A DNA stretch of 64,000 bases from Flavivirga spongiicola (GTDB lineage Bacteria; Bacteroidota; Bacteroidia; Flavobacteriales; Flavobacteriaceae). Both the position numbers and the translations under genes were made by a program. The notes under the pieces were generated by a model. That model did not search any database. It was not told the DNA's origin and saw only the letters and a program-made list of their open reading frames with translations. Where the stretch lies: contig NZ_JAUOEO010000001.1 in assembly GCF_030540825.1 (NCBI RefSeq), positions 1,709,001 to 1,773,000 on the forward strand, read 5' to 3'. Of this stretch, positions 1 to 64,000 are shown one piece after another (position 1 is the stretch's first letter; each line of letters starts with the position of its first letter).

Positions 1-1
1 T

Positions 2-334
2 GATACTTATTTTAATAAAAATGATAAGCCCGTTATAGGTCCTGAAGGTTACCATAAAAAAGAATATACATGGAATGAAAAAGGAGAGGTAATAAAAATT
101 AGAACTTTTGGCGCCAATAATAAATTAATCGAAGATGAAAGTGGGGTGGCACAATACATATATACTATTCAAAACTCTGGTCTAATTAAAAGTGTAAAAA
201 GATATGATAGAAACGGTCAATTAACAAATAACAATGATGGCATAGCAGAGACCTATTATACATCGTATTTAAATGGTCTATATTACCTTGAAAAAGAACT
301 AGATTATTTGGGCAATGAAATTTCTAAAGATTAG
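2..334 (+). CDS. C-terminal end of an unrecognised protein (cut by window edge)
   Basis: The reading frame is open from the left edge to a TAG at 332-334, giving the last 110 residues of a longer protein. An internal GTG at 146 could be taken for a start, but the same frame continues upstream without a stop, so the gene almost certainly begins outside the window. The residues are rich in Tyr, Asn, Lys and Gly, with short turns such as YDRNGQLT and WNEKGEVIKI. These resemble the beta-hairpin repeats of RHS/YD or YwqK-like proteins, but the match is too weak to name a family. No catalytic motif is visible. Confidence 0.6.
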   Translation, partial: DTYFNKNDKPVIGPEGYHKKEYTWNEKGEVIKIRTFGANNKLIEDESGVAQYIYTIQNSGLIKSVKRYDRNGQLTNNNDGIAETYYTSYLNGLYYLEKELDYLGNEISKD

Positions 335-429
335 CGGTGTCCAATAAACTGGTAAATATTTAAAATTCAACTATTTTACTTGGCAATATCTACAACTATT
401 AATGATCTTCCCAAGAGCCTGAGCAAAAA

Positions 430-1281
430 TTATTTCTCTATTATATTTACCCTTAAAGTAGATTTATGTTTAAAGTTTATAGTATTACCTTCGTGTAAAA
501 TTTTATCATAATTAACATAAGATTCTAAGAATACTCTTTTAATATAATTACCATCAATATCTACTTCTAATTCACCTTTAGATTTAACATTTAAATTTGT
601 TATTTCCTTAATCGCATTCTCTTTATCCAATTTAACAATCTGTTCAATACTAAAATAAGCTGTTCCCTTTTTTACTTGTGTTAGAGTTAGTTTACTTTTT
701 ATAGTACTTCCAATAATATCTGCCAATGATTCTTCATTAATCATTGGTTTTTCAACTATAAAAGAATCTCCTATAAGCAAAGAGTCATCAGGAAAGATTA
801 CTATACTTCCAAAATTATTGTAATAAGGTTTTATTATTGATTCATCTTTGCTTCTTTTATTATCAATAAAAAAATCACCTATTATAATTTCTTTTTTAGT
901 ATTAATCCTTCCTATTATTTTCAAAGAATTAAAATCATGTCTGTCATCTATTTTATCTCTATTATATTTTCCTTTATAAGAAAATTGATCAAATAATATT
1001 TCAACTGGTATATCCTTATTATTATCAACATTAAAAGTGAATACTTTCATTCTAAAGGATTCCTTTTTGTTAGCCTTTAATCTTATAGGAAATCCAATAG
1101 AATCTAACATTTTTTTCATTTCCTTATCCACATTTTTAAAAGTATTTGTAGTAGATGTTTCTTCTATTTTATATGTATAAGTTTTATTAGATTGCTGCCC
1201 TACTTGGATAAGAAAACTTTCAGTTTGTGAAAAGCTCAAAAAAGAACAGATCAGGAATAAAAAGATTATGTGATATTTCAA
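430..1281 (-). CDS. unrecognised secreted protein
   Basis: About 283 residues. A hydrophobic segment (KYHIIFLFLICSFLSFSQ) ending in an S-x-S-Q type site is a typical flavobacterial signal peptide. There is no ATG near the 5' end. A GTG at 1311 gives 293 residues, but a TTG at 1281 places the start directly before the signal peptide, and I favour that. The mature part is lysine- and asparagine-rich and probably beta-rich (for example SKGELEVDIDGNYIKRVFLE), with no motif I recognise. It lies upstream of the sigma gene on the same strand, separated by about 130 bp, so co-transcription with that gene is not obvious. Confidence 0.55.
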   Translation of the reverse strand: MKYHIIFLFLICSFLSFSQTESFLIQVGQQSNKTYTYKIEETSTTNTFKNVDKEMKKMLDSIGFPIRLKANKKESFRMKVFTFNVDNNKDIPVEILFDQFSYKGKYNRDKIDDRHDFNSLKIIGRINTKKEIIIGDFFIDNKRSKDESIIKPYYNNFGSIVIFPDDSLLIGDSFIVEKPMINEESLADIIGSTIKSKLTLTQVKKGTAYFSIEQIVKLDKENAIKEITNLNVKSKGELEVDIDGNYIKRVFLESYVNYDKILHEGNTINFKHKSTLRVNIIEK

Positions 1282-1439
1282 ATTATTGATAATATTACTT
1301 ATGTCGATCACGTTAAAATAAATAATTGGTGGACAATAAAATAAACATTTTTGTTATGCTTTTGGTTAATTGATAGAACCAAAATCAATATGCCTCCTTT
1401 TACTATATATCAGTATCTTAAAAAAAGAAAACAACTATT

Positions 1440-2030
1440 CTAACCTAATGATTTATTAATTTTATCTTTAAAACTAAATAATAAGAACAGAACCTTATTT
1501 AACTTTCCGCTAAGCTTTTCATTCAGTATTTTAAATGCCCGAGTCATATGCCCTTCTATTGTTTTAACCGAGATGTTGAGATACTCAGATATTTCATCAT
1601 GAGAAAGTCCTTCTTTTTTATTTAAAATAAAAATGTTTTTACACTTAGGAGGCAGGTTATCAATCTCTTTATTTACAATTTTCATCATCTCATCAATATT
1701 CAGTTTTTCGTTTTCAACCACCAAATCAACAGCTTCGATATGCTTTTTTTCTAAATAAATGGCTTTCCTGTTTTTTCTGTATTCGTCAATAAATTCATTA
1801 TACACAGATCTATATAAATACGGTTTTAAATCTAAATTTGTCTTAAGGTTCTTTCTTAAAATCCAAACTTTAACAAATACGTTTTGAACAATATCTTCTG
1901 CTTTGGTAAAATCATTAGTTAAAGTCAAGGCATATGTGCATAACTTATGGTAAAAAGAGTCCATTAGCTGTTCATAGGCCAAGGAGTCTCCAGATTTTAA
2001 ACGCGTTATGAAAAGCTTTTTATTCTTCAA
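1440..2030 (-). CDS. ECF RNA polymerase sigma factor (FecI-like, sigma-70 family)
   Basis: This 196-residue protein has the two-domain ECF layout. Region 2 covers roughly residues 8-75, with AEDIVQNVFVKVW around residue 45. Region 4 covers roughly residues 125-175, where LPPKCKNIFILNKKEGLSHDEI is followed by a helix-turn-helix (YLNISVKTIEGHM). This is the Bacteroidetes sigma-70 family that works with FecR anti-sigma factors at SusCD loci. The start is a TTG at 2028-2030; no ATG exists before residue 23, which lies inside region 2. It is divergent from the FecR gene, with 93 bp between them, rather than in the usual co-directional order. It probably directs transcription of the downstream susC/susD pair and perhaps its own gene. 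Confidence 0.9.
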   Translation of the reverse strand: MKNKKLFITRLKSGDSLAYEQLMDSFYHKLCTYALTLTNDFTKAEDIVQNVFVKVWILRKNLKTNLDLKPYLYRSVYNEFIDEYRKNRKAIYLEKKHIEAVDLVVENEKLNIDEMMKIVNKEIDNLPPKCKNIFILNKKEGLSHDEISEYLNISVKTIEGHMTRAFKILNEKLSGKLNKVLFLLFSFKDKINKSLG

Positions 2031-2123
2031 TTGAATTGATTACAAGCTATAAAACTAAAAAAAAATCTCAAGTTTTCACTTAAAAAGTAGAGGGGTATAA
2101 AAAATTCATCCGTTATAGTAGAT

Positions 2124-3275
2124 ATGAAGCATGCAAAAATTGAAATAATAATAGTTAAATTTCTTAATCGGGAAATTAATGAAGATGAGCTGAAAACCTT
2201 AGAAATTTGGCTAAGTAATGCCAATAATGCTAGAATTTTTAATCGTTTCGTAAGAACAGATTATATAACTTCTTTAAATACAAATAGCTTTGATTTATCA
2301 GAAGCAAAAAAATCTGTTAAAAACAGATTGCGGATCATTAATAAATCAAAAAAACAAAATCTAATTAAGCGTTTATCTATCGCTGCTATAATAGCATTAT
2401 TAATTGCACTACCAATCTTATTAAATAATAATAAAACAGATACCAATAAACCTATTATTGTAAAGAACAATATAGAGACTGGAACAGACAAAGCTACTCT
2501 TACCCTGGAAGATGGGACCGATATTACTTTGGAAAAAGGTCAAAATTATGTTGCTGATAATATAATAAGTAATGGAGAAAAATTAATTTACAATACACCT
2601 AAAGCTACTAATCAGAAAATAGTGTATAACTATTTAACCATTCCCAGAGGCGGTCAGTATTTCGTAAAACTTTCAGACGGTACACAAGTATGGCTAAACT
2701 CAGAGTCTAAACTTAAGTATCCTGTAAATTTTGTTAAAGGAGAAACCAGAATGGTTGAATTAATATACGGAGAAGCGTATTTTGATGTATCTCCAAGTAC
2801 TCACCATAAAGGCGCTTTGTTTAAAGTAAAAAGCAGAATGCAAGAACTTGAGGTGCTGGGAACTAAATTTAATATTAAATCATATCAGGATGAACATATT
2901 GTTTATACCACTTTGGTTGAAGGTAAAGTAGCGGTAGATAATGGTTCTAAAAGTGCTTATTTAGAGCCTAATCAACAGTCTCAAATTAGTTTATCCAATA
3001 AAAATATCATTGTAGAAAATATTGATGTGTATAATGCAACTTCCTGGGTAAATGGTGTTTTTAGTTTTGAAAGCAAACCTTTAAAAGACATTATGAAAGT
3101 ACTCTCAAGATGGTACGATATGGATGTTGTATTTGTTGACAAAAAAATTGAAGATATTAAGTTTATAGGAGTACTTAGTAAAAATCAAAACATAGAAGAT
3201 ATATTAATAACCATTAAAGAATTAGGCTTTATAAATTCATACAAAATAAATGACAAAAAAATAATTTTAAAATAA
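2124..3275 (+). CDS. FecR-family anti-sigma factor
   Basis: The 383-residue protein has a short cytoplasmic anti-sigma region (residues 1-80), one membrane span at about 84-101 (LSIAAIIALLIALPILL), and a periplasmic FecR domain around 175-290 (IPRGGQYFVKLSDG; VWLNSESKLKYP). A C-terminal DUF4974-like domain begins near 315 (FESKPLKDIMKVLSRWYDM). In the family model, the periplasmic part senses the STN domain of the substrate-loaded SusC receptor and releases the sigma factor. The next gene downstream encodes just such an STN-bearing SusC. The gap between this gene and susC is 93 bp. Confidence 0.92.
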   Translation: MKHAKIEIIIVKFLNREINEDELKTLEIWLSNANNARIFNRFVRTDYITSLNTNSFDLSEAKKSVKNRLRIINKSKKQNLIKRLSIAAIIALLIALPILLNNNKTDTNKPIIVKNNIETGTDKATLTLEDGTDITLEKGQNYVADNIISNGEKLIYNTPKATNQKIVYNYLTIPRGGQYFVKLSDGTQVWLNSESKLKYPVNFVKGETRMVELIYGEAYFDVSPSTHHKGALFKVKSRMQELEVLGTKFNIKSYQDEHIVYTTLVEGKVAVDNGSKSAYLEPNQQSQISLSNKNIIVENIDVYNATSWVNGVFSFESKPLKDIMKVLSRWYDMDVVFVDKKIEDIKFIGVLSKNQNIEDILITIKELGFINSYKINDKKIILK

Positions 3276-3368
3276 AAAAAGAGAGCGAGGTAGACATTTA
3301 GCGGTATCCAACTTCGCCCCCTTTAAGTCTGTAATAATTAATATTAACTAATTAAAACATGTAAATTT
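3276..3368 (+). promoter_or_regulatory. leader region between fecR and susC
   Basis: This 93-bp gap probably carries the sigma-dependent promoter or the leader of the SusC gene. It holds a GC-richer patch within otherwise AT-rich DNA, around GAGCGAGGTAG (3281-3291) and AACTTCGCCCCC (3310-3321), whose halves can pair imperfectly (GCGAGGT with ACTTCGC). The string TTAGCGGTATCCAA at 3298-3311 differs by one base from TTAGCGGTGTCCAA at 331-344, just after the first gene of the window. The function is inferred from position only. Confidence 0.3.
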
Positions 3369-6300
3369 ATGAAAATTAAACCAACTCCTTTCTTTTTCTT
3401 ATTTAGAAAAAGAATTTTAACCATCATTATGAGAACTTTTATATTCTTATTATGCTCATTGTCATTTGGGTTTACTTCCGTCGATATTTTTTCGCAAAAC
3501 ACAAATATCGAGATTACCAATGATATCTCATTAACCGTTGACGACGTCTTTAAAATTATAAAAAGACAAACTGATTACAGGTTCATTTATCAGGAAGATA
3601 TGTTTAAAAGTTTTCCTAAGGTTTTTATAAAAAAGGGAACTATTCAAGCAAACCAACTATTAGAAAAAAGCCTTAATAAAGGTGATTTTATCTTTTCAAT
3701 TGCTCCTAATAATACCATAATCATAAAAACCAAAGAAGAACCGGTTGATACAGGTGTGCAAAAAAGAGTTATCAAGGGAACTGTTTCCGATGGGCAGTTA
3801 CCTTTACCTGGTGCTAGCATCGTAATTAAAGGAACTCAAACCGGTACGCAAACAGATTTTGATGGGAACTATACTATTGAAGTTAATACTGGAGACATAC
3901 TCATATTTAGCTTTGTAGGAATGACAACTCAGGAAATACAAGTTGGAACTTCTGATATAATTAATGTAACAATGGTTGCTGATACGTCTCTTGATGAAGT
4001 TATAGTTGTGGCATACGGTACCGCTAAAAAGGCAGACTTTACAGGATCTGCCACACAACTTAATAGTGAAGCACTTTCAAAAATAACAGTAGCCAATATA
4101 TCGGCAGCCATTGAAGGGTCTTCAGCTGGAGTTTCGGTAACGGCAGCAGGCGGACAGCCAGGTCAAGGGCAATCTATACGTATAAGAGGGTTTGGGTCTT
4201 TTGATGCAGATAGTGGCCCATTGTATGTGGTAGACGGGATTCCTTTTTATGGATCTATAAATTCTATTAATCCAACAGATATTGAAAGTCTTACTATTTT
4301 AAAGGATGCTTCCTCTACGTCGCTTTATGGTAATAAAGCTGCCAATGGTGTTGTTATGATCACAACTAAAAGAGGAAGGAATAAAAAAGGACAATTTTCC
4401 TTAAATGCCTCTACTAGTATTGTTGATCGCTCTATTGATGAGTATGAAAGGTTAGGTTCTAATACGTATTATGAGATTATGTGGGAATCTATGCGTAATA
4501 GTGAAGCCATTCCTGGTGTAGATTCTGCAGCCGATGTTACTGCAGCAAATACATTTGCTTCTACTAATATAATTACAGAACTATTAAACAACCCTTATAA
4601 TGTTCCTGATGATCAAATAGTTGGGACAGACGGAAAGATTAATCCTAGTGCAAGATTGTTATATAATGATCTAGATTGGGTTGACGCTGTTACTAGAATA
4701 GGGATACGTCAAAATTATGATATAAACTATCAAGGAGGTACGGATACTAGTGATTTTTATGTGTCACTTGGTTACTTAAATGAAGAAGGGTTTATCAAAA
4801 AATCTAATTTTGAAAGGTTCTCAGGACGTATTAACGCGAACTATCAAGCTAATAATTGGTTAAAAACAGGATTGAATCTTTCTGCGACTACATCTGAAGG
4901 TAATCAAGCACAAACAGGCAGTACACAAAACAGCTCATTTGTTAACCCCATGCGTTTTGCTAGAAGTGTAGCACCTATTTATCCCATTTATAAACACAAT
5001 CCTGATGGCAGTTTTATTTTAGATGATAATGGAAACCGTCTTTATGAATTAGACGATAATCGACCAAATACTGCTAATGGAGGAAGGCATATTCTAGCTG
5101 AGATAGATTATAATCAGGATTTAGATGAAATTACTTCCCTAAGCGGAAAAACATATTTTGATATTAATTTTACTCAAGATTTAATGTTAACCGTAAATGT
5201 TAGTTTAGATCAACGCCATTGGTATACCACAGATTTTGAAAATAAAATAATTGGTGATGGTGCACCGGGAGGAAAATCTACCAGACGTTACAATAGAAGA
5301 ACTACTTTAGGGTTTAATCAACTTTTAAATTATAATAAATCATTTGGCAATCATAATTTTAAATTATTAGCAGCACATGAGTCATTACAACTAAAAGTAA
5401 ATAATTTTATTGGCGAAAAATCACAATTGATTGCTGATGGTAATACGGAGCTGATAAATTTTGTTACGACTACAAATTTATCATCTGTAACAGATATATT
5501 AAGAGACGAGAGTTATTTTGGGCGCTTTAATTATGATTATGATGGTAAATATTTTTTAAGCACTTCTTATAGAACAGATGGTTCTTCAAAGTTTGCTAAG
5601 GATGTTCGTTGGGGTGAATTTTGGTCTTTGGGGGCAGCATGGCGATTAGAAAGGGAGTCCTTTATAGAGAACATTGCGGCTATAGATCTCTTAAAGTTAA
5701 GAGGGTCGTATGGTGAATTAGGAAACAACTCGGGCATTAGTTGGTATGCTTATCAAGGCTTATATGACTTAGATTTTAATAACCAATCTGAATCTGGATT
5801 TTTACAAGCAACACTTGAAGCACCTTTGTTAGAATGGGAGTCTAGTGAAAGTTATGATATTGCACTAGAATTTGGGTTATGGAATAGGTTAAATGGTATT
5901 ATTGAATATTATAATCGGGAGTCGGCTAATTTGCTTTTTGATGTCCCACTACCTCTTTCTAGTGGAAGTGAAGATATTTCAAAGAATATAGGGACTCTTT
6001 TCAATAGAGGCATTGAAATTAGTTTAGATTATGATGTTATAAAAAGTGACCATTTTAATTGGAACTTTGGTATAAATGCAACCACTATTAAAAATGAGTT
6101 TACAAAATTGCCACAAGAAGAAATTATAAATGGCTCTAAAAAATTAATGGTAGGTCACTCTATTTATGACTATTGGTTAAAAGATTGGTATGGTGTAGAT
6201 CCCGCAGATGGTGCTGCATTATATACTGCAAATGAAGATGCAATTGATGCTAATGGTTCCGATATAAGAGTCATTGATGGAAATACCCTAACAACAAACC

Positions 6301-6821
6301 AAGCCAGTGCAAAATTTCATTATGCAGGAACAGCCATTCCAGATTTAATTGGAGCTATATCTAATTCACTTAGATATAAAAACTTTAATTTAAGTTTCTT
6401 GATGACTTATCAAATTGGTGGCGAAAGCATAGATTATAACTACCAAAGTATTATGGGTTCCGGAAACTATGGGAGGGCCAAAAGTGTTGATATTTTAAAA
6501 CGTTGGCAAAAACCCGGAGACATCACAAATGTACCAAGATTAGATGCTTCTCAAACGACTAATTTTAACGCAACGTCTGATAGATGGCTTGTTGATGCAT
6601 CATACTTAAATATGAAACGTATAAATTTTTCATATAATTTACCATCAGACTTTATAAGTTCTATAGGTATAAACACCGCTCAACTTTATTTAAGTGCAGA
6701 AAATGTCTTTTCTATTAATTCTAGAAAAGGCTTAAACATACAACAGAATTTTAGTGGAACAACATCCAATGTTTATACACCTTCAAGAATTGTTTCTTTA
6801 GGATTAAATGTTAAATTTTAA
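3369..6821 (+). CDS. SusC/RagA-family TonB-linked outer membrane receptor with STN domain
   Basis: This 1150-residue receptor begins with a long signal region (second possible start at Met21, 3429). An STN (secretin/TonB N-terminal) domain covers about residues 48-120. A CarboxypepD_reg-like beta-sandwich follows at about 136-212 (GTVSDGQLPLPGASIVIKG; DFDGNYTI), then the SusC plug with VVAYGTAKKADFTGSA, and a large barrel ending in LGLNVKF. The STN domain marks a transducer-type receptor that signals to FecR. SusD follows 5 bp downstream, so the two form a nutrient-import pair. No glycoside hydrolase or peptidase lies nearby, so the substrate cannot be inferred. Confidence 0.95.
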   Translation: MKIKPTPFFFLFRKRILTIIMRTFIFLLCSLSFGFTSVDIFSQNTNIEITNDISLTVDDVFKIIKRQTDYRFIYQEDMFKSFPKVFIKKGTIQANQLLEKSLNKGDFIFSIAPNNTIIIKTKEEPVDTGVQKRVIKGTVSDGQLPLPGASIVIKGTQTGTQTDFDGNYTIEVNTGDILIFSFVGMTTQEIQVGTSDIINVTMVADTSLDEVIVVAYGTAKKADFTGSATQLNSEALSKITVANISAAIEGSSAGVSVTAAGGQPGQGQSIRIRGFGSFDADSGPLYVVDGIPFYGSINSINPTDIESLTILKDASSTSLYGNKAANGVVMITTKRGRNKKGQFSLNASTSIVDRSIDEYERLGSNTYYEIMWESMRNSEAIPGVDSAADVTAANTFASTNIITELLNNPYNVPDDQIVGTDGKINPSARLLYNDLDWVDAVTRIGIRQNYDINYQGGTDTSDFYVSLGYLNEEGFIKKSNFERFSGRINANYQANNWLKTGLNLSATTSEGNQAQTGSTQNSSFVNPMRFARSVAPIYPIYKHNPDGSFILDDNGNRLYELDDNRPNTANGGRHILAEIDYNQDLDEITSLSGKTYFDINFTQDLMLTVNVSLDQRHWYTTDFENKIIGDGAPGGKSTRRYNRRTTLGFNQLLNYNKSFGNHNFKLLAAHESLQLKVNNFIGEKSQLIADGNTELINFVTTTNLSSVTDILRDESYFGRFNYDYDGKYFLSTSYRTDGSSKFAKDVRWGEFWSLGAAWRLERESFIENIAAIDLLKLRGSYGELGNNSGISWYAYQGLYDLDFNNQSESGFLQATLEAPLLEWESSESYDIALEFGLWNRLNGIIEYYNRESANLLFDVPLPLSSGSEDISKNIGTLFNRGIEISLDYDVIKSDHFNWNFGINATTIKNEFTKLPQEEIINGSKKLMVGHSIYDYWLKDWYGVDPADGAALYTANEDAIDANGSDIRVIDGNTLTTNQASAKFHYAGTAIPDLIGAISNSLRYKNFNLSFLMTYQIGGESIDYNYQSIMGSGNYGRAKSVDILKRWQKPGDITNVPRLDASQTTNFNATSDRWLVDASYLNMKRINFSYNLPSDFISSIGINTAQLYLSAENVFSINSRKGLNIQQNFSGTTSNVYTPSRIVSLGLNVKF

Positions 6822-6826
6822 AAAAA

Positions 6827-8329
6827 TTGAAAATGAAAAAAATAATAATTTCTTTTATTGGAGCTTTAGCCGTTTTGTTTTGCATGACAGCTTGTGAAAA
6901 AGATTACCTAGATACAGTTCCTACCGATCAAGTATCATCTGCAGTAGCAGTATTAACTACAGATAACGCCTTAACTGCATTAAATGGGATTCATAGGGCA
7001 TTATATACTGAGTATGGAAGTCAAGGAAGAGGAGGTGCTGGAGCTTTTAATATTCATATTGATGAAGCTGGAGAAGATCATGTATTTAATAGAAGTAATT
7101 GGACACATTCTTACAGATGGCGACCAAATTCTGAACCAGACAATGCATATAACACCACAAATTGGAAAATGTTTTACCAATGGGTAGCTAATGCCAATGT
7201 GTTAATTAATGGTGTTGATAATGCAACAGGAGAGCAAGCAGACAGAGATGCTGTAAAAGGGCAAGCACTTGTATATAGAGCATTTTGTCACTTTCACTTA
7301 GTACGGTTATGGGGAAACAGATATGAAATTGGAGGAGGAAATTCTCAATTAGGAGTTCCTCTTAAATTAGATAATTCTATAGATCCTATTGCGCGTAACA
7401 CAGTTGAAGAGGTTTATACTCAAATTAATAAAGACCTGGATGAGGCCATAGTTTTATTAAATGGGTATGCACGAAAAAACAAATCACATTTTAATGCCAA
7501 TGTTGCTAAAGGCTTAAAAGCAAGAGTTGCTTTAACCCAAGGTAATTGGTCGGTAGCAGCACAATTCGCCGCTGAAGCACGAGCAGGATTTATTTTAATG
7601 GATGCAGCTACCTATGCACAAGGATTTCAAATATTTTCTGAAACCAATAGCGAGTTTATGTGGGCTAGTCAAATACAAGAAGATCAAAATACTGGAAATG
7701 ATGCTTGGGGTAATTATGGGGCTTTTATTTCAAGAAATTTTAGCTCATCGGCAATTCGTGGAAACCCTAGGTCAATAAATAATTTACTATACGATATGAT
7801 TTCTGCTACTGATATCCGTAAAACCTTATGGGATCCAACAGGGCAGCATTTAAACTTGCCTGATGGTGTGTCATTATTATCAAGTCATAAAAGATTTCCT
7901 TATACGAATCAAAAATTTATAGCTGTGAGCAATGGAGATAGTCGTGTAGATGTACCGATGATGCGCGCAGCTGAGATGTATCTAATTGAAGCAGAAGCTT
8001 TAGCTAGAAACAACCAAGATGGACTAGCTGCTCAAGCTTTGTACGACATGGTTATAACTAGAGATAGCGCATATACCTTATCAACCAATACAGGGCAGGC
8101 CTTAATTGATGAAATTATGGTGCAACGTCGTGTTGAATTATGGGGCGAAGGTTTTAGATGGTATGATTTAAAACGATTAAATCTTCCGTTAGATAGAACA
8201 GGTTCAAATCAGAGTACAACCTATACCAACGGAATTATGCAAGTTCCTGTAGGCGATAATAGATGGACATGGCCAATACCTCAAGATGAAATTGATGCAA
8301 ACCCGTTAATAGACCAAAACCCTATATAA
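6827..8329 (+). CDS. SusD/RagB-family substrate-binding outer membrane lipoprotein
   Basis: This 500-residue lipoprotein has a signal peptide ending in the lipobox region CMTACEKD, so it should be acylated and exposed at the cell surface. It shows the SusD N-terminal TPR-like region (GQALVYRAFCHFHLVRLWG near residue 145) and the C-terminal signature MVQRRVELWGEGFRWYDLKR near residue 430. It caps the SusC barrel and captures ligand. It starts 5 bp after the susC stop, and a clear terminator follows at 8383-8417, so susC-susD is the end of this transcript. Confidence 0.95.
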   Translation: MKMKKIIISFIGALAVLFCMTACEKDYLDTVPTDQVSSAVAVLTTDNALTALNGIHRALYTEYGSQGRGGAGAFNIHIDEAGEDHVFNRSNWTHSYRWRPNSEPDNAYNTTNWKMFYQWVANANVLINGVDNATGEQADRDAVKGQALVYRAFCHFHLVRLWGNRYEIGGGNSQLGVPLKLDNSIDPIARNTVEEVYTQINKDLDEAIVLLNGYARKNKSHFNANVAKGLKARVALTQGNWSVAAQFAAEARAGFILMDAATYAQGFQIFSETNSEFMWASQIQEDQNTGNDAWGNYGAFISRNFSSSAIRGNPRSINNLLYDMISATDIRKTLWDPTGQHLNLPDGVSLLSSHKRFPYTNQKFIAVSNGDSRVDVPMMRAAEMYLIEAEALARNNQDGLAAQALYDMVITRDSAYTLSTNTGQALIDEIMVQRRVELWGEGFRWYDLKRLNLPLDRTGSNQSTTYTNGIMQVPVGDNRWTWPIPQDEIDANPLIDQNPI

Positions 8330-8382
8330 TAAATTAGATTTGAGTAAGTTTATAATTTAGATTAGGTTATTGGGTTATTTTC

Positions 8383-8417
8383 AACCTCTGTTTTCTCTCT
8401 TAAAACAGAGGTTTTTT
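8383..8417 (+). terminator. intrinsic terminator after susD
   Basis: A 12-bp perfect stem (AACCTCTGTTTT / AAAACAGAGGTT) with a 7-base loop is followed by a run of T. It lies 54 bp after the susD stop. Confidence 0.85.
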
Positions 8418-8428
8418 CATTTATTTAA

Positions 8429-8578
8429 TGTCATTCAGAAGGAGAGAGGACTGAAGAATCTGAAACTCCTTTTTGTTCCATTGACTAGTACATAAATATA
8501 ATTATCTTTTGTTTTCATTTGATCCTAATATTATGAGGTTCTTCGACTCCGAAAACTGTCGGAATACTTTGAATGACA
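8429..8578. repeat. REP-like inverted pair headed by TGTCATTCA
   Basis: A 150-bp stretch is bounded by a perfect 9-bp inverted repeat (TGTCATTCA / TGAATGACA). Inside each end is a partly matching second block: CTGAAGAATCT on the left, and AGTCGAAGAACCT on the right when read in reverse complement. The pattern resembles the TGTCATTC...GAAGAATC intergenic repeats common in Bacteroidetes. The interior is AT-rich with no ORF. The head sequence TGTCATTC is shared with the element at 15367-15451. Confidence 0.5.
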
Positions 8579-8606
8579 CAATCCTTTGAACAAAATCAGC
8601 TTAAAT

Positions 8607-9209
8607 TTATGACTGAGCAAAATCTATTAAGTCGATGAAATCACTATTATCAGCCTTCTTAAGAGCTTTAATATAATCTTTACGTGTTTTGCTTTTATTA
8701 GCCAAATCTTTATGACCCCAAGTAAATTTTGGTTTTTCAAATATGTGTTTCATAACTATATCTGCCATTAAACGTGAATGTCTACCATTACCATTTGGGA
8801 ACAAATGAATAGCAACCATTTCATGCTTGAAACGTATCGTTATTTCTTCATCTGAGTATGTTTTATTATTAATCCAAAATTTACAATCATCCAAAAGTTG
8901 ACGAAGTCTTACTGATACTTGATGCCATGCAATACCAATAGTTTTCTCACTATTTCTAAACTGTCCAGCCCAAGACCAAACATCGCCAAGCATTCTTTTA
9001 TGAACACCAATAATAAAATCTTCTGTTAGAATTTTATCAGCTTTAAATTTTCTACCAATTAAATACCATTCCACAGCTTTTTGAATATTGAGTTGCTCAA
9101 ACTCATCTAACTCCTCTTGTGTAGTAATTGTTGAAATGAGCAACCCTTCCATTTCTTCTTCACTCAAGGCTGTTTGTCCTTTTACGGGCTTCATATCTTT
9201 TAATCCCAT
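8607..9209 (-). CDS. mobile mystery protein B (Fic-domain protein)
   Basis: This 200-residue protein has the Fic core motif at residues 135-143 as HLFPNGNGR, followed by HSR. Compared with the general Fic consensus HxFx(D/E)GN(G/K)R, Asn replaces the acidic Mg-binding residue. From memory, Asn here is usual for the mobile mystery protein B family (TIGR02613). Fic enzymes transfer AMP or related groups onto target proteins; the target here is unknown. The start codon overlaps the end of the partner gene by 10 bp, so the two are probably translationally coupled. The pair behaves like a toxin-antitoxin-style or mobility-associated cassette. Confidence 0.85.
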   Translation of the reverse strand: MGLKDMKPVKGQTALSEEEMEGLLISTITTQEELDEFEQLNIQKAVEWYLIGRKFKADKILTEDFIIGVHKRMLGDVWSWAGQFRNSEKTIGIAWHQVSVRLRQLLDDCKFWINNKTYSDEEITIRFKHEMVAIHLFPNGNGRHSRLMADIVMKHIFEKPKFTWGHKDLANKSKTRKDYIKALKKADNSDFIDLIDFAQS

Positions 9210-9664
9210 AAATAACGAGGCATCTCTTCAATAATCTGTTTTGTTTTATCATCAACCGCTTTCTTAAGACGGTCATTCGTGTTTTCTTGGTCTTCTAAAG
9301 CCATTGTAGTAGATGTAGTCCTAACAATCTCTAAAGCCAATTCTCTGGCTCTATTTTCAATTGTTTTTTCAATAGAGCCACCCATAGGAACAAATCCATA
9401 TACCAATTTCATATTTAAAGCTTTCCCTGCTTCTTCTAAACTTTTTAAAGTAATATTACCTTCTTTCTCTCTTTTCTCATAACCTTCTACCGCTGGGGGG
9501 GTAACACCTAGTCGTTCACTAAATTGTCGTAAGGACATCTTGTAAGCTTTACGTATCACATGAAGCCACCCTCTATCAGGAACGGTAAGGTTTAATAGCG
9601 GATAATAAACTTGAAGTTTATTATCCAATTGTTCTATCATTAATTTATGTCTTGAATCTCTCAT
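9200..9664 (-). CDS. mobile mystery protein A (HTH regulator partner)
   Basis: This 154-residue protein has a helix-turn-helix of the XRE/Cro type at about residues 40-80 (MSLRQFSERLGVTPPAVEGYEKRE; ITLKSLEEAGKAL), followed by a charged helical tail. The tail includes the family-typical VYGFVPMGGSIEKTIE. This matches mobile mystery protein A (TIGR02612), which is nearly always encoded directly upstream of the Fic protein B, as here. It probably represses its own operon by binding the repeated motif at 9693-9739. Confidence 0.85.
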   Translation of the reverse strand: MRDSRHKLMIEQLDNKLQVYYPLLNLTVPDRGWLHVIRKAYKMSLRQFSERLGVTPPAVEGYEKREKEGNITLKSLEEAGKALNMKLVYGFVPMGGSIEKTIENRARELALEIVRTTSTTMALEDQENTNDRLKKAVDDKTKQIIEEMPRYLWD

Positions 9665-9692
9665 AACTATGATTTTACATTATTTACAAACT

Positions 9693-9739
9693 TATAAGTT
9701 TATAAATATATCATAAATATACACATATAAGTTTATAAA
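9693..9739 (-). promoter_or_regulatory. operator-like direct repeats upstream of the mobile mystery A/B operon
   Basis: The 14-mer TATAAGTTTATAAA occurs exactly twice, at 9693-9706 and 9726-9739, with a centre-to-centre distance of 33 bp (about three helical turns). The first copy extends to TTATAAGTTTATAA, which is itself two TTATAA half-sites. It lies 29-75 bp upstream of the HTH gene start, where an autoregulatory operator would be expected. That the HTH protein binds it is an inference. Confidence 0.5.
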
Positions 9740-9777
9740 AAAAATAAAATATAAATCTTCAGATTTATAATATTCAA

Positions 9778-9823
9778 AAAACCATCTTATTAGACGACTT
9801 TTTTGACAAAAAGTTGGTTTTTC
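9778..9823 (-). terminator. probable terminator after the DUF5689 gene
   Basis: On the minus strand, AAAAACCA ... TGGTTTTTT forms an outer stem. A nested ACTTTTT/AAAAAGT pairing lies inside it, and a T-run follows. It sits about 30-75 bp downstream of the DUF5689 stop. The large, AT-rich loop makes this less certain than the other terminators. Confidence 0.45.
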
Positions 9824-9854
9824 TATGGATTATTCCAAAACGGAATCCAAGATT

Positions 9855-11282
9855 CTAAGGTAAATAATCAATACTAATAGCATCCAGCTCATAAACACCA
9901 TCAAATATTTCTTGTCCGCTACCCGTATATTTAAAAGCAATATGTATGGTACCGGTAACACAAGACAAATCTACATTTCCAGAATTGAACCAAGGCACAA
10001 AAGAATCGGTATCTTTTACAATATAAGCTGCAGTTAAAACACCCCAGTTTGCAGAATTTATATTTGCTTCGGTACCATCCCAATCTAAAGCATACAACAC
10101 TTCTAAATAACTACTATCTGCTAAACTATTAGAGGTTTTAAAGCGCAAGGTCTCTCCATCTTGAGTATCCAGATTGATGGCTGGTGTTATTAACCACCCA
10201 ACATTACTAGCGTCACCAGAACTTGCAGATTTAAATCTGGCAGACCTTCCTAAAGAAGCATTCGTTGATGTTGAAGAATAGGCTTCCCAACCCTCACTAC
10301 CTGCTTCTATATAGTTAGTCCACCCGTTTCCTGCTATTAGCTTATTGTTTTTTTGCGATTCGAAATCTTCATAAAATAAATTCATTGTTCCCAACGCTGG
10401 TGCCAATCCGCAATCCAATTCCATGGGGTCACAGCGCTCATCAGAATCAAAAGTAATATCAGACGAACTACTGACTATCAATACATTAAAATTATCTCTA
10501 TAATCTCTACTAAATACACCTCGAATACTTCCTTTATTCTGAGGTACCGGCAACGATTTAAAATCTGAAAACGTACTTGTTTGTAGTAAAATAGAAGCTC
10601 CGGACTCACAGTTTTCTAAAATCCTTAAACCATCAAAAGCATCGGTAGATTCACCCGCATAGGTTAATGCCAAATCAAACCTATTAACTTGCATGTTATC
10701 TAATTGAATTAAAGTGTTTTCATCGGCTTCTGTTAAATGAATTAATGAACTAATTTTAGGCGTAATTGTAACCACCTCTGAGGTTCTTAAAACAATGTTT
10801 TGGTACTCAAAATCTTGAATTTGCTCTATTCTGGAATCCTCGCCGCGACCAATGGCTAAAACGCCATTAGATTCCCCAATGGTTAAGCCTTTAAGTTTTA
10901 CATATACTTTTCTCCCTAACTCATAGCTATCTGATAGACTCCCTACATTAATTTCTAATTTAATCCCAAGCCTAGGATCATTGTCCGGGTTACTTTCATC
11001 TACTTTATTTTGAATAATGAGTTCTTCAAAGAAGTTACCCGCTCTGTCACTTGAAATAACATAACCTTCAATATACAAATCTTCGTTTATAACTGTTATA
11101 AGCTCTCCTTTGTTTTTTGCTTGTTCATACCTTTCATAAATAGCTTTAAATGTTGTTAATTGGTTTACTGGAACGACTATATTTTCTACGTCATCAGGAC
11201 TTGGAATACTATGGTCTTCATCTACACAAGAAAAAAATAGTATAACCATATTTAAAATTAAAAGTCTATTTCTATAATTCAT
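9855..11282 (-). CDS. DUF5689-domain surface lipoprotein
   Basis: This 475-residue lipoprotein has a signal peptide with lipobox LFFSC (Cys18 followed by VDED, a surface-export-like acidic stretch). The N-terminal half (about 40-280) is DUF5689, an OB-like fold seen in Bacteroidetes exported proteins (VINEDLYIEGYVISSDRAGN). The C-terminal half (about 300-475) is a jelly-roll, choice-of-anchor-like domain (NGWTNYIEAGSEGWEAYSS; FDGVYELDAISIDYLP). It starts 9 bp after the upstream TonB receptor stop, so the two are one operon. DUF5689 proteins are often adjacent to secreted endonucleases, as here, which suggests a role in binding nucleic acids at the surface. Confidence 0.85.
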   Translation of the reverse strand: MNYRNRLLILNMVILFFSCVDEDHSIPSPDDVENIVVPVNQLTTFKAIYERYEQAKNKGELITVINEDLYIEGYVISSDRAGNFFEELIIQNKVDESNPDNDPRLGIKLEINVGSLSDSYELGRKVYVKLKGLTIGESNGVLAIGRGEDSRIEQIQDFEYQNIVLRTSEVVTITPKISSLIHLTEADENTLIQLDNMQVNRFDLALTYAGESTDAFDGLRILENCESGASILLQTSTFSDFKSLPVPQNKGSIRGVFSRDYRDNFNVLIVSSSSDITFDSDERCDPMELDCGLAPALGTMNLFYEDFESQKNNKLIAGNGWTNYIEAGSEGWEAYSSTSTNASLGRSARFKSASSGDASNVGWLITPAINLDTQDGETLRFKTSNSLADSSYLEVLYALDWDGTEANINSANWGVLTAAYIVKDTDSFVPWFNSGNVDLSCVTGTIHIAFKYTGSGQEIFDGVYELDAISIDYLP

Positions 11283-11291
11283 TATACTGTT

Positions 11292-14138
11292 TTAAAAATT
11301 AACATATACATTTAGAAAATACGTTGCGCCTCTTCCGTACCAATATTTAGATCCAAAAACAGGTTTATTTAAAGCTTTATCGTCTCTTAATTGCCTGTAA
11401 TTAGCATTTCTTCCTTGTTCAAAACCGCCAGTTTTAAAAATTTCATCTAAAACATTATTGATACTTGCAAAAAAACCAATGTAATACTGATTAACACGCC
11501 ACGATTTACCTCCCACGAGGTTTACAACCATATAATCATCAAAAGGTTCTTGTTTTAGCAGTTCTTTAGTGATAGCTTCATCATAATCAACAAATGGTAA
11601 GCCATCAACATCTGTGAAAAAATTATCGGTTCTGGTTAGTGGGCTAATATCGACATACGTTTTATCGAAAAAATTGGCTGTGGCACCAAACCACCAATAG
11701 CCCGGGTCGCGATATTCAAACCCCATAGAGTAAGCCCGGTGCGGGCCAACAGCTAACTTATAGTTTTTAAGTTTAGAGGTTCCTAAATAAACATTCTCAA
11801 ACCTGTCTGAAGACAGATATAAGTCCGGATTATTAGCATAAGTGTATTGTCCTAAGGCTACTGCTCCTTTTAATTTAATAGTGGGTGTTACCTGAGCTTC
11901 TATACCTAGTTCTGTGCCTAAATAATTTTTATCGATGCCTTGTAGGATCTCTTGAATAAACTCGTTGTCGTCATTGCCTGATTGTTGTGTTCCAGATTCA
12001 GCAATCACATGTCCTATACCATCTGCAAAGAAAAACGAAATATCATTGGTACCTTTAAGCTTTGTATAAAACCCTGTAAGTCTTGCTTTAACAATAGACG
12101 ACCTAAAAATATAACTCGCATCTAAAGACATTATTTTTTCTTCGGAAATATTCGGAACAATGTTGTGGTTCGCTCTGGAATTAGAATAACTATTACGAAT
12201 AGAAGGAGCTTTCATAATATAACCTGCATTTATGCCTGCTATGTGTTTACCTGTAATCTTATAAGTGCCACCAGCTTTAACACCTAATCCTGTAAAGGAT
12301 AACGCCTCGCCTTTACCAAAGGAATTATTTTGAAATGTTTCGTGTTGAAACAAACCTTCTCTTTGATATCGTGTATTGGTTATACTTCCCGATACAAAAA
12401 AATCTAACGTATTATATGTAAACTGTGCTTGTGCAAACCCGGAAATAATATTGGCAAACATATTATAATGATAGCCGTAAGTGTCTCCAACACCTACAAC
12501 GGTATTCGGTTTTTTTAAATCAAACTGAACGCCATCAAAGCTATCTACATTCAAAAAGCCGGAACCGCCAAGAAGATCTAGAACTTGAGCATAATTTTTA
12601 GATTCCAGCTTTTTATAATTAATAGATGCATTAAACAAAATATGTTCGCTTAACTCGCTACTAAAAATAGTGTTTACGGTTAATTGATTATCATCTACCC
12701 TATCTTCATATAACATATACGTTGCAATTCTCTCTTGAGATGTATTAATTAAATTTGCATCGTACATCTGTTGCCAATTAATTTGTCCGTTATTTAAAAA
12801 CGTTTGCTGTGCACCATAAGCGAACTCTAAATCATTTGGAAAATTCCTTTCAAAATAACTTGGAAGTTGTTGATAATAGGTTGGACTCGGATTTCTGCCT
12901 CCACTCTCAAAAACTATAGTCCCATCGGTATTTATTATGCGATTAGCTCCTCCATATGCCAAACGACTGTTTCCTAACTTTCCAAACTGATAACCTACAT
13001 TAGTGTTTAATTTTGTTTTACTATTTATATGCCAATAATGGTTTATCATAACTATGGGTTCTTCAACTTCTTTAATACGTGAATTACGCTTTTTACCATC
13101 TTGCCAACCCCAATATTCATTATACTTTATTCCTTTTAAATTATAAACTTCTTGAGTATTTGGAGACGATTTGCCTCTTCTGTTTGGTGCATAAATACCT
13201 GTGAAACTTAAGCTATGTTTATCATTAATTACTTTTTCTATGGATGTAAAAATTGAATTAGAGTTATATAGTGTTGCATCTTGATAGCCTTCATTTCCCC
13301 AACGCCTTCCTAAAGACAATGTATAAGCCCAACTACTTTTTAATAACCCTGAAGTGTAGGTAGCCATCAATCTATTGGCATAGCTTCTATTAGATGATGA
13401 ATAAGTTACCCGTCTTCCTGATCGCATTTGCGATGCTCTGGTATTAATATTTATGGTTCCTAACAGTCCTCCAAAATTGTAGTTAGAAGGTGTTAAGCCA
13501 GTGTTAAATTCCTGATTACGCACCACATCATTTAAACCACCCCAATGGCTCCATTGTGGACGTCCATTATAGATTTTATTCATTTCGATACCATTAATCA
13601 TAACCGATCCCTGATCCGAATCTAAACCTCTCAACTTAAAAAAGGAAGCACTAAACTCAAAGGCTGCTGTACGTTGAAAAATATCTGGAGACGATTGTAA
13701 TAATCCTGAAATATTGCCCAATCCATGAGTATCATCATCAAGCTCGTCATCAGAAAGGCTTATTGTAAATAAATCTTGAGATGACGAGTTATCTAACTCC
13801 AAAGTCATATCGGTAATGTTTACGATCTGATGTTCATTAACGACTATGGGATATCTTTTACTTATATATCCTGCTTTTGAAATTCTTAAAACCTGTTCGC
13901 CTAAAGGGACATTTACAGAGAATGCAAATTCTCCCAAAGGGTCTGTTTGTGTCTGTTGTTTTGTTTCTTCTATAATAATAATGACATTCTCTATAGGCTG
14001 AAATGACATGGCATCTTTTACACTGCCTTTTATAAGCGTTTGTTGTGCAAACACAGATCGTGTTGAAAACAATATGAGTAGCATCATGGCTACTTTTTTT
14101 AATAGGACTCGGTTCTTTTCTATTAAAAGTATGTTCAC
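11292..14138 (-). CDS. TonB-dependent outer membrane receptor (nuclease-linked)
   Basis: The 948-residue protein has a signal peptide (VAMMLLILFSTRSVFAQQ), a CarboxypepD_reg-like domain at about 35-115, a plug (KLRGLDSDQGSVMINGIEMNK near 170), and a barrel ending YFLNVYVNF. There is no STN domain and no SusC signature. Transcribed with the DUF5689 lipoprotein and divergent from a secreted endonuclease, it may import phosphate-containing products of extracellular DNA or RNA breakdown. The substrate is inferred from neighbours only. The start could also lie slightly downstream at Met18 or Met19. Confidence 0.9.
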   Translation of the reverse strand: MNILLIEKNRVLLKKVAMMLLILFSTRSVFAQQTLIKGSVKDAMSFQPIENVIIIIEETKQQTQTDPLGEFAFSVNVPLGEQVLRISKAGYISKRYPIVVNEHQIVNITDMTLELDNSSSQDLFTISLSDDELDDDTHGLGNISGLLQSSPDIFQRTAAFEFSASFFKLRGLDSDQGSVMINGIEMNKIYNGRPQWSHWGGLNDVVRNQEFNTGLTPSNYNFGGLLGTININTRASQMRSGRRVTYSSSNRSYANRLMATYTSGLLKSSWAYTLSLGRRWGNEGYQDATLYNSNSIFTSIEKVINDKHSLSFTGIYAPNRRGKSSPNTQEVYNLKGIKYNEYWGWQDGKKRNSRIKEVEEPIVMINHYWHINSKTKLNTNVGYQFGKLGNSRLAYGGANRIINTDGTIVFESGGRNPSPTYYQQLPSYFERNFPNDLEFAYGAQQTFLNNGQINWQQMYDANLINTSQERIATYMLYEDRVDDNQLTVNTIFSSELSEHILFNASINYKKLESKNYAQVLDLLGGSGFLNVDSFDGVQFDLKKPNTVVGVGDTYGYHYNMFANIISGFAQAQFTYNTLDFFVSGSITNTRYQREGLFQHETFQNNSFGKGEALSFTGLGVKAGGTYKITGKHIAGINAGYIMKAPSIRNSYSNSRANHNIVPNISEEKIMSLDASYIFRSSIVKARLTGFYTKLKGTNDISFFFADGIGHVIAESGTQQSGNDDNEFIQEILQGIDKNYLGTELGIEAQVTPTIKLKGAVALGQYTYANNPDLYLSSDRFENVYLGTSKLKNYKLAVGPHRAYSMGFEYRDPGYWWFGATANFFDKTYVDISPLTRTDNFFTDVDGLPFVDYDEAITKELLKQEPFDDYMVVNLVGGKSWRVNQYYIGFFASINNVLDEIFKTGGFEQGRNANYRQLRDDKALNKPVFGSKYWYGRGATYFLNVYVNF

Positions 14139-14221
14139 TCAAATAATGTTATTTGATTTAATTTGTTTGCGAATATATATTATTTGTAAGAATTAACCTC
14201 TCTAAATTTAAAGAAAATATC

Positions 14222-14229
14222 TACTTTTG
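14222..14229 (+). promoter_or_regulatory. -7 promoter element of the endonuclease gene
   Basis: TACTTTTG matches the Bacteroidetes -7 consensus TAnnTTTG and lies 22 bp before the ATG at 14252. No good -33 TTG was found at normal spacing, so only the -7 box supports this. Confidence 0.4.
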
Positions 14230-14251
14230 ATTTAAATTAATAACTCCCTAT

Positions 14252-15304
14252 ATGAAATGTTTAAGTTTTTGCTTTATCGTATTATATGTTCTCTGTATTG
14301 GAAGCACACATGCACAGGAAAAAAAACTATTTAAAATTCATACGATAGCTTTTTACAATTTGGAAAACCTGTTCGATACTATTAACGATCCTAATAAATT
14401 GGATGAGTTTAGTCCCATGATGAAATTAAAAACAAATCGTGCCAAAGTATATAAAAAGAAGGTACAAAATATGGCTCGAGTGATCGCTGATATAGGCTAT
14501 AAAACAACTCATAATAAACCCGTCATTATTGGAGTATCTGAAGTTGAAAATCGAGAAGTGTTGGAAGACCTTGTTAACGATTCTTTATTAAGAGATACAG
14601 ATTATGGTATTGTTCATTTTGATTCTCCCGATGCTCGGGGTATTGATGTTGGTTTATTATATCAGAAAAAGCTATTTATCCCAGTATACACAAGCAAACA
14701 CAAACTAAAAATTTATGATGATACCAATAGGAAACAAATTTACACGAGAGATCAATTATTAGTAAGCGGAAACTTAGAAGGGGAAATGATTCATATTATT
14801 ATTAATCACTGGCCATCTCGCCGTGGTGGCGAAGCCAAGAGTAGACCAAAACGTATGGCAGCTGCTAAATTGAATAAATACTTAATTGATTCACTTCAGG
14901 TAATAAATCCTTATGCAAAAGTTTTTATTATGGGCGATTTAAATGATGACCCTACAAACAAAAGCATCAAAGCTATTTTAAAAGCTAAAAAGGAGAAAAA
15001 CAAAACCGGTTTAAAAGGACTTTATAATCCTTTTGAAAGTTTTTATAAAAGTGGATTAGGCACTACAGCTTATCGAGATACCTGGAGTTTGTTTGATCAG
15101 ATTATCATGACCAAACCTTTACTTAAAAAAGAGTATGCTTCCTTTCGGTTTTATAAAGCCGGCATCTTCGATGAAAGTTACTTATTTCATAAAGAAGGTC
15201 GTTATAAAGGCTATCCTTTCAGAAGTTTTTCTAATGGTCGTTTTACAAATGGTTATAGTGATCACTTACCTGCTTATGTGTATGTTATTAGGGAAGTGAA
15301 GTAA
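14252..15304 (+). CDS. secreted endonuclease/exonuclease/phosphatase-family protein
   Basis: This 350-residue protein has a signal peptide (CFIVLYVLCIGSTHAQ) and the EEP (DNase I-like) fold. Motifs in order are IAFYNLENLFD near residue 33, the metal-binding Glu in VSEVENREVL near 96, NHWPSRRGGEAKSR near 190, MGDLNDDPTNKS near 228, and the C-terminal SDHLPAYV. All expected catalytic His, Asp, Asn and Glu residues appear present. It is probably a periplasmic or extracellular nuclease that degrades DNA or RNA. It is divergent from a TonB receptor and DUF5689 lipoprotein. An extracellular phosphatase or sphingomyelinase-like role cannot be excluded from the fold alone. Confidence 0.88.
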   Translation: MKCLSFCFIVLYVLCIGSTHAQEKKLFKIHTIAFYNLENLFDTINDPNKLDEFSPMMKLKTNRAKVYKKKVQNMARVIADIGYKTTHNKPVIIGVSEVENREVLEDLVNDSLLRDTDYGIVHFDSPDARGIDVGLLYQKKLFIPVYTSKHKLKIYDDTNRKQIYTRDQLLVSGNLEGEMIHIIINHWPSRRGGEAKSRPKRMAAAKLNKYLIDSLQVINPYAKVFIMGDLNDDPTNKSIKAILKAKKEKNKTGLKGLYNPFESFYKSGLGTTAYRDTWSLFDQIIMTKPLLKKEYASFRFYKAGIFDESYLFHKEGRYKGYPFRSFSNGRFTNGYSDHLPAYVYVIREVK

Positions 15305-15366
15305 CAGTTGCACTTATTAAAAAGTATGTTCTATATAAAAGTTTCTGATTATTTATGGTATAACAC

Positions 15367-15451
15367 TTTGTCATTCCTGCGAAGGCAGGAATCTTATGCA
15401 TTGAACTTATTAATTTTTAAAGTGGATTCCTGCCTTCGCAGGAATGACAAA
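15367..15451. repeat. REP-like inverted pair (TTTGTCATTCCTGC arms)
   Basis: Two 27-base arms (15367-15393 and 15425-15451) are perfect inverted copies separated by 31 bp. Each arm also contains its own hairpin, ATTCCTGC-GAAG-GCAGGAAT, so the element is doubly symmetrical. The layout is like a REP doublet (BIME). The arms begin with TGTCATTC, as does the element at 8429-8578. It lies between the endonuclease stop and the shared terminator. Confidence 0.8.
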
Positions 15452-15459
15452 ATAACTTT

Positions 15460-15502
15460 AAAACAAAAAGCGATACTAATTATTAGTATCGCTTTTTGTT
15501 TT
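15460..15502. terminator. bidirectional terminator between endonuclease and membrane protein genes
   Basis: A 20-bp perfect inverted repeat (AAAACAAAAAGCGATACTAA and its complement) with a 3-base loop has T-runs on both strands. It lies between two convergent genes, so it can serve both. Its end overlaps the stop of the downstream minus-strand gene. Confidence 0.85.
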
Positions 15503-15939
15503 TAACCTATCCAAGCGCTCCAAGGAATTCGTGATAAGAATAATACTAAAGCGATGGTATAAAAAATAGCTATTGTTTTTAATTTAGCTTTGGAGGTTAA
15601 TTTCTTTTTATGCTTGGAATAGCCAATGGTTATTAAAGCTACTGCTACTATGTTTATAAAAGGATGCTCTACAAGATACAATCTTGCTAAAGAATTACCC
15701 ATGACACCCCCTCCTAATTCACTCCATAACCCAAATCTGGGAGACACGAAGTACAATATCAATCCTATTAATAGTTGTATATGCGATACTATTAAAGTAA
15801 ATAGTGATTTTCTAAAATCGTTGGCTTCGTATTCTTTATCTCCAAATGTTTTTATTAAAGCGTTTACTGTTGCTATGATTAATACTAAAAGTACTAAATA
15901 TGCCCAATAAGAATGCAGCATCATTACAATATCATACAT
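15502..15939 (-). CDS. small four-helix inner membrane protein (cytochrome b-like annotation family)
   Basis: This 145-residue protein has four predicted membrane spans: about 12-28 (YLVLLVLIIATVNALI), 47-64 (LIVSHIQLLIGLILYF), 92-106 (FINIVAVALITIG) and 119-135 (IAIFYTIALVLFL). Several histidines lie near span ends (H9, H52, H90). Such proteins are often labelled 'cytochrome B' in Flavobacteriaceae, but no biochemical role is shown by the sequence and heme binding is unproven. It stands alone between a shared terminator and the terminator of the next receptor gene. Confidence 0.75.
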   Translation of the reverse strand: MYDIVMMLHSYWAYLVLLVLIIATVNALIKTFGDKEYEANDFRKSLFTLIVSHIQLLIGLILYFVSPRFGLWSELGGGVMGNSLARLYLVEHPFINIVAVALITIGYSKHKKKLTSKAKLKTIAIFYTIALVLFLSRIPWSAWIG

Positions 15940-15985
15940 GTGTCAAATATTTAAATTTATTACAACAAATGTAATAATTAAAAGC

Positions 15986-16016
15986 ATAAAAAAACCGCTT
16001 CAACTTGAAGCGGTTT
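15986..16016 (-). terminator. intrinsic terminator after the TonB receptor gene
   Basis: On the minus strand, AAACCGCTTCAA-G-TTGAAGCGGTTT is followed by a run of T (seen as A's at 15988-15994). It is a 12-bp perfect stem starting 24 bp after the receptor stop. Confidence 0.85.
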
Positions 16017-16039
16017 AAAATTATATGATTTTGTTTCAT

Positions 16040-18592
16040 TTAGAAATTAAAACGCATACTAAAATTCCATGTTCTGCCATAACCAAATCGTCCTCTATTT
16101 GAAGTATTAACCCCTTTATAGTTTTCTGATGGATTGTTTGAAGCAACCGTATTGCCACTTACAGATTCTAAATAAACCTCATCAAAAATATTATTAATGT
16201 TAACTCTAAACTGTAACGAGTTTTCATCATTTTCTCCTACAAACCATTTGTAAGACAAACCAGCATCAACCGTATCATAACTTGGTAATTCTATTGGTGG
16301 GCTACTTACAGTTGTTTGCCCTTGAGAATATAAATCATTGTTAAGATTCCAAGTACCATCAACACTCAATCTCGGTAAAAACTCATAAGAAGCAAAAGCC
16401 CCGGCAGTAAATTGTGCCGCACCTCCTACTTTAACACCATCAAGATTTATTACAGCATCTGGATCTGTAATAGTACCGGTTTCATCAAAAGTTCTTTGCA
16501 TGCCATTTCCATCAAATTTCCAATCACCTATAGCAACAAATCCATTTATCTTAAGATTATCCATAGGACGCGTAAACACTTCTAATTCAATCCCAGAGTG
16601 TACTTGTTTTACACCTTGTGTTTGAAATAATCTAAAAGCAGGATCTCCTTGATCTTCTCCATTATCATCTAACAATGTTCTATTATCCCAAATGGTGTAG
16701 TATAAATTCAAATTAGCAGAAACCTTCTCTCCTCCAAATTGATACCCAGCTTCTAAACCTGTTATCTTTTGGTTTTCTACTGCCGGGCTAATTAACTCAT
16801 TTCCATTTCTATCACTTATAAGTAAGTCACTATGGAATGGTTGACGAGAATAATAACCTGCATTTACAAACACCTTATGGTTATTATTTATAGTATAAGC
16901 ACCACCAGCTTTAACATTAAAGCCTGGATTATTTACTTTTTCTGATTCTTCAGACTGACCTTCGTTTGCAGCATTTAAAAACTCGGTTCTAACATGAGAT
17001 TGTGTTGAAGCTGAACCTTGAAAAAATGCAGTAAAACTATCTTTTGCATATTCTAATTGGCCAAAAACACCAATATAATTTATTTGCTCTTCATAATCAT
17101 ACCCAAAACGCTGACCATGATCATCATTAGTATTAAACGTTACATTCCAAGGGTTAATACCCCCAAAAACTTTGGTTAAACTATAATCACCACCATTGTA
17201 ATTGCTAAATGCACTTACACTATCCACAGTTAAAAATTCGTTAACGCTTCTAAAGTGAATTCCGTTGTATAAACGCACATCTGCACCAAAATTAAAGTTT
17301 AAATTTTCATTTAATTGGTTGTTGTAATTAGTAACCAAACCATACCAATTGTGATTATTATTAGACCCTCTTGCATAAGTTGCAACACCTCCTGATGTTC
17401 TTGTTGCTGCAAAAGTACCACGACCTAAAGAACCATATAAAATTGTTGATAATGATGAATTCTCATTAATTGTTAAATCCCAACTTAAGTTAGCTACAGG
17501 CTTATGGTATACATTTCTTCCTCCTGGATATTTTCCACTTTGCAAAAGGTTTGGGCTTCTTACACCATCAAAGTTCCAGGAATTAAATTTTCTACCATTT
17601 TCTAAAAACTCGCTTATTCTTCCACTTCCTGCTGCTGCATGCCATTGGGGTGCACCAGTAAGCAAAAAATTGAATAAATTATTTTCATTGGGTTTATAAC
17701 CAAATGACAAGAAATATGTTTGACCTTGTCCATCGGTATTATCAACATATCCTTCTCCTTGCCAATGTCCTAACATCCCAGAAAAAGCCCATCCACTTTC
17801 CATTAAACCTGTAGAGTAATATGCAGTAGTCTTTGTATAATTATCATTTGCAATCATTTGCTGAAAAAAACCGCCTTCACGTCTATCTACTGTCTTGGTT
17901 ACAATATTAACTGTTCCACCGACAGATGAAATAGCTAACTTTGATGACCCTAAACCACGCTGCACCTGCACTGCGTTGGCTACATCTAACACTCCAGACC
18001 AATTGGACCAGAACATTCTGCCATCTTCCGGGCTATTAATTGGTTGTCCGTTTAACATAAATGCTGTATTTGTTTGGTCAAAACCACGTAAAAACATTTG
18101 ACCATCACCAAATCCTCCACCTTTTATACTTTGTACTGATGGTGTAGATTTTAGAACTTCTGGTAAATCCCAGTTTCCTGCTCGTTCTCTAATTTCATTT
18201 GATTTAATAGTAGATACTGCAATTGGTGTTTTTCTGTTCTCAGCTAAATCAATAACACCAGAACCAGTAATAACGATTTCCTCAAGTGAATTATCTGGCG
18301 TTAATTTAATAGTGCCTAAATTAGTATTTCCATTAAATGATACAGTAATAGAACTGTAACCAACATAAGAAATAACAATCTCTCCGGAAGATGCTTCTGT
18401 TGTTAAAATAAAATTACCATCAAAATCTGAAGAAACACCATTGGTTGTTCCTTTTTCAACAATATTCGCACCTGGAAGCGGGGAATTAAGTTCGGCATCT
18501 GTCACAGTTCCCGTAACAGTGCTTTGAGCCATAATGACTGTAGAAAATAGAAATGCCACAGTCATCATAAAAAAATGAATAGTTTTTTTCAT
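16040..18592 (-). CDS. TonB-dependent outer membrane receptor
   Basis: This 850-residue receptor has a signal peptide (FMMTVAFLFSTVIMAQ), a CarboxypepD_reg-like domain at about 24-105 (GTVTDAELNSPLPGANIVEKG; DFDGNFIL), a TonB-box-like stretch SLEEIVITGSG, a plug (MFLRGFDQTNTAFMLNGQPI), and a barrel ending RTWNFSMRFNF. It is monocistronic by appearance, with its own promoter-like box upstream and a strong terminator. Nothing nearby points to its ligand. It resembles siderophore or peptide receptors more than SusC proteins, because no SusD follows. Confidence 0.9.
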   Translation of the reverse strand: MKKTIHFFMMTVAFLFSTVIMAQSTVTGTVTDAELNSPLPGANIVEKGTTNGVSSDFDGNFILTTEASSGEIVISYVGYSSITVSFNGNTNLGTIKLTPDNSLEEIVITGSGVIDLAENRKTPIAVSTIKSNEIRERAGNWDLPEVLKSTPSVQSIKGGGFGDGQMFLRGFDQTNTAFMLNGQPINSPEDGRMFWSNWSGVLDVANAVQVQRGLGSSKLAISSVGGTVNIVTKTVDRREGGFFQQMIANDNYTKTTAYYSTGLMESGWAFSGMLGHWQGEGYVDNTDGQGQTYFLSFGYKPNENNLFNFLLTGAPQWHAAAGSGRISEFLENGRKFNSWNFDGVRSPNLLQSGKYPGGRNVYHKPVANLSWDLTINENSSLSTILYGSLGRGTFAATRTSGGVATYARGSNNNHNWYGLVTNYNNQLNENLNFNFGADVRLYNGIHFRSVNEFLTVDSVSAFSNYNGGDYSLTKVFGGINPWNVTFNTNDDHGQRFGYDYEEQINYIGVFGQLEYAKDSFTAFFQGSASTQSHVRTEFLNAANEGQSEESEKVNNPGFNVKAGGAYTINNNHKVFVNAGYYSRQPFHSDLLISDRNGNELISPAVENQKITGLEAGYQFGGEKVSANLNLYYTIWDNRTLLDDNGEDQGDPAFRLFQTQGVKQVHSGIELEVFTRPMDNLKINGFVAIGDWKFDGNGMQRTFDETGTITDPDAVINLDGVKVGGAAQFTAGAFASYEFLPRLSVDGTWNLNNDLYSQGQTTVSSPPIELPSYDTVDAGLSYKWFVGENDENSLQFRVNINNIFDEVYLESVSGNTVASNNPSENYKGVNTSNRGRFGYGRTWNFSMRFNF

Positions 18593-18630
18593 GATTTAAA
18601 AAAGAATTAATTATTTGAAATTAGTCAGTA

Positions 18631-18638
18631 CAAAAATA
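18631..18638 (-). promoter_or_regulatory. -7 promoter element of the TonB receptor gene
   Basis: On the minus strand TATTTTTG matches TAnnTTTG, about 40 bp upstream of the start. A TTG lies 15 bp further upstream (18654-18656), slightly closer than the usual 17-23 bp, so the -33 match is weak. Confidence 0.4.
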
Positions 18639-18697
18639 CGGATAATTAAAACACAACTGTGATGCATGTGTTAAATTTCTTAACATTTATAGCAAAA

Positions 18698-18735
18698 CAA
18701 AAGGCACTGATATTATTACATCAGTGCCTTTTTGT
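18698..18735 (-). terminator. intrinsic terminator after pgi
   Basis: On the minus strand an AAAGGCACTGA stem pairs with TCAGTGCCTTTT across an AT-rich loop and runs into T's. It lies about 30 bp downstream of the pgi stop. Confidence 0.8.
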
Positions 18736-18762
18736 TATTTATATTAAGAATTTTGTATTTTT

Positions 18763-20382
18763 CTATACCAAATTTTTGTAATAATTCAATAAATTACTAG
18801 TAGAAGAATCATGATCACTTATAGTGCTATTGTTAAATTCCTGTAAAATTTTGCTAGCTAATTGCTTTCCTAATTCTACTCCAAATTGATCGTAGCTAAA
18901 AATATTCCAAATGATACCTTGTACAAATATTTTATGTTCGTACATGGCAATAAGTTTTCCTAAACTTTCAGGCGTTAATTTATTTATAAAAATAGTATTG
19001 GTTGGTTTATTGCCTTTAAAAACTTTAAAAGGAATAATATCAGAATAGGTTCCTTCAGCAATGACTTCTTTTTCCGTTTTACCATTTAAAAGCGCTTCCG
19101 TTTGTGCTAAAAAGTTGGAAATAAGTTTATCTTGATGATCTTGATTACCATGTAAAGATTTAGTAAAGCCAATAAAATCTGCCGGAATTAATTTAGTTCC
19201 CTGATGTATTAATTGAAAAAACGCATGTTGCGAATTTGTACCTGGCTCTCCCCAAATTAAAGTACCTGTTTCATAGTCAACAGGATTTCCATTTCTGTCT
19301 ACACTTTTACCATTACTCTCCATAATGCCTTGCTGTAAATACGTAGCAAACTGGTTTAAGTATTGAGAATATGGGATGACTGCTTCACTTTCAGCTTTAA
19401 AAAAGTTATTATACCATATACTTATTAAAGCTAATACAACGGGAATGTTGGTTTTAAAATCTTCCGTTTTAAAATGATCGTCCATTTTGTTAGCACCATT
19501 AAGTAAGCTTTCAAAATTATGATACCCAACAGCTAAACTTATGGTTAAACCAACGGCGCTCCATAATGAAAAACGACCACCAACCCAATCCCACATTGGG
19601 AAAATATTATTTTCGTCTATTCCAAATGACTTGACACTTTGAATATTTGTAGATACTGCCACAAAATGTTTCGCAATAGCTTCTTCACTAGCCGATTTTA
19701 AAAACCATGCTTTAATGGTATTGGCATTAGATAGTGTTTCTTGTGTTGTAAATGTTTTTGAAACTACTACAAAGAGTGTCGTTTCCGGGTTTAGTTTTTT
19801 AATAACTTCATTTACATGATCGCCATCTACGTTACTTACAAAATGAGTCGTCAAATGATTTTTATAATACTGCAAAGAGTCTACCACCATGGCAGGGCCT
19901 AAATCGGATCCTCCAATACCAATATTTACAATATCTGTAAACGTTTTTCCTGTAAAGCCTTTTCTCTCTCCATTTACAACTTCATTTGTAAATTGTTCTA
20001 TTTTCTGTTTTACCTGATACACTTCAGGGATTACATTAACACCATCAACATGGCATTCTGAAGTTTTTGGAGCACGTAATGCCGTGTGCAAAACAGCTCT
20101 TCCTTCTGTTTGATTTATGACCTCTCCAGAAAACTGACTATTAATGGCGTCCTTTAATTTAACGGCATCAGCTAATTCCAGCAAAAAGTTAAATGTTTCT
20201 TCTGTGATTCTATTCTTTGAAAAATCTACGTAAAAATCGTCCCATTTTATGGTGAACTTATTTGCTCGTTCTTTGTCTTGAGCAAATAAATCTTTCATAT
20301 GAACATCTTTTACAGTTTCAAAATGTTCCTGTAATCGTTTCCACGAATCTGTAGTCGTAGGGTTTATATTTGGTAATGCCAT
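18763..20382 (-). CDS. pgi: glucose-6-phosphate isomerase
   Basis: This 539-residue enzyme interconverts glucose 6-phosphate and fructose 6-phosphate in the cytosol. Family signatures are present: [15 protein letters not shown] near residue 155, [15 protein letters not shown] near 208, the active-site [12 protein letters not shown] near 268, [12 protein letters not shown] near 357 and [18 protein letters not shown] near 380. A late lysine ([10 protein letters not shown]) is in the expected place. The length fits the long, eukaryote/proteobacteria-like PGI class. It lies 9 bp downstream of the M23 peptidase gene and ends the operon at a terminator. Confidence 0.97.
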
Positions 20383-20391
20383 TAATTTTAA

Positions 20392-21693
20392 TTAATCTTT
20401 AAATGAAATTAGATTATTCTTATTTTCTAATGTTTCTTCTAAAATATCGTCTCTAAAAGGAATACTATCTAACTGTACTTTTATAGGTGCTATGAAATCT
20501 AAATATTTAACTTTTAAGGAGTCTGAGATCGGTTTAGCTTCTGGTAGTTTTTGTTTAAATGGATCTACCTGTCTTCCGTTTTTCCAAAAACGATAGCAAA
20601 CATGAGGACCTCCGGTATTTCCTGTCATACCAACCCAACCTATAACATCGCCTTGTTTAACAAATTTACCAACTTTTACGTTTCGTTTTTTCATGTGAAG
20701 GTATTGGGTTTCGTAAGTGGCATTATGTCTTATTTTTACATAATTGCCATTACCTCTTGTATAACTTGACTTAGTAACCGTGCCATTAGCGGTAGCCATA
20801 ATTGGTGTACCAATAGCAGCAGCAAAGTCGGTCCCTTTATGTGGGCGCACCTTATAGCCATAAACCGCAATTCTTCTTCTTAAATTATATCTTGAAGAGA
20901 TCCGTTTAAATTTTACCGGGGCTTTTAAAAAGGCACGTCGTAAATTTTTAGCTTCATCATTAAAATAATCAATAATACCTTTTATTGAATCTGTTTCAAA
21001 TTCAAAAGCATAGAAAGGCTCTTTATTATGCTCAAAAAATGCTGCTTTTATATTATGAACTCCTGTATAAATCGTATCGTCAATATACTTATCTGTATAA
21101 ATGACTTTGAATCGATCTCCTTTTTGAAGGCGTCTAAAATCTATGGTCCAAGCATAAATTTCATCTGCCATTTTATATGCTAACCGCTGGCTTAGCCCTT
21201 GCTGTTCTAAAGTTTCTGAAATATTATTGGTAATGACCCCTGTAGCTACTTTTTCAACATATTTAATAGGTTTCCTACTCGTGTAAGCATGAATGGAATC
21301 ATGAAAGCTGATGACAACATATTCTTCCTGAGTTGGCTGATAAATAAAACATTTTGGAAGCTCCAATGAATCTTTAGAACATAACAATGTATATGGTTTT
21401 CCTACTTGAAGACCTCTTATTATATCGAATGAGTCTTTTGCTTTTTCTGCTATATGGAATATTTTAGGGTAACCTACTTTATTACGCTCTAAAATTTGCC
21501 CAAAGCTATCCCCACTTTTAATGGTATCTCGCTTAACAACATAGTCGTTTAAGTTAAACCCAAATTCATAAATATCTTCAGGAACTTCTTCTACTATCGC
21601 CAATTCTTCTTCTAAAAAAACAGGCTTAGGATCATCTTTACAAGCAATAAAAGATACTACTAATAATAATAGTGCTAAATATCTGTTCCCCAT
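20392..21693 (-). CDS. M23-family murein endopeptidase lipoprotein
   Basis: I place the start at the ATG at 21691-21693 (preceded by AGAAGA), not at the longer frame reaching 21771. This gives MGNRYLALLLLVVSFIACKDD, a clean lipoprotein signal, whereas the longer start adds 26 basic residues inside the upstream gene. The 433-residue product has a central LysM/opacity-like region and a C-terminal LytM domain with HKGTDFAAAIGTPIMATANG (zinc His and Asp) and the second motif GPHVCYRFWKNG. It should cut peptidoglycan cross-links. It overlaps the end of the tryptophan dioxygenase gene by 19 bp. Confidence 0.9.
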   Translation of the reverse strand: MGNRYLALLLLVVSFIACKDDPKPVFLEEELAIVEEVPEDIYEFGFNLNDYVVKRDTIKSGDSFGQILERNKVGYPKIFHIAEKAKDSFDIIRGLQVGKPYTLLCSKDSLELPKCFIYQPTQEEYVVISFHDSIHAYTSRKPIKYVEKVATGVITNNISETLEQQGLSQRLAYKMADEIYAWTIDFRRLQKGDRFKVIYTDKYIDDTIYTGVHNIKAAFFEHNKEPFYAFEFETDSIKGIIDYFNDEAKNLRRAFLKAPVKFKRISSRYNLRRRIAVYGYKVRPHKGTDFAAAIGTPIMATANGTVTKSSYTRGNGNYVKIRHNATYETQYLHMKKRNVKVGKFVKQGDVIGWVGMTGNTGGPHVCYRFWKNGRQVDPFKQKLPEAKPISDSLKVKYLDFIAPIKVQLDSIPFRDDILEETLENKNNLISFKD

Positions 21694-22592
21694 TCTTCTA
21701 ATTCTTTTTCTGACCATAACTCTGGAAAAAATATTCTTTTTTGATATTTTGGAAGCATGTATTTTTGCCAATCGCTGCCTCCTGTGGCTTCTCCATCTCC
21801 ATCTTTTCCTAATATATAATGTTTAGCAGCATTATAATGTGCCATAACCCATTTTATATTTACAGTATAATCAAAATGACGCATGGCTTTAACTAAGTCT
21901 TTATCTTTTTGATCTTCCTTTGGTAATTCTTTAAATCTTGACCATAAATTTTTCGTATTATATACTTTCATAAAAGTAATAAACTCTTCTTTATAACGGT
22001 TTTCAAAATTTTTAAGTAGAATGGATTTTTCACCCGTTTTGTAGTCTTTACCTGCTGCTTGCCAATATAAATGCTCGAAAGCATGCTCGAAAGGAGTATT
22101 TCTATCGATGGATGCTCTAAATCTAATATCAATTAAGTTTATAAGTTCTGTTGAAGCAAATTCTATGAGGCGATATTGCGCACTTTGAAATCCACTTGCT
22201 GGAGTAAGTGTGTGTCTAAACTTATTATACTGCTCTACATCCATGCCTTCCCTCATAATATTGAATGAAGTTGTTAGCATATCGAAATAGCGGCTAATAC
22301 GCATTATTTTTTCTTCAAAAAAAACAGTACTTAGTTTTTCACATTCAGCTACTTGTTTAATTTCCCAAAGAATCATTTTAAAAATGAGTTCATTAATTTG
22401 ATGGTATCCTATAAATACCATCTCATCTGGTAGTGTAGTTCTCTGTATTTGTAGTCCTAATAAGGCATCTGTATGGATATAATCCCAATAGGTTATAGGT
22501 TTACTATGTAGTAGTCCTTCTAAATGAGTTTCTAACCCTTGACCTATTGCCTCATATTTTTCTTTTAGTTGGTCGGTTATTTCTGAATTCAA
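21675..22592 (-). CDS. kynA: tryptophan 2,3-dioxygenase family protein
   Basis: This 305-residue heme dioxygenase opens the indole ring of tryptophan to N-formylkynurenine, the first step of the kynurenine pathway. Family motifs are FIGYHQINELIFKMILWE near residue 60 (distal His), FRHTLTPASGFQSAQYR near 125, and the C-terminal NIKWVMAHYNAAKHYILG / EATGGSDWQKYM near 250, which carries the proximal heme His. No other kynurenine gene is in the window. It lies between a DUF3108 gene (9 bp upstream) and the M23 gene, with which it overlaps. Confidence 0.93.
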   Translation of the reverse strand: MNSEITDQLKEKYEAIGQGLETHLEGLLHSKPITYWDYIHTDALLGLQIQRTTLPDEMVFIGYHQINELIFKMILWEIKQVAECEKLSTVFFEEKIMRISRYFDMLTTSFNIMREGMDVEQYNKFRHTLTPASGFQSAQYRLIEFASTELINLIDIRFRASIDRNTPFEHAFEHLYWQAAGKDYKTGEKSILLKNFENRYKEEFITFMKVYNTKNLWSRFKELPKEDQKDKDLVKAMRHFDYTVNIKWVMAHYNAAKHYILGKDGDGEATGGSDWQKYMLPKYQKRIFFPELWSEKELEEWGTDI

Positions 22593-22601
22593 AATCTATA
22601 A

Positions 22602-23381
22602 TTATCTAACAACGATTCTAAAAGGATGTTTTAATCCTTTAAAAGCTTCAAGGTCTGCTCTTAGAGAGCCAACGGCTAAATCTGCTTTAATTCGTAAAGG
22701 TACTTTATTTTTGTCTTTTGACACCCATAGTGTTAAACTTTCTTCTTCTTTAAAAACACGACCAGCCATAACATATGGTCTGAATTTTAAAGACTCAATT
22801 TCTCCAAACTCTGTATTAATGGTTTCTTCTCCAAGATATTGTAGTTTGAATCCATAATTTTCTTCATCAAAAAACATATCAATTCTTACTTCATCCCCTG
22901 GCTTTAATTTTTTAGTGTCTAAATTATTACGCAAATAATAAAATGTCGATACCATATCTTGGATATTAGGTCTGGTATCAATAACTGTTTTTTTATTGTG
23001 CTTTTTATTGTTTACGTATGCTTTATTATTTACCTGATCAAAATCTATTTCAAGATCTTTGGTATGCCCGCCTTCATCTATATTTCTAACAAATTTATAA
23101 GGCATAATAGTTTTTTTATCAAAGTAACTTTCATACCTGTCTTTTACCTTAAAAAACCATTTTATCATACCTGTAGTCCAGCCTTTACCAACTACATGAT
23201 AGACATCTTTATTATTTAATTTAGAATCTTTTACAGTAAGTGTTGCGTTTCCTGCTTTTAAGAAACCACTGTAACTCATTTTAAATTTAAACCATTCACC
23301 ATTTCCAAATGCAGATTCTTGTTGAGAAAATGACATTTGCATGGTCAATATTGCAGTTATTATAAGTAGTATTTTTTTCAT
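22602..23381 (-). CDS. DUF3108-domain exported protein
   Basis: I start at the ATG at 23379-23381, giving MKKILLIITAILTMQMSFSQ as a clean signal peptide; the frame extends 18 codons further upstream but without a better start. The mature ~240 residues are DUF3108 (EWFKFKMSYSGFLKAGNATL; MSTFYYLRN; LTLWVSKDKNKVPLRIKADL), a beta-rich periplasmic family of unknown role in Bacteroidota and Proteobacteria. It is first in an apparent operon with kynA, the M23 peptidase and pgi. Confidence 0.88.
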   Translation of the reverse strand: MKKILLIITAILTMQMSFSQQESAFGNGEWFKFKMSYSGFLKAGNATLTVKDSKLNNKDVYHVVGKGWTTGMIKWFFKVKDRYESYFDKKTIMPYKFVRNIDEGGHTKDLEIDFDQVNNKAYVNNKKHNKKTVIDTRPNIQDMVSTFYYLRNNLDTKKLKPGDEVRIDMFFDEENYGFKLQYLGEETINTEFGEIESLKFRPYVMAGRVFKEEESLTLWVSKDKNKVPLRIKADLAVGSLRADLEAFKGLKHPFRIVVR

Positions 23382-23780
23382 TTGTTCTGGGTCTTGATAA
23401 TGTAACTTCTTAATGTATATTTTATTGCTGTACACTTAGAAATTACAATTACTGTTCCAAAAATAAAAAAATTCTTTAAACTCCTTGTTATTATTAGAAG
23501 TCCTTAACACTAATTTTGTTACAAAAAAGCAAAAATCCAACAGGTAGTGATGGCATTTTTACTTAACCTGCATTATTCACAGTTATTCCCTGCCTGCCGG
23601 CCAGGCAGGTATTCCAAAGCCAAACGCCAGCATCTTTGACAATGCTCTTCATTTTTATGCCTTAAAAGTGGGTGACAATTTATCCTCTAAAAATTATTGT
23701 ACTTCCCAAATCTATTGGCATTTTAACTTTTCATAACGAAAACCATGAATAATACGGATCAAAATTCACATACTTATATT
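23382..23780. other. intergenic gap with one GC-rich hairpin, otherwise featureless
   Basis: A 399-bp gap between hppD and the DUF3108 gene, both on the minus strand. It should hold the DUF3108-kynA-M23-pgi operon promoter. The only striking feature is the GC-rich hairpin at 23589-23609. No ORF of protein-like composition was seen. Confidence 0.5.
23589..23609. repeat. GC-rich hairpin CCTGCCTG-CCGGC-CAGGCAGG
   Basis: An 8-bp perfect stem with a 5-base loop, almost entirely G+C, sits in strongly AT-rich intergenic DNA. There is no T-run, so it is not a standard terminator. The sequence type (CCTGCCTGCC...GGCAGG) resembles dispersed REP-like repeats, but no second copy was seen in this window. 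Confidence 0.55.
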
Positions 23781-24938
23781 TTATAACGTCCCCCTGTTAG
23801 CCTGTTCTCTTTCAATAGATTCAAAAAGTGCTTTAAAATTCCCTGCTCCAAAACCACGAGCTCCCATACGCTGAATAATTTCGAAAAACAACGTCGGTCT
23901 ATCCTCAACTGGTTTGGTGAAAATTTGCAGTAAGTAGCCTTCTTCATCAGCATCAATCATTATTCCTAAGCTTTTTAATGTCTCAATATCTTCTCTTAAT
24001 TCATGACTATGCTCTTCTAATCTTCCTGGTACTGCTTTATAATATTCTTCTGGTGGTGTGGATAAAAATTCAATGCCTCTAGCTCTTAAACTAGAAACTG
24101 TAGAAATAATATCGTCGGTAGCAACGGCTATATGCTGGACGCCTGGTCCTTCATAAAAATCCAAATATTCTTCTATTTGTGATTTTTTCTTTCCCTTAGC
24201 AGGTTCATTTATTGGAAACTTTATACGTCCGTTCCCGTTACTCATCACTTTACTCATTAAAGCTGAATATTCGGTATGGATTTGTTTATCATCAAAGGAT
24301 AAGAAATTTTCAAAACCCATAACATCTTCATACCATTTTACCCAAGTATTCATTTCTCCCCAACCTACATTACCTACCATGTGATCTATAAACTTAAGTC
24401 CGACAGGTTCTGGATTATAATCTGATTTCCATGCTTTAAAACCTGGCAAAAATGAGCCATTATAATTTTTGCGCTCTACAAACATGTGTACCGTTTCACC
24501 ATACGTGTATATACCCGCTCTAACAACTTCACCATGCTCATCTTTCTCTACAACGGGTTCCATGTATGATTTTGCTCCGCGACTAGTAGTCTCTTCATAT
24601 GCTTTTCTAGCATCTTCAACCCAAAGTGCTATAACCTTTACACCATCACCATGTTTTACAATATGTTCGTTTATTGGTGATGTACTGTTTAATGGTGTCG
24701 TTAAAACAAGACGTATTTTATCTTGTTTGAGTACATAACTTACAGATTCTTTAGATCCGGTTTCTAAACCTTTATAGGCATAAGATTGAAACCCAAATGC
24801 TGTTTTGTAAAAGTGGGCTGATTGCTTTGCATTACCTACGTAGAATTCTACATAGTCTGTTCCTAAAAGTGGCAAAAAATCTTGTGCTCCTTCAAATATT
24901 TTTTCTAAACCGTAGTTTACTGATTTTATGTCTTTCAT
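23781..24938 (-). CDS. hppD: 4-hydroxyphenylpyruvate dioxygenase
   Basis: This ~385-residue non-heme iron enzyme converts 4-hydroxyphenylpyruvate to homogentisate in tyrosine breakdown. It has two vicinal-oxygen-chelate modules. Iron-ligand regions are FIDHMVGNVG near residue 185, GVQHIAVATDD near 265, and FFEIIQRMGARGFGAGNFKAL near 350. I prefer the ATG at 24936-24938 (MKDIKSVNYG); an in-frame ATG at 24950 lies inside the repeat element that fills the gap to hmgA. The order hmgA-hppD on one strand forms a two-step tyrosine catabolic unit. Confidence 0.96.
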   Translation of the reverse strand: MKDIKSVNYGLEKIFEGAQDFLPLLGTDYVEFYVGNAKQSAHFYKTAFGFQSYAYKGLETGSKESVSYVLKQDKIRLVLTTPLNSTSPINEHIVKHGDGVKVIALWVEDARKAYEETTSRGAKSYMEPVVEKDEHGEVVRAGIYTYGETVHMFVERKNYNGSFLPGFKAWKSDYNPEPVGLKFIDHMVGNVGWGEMNTWVKWYEDVMGFENFLSFDDKQIHTEYSALMSKVMSNGNGRIKFPINEPAKGKKKSQIEEYLDFYEGPGVQHIAVATDDIISTVSSLRARGIEFLSTPPEEYYKAVPGRLEEHSHELREDIETLKSLGIMIDADEEGYLLQIFTKPVEDRPTLFFEIIQRMGARGFGAGNFKALFESIEREQANRGTL

Positions 24939-24944
24939 AATAAA

Positions 24945-25052
24945 GCCCATCCTAACCTTCCCAAAGGGAAGGGACTCAAAACTGGACGGATTCTGAGTAC
25001 TCTATGAATAAAATTTTTAAACGCCAAAAGTCCCCTTTGGGGATTTAGGGGC
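24945..25052. mobile_element. short inverted-repeat element filling the hmgA-hppD gap (MITE/REP-like)
   Basis: This 108-bp element has hairpin-forming ends: 24945-24977 (GCCCATCCTAACCTTCCC, then AAAGGGAAGGGACTC) and 25024-25052 (inverted: GCCCCTAAATCCCC, then AAAGGGGACTTTTGG). The termini match those of the insertion inside ileS (GCCCATCCTAAATCC and GCCTCCTAAATCC). It begins at the last base of the hmgA stop codon and ends 7 bp before the hppD ATG I chose. The ~46-bp interior has no coding capacity. It is likely a non-autonomous member of the same repeat family. Confidence 0.6.
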
Positions 25053-26206
25053 TATAACCAGGATTTATGATAATCCTCATCGGCTATTTTCATAGCTTCT
25101 TCGGTAACCATTAGTGGTTTAAATGTATCTACCATAACAGCAAGCTCATCGGTTTTTGTTTTACCAATACTTCTTTCTGCAGCTCCTGGGTGCGGACCAT
25201 GTGGAATTCCTGCCGGATGCAATGATATATGACCTGCATCAATATCATTTCTACTCATAAAATCGCCATCTACATAATACAACACCTCATCGCTATCTAT
25301 ATTACTATGATTATAGGGTGCTGGAATAGACTCCGGATGGTAATCATACAAGCGCGGTACAAAACTGCACACCACAAAAGCATCGGTTTCGAAAGTTTGA
25401 TGCACTGGTGGTGGCTGATGAATACGCCCAGTTATAGGCTCAAAATCGTGAATTGAAAAAGCATAAGGGTAATTATAGCCATCGTATCCAACCACATCAA
25501 AGGGATGTGATGCATAAACCATTTCTATAATGTCTCCTTGTTTTTTTACTTTTATTAAAAAATCTCCAGATTCATTATAGGTCTCTAACGCTTCTGGTCT
25601 GCGGATATCTCGCTCGCAAAACGGTGAGTGCTCTAGTAATTGCCCAAACCAATTTCTATAACGTTTCGGTGTGTATATAGGTCTGTGAGACTCCACAATA
25701 AACAACCTATTGTCTTCCGTATCAAAATCTATTTTATAAATAATACCTCTTGGCACTAATAGGTAATCTCCATATTTAAAATCGAGATTACCAAACATGG
25801 TTCTTAATTTCCCTGTGCCTTTATGAATAAAAATAAGTTCATCAGCATCTGTGTTTTTATAAAAATAATCGTTTGTAGATTGTTTTGGTGCTGCCAATAT
25901 TATAGCGCAATCGCTATTTACAAGTACTGTTTTTCTACTTTCTAAAAAATCTTGTTCTGGTTTTATTTGAAAACCTTTTAAGCGATACGATTTGATATTA
26001 TTTTTTAAAGCAATTTTTGGAGCTACGCTATACTGCTTCTTTATTTCTTTTACTTGTGTGGGGCGCTGCTCGTGATAACTATTGGTGGACATCCCATCAA
26101 ACCCAATAGTGCCAAATAACTGCTCGTAATACAAACTTCCATCTGGTTTTCTAAATTGAATATGACGTTTATGCGGAATATTTCCTAATTTATGGTAAAA
26201 AGGCAT
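25052..26206 (-). CDS. hmgA: homogentisate 1,2-dioxygenase
   Basis: This 384-residue iron dioxygenase cleaves the homogentisate ring to maleylacetoacetate, the step after HppD. Recognisable family blocks are MPFYHKLGNIPHKRHIQFRK at the N-terminus, EQLFGTIGFDGMSTNSYH near 30, a cupin core (FIHKGTGKLRTMFGNLDFKYGD near 135) and the iron-binding HPAGIPHGPHPGA near 332. It is first in the operon; hppD follows after the repeat element. The later enzymes of the pathway are not in this window. Confidence 0.95.
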   Translation of the reverse strand: MPFYHKLGNIPHKRHIQFRKPDGSLYYEQLFGTIGFDGMSTNSYHEQRPTQVKEIKKQYSVAPKIALKNNIKSYRLKGFQIKPEQDFLESRKTVLVNSDCAIILAAPKQSTNDYFYKNTDADELIFIHKGTGKLRTMFGNLDFKYGDYLLVPRGIIYKIDFDTEDNRLFIVESHRPIYTPKRYRNWFGQLLEHSPFCERDIRRPEALETYNESGDFLIKVKKQGDIIEMVYASHPFDVVGYDGYNYPYAFSIHDFEPITGRIHQPPPVHQTFETDAFVVCSFVPRLYDYHPESIPAPYNHSNIDSDEVLYYVDGDFMSRNDIDAGHISLHPAGIPHGPHPGAAERSIGKTKTDELAVMVDTFKPLMVTEEAMKIADEDYHKSWL

Positions 26207-26590
26207 TGTTTCTAAAATTAAAGATTAAAAAATGACGAAGTTACAGGTCTAAAAACCTAAACTTCAAAATGGTATATTTAAAGATACAATAAAACCTGCT
26301 CACTCAGGATTTCTCTTGATGAGATAGTGTAGGAATACTAAAAGTTCTTGCCAAAAAATTTGCATAACTATACAAATATCGTAAAAATTTGTGACTTTGT
26401 GAAAAGAAAACAGAACCTTAAGTTTTTAGAACTATTATTGCGTGACTTAAGATGTAAGACCGCTTCGCTATTAGAACCAAGAACATAGACATGATTGTAA
26501 CTAACTGACAAACTGAAGCGCTTACAAATATTGCTTTTGGCTCATTTGAGTTATTAATGTTTGACTAAAGATTAATGGAATAACATTATT
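26207..26590. other. intergenic gap upstream of hmgA
   Basis: A 384-bp AT-rich gap between the patatin-like gene and hmgA, both on the minus strand, so it should carry the hmgA promoter. A stretch at about 26447-26500 (CTTAAGATGTAAGACCGC and TTAGAACCAAGAACATAG) has the look of a decayed dispersed repeat. No ORF, RNA or convincing -7 box was identified. Confidence 0.4.
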
Positions 26591-28819
26591 TTAAAACCAA
26601 AAACCTATATTGAAAAACCAGATACTTTTTTTCTGTTCGGGAGAATAACTAAATTTTCCCTGAATAGGACCGACAAAAGTATCTATGGCATAGCCTAGTG
26701 CATAGCCATTATAATCTGAAAATGTAAACCATTCACCAGTTTCAAATATATCATCAGCTACATTCGCCCAGTTTCCTTCTAAACTAATATGGTGATTTTT
26801 AAAAATTTCATAATCAACACTAGCTGATCCCTTTACATAGCTATTCCCCGTAAGTGAAATAAAATCGTATCCTAAAAATGGAACAAAATTATTTATTAAA
26901 TTATTACCATAACCACCAAGTGCAAAATCTAATGCTTGGGTAGATTTATCACCCAATTTAAACCCGCCATGCGATTGTAAATTGAATGCTAACTTATCTG
27001 AAACACTAAAAGCATAACCAATATCTGCTCTGGCTATTGAAAATCTTTCAAAATCGGCATTGAATCTTGACGCATATAGATATAGGTGTATATCGCCATT
27101 AAAATAAAATCCTTTTCTTGGAAAATACTTATTGTCATAAGTATCTAACTTTAAATTCCCAAAAACACTAAGATAATCGGTATTCTCAAATAAAAACTCT
27201 TCTTCTGGGTTGCTTGTCGCAATTGTTTGAGATTTCACTTCCAAACGTTTATGTTCTGCTCCCAAACCAAGGGAAAAATCGTTTCTAAATAATGTTTGTA
27301 CATAGAATTGATTCGTTTGATCTTGTAGCTTAGCATCAATTTTATTTAATCCTGTTCCTATAATTTGATCATCTGAAAGTAATAATTGTGCACTTATGTT
27401 TTTATGAAATTGTTGATATCTGGATTTAAATCCGATACTCCAATAGAAACCTTTATCAATTAAATACTCAAAATTATATCTAACATTATCCCCTAAAATA
27501 ATGTCTAATGACGCCACATCATTATCAAACAATAAGTGTTTTTTAGTTAAATTAACTAACAAGGCACTTTTATATAAATCATCAAAATGGACACCTGCTT
27601 TTAAAAAAGTCGTGTTTTTAGTTTCTACTAATGTTGCAAATAAATCGTACCCCTCTTTTCCTTTCGTTTTTTTAAATTCATACTGGAACGAGTCAAAATT
27701 ATTTGTCGCTACTAAATTATTTACACCTTTATTAAAGTTTTCATAGCTTACTTTTTTATTAAGCTTCAACTTTAACTTGCCTAAAATATAAGCTCGTGTA
27801 TAACTGTTTTCTCCTGCAAGAGATAGTGAGTTAATTATAATATTGTCTTGTGGCTGTATCTTTATTTTTGGCTTGATTTTTTCATCCTTTTTAATTAAAG
27901 CTTGTAAAGCTTCTGCTTTACTTATGCCGGCTTGCCTACCGATTTCAATAATTTTAATTCCCTCACTAAAGGACACTACATTAAATTCTTTAATGTCTGG
28001 TTTAATATAAATATCTGTTTTAGGAGCCTTTAATTTCATGGCTTTAATAGTCCTAAAATTATTAATTTGGAGTAAAACCTCTGGTGCAGAAATTAATTTT
28101 TCGCGGTTAACCAAGTCGTCTTGAACATCAACCCCAATAATAACATCCATTCCTTTAGCTCTCAATTCTTCAATGGGGTAATTATTTACGACACCTCCAT
28201 CCGTTAAAATTTGATCATTAATAACTACTGGTTGAAATATTGAAGGTAAGGCACCGCTAGCCATAACAGATTGGACTAAGTTCCCTCTATCTAGAACAAC
28301 GGCTTGTCCTGTTTCAATATTTGTAGCTATGCAAAAAAACGGAATAGGCAACTCGTTAAAGTTATTTATTTCATTAACATGCAGCGTTAATCTTGAAAGG
28401 AGACTATATGTATTTTGACCTCTGGAAAGGGCTGACGGTAACGAAATTTTAAAATCATTAAAAGGAAGTTTTATAGCATATTTTTCATCATTATCCCGTT
28501 CGTAAAATGCTTTGGATGCTCTGGGCAAATTATCATTTATAATATTATCAAAATTGATTTTTTTAAAAATTGAATCAAGTTGATTGCCTGAATATCCCGA
28601 TGCATACAATGCACCAATAATAGCCCCCATACTTGTTCCAGCCACATAATCAACTTTTACGCCTAAACTATCAATGACTTTAAGGACTCCAATATGTGCT
28701 AAACCTTTTGCACCACCACCACTTAGTACTAAACCAATTTTATCATTATCGCTTTCTATTTCTTGAGCAAATCCCTCAAAACAAACAAAAACCAATATGA
28801 ACACTAAAACGTACTTCAT
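26591..28819 (-). CDS. patatin-like phospholipase with C-terminal outer membrane barrel
   Basis: This 742-residue protein has a signal peptide (VLVFILVFVCFEGFAQ) and an N-terminal patatin domain: oxyanion loop GGGAKG at 34-39, nucleophile Ser63 in GTSMG, and the catalytic Asp in DGGVVNNYP near 208. A POTRA-like segment at about 325-400 precedes a BamA/Omp85-like barrel ending IWFFNIGFWF. The layout is that of PlpD-type (type Vd) proteins, in which the barrel places the lipase at or across the outer membrane. Its stop-start overlap with uvrC (4 bp) suggests co-transcription. Confidence 0.93.
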   Translation of the reverse strand: MKYVLVFILVFVCFEGFAQEIESDNDKIGLVLSGGGAKGLAHIGVLKVIDSLGVKVDYVAGTSMGAIIGALYASGYSGNQLDSIFKKINFDNIINDNLPRASKAFYERDNDEKYAIKLPFNDFKISLPSALSRGQNTYSLLSRLTLHVNEINNFNELPIPFFCIATNIETGQAVVLDRGNLVQSVMASGALPSIFQPVVINDQILTDGGVVNNYPIEELRAKGMDVIIGVDVQDDLVNREKLISAPEVLLQINNFRTIKAMKLKAPKTDIYIKPDIKEFNVVSFSEGIKIIEIGRQAGISKAEALQALIKKDEKIKPKIKIQPQDNIIINSLSLAGENSYTRAYILGKLKLKLNKKVSYENFNKGVNNLVATNNFDSFQYEFKKTKGKEGYDLFATLVETKNTTFLKAGVHFDDLYKSALLVNLTKKHLLFDNDVASLDIILGDNVRYNFEYLIDKGFYWSIGFKSRYQQFHKNISAQLLLSDDQIIGTGLNKIDAKLQDQTNQFYVQTLFRNDFSLGLGAEHKRLEVKSQTIATSNPEEEFLFENTDYLSVFGNLKLDTYDNKYFPRKGFYFNGDIHLYLYASRFNADFERFSIARADIGYAFSVSDKLAFNLQSHGGFKLGDKSTQALDFALGGYGNNLINNFVPFLGYDFISLTGNSYVKGSASVDYEIFKNHHISLEGNWANVADDIFETGEWFTFSDYNGYALGYAIDTFVGPIQGKFSYSPEQKKSIWFFNIGFWF

Positions 28820-30609
28820 TTATTATGGTAATAATTATATATTTTTTCTGCTCTTGACAAGCCTACTACATCTTCTAACTCATCTAACTTTGCATTCGCT
28901 ACTCGTTTAACAGATTTAAAATGTTTTAACAATTCTACAACTGTTTTATCGCCGATGCCAGAAATAGTTTCCAATTCTGTATTTAACGCACTTTTGCTAC
29001 GTTTATTTCTATGGTGTTCAATCCCAAAACGATGTGCTTCGTTACGCAATTGTTGTATGATTTTTAAAGTTTCACTTTTCTTATCCAAATATAATGGAAT
29101 AGGGTCATCTGGATAAAACAATTCTTCTAAACGTTTTGCAATGCCTATAATGGCTATTTTACCTCTTAAATTTAAAGCGTCCAAACTTTTTAATGCTGAA
29201 GATAGCTGCCCTTTACCTCCATCAATAATAATAAGCTGCGGTAACGGCTGTTTCTCTTCAACCAAGCGTTTATAACGTCTGTACACCACTTCTTCCATAG
29301 ATGCAAAATCATCTGGTCCAACGACCGTTTTAATATTAAAATGACGATAATCTTTTTTACTAGGCTTCCCATTTTTAAAAACCACACATGCAGCTACTGG
29401 GTTGGTTCCCTGAATGTTTGAATTATCGAAACATTCAATATGTCTTGGTTCTCCAGAAAGTCTTAAATCTGCTTTCATCTGCGCCATAATTCTATTGGCA
29501 TGTCTATCTGGATCTACAATTTTATCTTGCTTAAAACGCTCCATTCTATAATATTTAGCGTTACGAAGAGATAAATCTAAAATATGTTTTTTGTCTCCTA
29601 ACTTTGGCACGGTTACTTTAACATCATCACCCAAATCAACTTTAAAAGGCACATAAATTTCTTTTGAATTAGAATTGAAACGCTGCCTAATTTCAATAAT
29701 GGCCAATTCTAAAAGTTGTAAATCTGTTTCATCTAACTTCTTTTTCACCTCTAAGGTATGTGATCGGATAATAGATCCATATGAAAGTTGTAAAAAGTTA
29801 ACGTAACCATAACTTTCGTCACTCATTATAGAAAACACATCAACATTGCTGATTTTTGGATTTACAATAGTAGATTTTGCCTGATAATTTTCTAATATTT
29901 CTACTTTTTCCTTTATTTTTTGAGCTTCTTCAAACTGCATGGCTTCCGCAAACTGTTTCATTTGCATTTTAAATTGCATCAGTGAATCTTTAAAATTTCC
30001 TTTTAAAATTTCTTTAATAGCCTTTATATTATTATGATATTCTTGTTCGGTCTCTAACCCTTCGCAAGCACCTTTACAGTTTCCTAAATGATATTCTAAA
30101 CATACTTTGTATTTACCTGCTTCTATTTTTTCTTGAGATAAATGATAATTACATGTTCTTAAATGATATAAGCCTTTTATTAAATCTAATAAAGTTGAAA
30201 CCGTTTTCATACTAGTATAAGGTCCAAAATACTCACTCCCGTCTTTAAAGACCCGACGTGTTGAGAACACTCTTGGAAAACGTTCTTTCTTTATACAAAT
30301 CCAAGGATAGGATTTATCGTCTTTCAGCATAACATTATAACGGGGCATGTGTTTCTTAATCAGATTGTTTTCTAACAACAAAGCATCCGTTTCCGTTTCT
30401 ACTACAATATGTTTTATACTTGCTATTTTTTTTACAAGCACTCTGGTTTTACCATTATCATGAGTCTTTGTAAAATAAGAGCTAACACGCTTCTTTAAGT
30501 TTTTAGCTTTACCAACATATAAAATGGTATCGTTAGCGTCAAAATATTGGTATACGCCCGGGGCATTTGGCAAGGTTTTTAATTGTATTTCTAACGCAGG
30601 TACATCCAT
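28816..30609 (-). CDS. uvrC: excinuclease ABC subunit C
   Basis: The 597-residue repair nuclease makes the 3' and 5' incisions of nucleotide excision repair with UvrAB. It has an N-terminal GIY-YIG domain (PGVYQYFDANDTILYVGKAK near residue 17), a cysteine cluster (CLEYHLGNCKGACEG near 170), a UvrB-interacting UVR motif near 220, the RNase H-like C-terminal nuclease (ECFDNSNIQGTNPVAACVVF near 400; IDGGKGQL near 465) and helix-hairpin-helix motifs at the end (ISGIGDKTVVELL; VVGLSRAEKIY). It shares 4 bp with the downstream patatin gene. Confidence 0.97.
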   Translation of the reverse strand: MDVPALEIQLKTLPNAPGVYQYFDANDTILYVGKAKNLKKRVSSYFTKTHDNGKTRVLVKKIASIKHIVVETETDALLLENNLIKKHMPRYNVMLKDDKSYPWICIKKERFPRVFSTRRVFKDGSEYFGPYTSMKTVSTLLDLIKGLYHLRTCNYHLSQEKIEAGKYKVCLEYHLGNCKGACEGLETEQEYHNNIKAIKEILKGNFKDSLMQFKMQMKQFAEAMQFEEAQKIKEKVEILENYQAKSTIVNPKISNVDVFSIMSDESYGYVNFLQLSYGSIIRSHTLEVKKKLDETDLQLLELAIIEIRQRFNSNSKEIYVPFKVDLGDDVKVTVPKLGDKKHILDLSLRNAKYYRMERFKQDKIVDPDRHANRIMAQMKADLRLSGEPRHIECFDNSNIQGTNPVAACVVFKNGKPSKKDYRHFNIKTVVGPDDFASMEEVVYRRYKRLVEEKQPLPQLIIIDGGKGQLSSALKSLDALNLRGKIAIIGIAKRLEELFYPDDPIPLYLDKKSETLKIIQQLRNEAHRFGIEHHRNKRSKSALNTELETISGIGDKTVVELLKHFKSVKRVANAKLDELEDVVGLSRAEKIYNYYHNK

Positions 30610-30686
30610 TAACTCAAAGGTATATTAAATTCTAGATAATGTGAAAATTCGTTTGTCTTTTTTAGTATATTGCGATATTGGGATAA

Positions 30687-30728
30687 AAAATTTCGATTTT
30701 TGACCTAGAGGCCAAAAATCGAAATTTT
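30687..30728. repeat. long hairpin upstream of rimK
   Basis: A 16-bp perfect stem (AAAATTTCGATTTTTG and its complement) with a 10-base loop that is itself nearly symmetrical (ACCTAGAGGC). It lies 114 bp before rimK and 78 bp before the uvrC start, in a divergent intergenic region, so it is not positioned as a terminator for either gene. Confidence 0.65.
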
Positions 30729-30734
30729 GTATTT

Positions 30735-30817
30735 TACCTCACCCAGAATTGATAAAAAGGCAATTCTGATCTCTCCAAAGGAGAGGTGAATAGGAAACCC
30801 CGACCCAAGGGTCGGAG
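30735..30817. repeat. cluster of small hairpins related to the CCTAAATCC repeat family
   Basis: Three further hairpins follow each other: CAGAATTG...CAATTCTG (30745-30773), CTCTCC-AAA-GGAGAG (about 30775-30786), and CCGACCC-AA-GGGTCGG (30800-30815). The outer ends TTACCTC and GAGGTGAA are inverted. The design of an AAAGG-centred hairpin with pyrimidine-rich CC ends resembles the hmgA-hppD and ileS elements, though the sequence match is only partial. Confidence 0.45.
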
Positions 30818-30841
30818 AATTTTTAGATTAAGCCATATTTA

Positions 30842-31720
30842 ATGAATATAGTTATTCTATCACGAAATCCTAATTTGTTTTCTACCGATCGCCTTGTTAC
30901 AGAAGGTGAAAAACGGGGACATGCTATGGAGGTTATAGATCCTTTAAAATGTGATCTTATTATTGAAAAAGAGAAGCCAACCATTTATTATAAAGATCGT
31001 TATCTGGATTATGTAGATGCCATTATTCCTCGAATTGGAGCTTCTGCAACCTTTTTTGGTTGTGCTGTTGTTAGACAGTTTGAAATGATGAATGTATTTA
31101 CTTCGGTCACATCAGACGCTATTATAAGGTCGAGAGACAAACTAAGAAGTTTTCAAAGGCTTTCTAAAGCCGGTATTGGTATGCCAAAAACAGTATTTAC
31201 CAATTACTCTAGAGATGTTGAGAAAGTCATTGACCATGTGGGAGGCACTCCTGTTATTATCAAACTTCTCGAAGGAACTCAGGGACTAGGCGTCGTATTA
31301 GCTGAAACCAAAAATGCTGCCGAATCTGTTTTAGAGGCTTTTAACGGATTGCAGGCAAGAGCTCTGGTACAAGAATATATTTCGGAAGCCAAAGGTTCCG
31401 ATTTAAGAGCTTTAGTTGTAGACGGACAAGTCATTGGCGCTATAAAAAGACAAGGTAAAGAAGGTGAATTTCGTTCCAACTTACATAGAGGCGGCTCTGC
31501 TGAAGTTATAAAACTTAATGAAGCCGAATTAAAAGTTGCTATGAAAGCATCGAGAGCCTTAAAACTTCCTGTTTGTGGTGTAGATATGTTACAATCTACA
31601 AGAGGCCCTTTACTTTTAGAAGTAAACTCAACTCCCGGCTTAGAAGGTATTGAAACTGGTACAGGCAAAAACATTGCTAAAAGCATTATTACTTACATTG
31701 AAAGAAATAGGCACAGTTAA
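30842..31720 (+). CDS. rimK: RimK-family ATP-grasp glutamate ligase
   Basis: The 292-residue ATP-grasp enzyme is of the type that adds glutamates to the C-terminus of ribosomal protein S6. Visible parts are an N-terminal preATP-grasp domain ([20 protein letters not shown]), the ATP loop [22 protein letters not shown] near 135, [20 protein letters not shown] near 180, and the metal-binding [15 protein letters not shown] near 262. It starts a plus-strand operon with an aspartoacylase-like gene 8 bp downstream, a pairing widely seen in marine bacteria. The target could also be another protein. Confidence 0.92.
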
Positions 31721-31728
31721 ACAAAATA

Positions 31729-32700
31729 ATGGACAATACTAAAAACGACATATTAACCATTCTTGGTGTATCTATTAAACCCGGAGAAAGTAAAGAAGCT
31801 AACTTTGATGTTGCCAATTTACATACATCTACTCCTGTAAATGTTCCAGTAATTATTGAACGCTCTAAAAAACCTGGCCCTACAGTATTGTTTACTGCTG
31901 GTATACATGGCGACGAAGTTAATGGAGTTGAAATTGTTAGACAACTCATTGCAAAAGGGATTAACAAACCAAAATGCGGCACTACTATTTGTATTCCTGT
32001 GATTAATGTTTTTGGTTTTATAAATTTAAAACGTGAATTTCCTGATGGACGCGATTTAAATCGTGTATTCCCAGGAAGTTCAAACGGTTCTTTAGCAAGT
32101 AGAGTCGCGCATAAACTTACACACGATATTGTACCGCATGTAGATTATATTATGGATTTTCACACAGGTGGCTCTGGTAGGTTTAATGCGCCACAAATTC
32201 GTATTGTTGAAGGGGAAAAGCAACTTAATAAACTAGCTAAAACCTTTGGTGCTCCATTTGTATTATATTCCAAACATTTAACTAAATCTTTTAGGCACAC
32301 TTGTTCTAAATTAGGAAAGTCCCTGCTTCTTTTTGAAGGCGGGAAGTCTTTTCACATAGATGATTTAATAACTAATTCTGGGGTAAATGGCGCTAAACGT
32401 GTCTTAAATCATTTAGATATGTTGAGTTCTAAATTCAAAGTCTCAACTCCTAAAAAAGATTGCATTCTTATAAATGAAAGCAAATGGAAACGTGCTAAAT
32501 ATTCAGGCATGTTTCAAGCATCTGCAAAAATAAGTTCTAAAGTACAAAAAGGTGATATTTTAGGTAATATCACAGACCCTTATGGCAAGTTTAATTACTT
32601 TGTAAAAGCAGACAATTCTGGATATATAATAAATGTAAACGAAGCTCCTATTGTTTATCAAGGTGATGCACTTTTTCATATTTCAACAGAATTTAAGTAA
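31729..32700 (+). CDS. succinylglutamate desuccinylase/aspartoacylase family zinc peptidase
   Basis: This 323-residue M14-like enzyme carries the zinc motif GIHGDEVNGVEIV near residue 57 (His and Glu ligands), the substrate-Arg region GRDLNRVFPGS near 105, and the third ligand in MDFHTGGSGR near 140. A C-terminal beta-rich domain (after ~235) resembles a lipoyl-like fold. The family removes acyl groups from amino acids. Its fixed position next to rimK suggests it may trim or supply glutamate-type modifications, but the substrate is unknown. Confidence 0.9.
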   Translation: MDNTKNDILTILGVSIKPGESKEANFDVANLHTSTPVNVPVIIERSKKPGPTVLFTAGIHGDEVNGVEIVRQLIAKGINKPKCGTTICIPVINVFGFINLKREFPDGRDLNRVFPGSSNGSLASRVAHKLTHDIVPHVDYIMDFHTGGSGRFNAPQIRIVEGEKQLNKLAKTFGAPFVLYSKHLTKSFRHTCSKLGKSLLLFEGGKSFHIDDLITNSGVNGAKRVLNHLDMLSSKFKVSTPKKDCILINESKWKRAKYSGMFQASAKISSKVQKGDILGNITDPYGKFNYFVKADNSGYIINVNEAPIVYQGDALFHISTEFK

Positions 32701-32712
32701 CTAACACCAATT

Positions 32713-33276
32713 ATGATTAAAAAGGAATTACGTCAAAAGTATAAAACCCTTCGAAAACATTTATCTCTGGAGCAAATCGATGAGCTAAGTTTAAGTATAG
32801 CCAACCAAGTTTTAGAACTGCCTATTTGGGAACATTCCTTTTATCATTTGTTTTTATCTATTGAAGAACAAAGAGAAGTCAGTACAGATTATATTCTTAA
32901 TATTTTATCAGGAAAGGACAAAAATATTGTTATTTCTAAAAGTGATTTTAAAACGGGACTTATGACTCACTTTCTTTTAACCGATAACACAAGAATTAAG
33001 AAAAACAAGTATAACATTCCTGAACCTGTTGATGGTATCGCCATTTCGAATGATAAAATGGATGTTATTTTTATTCCGCTTCTAGGGTTTGATAAAGCGG
33101 GGAACAGGGTTGGTTATGGTAAAGGGTTTTACGATCGTTTCTTAGCTAATTGTAAACCAGAAACCATTAAAATTGGCTTGTCTTTTTTTGAAACAGAAGA
33201 CACAATTACCGATGTTTATGAAAGCGATATAAAGTTAGATTATTGTGTGACACCTGAGACGATCTACACGTTTTAA
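32713..33276 (+). CDS. 5-formyltetrahydrofolate cyclo-ligase
   Basis: A 187-residue cytosolic enzyme that converts 5-formyl-THF to 5,10-methenyl-THF using ATP. The N-terminus (KKELRQKYKTLRKHLS) and the C-terminal signature GFDKAGNRVGYGKGFYDRFL near residue 130 are diagnostic. It is third in the rimK operon (12-bp gap) and converges on lspA with only 23 bp between the stops; no clear terminator separates them. Confidence 0.95.
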   Translation: MIKKELRQKYKTLRKHLSLEQIDELSLSIANQVLELPIWEHSFYHLFLSIEEQREVSTDYILNILSGKDKNIVISKSDFKTGLMTHFLLTDNTRIKKNKYNIPEPVDGIAISNDKMDVIFIPLLGFDKAGNRVGYGKGFYDRFLANCKPETIKIGLSFFETEDTITDVYESDIKLDYCVTPETIYTF

Positions 33277-33299
33277 TTATTTAAAATTGATAAGTCACC

Positions 33300-33938
33300 T
33301 TAGCTATCTACCTCATCCTTTGTCTTTGGAAATGCTTTCTTATTAAAAACAATAAGCATTATAAAACCTACACTTATTGCGACATCAGCAACATTAAAAA
33401 CAGGTTCAAAAAATGTGAAAAATTCGCCTCCATAGAATGGTATCCAATCAGGTAAATAATCATTGTACAAAGGTAAATGCAACATATCTACAACCTTACC
33501 ATGAAGCAAACCATCATAACCTCCTGCTTCTGGTAAAAATGTGGCTACTTGATTACGACTACTGTCAAACAAAATACCATAGAAAACAGAATCTATTATA
33601 TTTCCTAAAGCGCCAGCAAATATTAAGGCAATAGCTAATATCAATACTTTAGAGTTTTTATTTTTTGTTGCATTATACAACCAATAGCCAATACCAAAAA
33701 TAGCGACAACTCTAAATAGCGTTAGTATCACTTTTGCTGTTCTATCTGATATAAATGATGTGAAATCGCTAATTTTTGTGCCCCAGGCCATACCATTATT
33801 TTCGATAAAAAATATTTTAAACCAACCAAACACTTCAACACTGTCCTGAAGTTTAAAATGTGTCTTTATATATATTTTACTTATTTGATCAATAAGTAAA
33901 ATAAGAACGATAAGGATAATAGATTTTTTCAGGGACAT
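33300..33938 (-). CDS. lspA: lipoprotein signal peptidase (signal peptidase II)
   Basis: The 212-residue inner membrane aspartyl protease cleaves lipoprotein signal peptides, serving the many lipoproteins of this window. It has four membrane spans and the two catalytic Asp motifs: GNIIDSVFYG near residue 111 and FNVADVAISVG near 183. The periplasmic loop between them (about 118-175) is much longer than in E. coli LspA, giving 212 rather than about 165 residues; longer forms are usual in flavobacteria. It lies downstream of the DksA-like gene, separated by a terminator. Confidence 0.95.
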   Translation of the reverse strand: MSLKKSIILIVLILLIDQISKIYIKTHFKLQDSVEVFGWFKIFFIENNGMAWGTKISDFTSFISDRTAKVILTLFRVVAIFGIGYWLYNATKNKNSKVLILAIALIFAGALGNIIDSVFYGILFDSSRNQVATFLPEAGGYDGLLHGKVVDMLHLPLYNDYLPDWIPFYGGEFFTFFEPVFNVADVAISVGFIMLIVFNKKAFPKTKDEVDS

Positions 33939-33952
33939 AATTTAAACAAAAA

Positions 33953-33980
33953 AAACGTCTCACTTTAAATCGAGACGTTG
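33953..33980 (-). terminator. intrinsic terminator between the DksA-like gene and lspA
   Basis: On the minus strand AACGTCTC pairs with GAGACGTT across a 10-base loop and is followed by a run of eight T's. It lies 18-45 bp after the DksA-like stop and just before lspA. Confidence 0.8.
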
Positions 33981-33997
33981 CGAATATATAATTATAA

Positions 33998-34378
33998 TTA
34001 TTGCATGTTTTTAGCTTCAATACTCAAAGTAGCGTGAGGTACTAATTTTAAACGTTCTTTATTAATCAGCTTTTTTGTTACACGGCAAATACCATATGTT
34101 TTATTTTCAATTCTAATCAACGCATTTTTAAGATCACGAATAAATTTTTCTTGCCTAATTGCCAATTGAGAATTAGATTCCTTGCTCATAACAGCGCTCC
34201 CTTCGTCAAACGCTTTAAACGTAGGCGATGTATCTTCAGTCCCATTATTATGGTCGTTCATATACGCACTTTTTATAAGCTCTAAATCATGTTGCGCTTT
34301 CTCTATTTTCTCAGTAATTAGCTCCTTAAATTCAGCTAAATCTTTATCAGAATATCTTATGTTTGCATCTGTACTCAT
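33998..34378 (-). CDS. TraR/DksA-family protein with degenerate zinc finger
   Basis: This 126-residue protein has the coiled-coil hairpin of DksA/TraR (residues 10-90, with LITEKIEKAQHDLELIK) and the C-terminal block YGICRVTKKLINKERLKLVPHATLSIEAK. DksA proteins bind the RNA polymerase secondary channel and tune transcription with ppGpp. The classical C4 zinc finger is largely lost: only Cys98 remains, with the other positions filled by Val, His, Leu and Ala-type residues. The fold may be kept without zinc. It starts 4 bp after the ileS stop, so it is expressed with ileS. Confidence 0.85.
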   Translation of the reverse strand: MSTDANIRYSDKDLAEFKELITEKIEKAQHDLELIKSAYMNDHNNGTEDTSPTFKAFDEGSAVMSKESNSQLAIRQEKFIRDLKNALIRIENKTYGICRVTKKLINKERLKLVPHATLSIEAKNMQ

Positions 34379-34382
34379 AATT

Positions 34383-37300
34383 TTAATGTTTTTGTATAAA
34401 TAATTTGGTATTTACATCATCAAAAGTAATTTCTATACCATTATCTAATTTATCAATAATTTCAAGTTCACTGGTTAAGGTTTCTGTTTTTATATAAGTC
34501 ATGTTTGCATTAACAGCATTTATAACATGATCATCTTTTTGAAGCGTTACATCAATTCTATCTGTCACTTCAAACCCTGAATCTTTACGTAGATTTTGTA
34601 TGCGATTAATAAGTTCTCTCGCAATACCTTCTTTTCGTAAATCATCAGATATTGTAACATCAAGAGCCACTGTTAACGATCCTTCGTTTGCAACCAACCA
34701 ACCTTCAATATCTTGAGATGTAATCTCTACATCTTCAAGCTCTAAAGTAATATTTTTTCCATTAATTTCAACATCTAAAACACCATTTTGTTCAATTTTT
34801 TTAATATCGTCAGAATTAAAGGCTTTAATCGTGTTGGCAATTAATTTCATTTCCTTACCAAAACGAGGTCCAAGCGCTTTAAAATTGGGCTTTATCTGCT
34901 TTACTAAAATATCTGAAGCTTCCTCTAAAAGCTCAACACTTTTAACATTAACTTCATGTTTTATTAACTCTGAAACAGCTAATATCTCTTCTTTTTGTTG
35001 ATCACTATCAACAGGAATCATTATTTTTTGAAGTGGCTGACGCACTTTAATCTTTTCCTTTGCTCTTAACGACAAAACTAATGATGATATTGTTTGAGCA
35101 CTTTCCATTTTTCGCTCTAAACTTTTATCGACATAAGCTTCATTATAAACTGGAAAGTTTGCTAAATGTACACTTTCAAATGTTTCCTTCCGGGTGACCG
35201 AATTTAAATCCAAATACAATCTATCCATAAAAAACGGTGCAATTGGAGCTCCTAACTTAGCAATAGTAACCATACAGGTATAAAGTGTTTGGTATGCCGA
35301 AATTTTATCTTGTTCATAGTCGCCTTTCCAAAAACGTCTCCTACTTAAACGAACAAACCAGTTACTTAAATAATCTTGTGTGAAATCTGAAATAACACGT
35401 GCTGCTTTTGTAGGTTCATAATCTGCATAAAAAGCATCTACTTTCTTTATTAATGTATGCAATTCAGACAAAATCCAACGATCTATTTCGGGGCGTTCTT
35501 CTAAAGCTATATCTGCTTCTAAATAACTAAATTTATCCAAATTAGTGTATAAAGTAAAGAACGAATACGTGTTATAAAGTGTCCCAAAGAACTTACGTTT
35601 CACTTCTTCAATACCGTCTAAATCGAATTTTAAATTGTCCCAGGGGTTTGCGTTACTAATCATATACCAACGCGTAGCATCAGCTCCATAATTCCCTAAG
35701 GTTTCAAACGGGTCGGCTGCATTCCCTAAACGCTTCGACATTTTCTGTCCGTTTTTGTCTAACACCAATCCATTAGATACCACATTTTTGTAAGCTACAG
35801 AATCGAAAACCATCGTTCCGATGGCATGTAACGTATAGAACCACCCTCTTGTTTGATCAACACCTTCTGCAATAAAATCTGCTGGAAAAGCCCATCCTAA
35901 ATCCTTCCCTAAAGGAAGGACTTTTAATTTATTACTTATTTTGTTTAAAACAGAATCGATATCACCTATTACTTCTTCATTTGTAAAACGAATGACGTTA
36001 TATCCTAAATCTTCTAAAATTTCCGTTCTTAATTTATCAGCTTCAACGACTTCTGGTTTATTATGGTAACCTCCATCGACTTCAATTACTAACCGTTGTG
36101 ACAAACAAACAAAATCAACTATAAACTCATCTATAATGTGTTCTCGCCTAAATTTATAATTATCAAGCTTTTTCCCCTTTAAAGATTCCCAAAGTACGAT
36201 TTCCGCTTGAGTTGGATTTTTCTTTCTTTCTTCCTTTAATGTTTTAAGCAATTTATACGAAGATTTTCTGGCTGTTTGATATCCAGGAGTTGCTGAAAGT
36301 CCTCCTTTGGAGGATTTAGGAGGCAATTCAAACGGATAATGCCATTGTGCATAAGGCATAGAACCTGAATCAAACCACACGTCAATTAAATCGCTTTCGC
36401 GGAACATTTTTTGACCTGAAGCAGAAATTAATACGATGTCATCAACAATATTTTTATGTAAATCTATCTTAGCGTAGTTTTCTTCAGAATTATTTCCAAT
36501 CTCAAAATCTTCAAAAATATCTTTTGCTAAAACACCTGCTGAAACAGCCTTAGCCATTTCAGATTTTAATTCTTCAACAGACCCAATACAAATTTCTTCT
36601 TTACCATCTTCGGTTCTCCAAATTGGCAAGGGAATTCCCCAATATCGTGAACGTGATAAGTTCCAATCGTTTGCATTAGCTAACCAGTTACCAAACCGCC
36701 CTTCACCAGTACTTTTTGGTTTCCAGTTTATAGTATTGTTCAGTTCGTGCATACGATCTTTAACATCGGTGACTTTAATAAACCAAGAATCTAATGGATA
36801 ATACAGAATTGGTTTATCGGTTCTCCAACAGTTTGGATAACTGTGCTTATATTTTTCAACCTTAAAGGCTTTATTTTCTTCTTTTAACTTAATAGCAATC
36901 TCAACATCAACAGAACGTTCCGGTGCTTCTCCATCATTATAATATTCATTCTTTACATACTTCCCGGCATATTCTCCCATTTCTGGTCTAAAACGCCCTT
37001 GTAAATCTACAAGTGGCACTAAATTATCATGCTCATCTTTTACCAACATTGGGGGCACTTCTGGTTTGGCTTGTTTTGCCACCAAGGCATCATCTGCCCC
37101 AAAAGTAGGCGCAGTGTGTACAATTCCTGTACCATCTTCTGTAGTTACAAAATCTCCAGAAATTATTCTAAAGGCATTTTCTGGATGATCGTTTGGCAAT
37201 GCATAAGGCAATAATTGTTCATATGTAACCCCTACTAAATCCTTCCCTACAAATTCTTTAACTACATAAAACGGAATTTTCTTATCTCCCGATTTGTAGT

Positions 37301-38195
37301 TTAATAATTCCGATTTATCTTCAACTTGATTGAACTTTCCGGAAAATTGGTAGTTAACTAATTTCTTAGCTAAAACAACAAGGATAGGTTCGAACGTATA
37401 TTGATTATAGGTCTCAACTAAAACATAATCAATTTTTGGGCCAACTGTTAACGCAGTATTACTTGGTAATGTCCACGGTGTAGTAGTCCAAGCCATAAAA
37501 TAAACATCGCCTTCATTTTGTAAAAACCCAGGTAATGAATCCCGATTTGCCTTAAACTGAGCGACTACTGTTGTATCAGTGACATCCTGATAAGTTCCAG
37601 GTTGATTTAACTCATGAGAACTCAAACCTGTTCCTGCTTTAGGTGAGTATGGCTGTATAGTATACCCTTTGTAAAGCAAGGTTTTATTATAAATTTGCTT
37701 TAATAACCACCAAACACTCTCCATATATTTAGGGTCGTAGGTAATGTACGGATCGTCCATATCTACCCAATAACCCATCTTTTCTGTCAGATCATTCCAA
37801 ACATCTGTATAACGCATCACAGCTTTACGACAAGCCGCATTGTAGTCTTCTACAGAAATTGTTTTACCTATATCTTCCTTAGTAATACCTAATTCTTTTT
37901 CAACTCCCAATTCAATAGGTAACCCATGAGTATCCCAACCCGCTTTGCGCTTTACCTGGTATCCCTTCATGGTTTTATACCGTGGAAAAATATCTTTAAT
38001 AGCACGTGCTAAAACATGGTGCACTCCAGGAAGCCCATTTGCCGATGGCGGACCTTCATAAAATACATACGGTTCTTTACCTTCTCGGGTAGAAATACTT
38101 TTTTCAAAGATGTTATTTTCTTGCCAATATTGTAGTATCTCATTCGCTACATTTGGCAAGTCAAGTCCTTTATATTCAGGAAATTTAGTGCTCAT
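34383..38195 (-). CDS. ileS: isoleucyl-tRNA synthetase with an in-frame DUF559/Vsr-like nuclease insertion
   Basis: A 1270-residue class I synthetase that charges tRNA-Ile. It has the HIGH-type motif (GVHH, 57-60), an editing domain (about 200-400), DVWFDSGSMPYAQWHYPFE ending at residue 623, the KMSKR loop at 818-822, and an anticodon-binding C-terminal part. Residues 624-769 do not belong to IleRS. They form a complete DUF559 (PD-(D/E)xK, Vsr-like) domain with AEIVLWESLKGKKL, YKFRREH, FIVDF (Asp694), VIEVDGGYH (Glu705, Asp707, His711) and VIRFTNEEV. Without them the length (~1125) is normal for flavobacterial IleRS. The frame is open throughout and all catalytic motifs are kept. Confidence 0.95.
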   Translation of the reverse strand: MSTKFPEYKGLDLPNVANEILQYWQENNIFEKSISTREGKEPYVFYEGPPSANGLPGVHHVLARAIKDIFPRYKTMKGYQVKRKAGWDTHGLPIELGVEKELGITKEDIGKTISVEDYNAACRKAVMRYTDVWNDLTEKMGYWVDMDDPYITYDPKYMESVWWLLKQIYNKTLLYKGYTIQPYSPKAGTGLSSHELNQPGTYQDVTDTTVVAQFKANRDSLPGFLQNEGDVYFMAWTTTPWTLPSNTALTVGPKIDYVLVETYNQYTFEPILVVLAKKLVNYQFSGKFNQVEDKSELLNYKSGDKKIPFYVVKEFVGKDLVGVTYEQLLPYALPNDHPENAFRIISGDFVTTEDGTGIVHTAPTFGADDALVAKQAKPEVPPMLVKDEHDNLVPLVDLQGRFRPEMGEYAGKYVKNEYYNDGEAPERSVDVEIAIKLKEENKAFKVEKYKHSYPNCWRTDKPILYYPLDSWFIKVTDVKDRMHELNNTINWKPKSTGEGRFGNWLANANDWNLSRSRYWGIPLPIWRTEDGKEEICIGSVEELKSEMAKAVSAGVLAKDIFEDFEIGNNSEENYAKIDLHKNIVDDIVLISASGQKMFRESDLIDVWFDSGSMPYAQWHYPFELPPKSSKGGLSATPGYQTARKSSYKLLKTLKEERKKNPTQAEIVLWESLKGKKLDNYKFRREHIIDEFIVDFVCLSQRLVIEVDGGYHNKPEVVEADKLRTEILEDLGYNVIRFTNEEVIGDIDSVLNKISNKLKVLPLGKDLGWAFPADFIAEGVDQTRGWFYTLHAIGTMVFDSVAYKNVVSNGLVLDKNGQKMSKRLGNAADPFETLGNYGADATRWYMISNANPWDNLKFDLDGIEEVKRKFFGTLYNTYSFFTLYTNLDKFSYLEADIALEERPEIDRWILSELHTLIKKVDAFYADYEPTKAARVISDFTQDYLSNWFVRLSRRRFWKGDYEQDKISAYQTLYTCMVTIAKLGAPIAPFFMDRLYLDLNSVTRKETFESVHLANFPVYNEAYVDKSLERKMESAQTISSLVLSLRAKEKIKVRQPLQKIMIPVDSDQQKEEILAVSELIKHEVNVKSVELLEEASDILVKQIKPNFKALGPRFGKEMKLIANTIKAFNSDDIKKIEQNGVLDVEINGKNITLELEDVEITSQDIEGWLVANEGSLTVALDVTISDDLRKEGIARELINRIQNLRKDSGFEVTDRIDVTLQKDDHVINAVNANMTYIKTETLTSELEIIDKLDNGIEITFDDVNTKLFIQKH
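35890..36324 (-). mobile_element. 435-bp element inside ileS: hairpin terminal repeats flanking a DUF559 nuclease domain
   Basis: Ends are 35890-35925 (GCCCATCCTAAATCCTTCCC, then TAAAGGAAGGACTTTT) and 36295-36324, which in reverse complement reads GCCTCCTAAATCCTCC, then AAAGGAGGACTTTC. These are imperfect terminal inverted repeats, each a small hairpin. Between them lies a reading frame for the Vsr-like DUF559 domain. 435 bp is 145 codons, so ileS stays in frame; the ends themselves are translated (LPPKSSKGGLS and LKVLPLGKDLGW). The same ends bound the non-coding element at 24945-25052. It is oriented with ileS. Mobility is inferred; no transposase-like gene is in the window. Confidence 0.75.
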
Positions 38196-38219
38196 TTACT
38201 CTTTATTCTAATAAGGATG

Positions 38220-38227
38220 CGAATTTA
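38220..38227 (-). promoter_or_regulatory. -7 promoter element of ileS
   Basis: On the minus strand TAAATTCG is a near match to TAnnTTTG and lies 25-32 bp before the ileS start, giving a short leader. No clear -33 element was found. Confidence 0.35.
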
Positions 38228-38484
38228 AGGAATTTTGGTAAAAAAGAAGTTAGTTTATTGTAAAAAAGAAAGACATGATTTTTCAATTAGAGTTTGTACA
38301 AAACAATAATTATTATAGGTTTAAATTATCTGCTTCTTCTGATTAAAACATATATGCATACCCTTTTTCAGGGATATAAATTTAGCCATAAACAGTGTTT
38401 AAAACCCTTATAGAACACTTTAATTTTACAAAAAAACTATAGTAATCAGCTATCCTTATGACATAGCTCCCTAGAGGTTAATTT

Positions 38485-39642
38485 ATGAAGCAACTTTTAC
38501 TTTTAATTTTTCTGACACCCTTTTTTAGTATTAGTCAAATACAAATAGGCAATGATATTGATAGCGAAACTGATAGTGATCTATCAAGTTGGAGTATCTC
38601 ACTCTCATCTGATGGTACTACAGCTGCTGTTGGCTCAATAGATAATGATGAAAATGGTGTTAGTTCGGGCCGTGTAAGGGTTTATAAAAAAACACCAACT
38701 AGTTGGACACAAGTAGCCAACGACATCTATGGCGAAGCTGATAGTGATTTATCAGGTTGGAGTGTGTCCCTTTCATCTGATGGTTCAGTAGTTGCTATTG
38801 GAGCTCCTTTAAATGATGGTAAAGATCCTAATGGTACTACTAATAATTCAGGTCATGTACGGGTTTACAAGAATATTTCTGGGGTTTGGACGCAGATAGG
38901 TAGTGATATTGACGGCGAAACAGCCAGTGATCAATCAGGCTATAGTGTATCCCTCTCATCCGATGGTTCTATGGTTGCTATTAGTGCTCCAGGCCATGAT
39001 GGCAATGGTATTAATTCTGGCCATGTGCAGGTATACAAGAATACATCTGGGGTTTGGACACAGGCAGGTAATGATATTGATGGTGAAGCAACTGCTGATC
39101 GATCAGGTGATAGCGTATCACTTTCTTCCGATGGCTCTATGGTGGCTATTTGGACCTCTCTTAATGGTTCTGATATAAATCTAAGTCCTGAACATATACG
39201 GGTTTATAAGTATGAATCATTAGTAGACACCTGGAAACAAATAGACTCTAACATTGATGGTGAAAAAACTCAGAATCAATCAGGATCTAGTCTCTTCCTC
39301 CCTCCCGAAGGCCCTATCGAAACTATTAAGGACTTTGATAATACTAATTCTGTTTTTGATTCAGACCATCTTCGAGCTCATAATTTAAGCGCTATATTAT
39401 CATCCGATTCTTTTGTATTGTCTCAATTTGGCTTATATCCCAACCCAGCAAATAACCAAATTACCATTGGGTTAATTAAGGGCTTGACATTAGAAAAAAT
39501 CTCTATCTATAATAATTTAGGTCAATTTATACTGACTACTCAAAAAAAAGTTATCGACACATCAGGTTTATCTGTTGGTCTTTATTATGTTGAAGTTATA
39601 ACTAATAAAGGTAAAGCGACTAAGAAAATAGTGATTAAATAA
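38485..39642 (+). CDS. T9SS type A secreted protein with tandem propeller-like repeats
   Basis: A 385-residue protein with a signal peptide (QLLLLIFLTPFFSISQ), five tandem repeats of 51-61 residues, and a C-terminal type IX secretion sorting domain (LYPNPANNQITI ... LYYVEVITNKGKATKKIVIK). The repeat core is NDIDGEA.SD.SG.SVSLSSDGS.VAI, then GHVRVYKN.SGVWTQ, like the blades of FG-GAP or beta-propeller surface proteins. Repeats 1-4 (residues 18-251) are clear. Repeat 5 (252-302) is decayed, with LFLPPEGPIETI in place of SLSSDGSMVAI. The protein is probably exported to the surface; its ligand is unknown. Confidence 0.85.
   Translation: MKQLLLLIFLTPFFSISQIQIGNDIDSETDSDLSSWSISLSSDGTTAAVGSIDNDENGVSSGRVRVYKKTPTSWTQVANDIYGEADSDLSGWSVSLSSDGSVVAIGAPLNDGKDPNGTTNNSGHVRVYKNISGVWTQIGSDIDGETASDQSGYSVSLSSDGSMVAISAPGHDGNGINSGHVQVYKNTSGVWTQAGNDIDGEATADRSGDSVSLSSDGSMVAIWTSLNGSDINLSPEHIRVYKYESLVDTWKQIDSNIDGEKTQNQSGSSLFLPPEGPIETIKDFDNTNSVFDSDHLRAHNLSAILSSDSFVLSQFGLYPNPANNQITIGLIKGLTLEKISIYNNLGQFILTTQKKVIDTSGLSVGLYYVEVITNKGKATKKIVIK
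38536..39390 (+). repeat. five tandem protein-coding repeats of about 153-183 bp
   Basis: Repeat units start near 38536, 38710, 38893, 39061 and 39238. Units 2-4 are close at DNA level (for example TCATCTGATGGTTC, GGTTTGGACACA and GATATTGATGG recur), while units 1 and 5 have diverged. Such arrays expand and contract by recombination. Confidence 0.7.
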
Positions 39643-39668
39643 AATGATATAAAAATGACGTTTAAAAA

Positions 39669-39712
39669 GAAAAAGAGATTGTCCAAAATTATCTGGACGA
39701 CCTCTTTTTCTA
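39669..39712. terminator. bidirectional terminator between convergent T9SS genes
   Basis: GAAAAAGAG pairs with CTCTTTTTC around an inner GTCC...GGAC stem, with T-runs on both sides. It lies between the plus-strand repeat gene and the minus-strand LamG gene. Confidence 0.75.
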
Positions 39713-39730
39713 TTTTTTATGAAAACTAAA

Positions 39731-42700
39731 TTAATTAAAAACAATCTTTTTGGTGAGCACCTCATTCATTTCCGTTCTTAAACATATTATATAGGCTCCC
39801 GTTGATATATTATCAAATCTAAAACCATTCTCTAAACTTTCTGTTGGTACATTTTCAACTTCTAAAACGGTTTGACCCCTCATATTGATTAAGGCCAGTT
39901 TTTTGACCTGGCTATTCAACTTTTTAGCAAACAGTGTATTGGTCTTATTCTGATAATAAATATAATTCTCTGTAAATGTCGCCTCTTCTGCACTCAAAGT
40001 TTTAGCTTCATTTTGGAAAACCATCTCAAATCTGGTATTAAACTTTCCTGCCTCCGATTGAAACTCGTATGCTGAGCCACTTCTTAAATCAAAATAAGTA
40101 CCTGTTAGGTTGTCCCTTAGATAAACTTCTTGCCCTTCTTCTAAATTCTCCGTTTCTGTTATCTTAATCTCAAACGTATTATCTCCTGAAGATTTAAAGT
40201 TTAACGGTATGGCCTTATCTTCTGTAATTGGGCTATAGGCTTGCATATTCATATTCTTGCCCTCTAAACCTAAATTAAAATCGTTGTTATTGGACTCGTC
40301 ACATTCTGCATCATAGCCGTAATCAAAACCATCTGTGGTGGTTTCGCTAAAGCCTAAAAGTAATTCTCTTCGGGTCTTGGGTCCCACAATCGAATTAAAT
40401 TCTAACCGGATTTTCTGCATACCATTGCTATCACCTTCTCCATCGCTTTGTTTTGCACTGCTGCTTTTCTTAGATTTTGTATTGCTCGATTTAAAGAAGG
40501 ACGATCCATTATTATAAGTTCCATCTGCATCGGATTCTTTTATAAATATTCGCTGGCTGTTATTAAACTCTACATCTCCATCTGCTATAATCTCCGTAAC
40601 AAACCCCTGACCAACCGGAAGGTATCTTGAAGGCGTTATGGTCCCGTCCTGGGAACCGTTATGTGCTCCATATAAACCTACAAATTGATAGGCTCTTACC
40701 GATCCCAGTTTATTTACTTGCGCATAGCCACCTTTGTACTGATCAAGATGATGCGAATCTCCTGCCCATTGTTGCCATAATTGTAACGTACCATCTATTA
40801 CCCCTGCATTGTCATCAATGAATTTATGGATGTCCAAGGCCGATGGGTACGGGTTCCCTAATAGATACTCCGTTTTGGATACTTGTGAAACTGACCCCGG
40901 GCCACCTTTATCGGTAACGTTTATTAGTATGGTGCCATTATTTGGCTTCCCCTCAAAAATATATTGCTGCTCTATACCTGCATTCCCTATGCCTTTCTGC
41001 GTGTAACCAACTCCCGGTTCCAACGGTGCGCTAGGTGAATGAAATGCCCAATCCCAATACGTCAAAGCATTTTTGTAAGTATAGATCCAATACGTACTAA
41101 TTTTTCCAGCTTCATCATAGGCAGAGGTAAAGGACAAATTAACCCCGGATTCATCTTTTATCATATTTAAGTTAAATGGTGTATTATTAGCGTTATTTGT
41201 TGAGGCATTATTATCCGTTAAACCTGTAACACCCATAGTTCCCACTGGCGAGGACCAATAGTTGTACCTATATACATTAGAGGTTCCTTCTTGGCGCCTT
41301 AAAAGCTTACCTGTCACCGAGGTAACCAGATCACTGTTTACAGTTTGAATTAACTGGCAATCATCTTCTAAATTAAGTGTTCCATTTAACTCTAAATACC
41401 AAGAGTTTTCGATAAGGTTTTCGCTGTGAACCGTAAAAGTATATCCCGTATCAATTACTAAACCGGCTGTATTAATGGAATGACAAGCTGAAACATCGCT
41501 TGCTATTTTGATAATACTCCAATCTTTATTGGTTGCTGTATTTTCAATATCCCAAACATCTCCATGTTGCCATGTAGATTGTGTCGTCCAATCACCATTG
41601 TTTGAAGAAACATATGGCATTGGAGCCGTTTGATCTTGAATGGTCGTAATATAGTTTATATACAATTCCTTATCATAACTTGAATAATCAGAGGTCGTTC
41701 CTTTTTTAATATCTGTCATGGGGTAATAGGCTATCAAATTTGCCCAAGACACGGCACTACTCGTAGCTGTATCTTCAATATCTTTTCCTACAATGGCACC
41801 TATCGTATTCCCAGAATTGTTTTCTATTTCCTGGTATACCATTTTTTTAATTTGCTCTGTCGTTAATACAATATCAAATACTCTTACCTCATCAATATCT
41901 CCTTTATAATATTCTTTATTGCTTACTATTTCATTTGAGAACCTCCCAATTTCAAAATTCCCGTTAGAATCATCTGTATTCTCAATAGCTGCTCCAGTAC
42001 TTGCAACGGTTGTCGAAGTCAATAGTTCGCCATCAACAAAAAGTTGCATTACCCCTGTTGAACTCGTATAAGTTGCTGTTAAGTGATGCCATTCATCAAA
42101 ATTAATAGCACTGCAACTTATAGTTTCTTCAGAGTTCCCTGAGGTTTTAGTTGTAAATGATGGGGTATTCCCATTTTGCAACCATAGCTTACAACCCGTA
42201 TCCTCTCCGACTATAGTCATATTGGTCGAATTCCCCGAATCAGATTTTATCCAGGCCATGATAGTTACATCATCCAAACCATCTATAAAAGATGCTCTGG
42301 ATAAATAATCATCTACTCCATCAAAATCTATAGAAGCTATTGGTGGTGGGTTGATATCAAATAAATCTCTATAATCCAGATCACCACCCAAAGTAGCATC
42401 GCTATCAACATCACCAAAAGAAGAGGTAAGGTCTGCAATATCACCAGTGGAAACTTCATCATTAACATCCAGAAAGCCCGTTACAGCATCCAGATTATCA
42501 TCTAATCCATCACTATCAATATCAATATTATTAATGGTATTTGCCTGTCCATTTTCTTGAATATCCGGTGTGCCATCGTTATCTGTATCACTATCTAAAT
42601 AATCTTTTAAGCCATCTCCATCTGTGTCTTCTATTTGATTTAAATCGGTTCCTCCCATAGCTGATTCATAAACATCATCCAATCCATTACTGTTAGCATC

Positions 42701-43645
42701 TGTAATACTACCACTAACATTACTAGGAGGGATATATCCTATGGTAGGTTGTGCTTCAACATTATCAGGGATACCATCATTATCACTATCAATATCTACC
42801 GTATCTGAAACAAGATCATCATCAAAATCACATTTAGAACTTACCCCAAAATTTGTTAACCTTATCCAAGTGTCATCATCAGAACCCGTAGCTCCAAACA
42901 ATAAATCAACATGAGAAAACTTATCAAACTCCATATTTAAATAGAAATCTGGATCATCACCATGCGTCCCTCCATCATCTGGTTCGTATACCCAATCTGT
43001 ATTTGGAGCAACAAGGGTAGGATCTAATCTATATAAAGTATAACCCACTGGGTCTGGTCCGTTGATAAATCCTGCTTGCTCTAAATTTGTTGTAGCATTT
43101 AAGTATGGGGTTACGGTTGATGTTACTGTAGAGGGGTTAAACCCAACCATTTCAGTAAAATCCCAACCATATGAGGTATCAATATCTCTCAGCTCCAAAA
43201 TAATATCATATAAAACAGCGGGCACTCCCACAGGGTCTGCAGGTATTGCACTTCCCGCTTCCACCAAATCAAACGAAAATGTTACATAATCATCATTACT
43301 GGAATCAAATGTACTCACCCTTAATTCATTGTTACAATTAACTGTATATGAACCATTAATAGTAATAACCGTAAGAACAATATCATAATATTGATTTTGA
43401 AAAAGTAGTGCATTAGAATACACTACTTTTTCCCCGGCTTTTACATCACTTAAGTCTGTAGCTGTTAATAATGCCGCATTGTTAAATTGAATAGATGCCG
43501 AACATTCGTAAGTATCTATAATACCATCATTATCATCATCTATATCAATTGAATCTGGTATGCCGTCTCCATCTGAATCTTGTGCAAAAGAAAAATTAAA
43601 CACAAATAAAGCCATAAACAGGCCAAAAAGTAGTTTCGCTTTCAT
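39731..43645 (-). CDS. large LamG-domain surface protein with T9SS type C sorting signal (paralogue 1)
   Basis: This 1304-residue protein has a signal peptide (LLFGLFMALFVFNFSFAQ), calcium-binding Asp-rich repeats of thrombospondin type 3 kind (DSDGDGIPDSIDIDDDNDG; several more to ~residue 440), a LamG/concanavalin-like jelly roll at about 445-620 (IDFDGVDDYLSRASF; MAWIKSD; DEWHHLTATY; DEVRVFDIVLT), and a long C-terminal region ending in a type C sorting domain (ALINMRGQTVLEVENV ... LTKKIVFN). It is probably a surface-anchored adhesin-like or polysaccharide-binding protein. The last ~550 residues are nearly identical to the next gene, and the final 700 bp appear identical. Confidence 0.88.
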   Translation of the reverse strand: MKAKLLFGLFMALFVFNFSFAQDSDGDGIPDSIDIDDDNDGIIDTYECSASIQFNNAALLTATDLSDVKAGEKVVYSNALLFQNQYYDIVLTVITINGSYTVNCNNELRVSTFDSSNDDYVTFSFDLVEAGSAIPADPVGVPAVLYDIILELRDIDTSYGWDFTEMVGFNPSTVTSTVTPYLNATTNLEQAGFINGPDPVGYTLYRLDPTLVAPNTDWVYEPDDGGTHGDDPDFYLNMEFDKFSHVDLLFGATGSDDDTWIRLTNFGVSSKCDFDDDLVSDTVDIDSDNDGIPDNVEAQPTIGYIPPSNVSGSITDANSNGLDDVYESAMGGTDLNQIEDTDGDGLKDYLDSDTDNDGTPDIQENGQANTINNIDIDSDGLDDNLDAVTGFLDVNDEVSTGDIADLTSSFGDVDSDATLGGDLDYRDLFDINPPPIASIDFDGVDDYLSRASFIDGLDDVTIMAWIKSDSGNSTNMTIVGEDTGCKLWLQNGNTPSFTTKTSGNSEETISCSAINFDEWHHLTATYTSSTGVMQLFVDGELLTSTTVASTGAAIENTDDSNGNFEIGRFSNEIVSNKEYYKGDIDEVRVFDIVLTTEQIKKMVYQEIENNSGNTIGAIVGKDIEDTATSSAVSWANLIAYYPMTDIKKGTTSDYSSYDKELYINYITTIQDQTAPMPYVSSNNGDWTTQSTWQHGDVWDIENTATNKDWSIIKIASDVSACHSINTAGLVIDTGYTFTVHSENLIENSWYLELNGTLNLEDDCQLIQTVNSDLVTSVTGKLLRRQEGTSNVYRYNYWSSPVGTMGVTGLTDNNASTNNANNTPFNLNMIKDESGVNLSFTSAYDEAGKISTYWIYTYKNALTYWDWAFHSPSAPLEPGVGYTQKGIGNAGIEQQYIFEGKPNNGTILINVTDKGGPGSVSQVSKTEYLLGNPYPSALDIHKFIDDNAGVIDGTLQLWQQWAGDSHHLDQYKGGYAQVNKLGSVRAYQFVGLYGAHNGSQDGTITPSRYLPVGQGFVTEIIADGDVEFNNSQRIFIKESDADGTYNNGSSFFKSSNTKSKKSSSAKQSDGEGDSNGMQKIRLEFNSIVGPKTRRELLLGFSETTTDGFDYGYDAECDESNNNDFNLGLEGKNMNMQAYSPITEDKAIPLNFKSSGDNTFEIKITETENLEEGQEVYLRDNLTGTYFDLRSGSAYEFQSEAGKFNTRFEMVFQNEAKTLSAEEATFTENYIYYQNKTNTLFAKKLNSQVKKLALINMRGQTVLEVENVPTESLENGFRFDNISTGAYIICLRTEMNEVLTKKIVFN

Positions 43646-44197
43646 AATTAATAGATTTGGGTAAATCGAAATTATCTTATATCCAGATAGTTACATATTT
43701 TTTTCGTTAAAAAACTCAAATTTTTCTATCAAATACAATAAAATCGATGAAATGCATATCATTTACACACCTTACATTAATATATTGTATCATTATTTGT
43801 ATTAAAATGACGATTAAACTTGAGGGAAGAATATGTTAATTAATAAGATTATTGGTCTAAAACCATTAATCTTACAATTCGTATTAAATACACTACAATA
43901 TTAATTTAAATATTCGATAAAAACTAATAAAAACCAGACAAAATGTATTTTTTTTACGACAAAACGTATATTTTGATTTTCAAAAGACAATTTAATTACA
44001 AAAAATTAAACCAAATAAAACTAGGGATTCTATTTAAGAAAAAGGCACAGTTGTTTAATTAGAATCTACTCAAAACAACATCATTATAATTACTGACCAT
44101 AGTTTGAATGATCTTTCTTCTGGATTAAAAAGAGGCTAAATTCTAAGTTAAAACTCAAAGAATTCAGCCTCTTTACACTATTATGAAAAAAACTAAA
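43646..44197. other. 552-bp gap between the two paralogous LamG genes
   Basis: Very AT-rich. The half next to 43646 should carry the promoter of paralogue 1; the other end carries the terminator of paralogue 2 (44129-44175). Phrases such as TTGAGGGAA, CTACAATATTA and GACAAAA recur in slightly altered form upstream of paralogue 2 (47945-48309), suggesting duplicated upstream regions. No ORF was seen. Confidence 0.45.
44129..44175 (-). terminator. terminator after LamG paralogue 2
   Basis: On the minus strand AAAGAGGCTGAATTCT pairs with AGAATTTAGCCTCTTT (one mismatch) around a 14-base loop, followed by T's. It lies 22 bp beyond the stop at 44198. Confidence 0.75.
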
Positions 44198-47100
44198 TTA
44201 ATTAAAAACAATCTTTTTGGTGAGCACCTCATTCATTTCCGTTCTTAAACATATTATATAGGCTCCCGTTGATATATTATCAAATCTAAAACCATTCTCT
44301 AAACTTTCTGTTGGTACATTTTCAACTTCTAAAACGGTTTGACCCCTCATATTGATTAAGGCCAGTTTTTTGACCTGGCTATTCAACTTTTTAGCAAACA
44401 GTGTATTGGTCTTATTCTGATAATAAATATAATTCTCTGTAAATGTCGCCTCTTCTGCACTCAAAGTTTTAGCTTCATTTTGGAAAACCATCTCAAATCT
44501 GGTATTAAACTTTCCTGCCTCCGATTGAAACTCGTATGCTGAGCCACTTCTTAAATCAAAATAAGTACCTGTTAGGTTGTCCCTTAGATAAACTTCTTGC
44601 CCTTCTTCTAAATTCTCCGTTTCTGTTATCTTAATCTCAAACGTATTATCTCCTGAAGATTTAAAGTTTAACGGTATGGCCTTATCTTCTGTAATTGGGC
44701 TATAGGCTTGCATATTCATATTCTTGCCCTCTAAACCTAAATTAAAATCGTTGTTATTGGACTCGTCACATTCTGCATCATAGCCGTAATCAAAACCATC
44801 TGTGGTGGTTTCGCTAAAGCCTAAAAGTAATTCTCTTCGGGTCTTGGGTCCCACAATCGAATTAAATTCTAACCGGATTTTCTGCATAACATTATTCTCT
44901 TTACTTTCTTTAGAAGTGTTACCTTTTTTAGATTTTGTATTACTCGATTTCAGGAACGATGACCCATTATTATAGGTTCCATCTGCATCGGATTCTTTTA
45001 TAAATATTCGCTGGCTGTTATTAAACTCTACATCTCCATCTGCTATAATCTCCGTAACAAACCCCTGACCAACCGGAAGGTATCTTGAAGGCGTTACAGT
45101 CCCGTCCTGGGAACCGTTATGTGCTCCATATATGCCTACAAATTGGTAGGCTCTTGTAGATCCCAATTTATTTACTTGCGCGTAGCCGCCTTTGTACTCA
45201 TTAAGATGATGTGAATCTCCAGCCCATTGTTGCCATAATTGTAACGTACCATCTATTACCCCTGCATTGTCATCAATGAATTTATGGATGTCCAAGGCCG
45301 ATGGGTACGGGTTCCCTAATAGATACTCCGTTTTGGATACCTGCGAAACAGACCCTGGGCCACCTTTATCGGTAACATTTATTAATATAGTACCATTATT
45401 TGGTTTCCCTTCAAAAATATATTGTTGCTTTATACCGGCATTCCCTGTACCTTTTTGTGTGTAACCAACTCCCGGTTCCAATGGCGTACTTGGTGAATGA
45501 AATGCCCAATCCCAATACGTCAAAGCATTTTTGTAAGTATAAATCCAATACGTACTAATTTTTCCAGCTTCATCATAGGCAGAAGTAAAGGACAAATTAA
45601 CTCCGGATTCATCTTTTATCATATTTAAGTTAAATGGTGTATTATTAGTGTTATTTGTTGATGCATTATTATCTGTTAAGTTTGTAATGCCTGTGGCTCC
45701 TACTGGCGAAGACCAATAGTTGTACCTATATACATTAGAGGTTCCTTCTTGGCGCCTTAAAAGCTTGCCTGTCGCCGAGGTAACCAGATCACTGTTTACA
45801 GTTTGAATTAACTGGCAGTCATCTTCTAAGTTAAGTGTTCCATTTAACTCTAAATACCATGTGTTTCGTATTAAATGATCTCCAGTTACAGTTAGTGTAC
45901 TTCCATCATCTATAATTAGACCTAATGTATTAAGCGAACTTGAAATTTTTATGTCATTAGAAATTTTTACGATATACCAATCTTTGTCTTGAGCTATATT
46001 CTCTATATCCCAAACATCGCCATGCAGCCAAGTATCCTGATCAGTCCAATCTCCATTACTAAAAGTTACATAAGGCAACGGCGTTGTTTGCTCCTGAACG
46101 GTAGTTATATTATTCATTATGATGGTATTATCATTTTGAGAGTAATCCAATACTTGATTCGAATTAATTTCAGTCATAGGGTAGTATGCAATCAAGTTAG
46201 TCCATGGTATTGTTGCACTTGTGGCTATGTCTTCAATGTCTTTTATGACAATAGCACCTCTAACATTTCCGGAGTTATTTTCAATTTCCTGATATATCAT
46301 GCCCTGGACTTGAGATTCTGTTATAGCCTTATTAAAAACTCTTATCTCGTCAATCTCTCCGTTAAAATACTGCCTATTTGAAATTGATTTTGAAATTCGA
46401 CCAACTTCAAAGTTCCCCGTCCATTTATTTGTAGTTAAAATATTCGCTCCAATTTGATTATTATTAACATCTCTTTTAATCTGTTCGCCATCAATATAAA
46501 TTATTTGCTCACCAGTGATACTAGAAAAAATTCCGGTAACATGATGCCACTCATCATAATTGATTTCACCTCCACTAATGCTCTTTGAAATATCTGCTGA
46601 TGTTTTTATGCTAAAAAAAACTTCATTTCCGTTTTTTATAAATAGTCTACAAGCTGTATCCTCACCTGCTATTGTTGCTTTTGGGACACCAGTATTTGCT
46701 GTATCAATCTTTATCCATGCCATAATAGTGACTTCACCTAAACCATTCAAAATGCTATTCCCACTCAAAAAATCATCCACCCCGTCAAAATCCACAGAAG
46801 CCGATGTTGGGTAAATAACTGCGGGAATATCCCGATAATCCAAGTCACCACCTGAATTCAAATTGGAATCAGAATCCGGAAGTATAGATAAATCAGTGGG
46901 ATCTTCAATATCTTCATTAACATCCCAACTACTGTCGTTAACACCATTTGTTTCAAAAGGATTAATTAGCCCATCATCATCCACGTCGGCAGCCGTACTA
47001 GAGTTTGCCATTCCATTTTCCTCGATATCATTATAGTCATCATTATCACTATTTAAATCTTTATAATCTGGAACTCCATCAGAATCTGTATCCACAGGTA

Positions 47101-47944
47101 TTAAACCTGTTCCATAGTTGTCCCATAATCCAATATAAGGACCAGAAGTATTAACCACCCCACTTGGAAGCAAATACCCTAAAGTTGTTTGTGCTTCAAC
47201 ATTATCCGGGATTCCGTCATTATCGCTATCTATATCTATCTTATCTTCAAAACCATCTCCATCAGAATTTACATTACAAGACGGTTCTTCTACAATAGCA
47301 ATACTAAAATCATCAATCAAATTACCAACACTAATTGAACCTGATGAGGTACTTACTGCTTCGATAATAAAGAAGGTTGTGTCTTGTCCATCTGGCACGT
47401 CATAAATACCGGTGTGGGTTCCCCAGGCCGTATTATCATTAGACATGGTTTCTACTATGGAAGCTGATGCTAAATCTGCACCAATCCTTACTTGAGCTAC
47501 ATCACTTCCGTCTCTTCCTCTATGTTTAACCGACCATTGAACTTTTGATCCTCCAGAAATACACAATTCTTGGTATAATGCTGCTGTTTGGTTAGCATTA
47601 AGCTCTGCCAATTGGTTACCATGGCTAGCTGGAGTACCTAAAAAGCCGCTATACCATAATTCTATTTGCTTATCCGCAGCTGTCGTTTTCCAACCGGGCA
47701 CATCATTTTCGTGAAATAAGAGCCATGTCCCCGTATTAACAGATGGCTCCTCAAAACTTCCATTTATTGCATTTTCAGCACAATATACCACACCACATTC
47801 TATAGCGTCTAGAATCCCATCATTATCATCATCTACATCAACTGAATCTTGAATTCCATCTCCATCTGTATCTTGCGCCATACTAGTATTTACCGTAAAC
47901 AATACGATTACAAATAGCACTTTATAAAGCAGCCTTTTTTTCAT
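44198..47944 (-). CDS. large LamG-domain surface protein with T9SS type C sorting signal (paralogue 2)
   Basis: This 1248-residue protein has the same plan as its neighbour: signal peptide (VLFVIVLFTVNTSMAQ), Asp-rich TSP3-like repeats (DTDGDGIQDSVDVDDDNDG), a LamG jelly roll at about 390-570 (VDFDGVDDFLSGNSIL; MAWIKID; DEWHHVTGIF), a shared long C-terminal region, and a type C sorting domain identical to paralogue 1. Its residue ~30-220 segment differs from paralogue 1 and looks like a separate carbohydrate-binding-type jelly roll (NGSFEEPSVNTGTWLLFHEN; QIELWYSGFLG). The two N-terminal halves have diverged while the C-terminal halves are kept the same. Confidence 0.88.
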   Translation of the reverse strand: MKKRLLYKVLFVIVLFTVNTSMAQDTDGDGIQDSVDVDDDNDGILDAIECGVVYCAENAINGSFEEPSVNTGTWLLFHENDVPGWKTTAADKQIELWYSGFLGTPASHGNQLAELNANQTAALYQELCISGGSKVQWSVKHRGRDGSDVAQVRIGADLASASIVETMSNDNTAWGTHTGIYDVPDGQDTTFFIIEAVSTSSGSISVGNLIDDFSIAIVEEPSCNVNSDGDGFEDKIDIDSDNDGIPDNVEAQTTLGYLLPSGVVNTSGPYIGLWDNYGTGLIPVDTDSDGVPDYKDLNSDNDDYNDIEENGMANSSTAADVDDDGLINPFETNGVNDSSWDVNEDIEDPTDLSILPDSDSNLNSGGDLDYRDIPAVIYPTSASVDFDGVDDFLSGNSILNGLGEVTIMAWIKIDTANTGVPKATIAGEDTACRLFIKNGNEVFFSIKTSADISKSISGGEINYDEWHHVTGIFSSITGEQIIYIDGEQIKRDVNNNQIGANILTTNKWTGNFEVGRISKSISNRQYFNGEIDEIRVFNKAITESQVQGMIYQEIENNSGNVRGAIVIKDIEDIATSATIPWTNLIAYYPMTEINSNQVLDYSQNDNTIIMNNITTVQEQTTPLPYVTFSNGDWTDQDTWLHGDVWDIENIAQDKDWYIVKISNDIKISSSLNTLGLIIDDGSTLTVTGDHLIRNTWYLELNGTLNLEDDCQLIQTVNSDLVTSATGKLLRRQEGTSNVYRYNYWSSPVGATGITNLTDNNASTNNTNNTPFNLNMIKDESGVNLSFTSAYDEAGKISTYWIYTYKNALTYWDWAFHSPSTPLEPGVGYTQKGTGNAGIKQQYIFEGKPNNGTILINVTDKGGPGSVSQVSKTEYLLGNPYPSALDIHKFIDDNAGVIDGTLQLWQQWAGDSHHLNEYKGGYAQVNKLGSTRAYQFVGIYGAHNGSQDGTVTPSRYLPVGQGFVTEIIADGDVEFNNSQRIFIKESDADGTYNNGSSFLKSSNTKSKKGNTSKESKENNVMQKIRLEFNSIVGPKTRRELLLGFSETTTDGFDYGYDAECDESNNNDFNLGLEGKNMNMQAYSPITEDKAIPLNFKSSGDNTFEIKITETENLEEGQEVYLRDNLTGTYFDLRSGSAYEFQSEAGKFNTRFEMVFQNEAKTLSAEEATFTENYIYYQNKTNTLFAKKLNSQVKKLALINMRGQTVLEVENVPTESLENGFRFDNISTGAYIICLRTEMNEVLTKKIVFN

Positions 47945-48309
47945 AGGTTAAATTTTTTAATAGATTTAAAGCTCTATTTTAATTTAATACTGCAAACCGT
48001 ACTTTTAGTAAAATGGATTAACTGTAATAAAAATTTTGAGGGAAATTTATTTCACCCTTGAAACTATATTACTTTCAAGATTGAACGTAGCAATAGTACT
48101 ACAACATTATCAAAAATCAAAGAAAAAACTGTATTTTTTATCGATTAAACGCAAATAAAACCGACAAAAACCATAACATCTTTTAGAATACACCAATTAA
48201 ATCACATGCAAAACACCTAGTTATCAGTAGATTATATTAAAAAAACAAGTAAAGTGTTCTATTTTTCTTTTGATACCCGATTTAAATTTGAAAAATCGTT
48301 GTCAAAAAA
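47945..48309. other. gap upstream of LamG paralogue 2
   Basis: 365 bp of AT-rich DNA between radA and the paralogue 2 start, both on the minus strand. It should hold the paralogue 2 promoter. Apart from faint similarity to the 43646-44197 gap, I see no feature. Confidence 0.4.
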
Positions 48310-49668
48310 TCAGATTATACTGTCAACCAAATCTTCAATTTTAGAAATGAGTTGAATTTTAATGACCGTGTTTTTTAAAGAAATTTTATTGTATTTGGAC
48401 ACAAAAATGGTGGAGAATCCTAATTTTTCGGCTTCTAAAATACGCTGCTCCACACGTTGAACAGGGCGAATTTCTCCAGACAAGCCAACCTCAGCAGCAA
48501 AGCAAAAATCCTTCTGCAATGCCATATCCTCGCTAGAGGATAGTATAGCAGCCACAACAGCCAAATCGATAGCTGGATCGTCAACCGTAATACCTCCTGT
48601 AATATTTAAAAACACATCCTTAGCTCCCAATCTAAACCCAGCACGTTTTTCTAATACAGCTAATAACATATTGAGGCGTTTTGCATTAAAACCAGTGGCA
48701 CTCCGTTGTGGCGTTCCATAAACTGCAGTACTCACTAAAGCTTGTACTTCTATCATTAATGGACGCATGCCTTCTAAGGTTGCTGCTATAGCATTTCCAG
48801 ACAATTCTTCATCTTTTTTAGAGATTAAAATCTCTGATGGATTAGAAACCTCTCGAAGTCCAGAGCCTTGCATTTCGTATATGCCCAATTCATTAGTAGA
48901 TCCAAAACGATTTTTATTAGCTCTTAAAATTCTAAATACGTGATTACGATCTCCTTCAAATTGCAACACGGTATCCACCATATGTTCCAATATTTTGGGT
49001 CCTGCAATATGTCCATCTTTAGTAATATGACCGATCAACAAAACGGGTGTTGCTGTTTCTTTAGCAAACTTTATAAGCTCTGTAGTACATTCTTTTATCT
49101 GAGAAATACTTCCTGAAGAAGATTCTATATAATCACTATGAAGTGTTTGAATAGAATCAATAATAACAATATCGGGCTCTAAAGCTTCTATTTGTTTGAA
49201 TATATTTTGTGTTTTAGTTTCAGTTAATATATAACAATGATTATTATTAGGGTTAATACGCTCTGCTCTCATTTTTATTTGTTTCTGGCTTTCTTCACCA
49301 GAAACATATAAGGTTTTATAAGGAAGTTTTAATGAAATTTGTAATAATAAAGTACTTTTCCCAATTCCAGGCTCACCACCTAATAATGTTAATGACCCAG
49401 GCACTATACCTCCCCCTAATACGCGATTAAACTCTCCATCGAATGTATTAAGTCGTGGTTCTTTAGAAAGATCTATATCTTTAATTCGTAATGGAACGGC
49501 TGTTTTTTTTACAGCAGATGTTGGAGACTTCCAATCACTCTTTTCTGGTTTTTGAATAACCTCTTCAACTATTGTATTCCACTCTTTACAGGCATTGCAT
49601 TGTCCTTGCCATTTCGCATATTGTGTACCACAGTTTTGACAAAAAAAAGTCGTTTTCACCTTTACCAT
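48310..49668 (-). CDS. radA: DNA repair protein RadA
   Basis: A 452-residue branch-migration helicase related to RecA and Lon. It has an N-terminal zinc finger (Cys10, Cys13, Cys24, Cys27), Walker A GEPGIGKST at 98-106, Walker B in IVIIDSIQ near 175, the RadA-specific KNRFG motif near residue 251, and a C-terminal Lon-like domain with GGITVDDPAIDLAVVAAILSS. It acts on recombination intermediates. It is last in a minus-strand series panC-panD-flippase-hydrolase-radA, 44 bp after the hydrolase. Confidence 0.97.
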   Translation of the reverse strand: MVKVKTTFFCQNCGTQYAKWQGQCNACKEWNTIVEEVIQKPEKSDWKSPTSAVKKTAVPLRIKDIDLSKEPRLNTFDGEFNRVLGGGIVPGSLTLLGGEPGIGKSTLLLQISLKLPYKTLYVSGEESQKQIKMRAERINPNNNHCYILTETKTQNIFKQIEALEPDIVIIDSIQTLHSDYIESSSGSISQIKECTTELIKFAKETATPVLLIGHITKDGHIAGPKILEHMVDTVLQFEGDRNHVFRILRANKNRFGSTNELGIYEMQGSGLREVSNPSEILISKKDEELSGNAIAATLEGMRPLMIEVQALVSTAVYGTPQRSATGFNAKRLNMLLAVLEKRAGFRLGAKDVFLNITGGITVDDPAIDLAVVAAILSSSEDMALQKDFCFAAEVGLSGEIRPVQRVEQRILEAEKLGFSTIFVSKYNKISLKNTVIKIQLISKIEDLVDSII

Positions 49669-49712
49669 TTAACCCTTTTGGAATTTAGAAATTGAGATTT
49701 GAAATGTCATTA

Positions 49713-50861
49713 TTAATAACCAAAATCTTCTTTAATTAAATTTACTTTCTCAATCAGTAAGTCTTTTGTGATACCGGCAATTTCTTTTAAAGTAAAAGCC
49801 GTTTCATAGGTACGCATTGCCTTTTTCGGTTCACCCATTTCTTCATAAAAACGTGCTAAATAATACCCTCCTAAGAGTGTTTTCGGATATTGATCTCGAG
49901 CCATTTTACCTAACGCCTCATAATATTCATATTGTTCGGTTTTTTCAATGGCTGCCGAAATAGCTTTAAAATCATTAATTAGAATTTGCTTTTCAAGACC
50001 AAATAAACCGTTAATAGTTTGATATTTTTCAACCAAATATTCTACCGGAGAATTTTCTAATTCAAGTATGGTCTCTTTATATTCCTTTTTACTAATAGGC
50101 TGAAATACTCTAAAAATATTTTCAATGGCATTCGGTAGCGCATGTAAAGGTGCCGAGTAATAAGAGGGCGTTTCAAAACTATTAAAACTATAATTTAAGT
50201 TCTCATTCTCTATAGCAGAAATATCTTTATTTAAAGCTTCGGTCATTCCTTTTATAGAGTTTGGATCATTTTTAGTATTTGCTAAATAATAGAATAATTT
50301 AGACTCCAAATTAGCCAATCGCTCTGGAAGGTAATCTATCATATTCGGAGCTAATTCCGGACTAACCGCAATATAACCCTGAAACAATGGCTTAGGTTTT
50401 AATAAAAAATAATTAATAAAATTAGCTGTTTCTCCATGACCTACAACTACTCTAAAAGGAGTCGTTCTATATGTTTTTTCTATATATGGAATAAGCTCCA
50501 TCCCAATAAACTCAAAGAAGCTTGATCCAGTATCAATTGGTAAAGAGTTTTGTTCAGAATACAGGCAATCATCAAATCGTTTCTCAACCTGATTAATCCC
50601 TACAATAATAGATTCTGGCATATCTTCCCAATAGGAATAGTAATCTACATTTCCAGTAACAGCCTCGAATAGATAATCGCCATCAAATACAATAAATAAT
50701 GGGTAATTTTTATCCTCATTACTATTATAACCTCGGGGTAATTGTATTTTAAGCTCTCTAGACTCTCCTAATTTTGAAGATTCAATAGCTTCATATTTAA
50801 CTTGAGCTTCAGTTAAATGGGTAGATACTACAAACAGTAAAACGTAAAATATTTGCTTCAT
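49713..50861 (-). CDS. exported esterase D-like alpha/beta-hydrolase-fold protein lacking the serine nucleophile
   Basis: A 382-residue protein with a signal peptide (IFYVLLFVVSTHLTEAQ), an esterase D/enterochelin-esterase-like fold (ELKIQLPRGYNSNEDKNYP; LFIVFDGDYLF; IIVGINQVEKRFDDCLY), and a C-terminal TPR-like helical tail from about 300 (GKMARDQYPKTLLGGYYLAR). At the nucleophile elbow, where G-H-S-x-G is expected, it reads GHGET at 141-145, so Ser is replaced by Gly143. It may therefore be a non-catalytic binding protein. Position between radA and the flippase-like gene gives no clear role. Confidence 0.8.
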   Translation of the reverse strand: MKQIFYVLLFVVSTHLTEAQVKYEAIESSKLGESRELKIQLPRGYNSNEDKNYPLFIVFDGDYLFEAVTGNVDYYSYWEDMPESIIVGINQVEKRFDDCLYSEQNSLPIDTGSSFFEFIGMELIPYIEKTYRTTPFRVVVGHGETANFINYFLLKPKPLFQGYIAVSPELAPNMIDYLPERLANLESKLFYYLANTKNDPNSIKGMTEALNKDISAIENENLNYSFNSFETPSYYSAPLHALPNAIENIFRVFQPISKKEYKETILELENSPVEYLVEKYQTINGLFGLEKQILINDFKAISAAIEKTEQYEYYEALGKMARDQYPKTLLGGYYLARFYEEMGEPKKAMRTYETAFTLKEIAGITKDLLIEKVNLIKEDFGY

Positions 50862-50959
50862 TTTGAATAAATGATTAGAAATTTGATATTGGCAAGGTAA
50901 TAAATAATGGGAGAGATTAAAAGCAAAGTTTTGCAGCCTCCACAGAATTTTTTAAACTT

Positions 50960-51919
50960 CTATTTTGATCTTTTTCTATTGTAAATGGGTAAAAAAATAA
51001 AGGACAAGACTCCCAAAATAAAAATCATAAGAGTTTGAGACGACCATATAATCCAACCAAAAGCATAACTAGGATCTTTGGGTAATCCAAATAACAATAA
51101 AGCTCCTAAAACAGCCGCTGGATAGAAAAACACCCCTCCATTTGTTGCAGCAATTGTAAAACTAGCTGCAATAAACGCAATAACTACGGCTCCTAATGAA
51201 ATTCCATGCAAATCTTCAACGGCAAATGTTGTAACATAAAACATAAGGACATACATACCCCATATAAATAATGTATGAAGAATAAAAGGCCATTTGTTTT
51301 TCATTTTAAAAATACTCAAAAGACCTTCTTTCAATCCAATCAAAAAGGTTTTAATCTTTAATGCTATTTTTGATTGACTTTGTCTTATATAAAAAAACAA
51401 AATTCCAAAAAATAAAATGGCCAAAATTGCGTACAAAATTAATTTTGCCGATGGGATTGATTTCTCCAAAAGTTGAAAAATAAAGTCAAATTGAAGAACT
51501 AGTGTTACAACTATAATACCAAGCATAACTATTAAATCTGCTATACGTTCTGCTACTATCGTTCCAAACCCTTTTTCAAATGGAACATCTTCATAATTAG
51601 TTAAAACAGCTGCCCTTAAAACTTCTCCCGATCTTGGAATTCCGTAATTAGCTAGATATGTAATAAATACAGCCATAATACTATTGGGCAATTTTACTTT
51701 ATAGCCCATTGGCTCTAAGAGGTACTGCCATCTATAAGCTCTTGATAGATGACTTAACAAGCCAAAAAAGATCCCCAATAACACCCACCAATAATTAGCA
51801 CTTTTAAAATAAGGAACAATTGTAGATATTGGTATCTTAGAAAACATATACCATCCAAATCCTATGGCCAATAAAAGCGGAATTGAAATTTTTAAAGCCT
51901 TTTTTGCTGTATTATTCAA
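50960..51919 (-). CDS. lysylphosphatidylglycerol synthase transmembrane-type (flippase-like) protein
   Basis: A 319-residue inner membrane protein with about eight hydrophobic spans and the UPF0104/LPG_synthase_TM pattern (SRAYRWQYLLEPMGYKV near 60; YGIPRSGEVLRAAVLTNYEDVPFEKGFGTIVAERIADL near 93-130). The family includes the flippase half of MprF, but no aminoacyl transferase half is present, so lipid lysinylation is unlikely. It starts 3 bp after panD and is probably in the same operon, which is a common arrangement in Bacteroidota. The substrate is unknown. Confidence 0.85.
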   Translation of the reverse strand: MNNTAKKALKISIPLLLAIGFGWYMFSKIPISTIVPYFKSANYWWVLLGIFFGLLSHLSRAYRWQYLLEPMGYKVKLPNSIMAVFITYLANYGIPRSGEVLRAAVLTNYEDVPFEKGFGTIVAERIADLIVMLGIIVVTLVLQFDFIFQLLEKSIPSAKLILYAILAILFFGILFFYIRQSQSKIALKIKTFLIGLKEGLLSIFKMKNKWPFILHTLFIWGMYVLMFYVTTFAVEDLHGISLGAVVIAFIAASFTIAATNGGVFFYPAAVLGALLLFGLPKDPSYAFGWIIWSSQTLMIFILGVLSFIFLPIYNRKRSK

Positions 51920-51922
51920 AAT

Positions 51923-52273
51923 TTATTTTAATAAGTTTGTAGCCTCATCTGGAAAAACTAATGAGGGCTTAAAACCTTTAGCTACTTCAATATCCATAAA
52001 GGCATAAGTAATTAAAATTAATGTATCACCAACCGAAACTTTTCTAGCGGCTGCTCCGTTAAGGGTAATTTCTCCACTTTTACGCGGCCCGGGAATACAA
52101 TAAGTTTCTAAACGCTCTCCATTATCGTTATTAACAATTTGAACTTTTTCACCTTGTATAATATTGGCAGCTTCCATTAAGTCTTCATCAATAGTGATAC
52201 TACCTATATAATTGAGTTCTGCACCTGTGCATTTTACTCTGTGAATTTTAGATTTTACTACTTGAATTTGCAT
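51923..52273 (-). CDS. panD: aspartate 1-decarboxylase
   Basis: The 116-residue pyruvoyl enzyme makes beta-alanine from aspartate for pantothenate and CoA. The self-cleavage site is visible as Gly24-Ser25 in [12 protein letters not shown], where Ser25 becomes the pyruvoyl group. The active-site block [11 protein letters not shown] near residue 73 is present. It lies 13 bp downstream of panC, whose product uses its beta-alanine, so the two form a pathway operon. Confidence 0.97.
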
Positions 52274-52286
52274 GTGGCAAAGATAA

Positions 52287-53138
52287 TTAATTTAGTGCGA
52301 TATTATCAATAAGTCTAATATCATCTGCATATACTGCTATAAACGCTCTATATGATTTTTTGTTTGATTTTCGTTTAACCGGTTTTAAAGTTTTAACATC
52401 AGCGATAATAAAATATTCCAACTCTAATAAATCATGTTTTGTAAACTGATTTTCAACCCATTTCAATACTTTATTAGCACTATTTGTGCCAAAATGCTTT
52501 TTGGCAGTTGTTAAAGTTTCATAAATAAAAGGGACCACTTTTTTATACGCTGGTTTTAGTCGTGTATTACGCGAACTCATTGCTAAACCACTAGCCTCAC
52601 GATGTATTTTACAGCCAACGACATTAACCGGAATACGAGCTTTTTCAACTAGTTTTTTTATAATCTGCAATTGTTGAAAATCTTTCTCTCCAAAATACGC
52701 ATTATGGGGTTTCACAATATCGAAAAAACGTTTAACAACAGTACCTACTCCATCAAAATGTCCATCACGAAATTTACCTTCCATTTCAAATTCTAACCCC
52801 TCAAAATCAAAACTTTGGGAAACCGTTTTTCCTTCGTAAATATCATCAACTGTAGGTGCATAAACTATGATATCCTCTTTGCTAACAGTTTTAAGCAAGT
52901 CCAGATCATTCTTAAGTGTTCTTGGGTATTTTTCCAAGTCTTCGTGATTATCAAACTGTGTAGGATTAACAAAAATGCTAACAACCACTTTGTCATTATT
53001 ATCCAAAGCTTTCTTTACCAATTGTAAATGTCCTTCATGTAAAGCTCCCATAGTAGGGACCAACCCTAATGTTAACCGTTTCGTTTTTAAAACACCAATA
53101 GCTGTCGTAATTTGTTGTTTATCTGAGTAAAATTCCAC
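52287..53138 (-). CDS. panC: pantoate--beta-alanine ligase
   Basis: A 283-residue cytosolic ligase that joins pantoate and beta-alanine using ATP. Signature blocks are [15 protein letters not shown] near residue 28 (HIGH-like), [15 protein letters not shown] near 54, [16 protein letters not shown] near 148 and AMSSRNTRL near 186 (KMSKS-like). First gene of the panC-panD operon, divergent from the GlgA-like gene with 198 bp between them. Confidence 0.97.
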
Positions 53139-53201
53139 TTTTTAATAAAAAATTAACGCGTGCAAACTTAAGATTTTACAACCAATTTGCATAAAATTTT
53201 G

Positions 53202-53209
53202 TATTTTTG
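53202..53209 (+). promoter_or_regulatory. -7 promoter element upstream of the GlgA-like gene
   Basis: TATTTTTG matches TAnnTTTG and is followed by GCGTG. It would give a leader of about 120 bases before the ATG at 53337. The nearest upstream TTTG is only 12 bp away, too close for a normal -33 box. Confidence 0.35.
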
Positions 53210-53336
53210 CGTGTTTTTATTTTGATTTTTTAAAAGCGAGACCATCAAAAAAACAAGCTTTACAAAATTTCTCTTTAAAAAAAGACCCTTAATTGCTAGT
53301 TATATACGACCATAAAAAGTCAACAAAAACAAACAT

Positions 53337-54146
53337 ATGAAAGATAAGAGGATATTATATGTATCATCTGAAGTAGTTCCTTATTTACCAGAAACCGAAA
53401 TCTCTTCCATGTCTTTTGAAGCACCTAGATTGGTGAATCAACAAGGTGGTCAGATAAGAATATTCATGCCTCGATACGGCAATATAAATGAACGCAGACA
53501 TCAACTACATGAAGTTATCAGATTATCTGGTATAAACTTGGTGATAAATGATTTAGACATGCCTCTTATTATTAAAGTCGCGTCCATTCCTAAAGAACGC
53601 ATACAAGTCTACTTTATTGATAATGATGAATACTTCAAAAGAAAAGCAACGTTGACTGATGAAGCTGGCAAATTATTTTCAGATAATGATGAACGTGCTA
53701 TTTTCTTTGCAAAAGGTGTTATTGAAACCGTTAAGAAATTAAATTGGTCTCCAGATATTATTCATGTTCATGGCTGGCTGGCATCATTATTGCCTTTATA
53801 CTTGAAAGAATATTATAAAGATGAGCCTTTATTTAACGAAAGCAAAATTGTTACTTCGATTTATAATCAAAGTTTTAACAATACCTTAAATAAAGATATG
53901 CTTAATAAGATTAAATTTGACAACATAAATGAAGATGCTGTTAGTGTGCTTGAAGAACCAACATATAATAACTTAATGAAAGTTGCTGTTGATTATTCTG
54001 ATGCACTAATCGTGGGATCAGAAAGCATACCTGAAGATTTAAAATCCTATTTAGAAGCATCTAACAAACCTGTTTTAGAATACAAAAATAAAGATGAATT
54101 TGGTGAAGCTTACACAACATTTTTTAATACTAGCGTTTTAAGTTAA
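53337..54146 (+). CDS. truncated glycogen/starch synthase-like protein (GT5 N-terminal domain only)
   Basis: A 269-residue protein corresponding to the N-terminal Rossmann half of GlgA: LYVSSEVVPYLPETE near the start, IRIFMPRYGNINERR near 42, DIIHVHGWLASLLPLYLK near 140, and VDYSDALIVGSES near 222. The ADP-glucose-binding KTGGL motif is replaced by LPETEISSMS, and the whole C-terminal catalytic half is absent. It is therefore unlikely to make glycogen. From memory, Bacteroidota keep such short proteins next to panC and a DUF4270 gene, implying a conserved non-catalytic role. It leads a plus-strand group with the DUF4270 gene (25-bp gap). Confidence 0.85.
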   Translation: MKDKRILYVSSEVVPYLPETEISSMSFEAPRLVNQQGGQIRIFMPRYGNINERRHQLHEVIRLSGINLVINDLDMPLIIKVASIPKERIQVYFIDNDEYFKRKATLTDEAGKLFSDNDERAIFFAKGVIETVKKLNWSPDIIHVHGWLASLLPLYLKEYYKDEPLFNESKIVTSIYNQSFNNTLNKDMLNKIKFDNINEDAVSVLEEPTYNNLMKVAVDYSDALIVGSESIPEDLKSYLEASNKPVLEYKNKDEFGEAYTTFFNTSVLS

Positions 54147-54171
54147 CCCAATATATTCATTCAACATATAT

Positions 54172-55824
54172 ATGAAAAAGACGATTAATGCCCTTAAATT
54201 CCCTATTGTTTTTCTACTAATTATTTCATCTTTTATCGCATGTGATAAAGATTTTAGCGTTTTAGAAAGTGATGTTTTAGGAAAAGGAAATGCAAACTTT
54301 GGTACAAATCAGATAAGCCTTCCTATATCTGCATACAACAAAAAACTTAGTGCTTTACAAATTAATAATTTAGGATTTAGTTTACTTGGTTTTTTTGATG
54401 ATCCAGAATTTGGTCAAACCACTGCTAGTATAGTAGCCCAAGTAATTCCTACGGCATTTAATCCTGATTTTGGTGACAACCCTGTTATTGATTCCGTTAT
54501 TTTAAGTGTTCCTTATGTTAGCAAGGTTACTGGTTCTGATAATGGCAATACAACATATTCTATTAAAGATTCTTTGTATGGTGATTCTGAGGCAAAAATT
54601 AAATTAACTATTTATCATAATAATTATTTCTTAAGAAACTTTAATCCAAATTCAACTAATAGGCCTCAAAATTATTTTTCTAAAGCTGATAATGGTACAA
54701 CCGATAATTTTGCGCTTACCGAAAATAATACTATAAATTTTGATGACCACGTAGGTGACATAGTAAAGGATATTACGTTTATTCCCAGCGGAGATGCTAT
54801 TAAAACAACCGTTGGTGAAGGTGAGGATGCCGTTACGACAAGGTCTGTTCCTGCCTTAAGAATACATCTTAATGAATCGTTTTGGAAATCTGCCATTATA
54901 GATCACGAAGGGCAACCTGAATTGAGCAACTCTAGTAATTTTTATGATTATTTTAGAGGCCTATATTTTAAAGCAGAACCTGAAAACCTTGTGGATCCAA
55001 AAGGAAATATGGTCTTAATGAATTTTGCCTCTAGTGACGCCAGCGTTATTATATACTATTCAAAAGGAGCAGATGATGCCAGAACGCAATCTACATACAC
55101 TCTTAATTTTAGAGGAAACAGACTTAATACTTTCATAAATAATTATGATATAAATTTCACAGACGGAGACCCTGATTTAGGAGATGAAACGCTCTATTTA
55201 AAAGGTACTGAAGGCTCTATGACTATTATTGATTTATTTGGTAACGATCCTGATGCCTTAGACGATTTTATAAATGATTTTAGAAAAACCGATGATACTG
55301 GTGAATTCATAAAAGATAATACAACAGGAAACTTTATACTTAAAAAACTTATTAATGAAGCACAGTTGGTTGTATATGAAGATGAATCATTAACGACAGA
55401 TATTGAAGACTATCATAAATACGATAGGGTTTATGCTTATGATATTAAAAACAATAGACCTACTGTTGATTATACATTCGATCCAACTGAGAACACAACG
55501 GAACCCTTCAATTCTAAAGTGATTCATTTGAGTCAACGTAATCCAGATCAAAAAAAATACAAAATACGTCTTACTGAACATTTAAATAATATCTTATTAA
55601 GAGACTCTACCAATACAAAAATAGGCTTGGTACTATCAACTAACGTTAATAATACAGCTAGTGCTCAAATATTAAACAGTAGTAATGATGATGTTACAGG
55701 AATTCCTGCAGCAGCTATTTTAGCGCCAAGGGGTACTATTTTACACGGAAGTAATGAAAATGTTGATCCAGCAGACAGAAGAATGAAATTAAACGTGTTT
55801 TTCACAGAACCCGAAAATAACTAA
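54172..55824 (+). CDS. DUF4270 surface lipoprotein
   Basis: A 550-residue lipoprotein with signal MKKTINALKFPIVFLLIISSFIACDKD (lipid Cys in FIAC) and the DUF4270 pattern (LPISAYNKKLSALQINNLG; FFDDPEFGQTTASIVAQVIP; DSVILSVPY; YNLNF-type beta strands). The family is restricted to Bacteroidota, its role is unknown, and its members are exported and beta-rich. It follows the GlgA-like gene and precedes glmS; the palindrome at 55850-55885 lies downstream and probably ends the transcript. Confidence 0.9.
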   Translation: MKKTINALKFPIVFLLIISSFIACDKDFSVLESDVLGKGNANFGTNQISLPISAYNKKLSALQINNLGFSLLGFFDDPEFGQTTASIVAQVIPTAFNPDFGDNPVIDSVILSVPYVSKVTGSDNGNTTYSIKDSLYGDSEAKIKLTIYHNNYFLRNFNPNSTNRPQNYFSKADNGTTDNFALTENNTINFDDHVGDIVKDITFIPSGDAIKTTVGEGEDAVTTRSVPALRIHLNESFWKSAIIDHEGQPELSNSSNFYDYFRGLYFKAEPENLVDPKGNMVLMNFASSDASVIIYYSKGADDARTQSTYTLNFRGNRLNTFINNYDINFTDGDPDLGDETLYLKGTEGSMTIIDLFGNDPDALDDFINDFRKTDDTGEFIKDNTTGNFILKKLINEAQLVVYEDESLTTDIEDYHKYDRVYAYDIKNNRPTVDYTFDPTENTTEPFNSKVIHLSQRNPDQKKYKIRLTEHLNNILLRDSTNTKIGLVLSTNVNNTASAQILNSSNDDVTGIPAAAILAPRGTILHGSNENVDPADRRMKLNVFFTEPENN

Positions 55825-55849
55825 AAAGTTTTTTGAAAATATTTTAATC

Positions 55850-55885
55850 CACTTATGTGTTTGTTTGCAAACAAACACATAAGTG
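55850..55885. terminator. perfect 36-bp palindrome after the DUF4270 gene
   Basis: CACTTATGTGTTTGTTTG is followed directly by its exact complement, with no spacer. There is no strong T-run, so it may act as a weak terminator or processing hairpin, or as a protein-binding palindrome upstream of glmS. Confidence 0.55.
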
Positions 55886-55920
55886 AATTTCATCGTATAA
55901 ATTATTATTTCATATATTAT

Positions 55921-55954
55921 TTTGTCTTTTATTAATACTTATTTTGCATCTTCG
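55921..55954 (+). promoter_or_regulatory. possible glmS promoter
   Basis: TTTG at 55921-55924 and CATCTTCG at 55947-55954 (near TAnnTTTG) are 22 bp apart, an acceptable spacing for the Bacteroidetes sigma factor. They lie about 30 bp before the glmS ATG. The -7 match is imperfect. Confidence 0.35.
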
Positions 55955-55983
55955 CACTTAAAATTTAAAACCCAAATTAACAT

Positions 55984-57831
55984 ATGTGTGGAATTGTAGG
56001 ATATATTGGGCCAAGAGAAGCTTATCCAATCATTATAGAAGGTCTTAAACGTTTAGAATATAGAGGTTACGATAGTGCTGGAATAGCACTATTTGATGGT
56101 AAAGACCTTAAAGTCTCTAAAACCAAAGGAAAAGTAGTTGATTTAGAAGAACGTTCTGGAAAAGAAATTACTAAACATGGAAGTGTAGGTATTGGACATA
56201 CACGATGGGCAACACACGGGGTTCCTAATGATGTGAATTCGCATCCCCATATTTCAAATTCAGGTGAGCTGGTTATTATTCATAATGGTATTATTGAAAA
56301 TTATGAATCACTTAAAAAAGAGCTCATAGCTAGAGGTTACACTTTCAAATCAGATACAGATACAGAAGTATTAATTAATTTGATCGAAGATGTTAAAAAA
56401 CAAGAAAATGTAAAGCTTGGTAAAGCCGTACAAATTGCATTAAATCAAGTTATAGGGGCATATGCTATTGCTGTTTTCGATAAAAACAAACCTGAAGAAG
56501 TCGTTATTGCTCGTTTAGGAAGCCCATTAGCTATTGGTGTCGGTAAAGATGATTTTTTTATCGCAAGTGATGCCTCTCCTTTTTTAGAATATACAAAAGA
56601 TGCTATTTATTTGGAAGATGAAGAAATGGCTATTATTCGACTTCATAAAGGTATAAAAATTAGAAAAATTAAAGATGATTCTTTAGTAGACCCTTATATC
56701 CAAAAGCTTAAGATAAATTTAGAGCAAATAGAAAAGGGTGGTTTCGATCATTTTATGCTGAAAGAAATTCACGAACAGCCTAAAGCGATTACTGATACTT
56801 ACAGAGGTAGACTTCTTAGACAAGAAGCTATTATAAAAATGGCAGGTGTTGAAGATAATATGAAAAAGTTCTTAAACGCCGATCGTATTATAATTGTAGC
56901 CTGTGGTACTTCATGGCATGCCGGCTTAGTTGCAGAGTACATCTTTGAAGATTTAGCAAGAGTTCCTGTGGAAGTGGAATATGCTTCTGAGTTTAGATAT
57001 CGTAACCCTATTATTACAGAAAAAGATGTCCTTATAGCCATTTCACAATCAGGAGAAACAGCCGATACGTTGGCAGCCATTAAATTAGCAAAATCTAAAG
57101 GTGCTTTTGTGTTTGGTGTTTGCAATGTTGTTGGTTCATCTATTGCCAGAGAAACTCATGCAGGAGCTTATACACATGCAGGTCCTGAAATTGGTGTTGC
57201 CTCGACAAAAGCTTTTACGACTCAAATTACCGTTTTAACCTTAATAGCATTACGATTAGCTAGAGCAAAAGGAACGATTAGCAGTTCGGATTTCCGTCAT
57301 CATTTACTGGAATTAGAAATGATTCCTAAAAAAGTAGAAGAATCTTTAAAATCTGATGCACATATTCAAAAAATATCTGAAATCTATAAAGACGTAAGCA
57401 ATTTCTTGTACTTAGGAAGAGGTTATAACTTTCCTGTAGCACTTGAAGGCGCTTTAAAATTAAAAGAGATTTCTTATATACATGCCGAAGGTTATCCTGC
57501 TGCAGAAATGAAACACGGCCCTATTGCTTTAATTGATGAAAATATGCCTATCGTGGTGATTGCTACAAAAAAGGGACATTACGAAAAAGTAGTAAGCAAT
57601 ATTCAAGAAATAAAATCCCGTAAAGGAAAAATTATAGGTATAGTCACTGAAGGAGATACTCAGGTCAGAGAACTGGCAGATCATGTTATTGAAGTTCCAG
57701 AAACTTTAGAGTCACTTTCTCCGTTATTAACCACCATACCGCTTCAATTATTATCTTATCACATTGCTGTGATGTTAGGTAAAAATGTAGATCAGCCACG
57801 AAATCTGGCAAAATCTGTTACCGTAGAGTAA
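55984..57831 (+). CDS. glmS: glutamine--fructose-6-phosphate aminotransferase (isomerizing)
   Basis: The 615-residue enzyme makes glucosamine 6-phosphate for peptidoglycan and LPS. It has an N-terminal glutaminase domain starting CGIVGYIG (catalytic Cys2), GHTRWATHG near 73 and HNGIIENY near 98, followed by two SIS sugar isomerase domains (ACGTSWHAG near 305; ISQSGETADT near 354; GRGYNFPVALEGALKLKEI near 480) and the C-terminal QPRNLAKSVTVE. Length and motifs are those of a complete enzyme. A strong terminator follows at 57847-57905. Confidence 0.98.
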   Translation: MCGIVGYIGPREAYPIIIEGLKRLEYRGYDSAGIALFDGKDLKVSKTKGKVVDLEERSGKEITKHGSVGIGHTRWATHGVPNDVNSHPHISNSGELVIIHNGIIENYESLKKELIARGYTFKSDTDTEVLINLIEDVKKQENVKLGKAVQIALNQVIGAYAIAVFDKNKPEEVVIARLGSPLAIGVGKDDFFIASDASPFLEYTKDAIYLEDEEMAIIRLHKGIKIRKIKDDSLVDPYIQKLKINLEQIEKGGFDHFMLKEIHEQPKAITDTYRGRLLRQEAIIKMAGVEDNMKKFLNADRIIIVACGTSWHAGLVAEYIFEDLARVPVEVEYASEFRYRNPIITEKDVLIAISQSGETADTLAAIKLAKSKGAFVFGVCNVVGSSIARETHAGAYTHAGPEIGVASTKAFTTQITVLTLIALRLARAKGTISSSDFRHHLLELEMIPKKVEESLKSDAHIQKISEIYKDVSNFLYLGRGYNFPVALEGALKLKEISYIHAEGYPAAEMKHGPIALIDENMPIVVIATKKGHYEKVVSNIQEIKSRKGKIIGIVTEGDTQVRELADHVIEVPETLESLSPLLTTIPLQLLSYHIAVMLGKNVDQPRNLAKSVTVE

Positions 57832-57846
57832 TCATTCTTATATCAT

Positions 57847-57910
57847 TATTGAATATTTTCATTATACCATGAATGGTATAATGAAAATATTCAATAAACA
57901 CTCTTTTTTT
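57847..57910 (+). terminator. terminator after glmS
   Basis: A 24-bp perfect inverted repeat (57847-57870 and 57873-57896) with a 2-base loop is followed by a run of nine T's. The stem is AT-rich (TATTGAATATTTTCATTATA...). It begins 16 bp after the glmS stop. Confidence 0.85.
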
Positions 57911-58045
57911 TTACACATAAATCAATTTTAAGCAAGATTTTTTGTTAAAAAAATACTATGCATGCATACTTTTTTATATTTTTATGTTGAAGTAACATTT
58001 AATATTTCTATATTGTTAGCTAAAACATAAACTAATTCTTACTAA

Positions 58046-60886
58046 ATGAAGACAATTTTCTCAATTTTACTGTTGCTGTTTTGTGGTTTATCTTATTCCC
58101 AAACAACTATTTCCGGCTCTGTTGTCGACGATAATAACCAGCCCATCCCTGGAGCTAATGTTATTGTTGTTGGTACTTCTACAGGTGTCGTAACAGATTT
58201 TGATGGTAATTTCTCTCTTACTGTTAATCAAAACCCTCCGTTTAGCATTCAAGCGAGCAGTATAGGTTTTGAAACCGTTACTAAAGAGGTAACGTCAAAT
58301 AATCAAACTTTAAATCTTATTCTTAATGAAGGGACGTCATTAGACGAAGTTGTAATTTCTGCATCTAGAACACCGGAGCGGATCTTTGAATCACCCGTTA
58401 CTGTGGAGCGTTTTGGATTAAAAGCGATTAAAAATACAGCCTCCTCAGATTTCTACGATGGATTAGAAAACCTAAAAGGCGTTGATATTAATACGAATAG
58501 TTTAACCTTTAAATCTATTAACACAAGAGGTTTTGCAACGTTTGCAAATACGCGTTTTATGCAATTAGTAGACGGTATGGACAATGCAGCACCTGCTCTT
58601 AACTTCCCTTTAGGTAATTTATTGGGCATGGTAGAAACAGATGTACAAAGTGTAGAGCTTTTACCAGGAGCAGCATCTGCCCTTTATGGTGCTAATGCAT
58701 TTAATGGGATACTATTTATGAGAAGTAAAAGTGCTTTTGATCATACTGGAATTAGCGCTTACTATAAACAAGGTATTACATCTCAACAAGCTGCGGGGGA
58801 TAATGACTATAAAGATTATGGTATTCGTATTGCTCACAAATTCAGCGAAAAATTTGCTGCAAAAATTAATTTTAGTTACTTACAGGGAACTGATTGGGTA
58901 GCTAACGACACCAGAGGTAAAGATCGAACGACTACTTTTGTAGAAAAAAATAGTACCAGAGCAAATGATATAGATTATGATGGTGTAAATGTTTATGGTG
59001 ATATTGCTACCATTAATATTAAAACTGTGGCTGATAGGTTAGCTGCACTAGGAAGGTTACCTAACCCAGATTTAGCTAATTTAGTACCATCTGTCAATGT
59101 GAGCAGAACAGGTTATGATGAAGCGGATTTAACAGATTATGATGCTAAAAGTATAAAAGCAGATTGGGGGTTTTATTTTAGACCATGGGAAAACGATTTT
59201 GAAATTCAATACGTAGGTAAAATAGGTTCCGGTTCTACAGTATATCAGGGTTCTAACAGATATTCTATAAAGAATTTCTTTTTACAACAACACAAACTGG
59301 AAATCAAAAACGATAACTTTTTCCTTAGAGGCTATGTCACTGCTGACAATGCGGGTGACTCTTACGACATGGTATTTACAGGTGTAAATGTAAACAGACA
59401 ATGGAAAGCTGATGAGGTTTGGTTTGGTGAATATACAGCTGCTTTTATAGGAGGGACATTGGCCGGGTTAAATGCAAATGAAGCACATGCTAGTGCAAGA
59501 CAAGCAGCAGATACCGGACGATTTGAACCAGGCACTCCTGAGTTTCAAAACGCTTTCAATACAGTAATAAACGACCCGGATGTATTAACCGGGAGTAAAT
59601 TTAGAGATGAGTCTAAAATCTATCATTCTGATGCAAACTATAACTTCAGTCATTTAACAGACTTTGCAGACATTCAGGTTGGTGGTTCGTATAGAAAGTA
59701 TGTGTTAAATTCATTTGGCTCCATCTATACTGATAAGTTAGGAGAAATTCCATATTCTGAAGTTGGTCTATATACACAAATTCAAAAGAAATTTTTAGAA
59801 GATGACCGTTTAAAATTAACTGCATCTATACGTTATGATAAATCAGAACTTTTTGATGCCTTTTTCTCGCCAAGATTATCCCTTGGGTATAATTTAGGAG
59901 AAGACAATAACCATAATTTAAGAGCCTCTTTTCAAACAGGTTTTAGAAACCCGGATACCCAAGCCTTATATATTGGCTTTAATGTGGGAAGTATTATTTT
60001 ACTCGGTAGTGCACCAGATAACCCAGAAAGGGATTTAAGAACAGTTAGTGGAGACGACATTTCCACTATTGGACAAACCATTATTGGGACTAGTTTTGAT
60101 TATGACGGTACTGGAGCTTATAATAACTCATTTACAAGAACTTCAGTGGCAGCATTTGCGACTTCTCAAAACCCTACCGATTTAAAAATAGCAAACCCCG
60201 GTATAGTAAAACCGGAACAGGTTAGTTCTTATGAAGTGGGTTATCGAGGGAAATTAGATAAAGTTATTATTGATTTTAGTGCATATTTAAACCAATATCA
60301 AGATTTCATTACTACTGTAGATGTTGTTAACCCCTATTATGGCGATGTGCAATTAACTCAAACAGCACCTGTAAACGGTACTCCAACACCTTTGGCCATC
60401 ATTGCCCTGGCTAATAGTGATTTCCAAGCATATAGAGCTTACACAAATACAACGGCAGATGTTAATTCTTATGGTGGTGCTTTAGGCGTGACAACTAAGA
60501 TATTTGGAAACTACGATTTAGGGATGAATTACACGTATGCTAAATTAGATTTTGACCGTGATGCCAATCCTGATTTCCAAACAAACTTTAATACACCAGA
60601 ACATAAATTCAAAGCATCTTTTGGGAATACGAATCTATTTGAAAACTTTGGTTTTAACGTAGCTTGGAGATGGAGTGATAATTATGTTTGGGAAGCTTCG
60701 TTTGCTACTGCAGAAGTTCCTGCTTACCATGTTTTAGATGCACAAATAAACTTACGCGTGCCCTCTTTAAAATCAACATTTAAAGCAGGTGCCTCTAATC
60801 TTTTAGGTGATGAATATTTTACAGCCGTGGGAACTGGCTTCATAGGTTCACAGTTTTACCTTTCATGGACAATCAATAACTTATAA
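58046..60886 (+). CDS. TonB-dependent outer membrane receptor (paired with SGNH hydrolase)
   Basis: A 946-residue receptor with a signal peptide (FSILLLLFCGLSYSQ), a CarboxypepD_reg-like domain at about 22-105 (GSVVDDNNQPIPGANVIVVG; DFDGNFSLTV), TonB-box-like LDEVVISASRTPERI, a plug (VELLPGAASALYGANAFNG), and a barrel ending QFYLSWTINNL. No STN domain or SusD partner. The next gene, 11 bp downstream, is an SGNH-type lipoprotein. The pair may bind, deacylate and import an acylated substrate; this is inferred from adjacency. Confidence 0.92.
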   Translation: MKTIFSILLLLFCGLSYSQTTISGSVVDDNNQPIPGANVIVVGTSTGVVTDFDGNFSLTVNQNPPFSIQASSIGFETVTKEVTSNNQTLNLILNEGTSLDEVVISASRTPERIFESPVTVERFGLKAIKNTASSDFYDGLENLKGVDINTNSLTFKSINTRGFATFANTRFMQLVDGMDNAAPALNFPLGNLLGMVETDVQSVELLPGAASALYGANAFNGILFMRSKSAFDHTGISAYYKQGITSQQAAGDNDYKDYGIRIAHKFSEKFAAKINFSYLQGTDWVANDTRGKDRTTTFVEKNSTRANDIDYDGVNVYGDIATINIKTVADRLAALGRLPNPDLANLVPSVNVSRTGYDEADLTDYDAKSIKADWGFYFRPWENDFEIQYVGKIGSGSTVYQGSNRYSIKNFFLQQHKLEIKNDNFFLRGYVTADNAGDSYDMVFTGVNVNRQWKADEVWFGEYTAAFIGGTLAGLNANEAHASARQAADTGRFEPGTPEFQNAFNTVINDPDVLTGSKFRDESKIYHSDANYNFSHLTDFADIQVGGSYRKYVLNSFGSIYTDKLGEIPYSEVGLYTQIQKKFLEDDRLKLTASIRYDKSELFDAFFSPRLSLGYNLGEDNNHNLRASFQTGFRNPDTQALYIGFNVGSIILLGSAPDNPERDLRTVSGDDISTIGQTIIGTSFDYDGTGAYNNSFTRTSVAAFATSQNPTDLKIANPGIVKPEQVSSYEVGYRGKLDKVIIDFSAYLNQYQDFITTVDVVNPYYGDVQLTQTAPVNGTPTPLAIIALANSDFQAYRAYTNTTADVNSYGGALGVTTKIFGNYDLGMNYTYAKLDFDRDANPDFQTNFNTPEHKFKASFGNTNLFENFGFNVAWRWSDNYVWEASFATAEVPAYHVLDAQINLRVPSLKSTFKAGASNLLGDEYFTAVGTGFIGSQFYLSWTINNL

Positions 60887-60897
60887 AATAGATCATT

Positions 60898-62514
60898 ATG
60901 AATATTAGATATATATACCTTTTTGTCCTTGCTTTAGGGTTTTTTGCTTGCGACGAAGACGATAACATATTACCAGAAGAAGTAATATTACCAGAATTAA
61001 CGGCGGGCTCTGCAGATTTTTCAAATTACGTAGCTGTGGGCGCCTCATTTACAGCTGGCTTTACAGATGGTGGTTTATTTAAAGCTTCACAAGAAAATTC
61101 ATTTCCCAACATTTTATCAAAAGAGTTTACAAAAGCTGGAGGTGGCACTTTTACGCAACCTTTGATGAGTGATAATACAGGAGGCATTCTAGTAGGTGGA
61201 GATGTAGCAAGAGGTTACAGACTAACATTTAATAGCGCCATCCCCGGACCACAACCGTTAGATGCTTTTTTAACAGGACTAGGAGCTCCTGTTCCTCCTA
61301 TCACCACTGAAGCTGGTATAAGCATTGGTAGTGATTTTAATAATTTTGGTATTCCTGGTGCAAAAAGCTGGCATTTAGTAGCACCTGGCTACGCAGGCTT
61401 AAATCCATACTACGCACGTATAGCATCCGCTCCAACGGCAACAGTCTTAGCAGATGCCATGGCACAAAACCCTACATTTTTTACTTTATCTGAAATTGGA
61501 GGTAATGATGTATTGGGGTATGCTACCTCTGGTGGAGACGGCTCAAATTTAATAACACCTTCTGCCGGAGCTCCTGGAGTTGGTTTCGATGAAACATTTA
61601 ATACCTTAGTGACTACCTTAACCTCTGGAGGTGCTAAAGGAGCCGTAACGAACGTGCCTTATATTACAGATTTACCACATTTTACAAGAGTTCCTCATAA
61701 TCCTTTAGATCCAACAAATCCTGATTTTGGACCACAAATCCCCACGCTTAATGGCATCTTTGGTCAATTAAATCTGGTATATGCAGCTCTTAATGCTCCA
61801 GAGCGTTCCATTGTATTTTCTACAACAGAAACTAGTGCTGTTGTTATTAGAGACGAAACTTTAACAGACATATCTACTGATATCACTTTTATTTTAAACA
61901 ATAGTCCTACATTCCCTGCTTTTGTACAGTCATTTGGTTTACCTCCTCAGGCAGCACCTCTTGTGGCAAACTTACTAGGAACTACTTACGGGCAAACCAG
62001 ACAAGCAACTGAAAACGATTTATTTGTATTACCAAGTAGTGCTATCATTGGAACTGTAAATGCAGATAATGTACAAGCATTAGTACTACAGGGTTTACCT
62101 TTAGAATTAGCTGGTCAATTTTCGGCTGAAGGTATTTCGCTGCCATTAGCAGATAAATGGGTATTATTACCAAGTGAACAACTAGAAATAAAAACGGCAA
62201 CGGATGCATACAATGTAACTATTGCTGCAGTAGCAAGTTCAAATGATAATATTGCTTTAGTAGATCTTAATGCTATTCTTACTGAGGTCTCTAGTATGGG
62301 TATTAATTTTGATGGTTTTAATTTAACCGCAGACTTAGTTACTGGAGGTGCTGTAGGTTTAGATGGTATTCATTTAACAGCCAGAGGTTATGCGCTTATG
62401 GCTAACAAGTTTTTAGAAGCTATTGATAGTGCTTTTGGGTCTAATTTTATTGAATCTGGAAATATTGCTAAAGCAAATGACTATCCAACAAATTACTCCC
62501 CTACATTACAATAA
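60898..62514 (+). CDS. SGNH/GDSL-type hydrolase lipoprotein
   Basis: A 538-residue lipoprotein (signal MNIRYIYLFVLALGFFACDEDD, lipid Cys18, acidic residues after it as in surface-exposed flavobacterial lipoproteins). SGNH blocks are visible: block I as VAVGASFTAGF (Ser50, GAS instead of GDS), block III as SEIGGNDVLGY near residue 200, and block V DGIHLTARGYALMAN near 492 with the catalytic Asp and His. It is longer than simple GDSL esterases because of inserts between the blocks. It probably removes acyl groups at the cell surface for the upstream receptor. It ends at a clear terminator. Confidence 0.85.
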   Translation: MNIRYIYLFVLALGFFACDEDDNILPEEVILPELTAGSADFSNYVAVGASFTAGFTDGGLFKASQENSFPNILSKEFTKAGGGTFTQPLMSDNTGGILVGGDVARGYRLTFNSAIPGPQPLDAFLTGLGAPVPPITTEAGISIGSDFNNFGIPGAKSWHLVAPGYAGLNPYYARIASAPTATVLADAMAQNPTFFTLSEIGGNDVLGYATSGGDGSNLITPSAGAPGVGFDETFNTLVTTLTSGGAKGAVTNVPYITDLPHFTRVPHNPLDPTNPDFGPQIPTLNGIFGQLNLVYAALNAPERSIVFSTTETSAVVIRDETLTDISTDITFILNNSPTFPAFVQSFGLPPQAAPLVANLLGTTYGQTRQATENDLFVLPSSAIIGTVNADNVQALVLQGLPLELAGQFSAEGISLPLADKWVLLPSEQLEIKTATDAYNVTIAAVASSNDNIALVDLNAILTEVSSMGINFDGFNLTADLVTGGAVGLDGIHLTARGYALMANKFLEAIDSAFGSNFIESGNIAKANDYPTNYSPTLQ

Positions 62515-62538
62515 TTTAAAATTAAAATAGCATTATAG

Positions 62539-62567
62539 AACACCTTCTATTGGAAGGTGTTTTTTTA
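62539..62567 (+). terminator. intrinsic terminator after the SGNH hydrolase gene
   Basis: AACACCTTC-TATTG-GAAGGTGTT followed by a T-run, 25 bp after the stop. It separates this operon from atpD. Confidence 0.88.
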
Positions 62568-62613
62568 TTATAAAAAAGCTACTAAAACAACTTTTATTTT
62601 AAATTAAAAAATA

Positions 62614-62621
62614 TATCTTTG
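62614..62621 (+). promoter_or_regulatory. -7 promoter element of atpD
   Basis: TATCTTTG is a perfect TAnnTTTG match, followed by GCACG as is common at strong flavobacterial promoters. It lies about 60 bp before the atpD start. The -33 region is T-rich without a clear TTG. Confidence 0.5.
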
Positions 62622-62678
62622 CACGCGAAAACTAAAACTGTTTTCACACAATTAAATCGCATAATATTAAACATATAA

Positions 62679-64000
<1,322 letters not shown>

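Follow-up and report, generated by a model that had tools for sequence, protein, structure and literature searches.

A candidate mobile element encoding a DUF559 nuclease, found in frame in isoleucyl-tRNA synthetase and other proteins of Bacteroidota

The Rickettsia and Wolbachia palindromic elements (RPE and WPE) are palindromic, carry terminal inverted repeats and lie in frame in conserved protein genes, where they are tolerated (PMC2229807, PMC4224334, both in excerpt). An element with these same traits, located in the isoleucyl-tRNA synthetase (IleRS) gene, ileS, of Flavivirga spongiicola, is described here; it was found in a window, meaning the whole stretch of DNA analysed, of 64,000 nucleotides. 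RPEs measure 105–146 bp and have no gene of their own described in the excerpt (PMC2229807), whereas the DUF559 element is about 440 bp long and carries a nuclease. The same excerpt leaves to later studies how in-frame palindromic repeats move (PMC2229807).

Inteins with homing endonucleases resemble the DUF559 element in being translated in frame in conserved genes, in occupying the same site in orthologues, in their patchy occurrence and in bearing a nuclease. Inteins have conserved splice-junction residues at both ends; the DUF559 element, unlike them, lacks an intein domain, ends in hairpins, has junction residues that vary among hosts and are encoded by those hairpins and, as far as can be read from its sequence, remains in the protein. 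EDxHD (Vsr-like) homing endonucleases, such as I-Bth0305I, possess a homologous nuclease (PDB 3r3p), but they are described as enzymes of phage origin that have several domains and long regions for binding DNA (PMC3943268, in excerpt), while the nuclease of the DUF559 element is one domain embedded in a host protein. According to that excerpt, a homing nuclease usually enters highly conserved genes via a self-splicing intron or an intein (PMC3943268); against this rule stands a homologous nuclease in 17 conserved or household families without sign of either.

The REP/RAYT system and miniature elements (MITEs) are similar in having hairpin ends in inverted pairs and scattered, small, non-autonomous copies. 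Short gene-less copies with the same ends, as in MITEs, occur in recG of the window’s own genome, at 24944–25053 of the window, and in G331 and G177 (genomes and loci are cited by our own labels, G and L). Unlike the REP/RAYT system, no tyrosine transposase was seen between the element ends, where the gene is the DUF559 nuclease. Free-standing DUF559 genes share the domain and also stand beside hairpins, but not inside other genes. Among the best-ranked open-access papers listed we found no report of nuclease-bearing coding palindromes, although an earlier report may exist elsewhere; among open-access papers on DUF559, taken by title and beginning of the abstract, none dealt with an in-gene nuclease element.

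Judged from sequence comparison, the insert is probably an intein-like homing element without splicing, tolerated in protein loops and accompanied by MITE-like derivatives, which belongs to a mobile family of Bacteroidota. The chances seem to us about even that such elements form an undescribed mobile class, namely coding palindromes that are autonomous, encode a nuclease, home into the loops of housekeeping proteins and stay there unspliced as translated passengers.

The ileS insert and its nuclease

The features of the window that concern the element are as follows.

34383..38195, minus strand: ileS, isoleucyl-tRNA synthetase with the in-frame insert, host gene (ORF of 1270 aa and Pfam)
about 35889..36325, minus strand: putative whole mobile element, its limits chosen by analogy to the copies in metH
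36300..36325, minus strand: hairpin with outer guide at the 5′ end in gene sense, translation LPPKSSKGG
35922..36281, minus strand: nuclease domain DUF559 (Vsr/EDxHD-like), extended at the N terminus, catalytic-type residues conserved
35889..35920, minus strand: hairpin with outer guide at the 3′ end in gene sense, translation LPLGKDLGWA
24944..25053, unstranded: nuclease-less MITE-like copy of the same end design, located in the hppD–hmgA gap; the stop codon of hmgA takes two bases from it

The insert comprises IleRS residues 624–769 (146 aa; 35889–36326, minus strand), in an element of about 437 bp whose frame is open throughout. When the whole ORF was searched with Pfam, DUF559 (PF04480) matched residues 656–757 (E 2.5e-31), flanked by tRNA-synt_1, Anticodon_1 and DUF5915; the insert alone matched DUF559 at E 5.9e-33, and its only Pfam matches were DUF559 and MTES_1575. 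Both element ends are hairpins with a G-rich outer guide, mutually inverted and fully translated. In gene sense the left hairpin reads TCCTCC-AAA-GGAGGA (36300–36314) and the right one TCCTTCC-TTTAG-GGAAGGA (35902–35920), the element starting with GCCTCCTAAATCCTCCAAAGGAGGACTTT and ending with AGTCCTTCCTTTAGGGAAGGATTTAGGATGGGCT; on the plus strand it runs from AGCCCATCC at 35889 to GGAGGC at 36324. ORF, Pfam and hairpins all confirm what an earlier note on this DNA had claimed, that a DUF559 domain lies in frame at IleRS residues 624–769 within translated hairpins. The span given there, 35890–36324, is one base short at each end relative to the inferred 35889–36325.

A protein-splicing (Hint) domain was absent from the 1270-aa ORF (Pfam, E 0.001), and Rfam gave 0 matches at E 0.1 over 35500–36700, where no group I or group II intron fold was found. 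In PHROGs the insert weakly matched one HNH family and two families of unknown function. Its nearest named relatives among the matches listed were in Galbibacter (78%) and Winogradskyella (76%). The window’s own genome holds a single ileS match at E 1e-50, and the chimeric gene is therefore presumably functional.

Eleven residues are invariant across 19 inserts: T24, E27, W31, R45, D56, E67, D69, H73, D82, R98 and N101. Of these, E27, D56, H73 and D82 may correspond to the E, D, H, D active-site motif of the EDxHD family. Against the PDB, a profile of the inserts matched 3hrl (1.2e-28) and 3r3p, titled “Mobile intron protein” (4.1e-8), with the next match at 0.13; the insert itself matched the PADLOC “homing endonuclease” at 9e-7. 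By profile comparison the nuclease is homologous to 3r3p, which presumably is I-Bth0305I, the type enzyme of the EDxHD homing endonucleases.

Host proteins and element ends

Across Bacteroidota, 17 host gene families, named by BLAST, Pfam or NCBIfam, proved to hold DUF559 copies in frame. These are IleRS, ValRS, MetRS, MetH, UvrA, MazG, guanylate kinase, PaaZ and adenine deaminase; LeuRS, RecG and HisD, named by reading and confirmed on one example each; HemD, confirmed by Pfam in three of the nine copies scanned and named by length and tree in the other six; and an alpha-xylosidase-like GH31, a RecB-like helicase, a LegC-type aminotransferase and a (cut) chorismate synthase, whose names come from matches below the NCBIfam curated cut-offs. 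The sources were a protein search of 60 genomes, which returned free-standing genes together with matches inside reading frames 573 to 1282 aa long; a set of 40 regions of the same family, from a search with a match in 109 of 299 genomes; and 80 named loci, the best 80 of at least 576 relatives in the genome collection. In a sample of the phylum, 161 of 395 genomes had a match at 1e-15, and 52 of about 150 among the matches listed lay in open frames longer than 300 aa (a hand count, hosts not named). Among 38 plasmid records (ten genera named, none of them Bacteroidota; six unnamed) and three phage records, no carrier of the element was found.

The domain is at the N end in HemD and guanylate kinase, at the C end in HisD and internal in the other hosts. 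Within ileS, leuS and recG the insert occupies the same site in orthologues, and the native loop replaced by inserts is about 3–14 residues long. Comparison shows the elements sitting in frame, with the frame open, in loops of many proteins unrelated to one another or at their termini. The earlier note had proposed that a repeat-bounded element can land inside genes as an in-frame passenger, like a homing endonuclease that does not splice, and the 17 host families, the common ends and the empty sites bear out that proposal, which is further backed by deletion remnants, two-site metH copies and, in some species pairs, the mismatch in divergence between insert and gene. Its other suggestion, that an essential host gene protects the element from loss, finds no support in that form and is not needed, because the hosts include RecG, MetH, MazG and PaaZ, which are probably dispensable. 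HemD (uroporphyrinogen-III synthase) with an N-end DUF559 is a separate lineage, present in nine genomes and forming one clade (L102, L112, L114, L118, L122, L123, L124, L126 and L130), with hairpins often of CTCTCCC type.

In a full copy the DUF559 gene is framed by a pair of palindromic ends, which are inverted to each other and can be translated, and the size in the family is about 440 bp. Each end is built of a pyrimidine arm, a loop, a purine arm and an outer G-rich guide that often terminates in GGCT; unrelated hosts have this design in common, in which a guide resembling TTTAGGRRGGGCT lies outside the hairpin. The copies in UvrA, PaaZ, adenine deaminase, MazG, GH31 and MetRS mostly end in a hairpin followed by a form of TTTAGGRRGGGCT; a few ends, for example one of LegC and one MetRS copy, read otherwise. 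Scoring a hairpin as a pyrimidine/purine stem of at least 5 bp at most 130 nt from the nuclease domain, we counted 124 in-gene and 21 free copies, two copies near contig ends being excluded. The in-gene copies have 248 ends, and a hairpin stood at 203 of them, compared with 13 of 642 control windows from the same loci; 86 of the in-gene copies had one at both ends, 117 at either end and seven at neither. Free-standing copies had hairpins at 31 of 42 ends. The G-rich guide of the 203 in-gene hairpins was outer in 175, inner in 6, on both sides in 9 and on neither in 13, the corresponding figures for hairpins of free copies being 16, 5, 1 and 9.

Two genomes hold one metH with two copies at two sites, G248 (L100) and a Flavobacterium MAG (L195). 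The paired copies are sisters within each genome (tree support 91 and 100), and their identity begins at AGCCCCCC and breaks off at GGGGGGCT, with one extra shared base beyond GGGGGGCT in the L195 pair; the sequence outside is unrelated, and DUF559 is the sole gene seen between the ends. The duplicate metH copies fix the termini of the element, and by comparison they show that it can copy to a second site.

An end-pattern search of 13 genomes, allowing up to two mismatches, gave 41 matches (some overlapping, and in-gene copies included) in 10 of them, and the reversed pattern used as control gave one. The three genomes with none, G002, G011 and G016, all lack an insert at ileS, leuS and recG. 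A stricter pattern had four matches in the window’s own genome and was too strict to reveal the family. Like ends recur elsewhere, against the contrary case that the earlier note had raised, of ends that are ordinary coding sequence without matches in the genome. Other nuclease copies with the same ends, which it had proposed to look for in this genome, were not seen: the two other clear DUF559 genes are free-standing and their ends differ, but hairpins of a broadly similar kind accompany them. No target site duplication or common target motif was found among the insertion sites compared.

Empty sites, derivatives and divergence

IleRS was present in all 40 genomes searched, the window’s own included, and by alignment coordinates the insert occurs in three of them (G000, which is the window’s own, G003 and G008) and is absent from 37. 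The insert is not present in every relative, as it would be in the picture that the earlier note had set against its own reading, in which all Flavobacteriaceae IleRS carry the domain at one place with vertical phylogeny. The empty sites it had proposed to look for among relatives do exist. Among 30 fetched loci the ileS site was readable in 21, of which three are filled, 17 have a plain 10-residue loop (NADLIDKGTT, for example) and one, in G006, holds a different in-frame palindrome. The insert takes the place of the native 10-residue loop and is not added to it, so that an empty gene cannot have arisen by precise loss of the insert alone.

Nuclease-less and decayed forms accompany the full copies. 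At the recG site, readable in 25 of 30 genomes, five copies are full and five have the nuclease deleted in frame, while 15 genomes have none; in the window’s own genome both ends are kept and the nuclease is gone (GGPPQSSQREEAKKSLPSGEISGAS). The leuS site, readable in 26 of 30 genomes, holds six full copies and one decayed copy and is without a copy in 19. In the decayed copy, that of G013 (L029/L234), the catalytic residues of DUF559 are lost and the frame is intact, which may be read as a passenger turning into an ordinary protein insertion. Ends without a nuclease also lie in frame in the LeuRS gene of G177 and close to the beginning of two further ORFs, as well as between genes, and close pairs of ends without a gene occur in G331 and G177. 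The copy between hppD and hmgA is shared by the window’s own genome and G001, G003, G006, G007 and G008, is a remnant in G005 and is absent from seven genomes (14 hmgA ends read). Comparison shows elements without a known splicing device, gained and lost site by site and giving rise to nuclease-less derivatives.

At the hppD–hmgA place, G004, G009 and G011 carry a different palindrome (CATTCCCGCGAAGGCGGGAA and variants). A nuclease-less element in leuS of G177 (L321) lies in a second LeuRS loop, before LELNTMPGWAGSS; in others of the window’s genus this second loop contains SSPSGRLGG.

For 28 species pairs (three for IleRS, 10 for RecG and 15 for LeuRS) the insert was set against its flank in synonymous divergence, with correction for 28 tests. 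In five pairs the insert dS was below the flank dS after correction, namely LeuRS G004–G007 (0.19 versus 0.94, p 1.3e-11, the strongest gap), G004–G009 (0.40 versus 1.22) and G007–G009 (0.39 versus 1.14), and IleRS G000–G003 (0.46 versus 0.96) and G000–G008 (0.32 versus 0.67); in the other 23, all 10 RecG pairs among them, it was not lower. Two LeuRS pairs went in the opposite direction, with the insert more diverged (G001–G008, p 0.03; G006–G007, p 0.02), which indicates that insert dS is not low by nature. Over the 28 pairs dN/dS was 0.06–0.24 for inserts and 0.03–0.08 for flanks, and by the former range the nuclease is kept under purifying selection.

A tree of ileS flanks joins G008, which has the insert, to its sister G001, from which it is absent (support 100). 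Seven genomes were compared over 20 flanking windows; in 17 of these no genome was closer to G008 than G001, ties included, and one of the three exceptional windows adjoins the insert. A search beside the insert revealed no clear co-conversion tract, in contrast to classical homing; the low divergence ends at the insert, which points to movement of the element or conversion between resident elements more than to exchange of host alleles. This comparison shows inserts that have apparently moved apart from the surrounding gene in some species pairs, and the descent of the insert, which if purely vertical would have counted against the earlier note, is in those pairs not purely vertical.

The domain tree comprises 147 domains, 18 labels and 119 columns, with 68 of 142 forks left open; L111, L125, L183 and L188, which repeat other rows, and the broken L200 were omitted. 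Host labels change 27 times on it, the minimum possible being 17 and the mean for shuffled labels 99. RecG copies form one clade (support 97); RecB-like copies are nested within LeuRS, PaaZ stands beside a MetH copy and adenine deaminase among MetRS. Free-standing DUF559 genes of the window’s order fall mostly outside the main in-gene clade, and some free copies of Prevotellaceae fall inside. Copies within a host gene look like site-specific lineages, with jumps to new genes apparently occasional and rarer. AU tests, run without the HemD rows and without seven long or partial rows, did not reject a single origin of the IleRS copies (p 0.48) or of the LeuRS copies (p 0.58), and a claim of several independent invasions of these two sites was dropped on these values.

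Competing explanations and significance

That the element is mobile is well supported, and we infer that its own nuclease drives the spread. The nuclease, produced as part of the host protein, would cut target DNA, and repair of the cut would copy the element into the target, amounting to homing in the manner of an intein. Read-through ends (PPKSSKGG, PSGEISG) and a stop-free nuclease would allow residence in loops, and jumps to new genes would use the palindromic ends. Because there is no splicing, the element would, as we propose, be kept only in tolerant loops.

An alternative that we regard as possible, though unlikely, is that the palindromic ends are mobilised in trans, for instance by a transposase of the RAYT/IS200 type (Y1), with DUF559 as cargo or helper and the hairpin with its G-rich guide as REP ends. 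REPs and RAYTs are such a system elsewhere (PMC3733652, in excerpt), Y1_Tnp matches occur in 8 of 10 genomes searched, and both the sharp ends without co-conversion, which resemble transposition, and the occurrence of nuclease-less copies would fit. However, Y1_Tnp was not found at E 1e-5 in G209, nor was any in G331, which has the duplicated metH copy (a 1.7-Mb MAG, maybe incomplete), and the window’s own genome has only one weak, partial match. The purifying selection on the nuclease is unlike that expected of idle cargo, and between the ends of the metH copies no gene other than DUF559 was seen.

Far less probable is purely passive spread, in which host alleles, or resident elements among themselves, recombine by ordinary homology and the nuclease serves the cell, for example in repair or defence. 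DUF559 is grouped with Vsr-like repair nucleases, free-standing copies exist, and element-to-element conversion would account for the low divergence that ends at the element ends; but first arrival in 17 host families and the second metH copies would be left unexplained, and the flanks of G008 still group with the empty sister G001. Least probable of all, and largely contradicted, is a vertically inherited accessory domain useful in each host and patchy through loss: the clustering of copies of one host gene (as in the RecG clade), the retained frame and nuclease residues, and the lack of a dS difference between insert and flank after correction in most species pairs are in its favour, but it is at odds with one end design common to unrelated hosts, a native loop in empty relatives that exact loss would not restore, a strong divergence mismatch in five pairs, remnants and a decayed copy, and two sister copies within one metH.

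If such an undescribed class exists, its nuclease-encoding palindromes would be the missing driver for the in-frame palindromic repeats first seen in Rickettsia. A palindrome with its own nuclease renders the question of movement testable, as defined ends, empty and full sites and deletion derivatives are available in one genus. Annotators should be cautious with DUF559 in tRNA synthetases, where it is most likely a parasite and no functional part of the enzyme.

The insertion sites also reveal which loops of IleRS, LeuRS, RecG and MetH tolerate some 120 or more foreign residues. In-frame palindromes from other families, of PELVPGSHDEAPKQVRNDK, RHAKLDSASQE, LPSVISSAVEN and TLNAVEGSHK types, were observed in loops used by DUF559 elements, carried by L042 (ileS of G006), L129 and L214 (metH) and L230 and L231 (leuS), and these loops look like putative hot spots where several coding palindromes unrelated to each other insert. 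IleRS in L040 and L041 (ileS of G008 and G003) has one more small in-frame insertion, NLPAGKAG or NQPTGKAG, which is missing from the window’s ileS; an intergenic repeat at 23593–23609 of the window, CCTGCCGGCCAGGCAGG, is possibly related to it.
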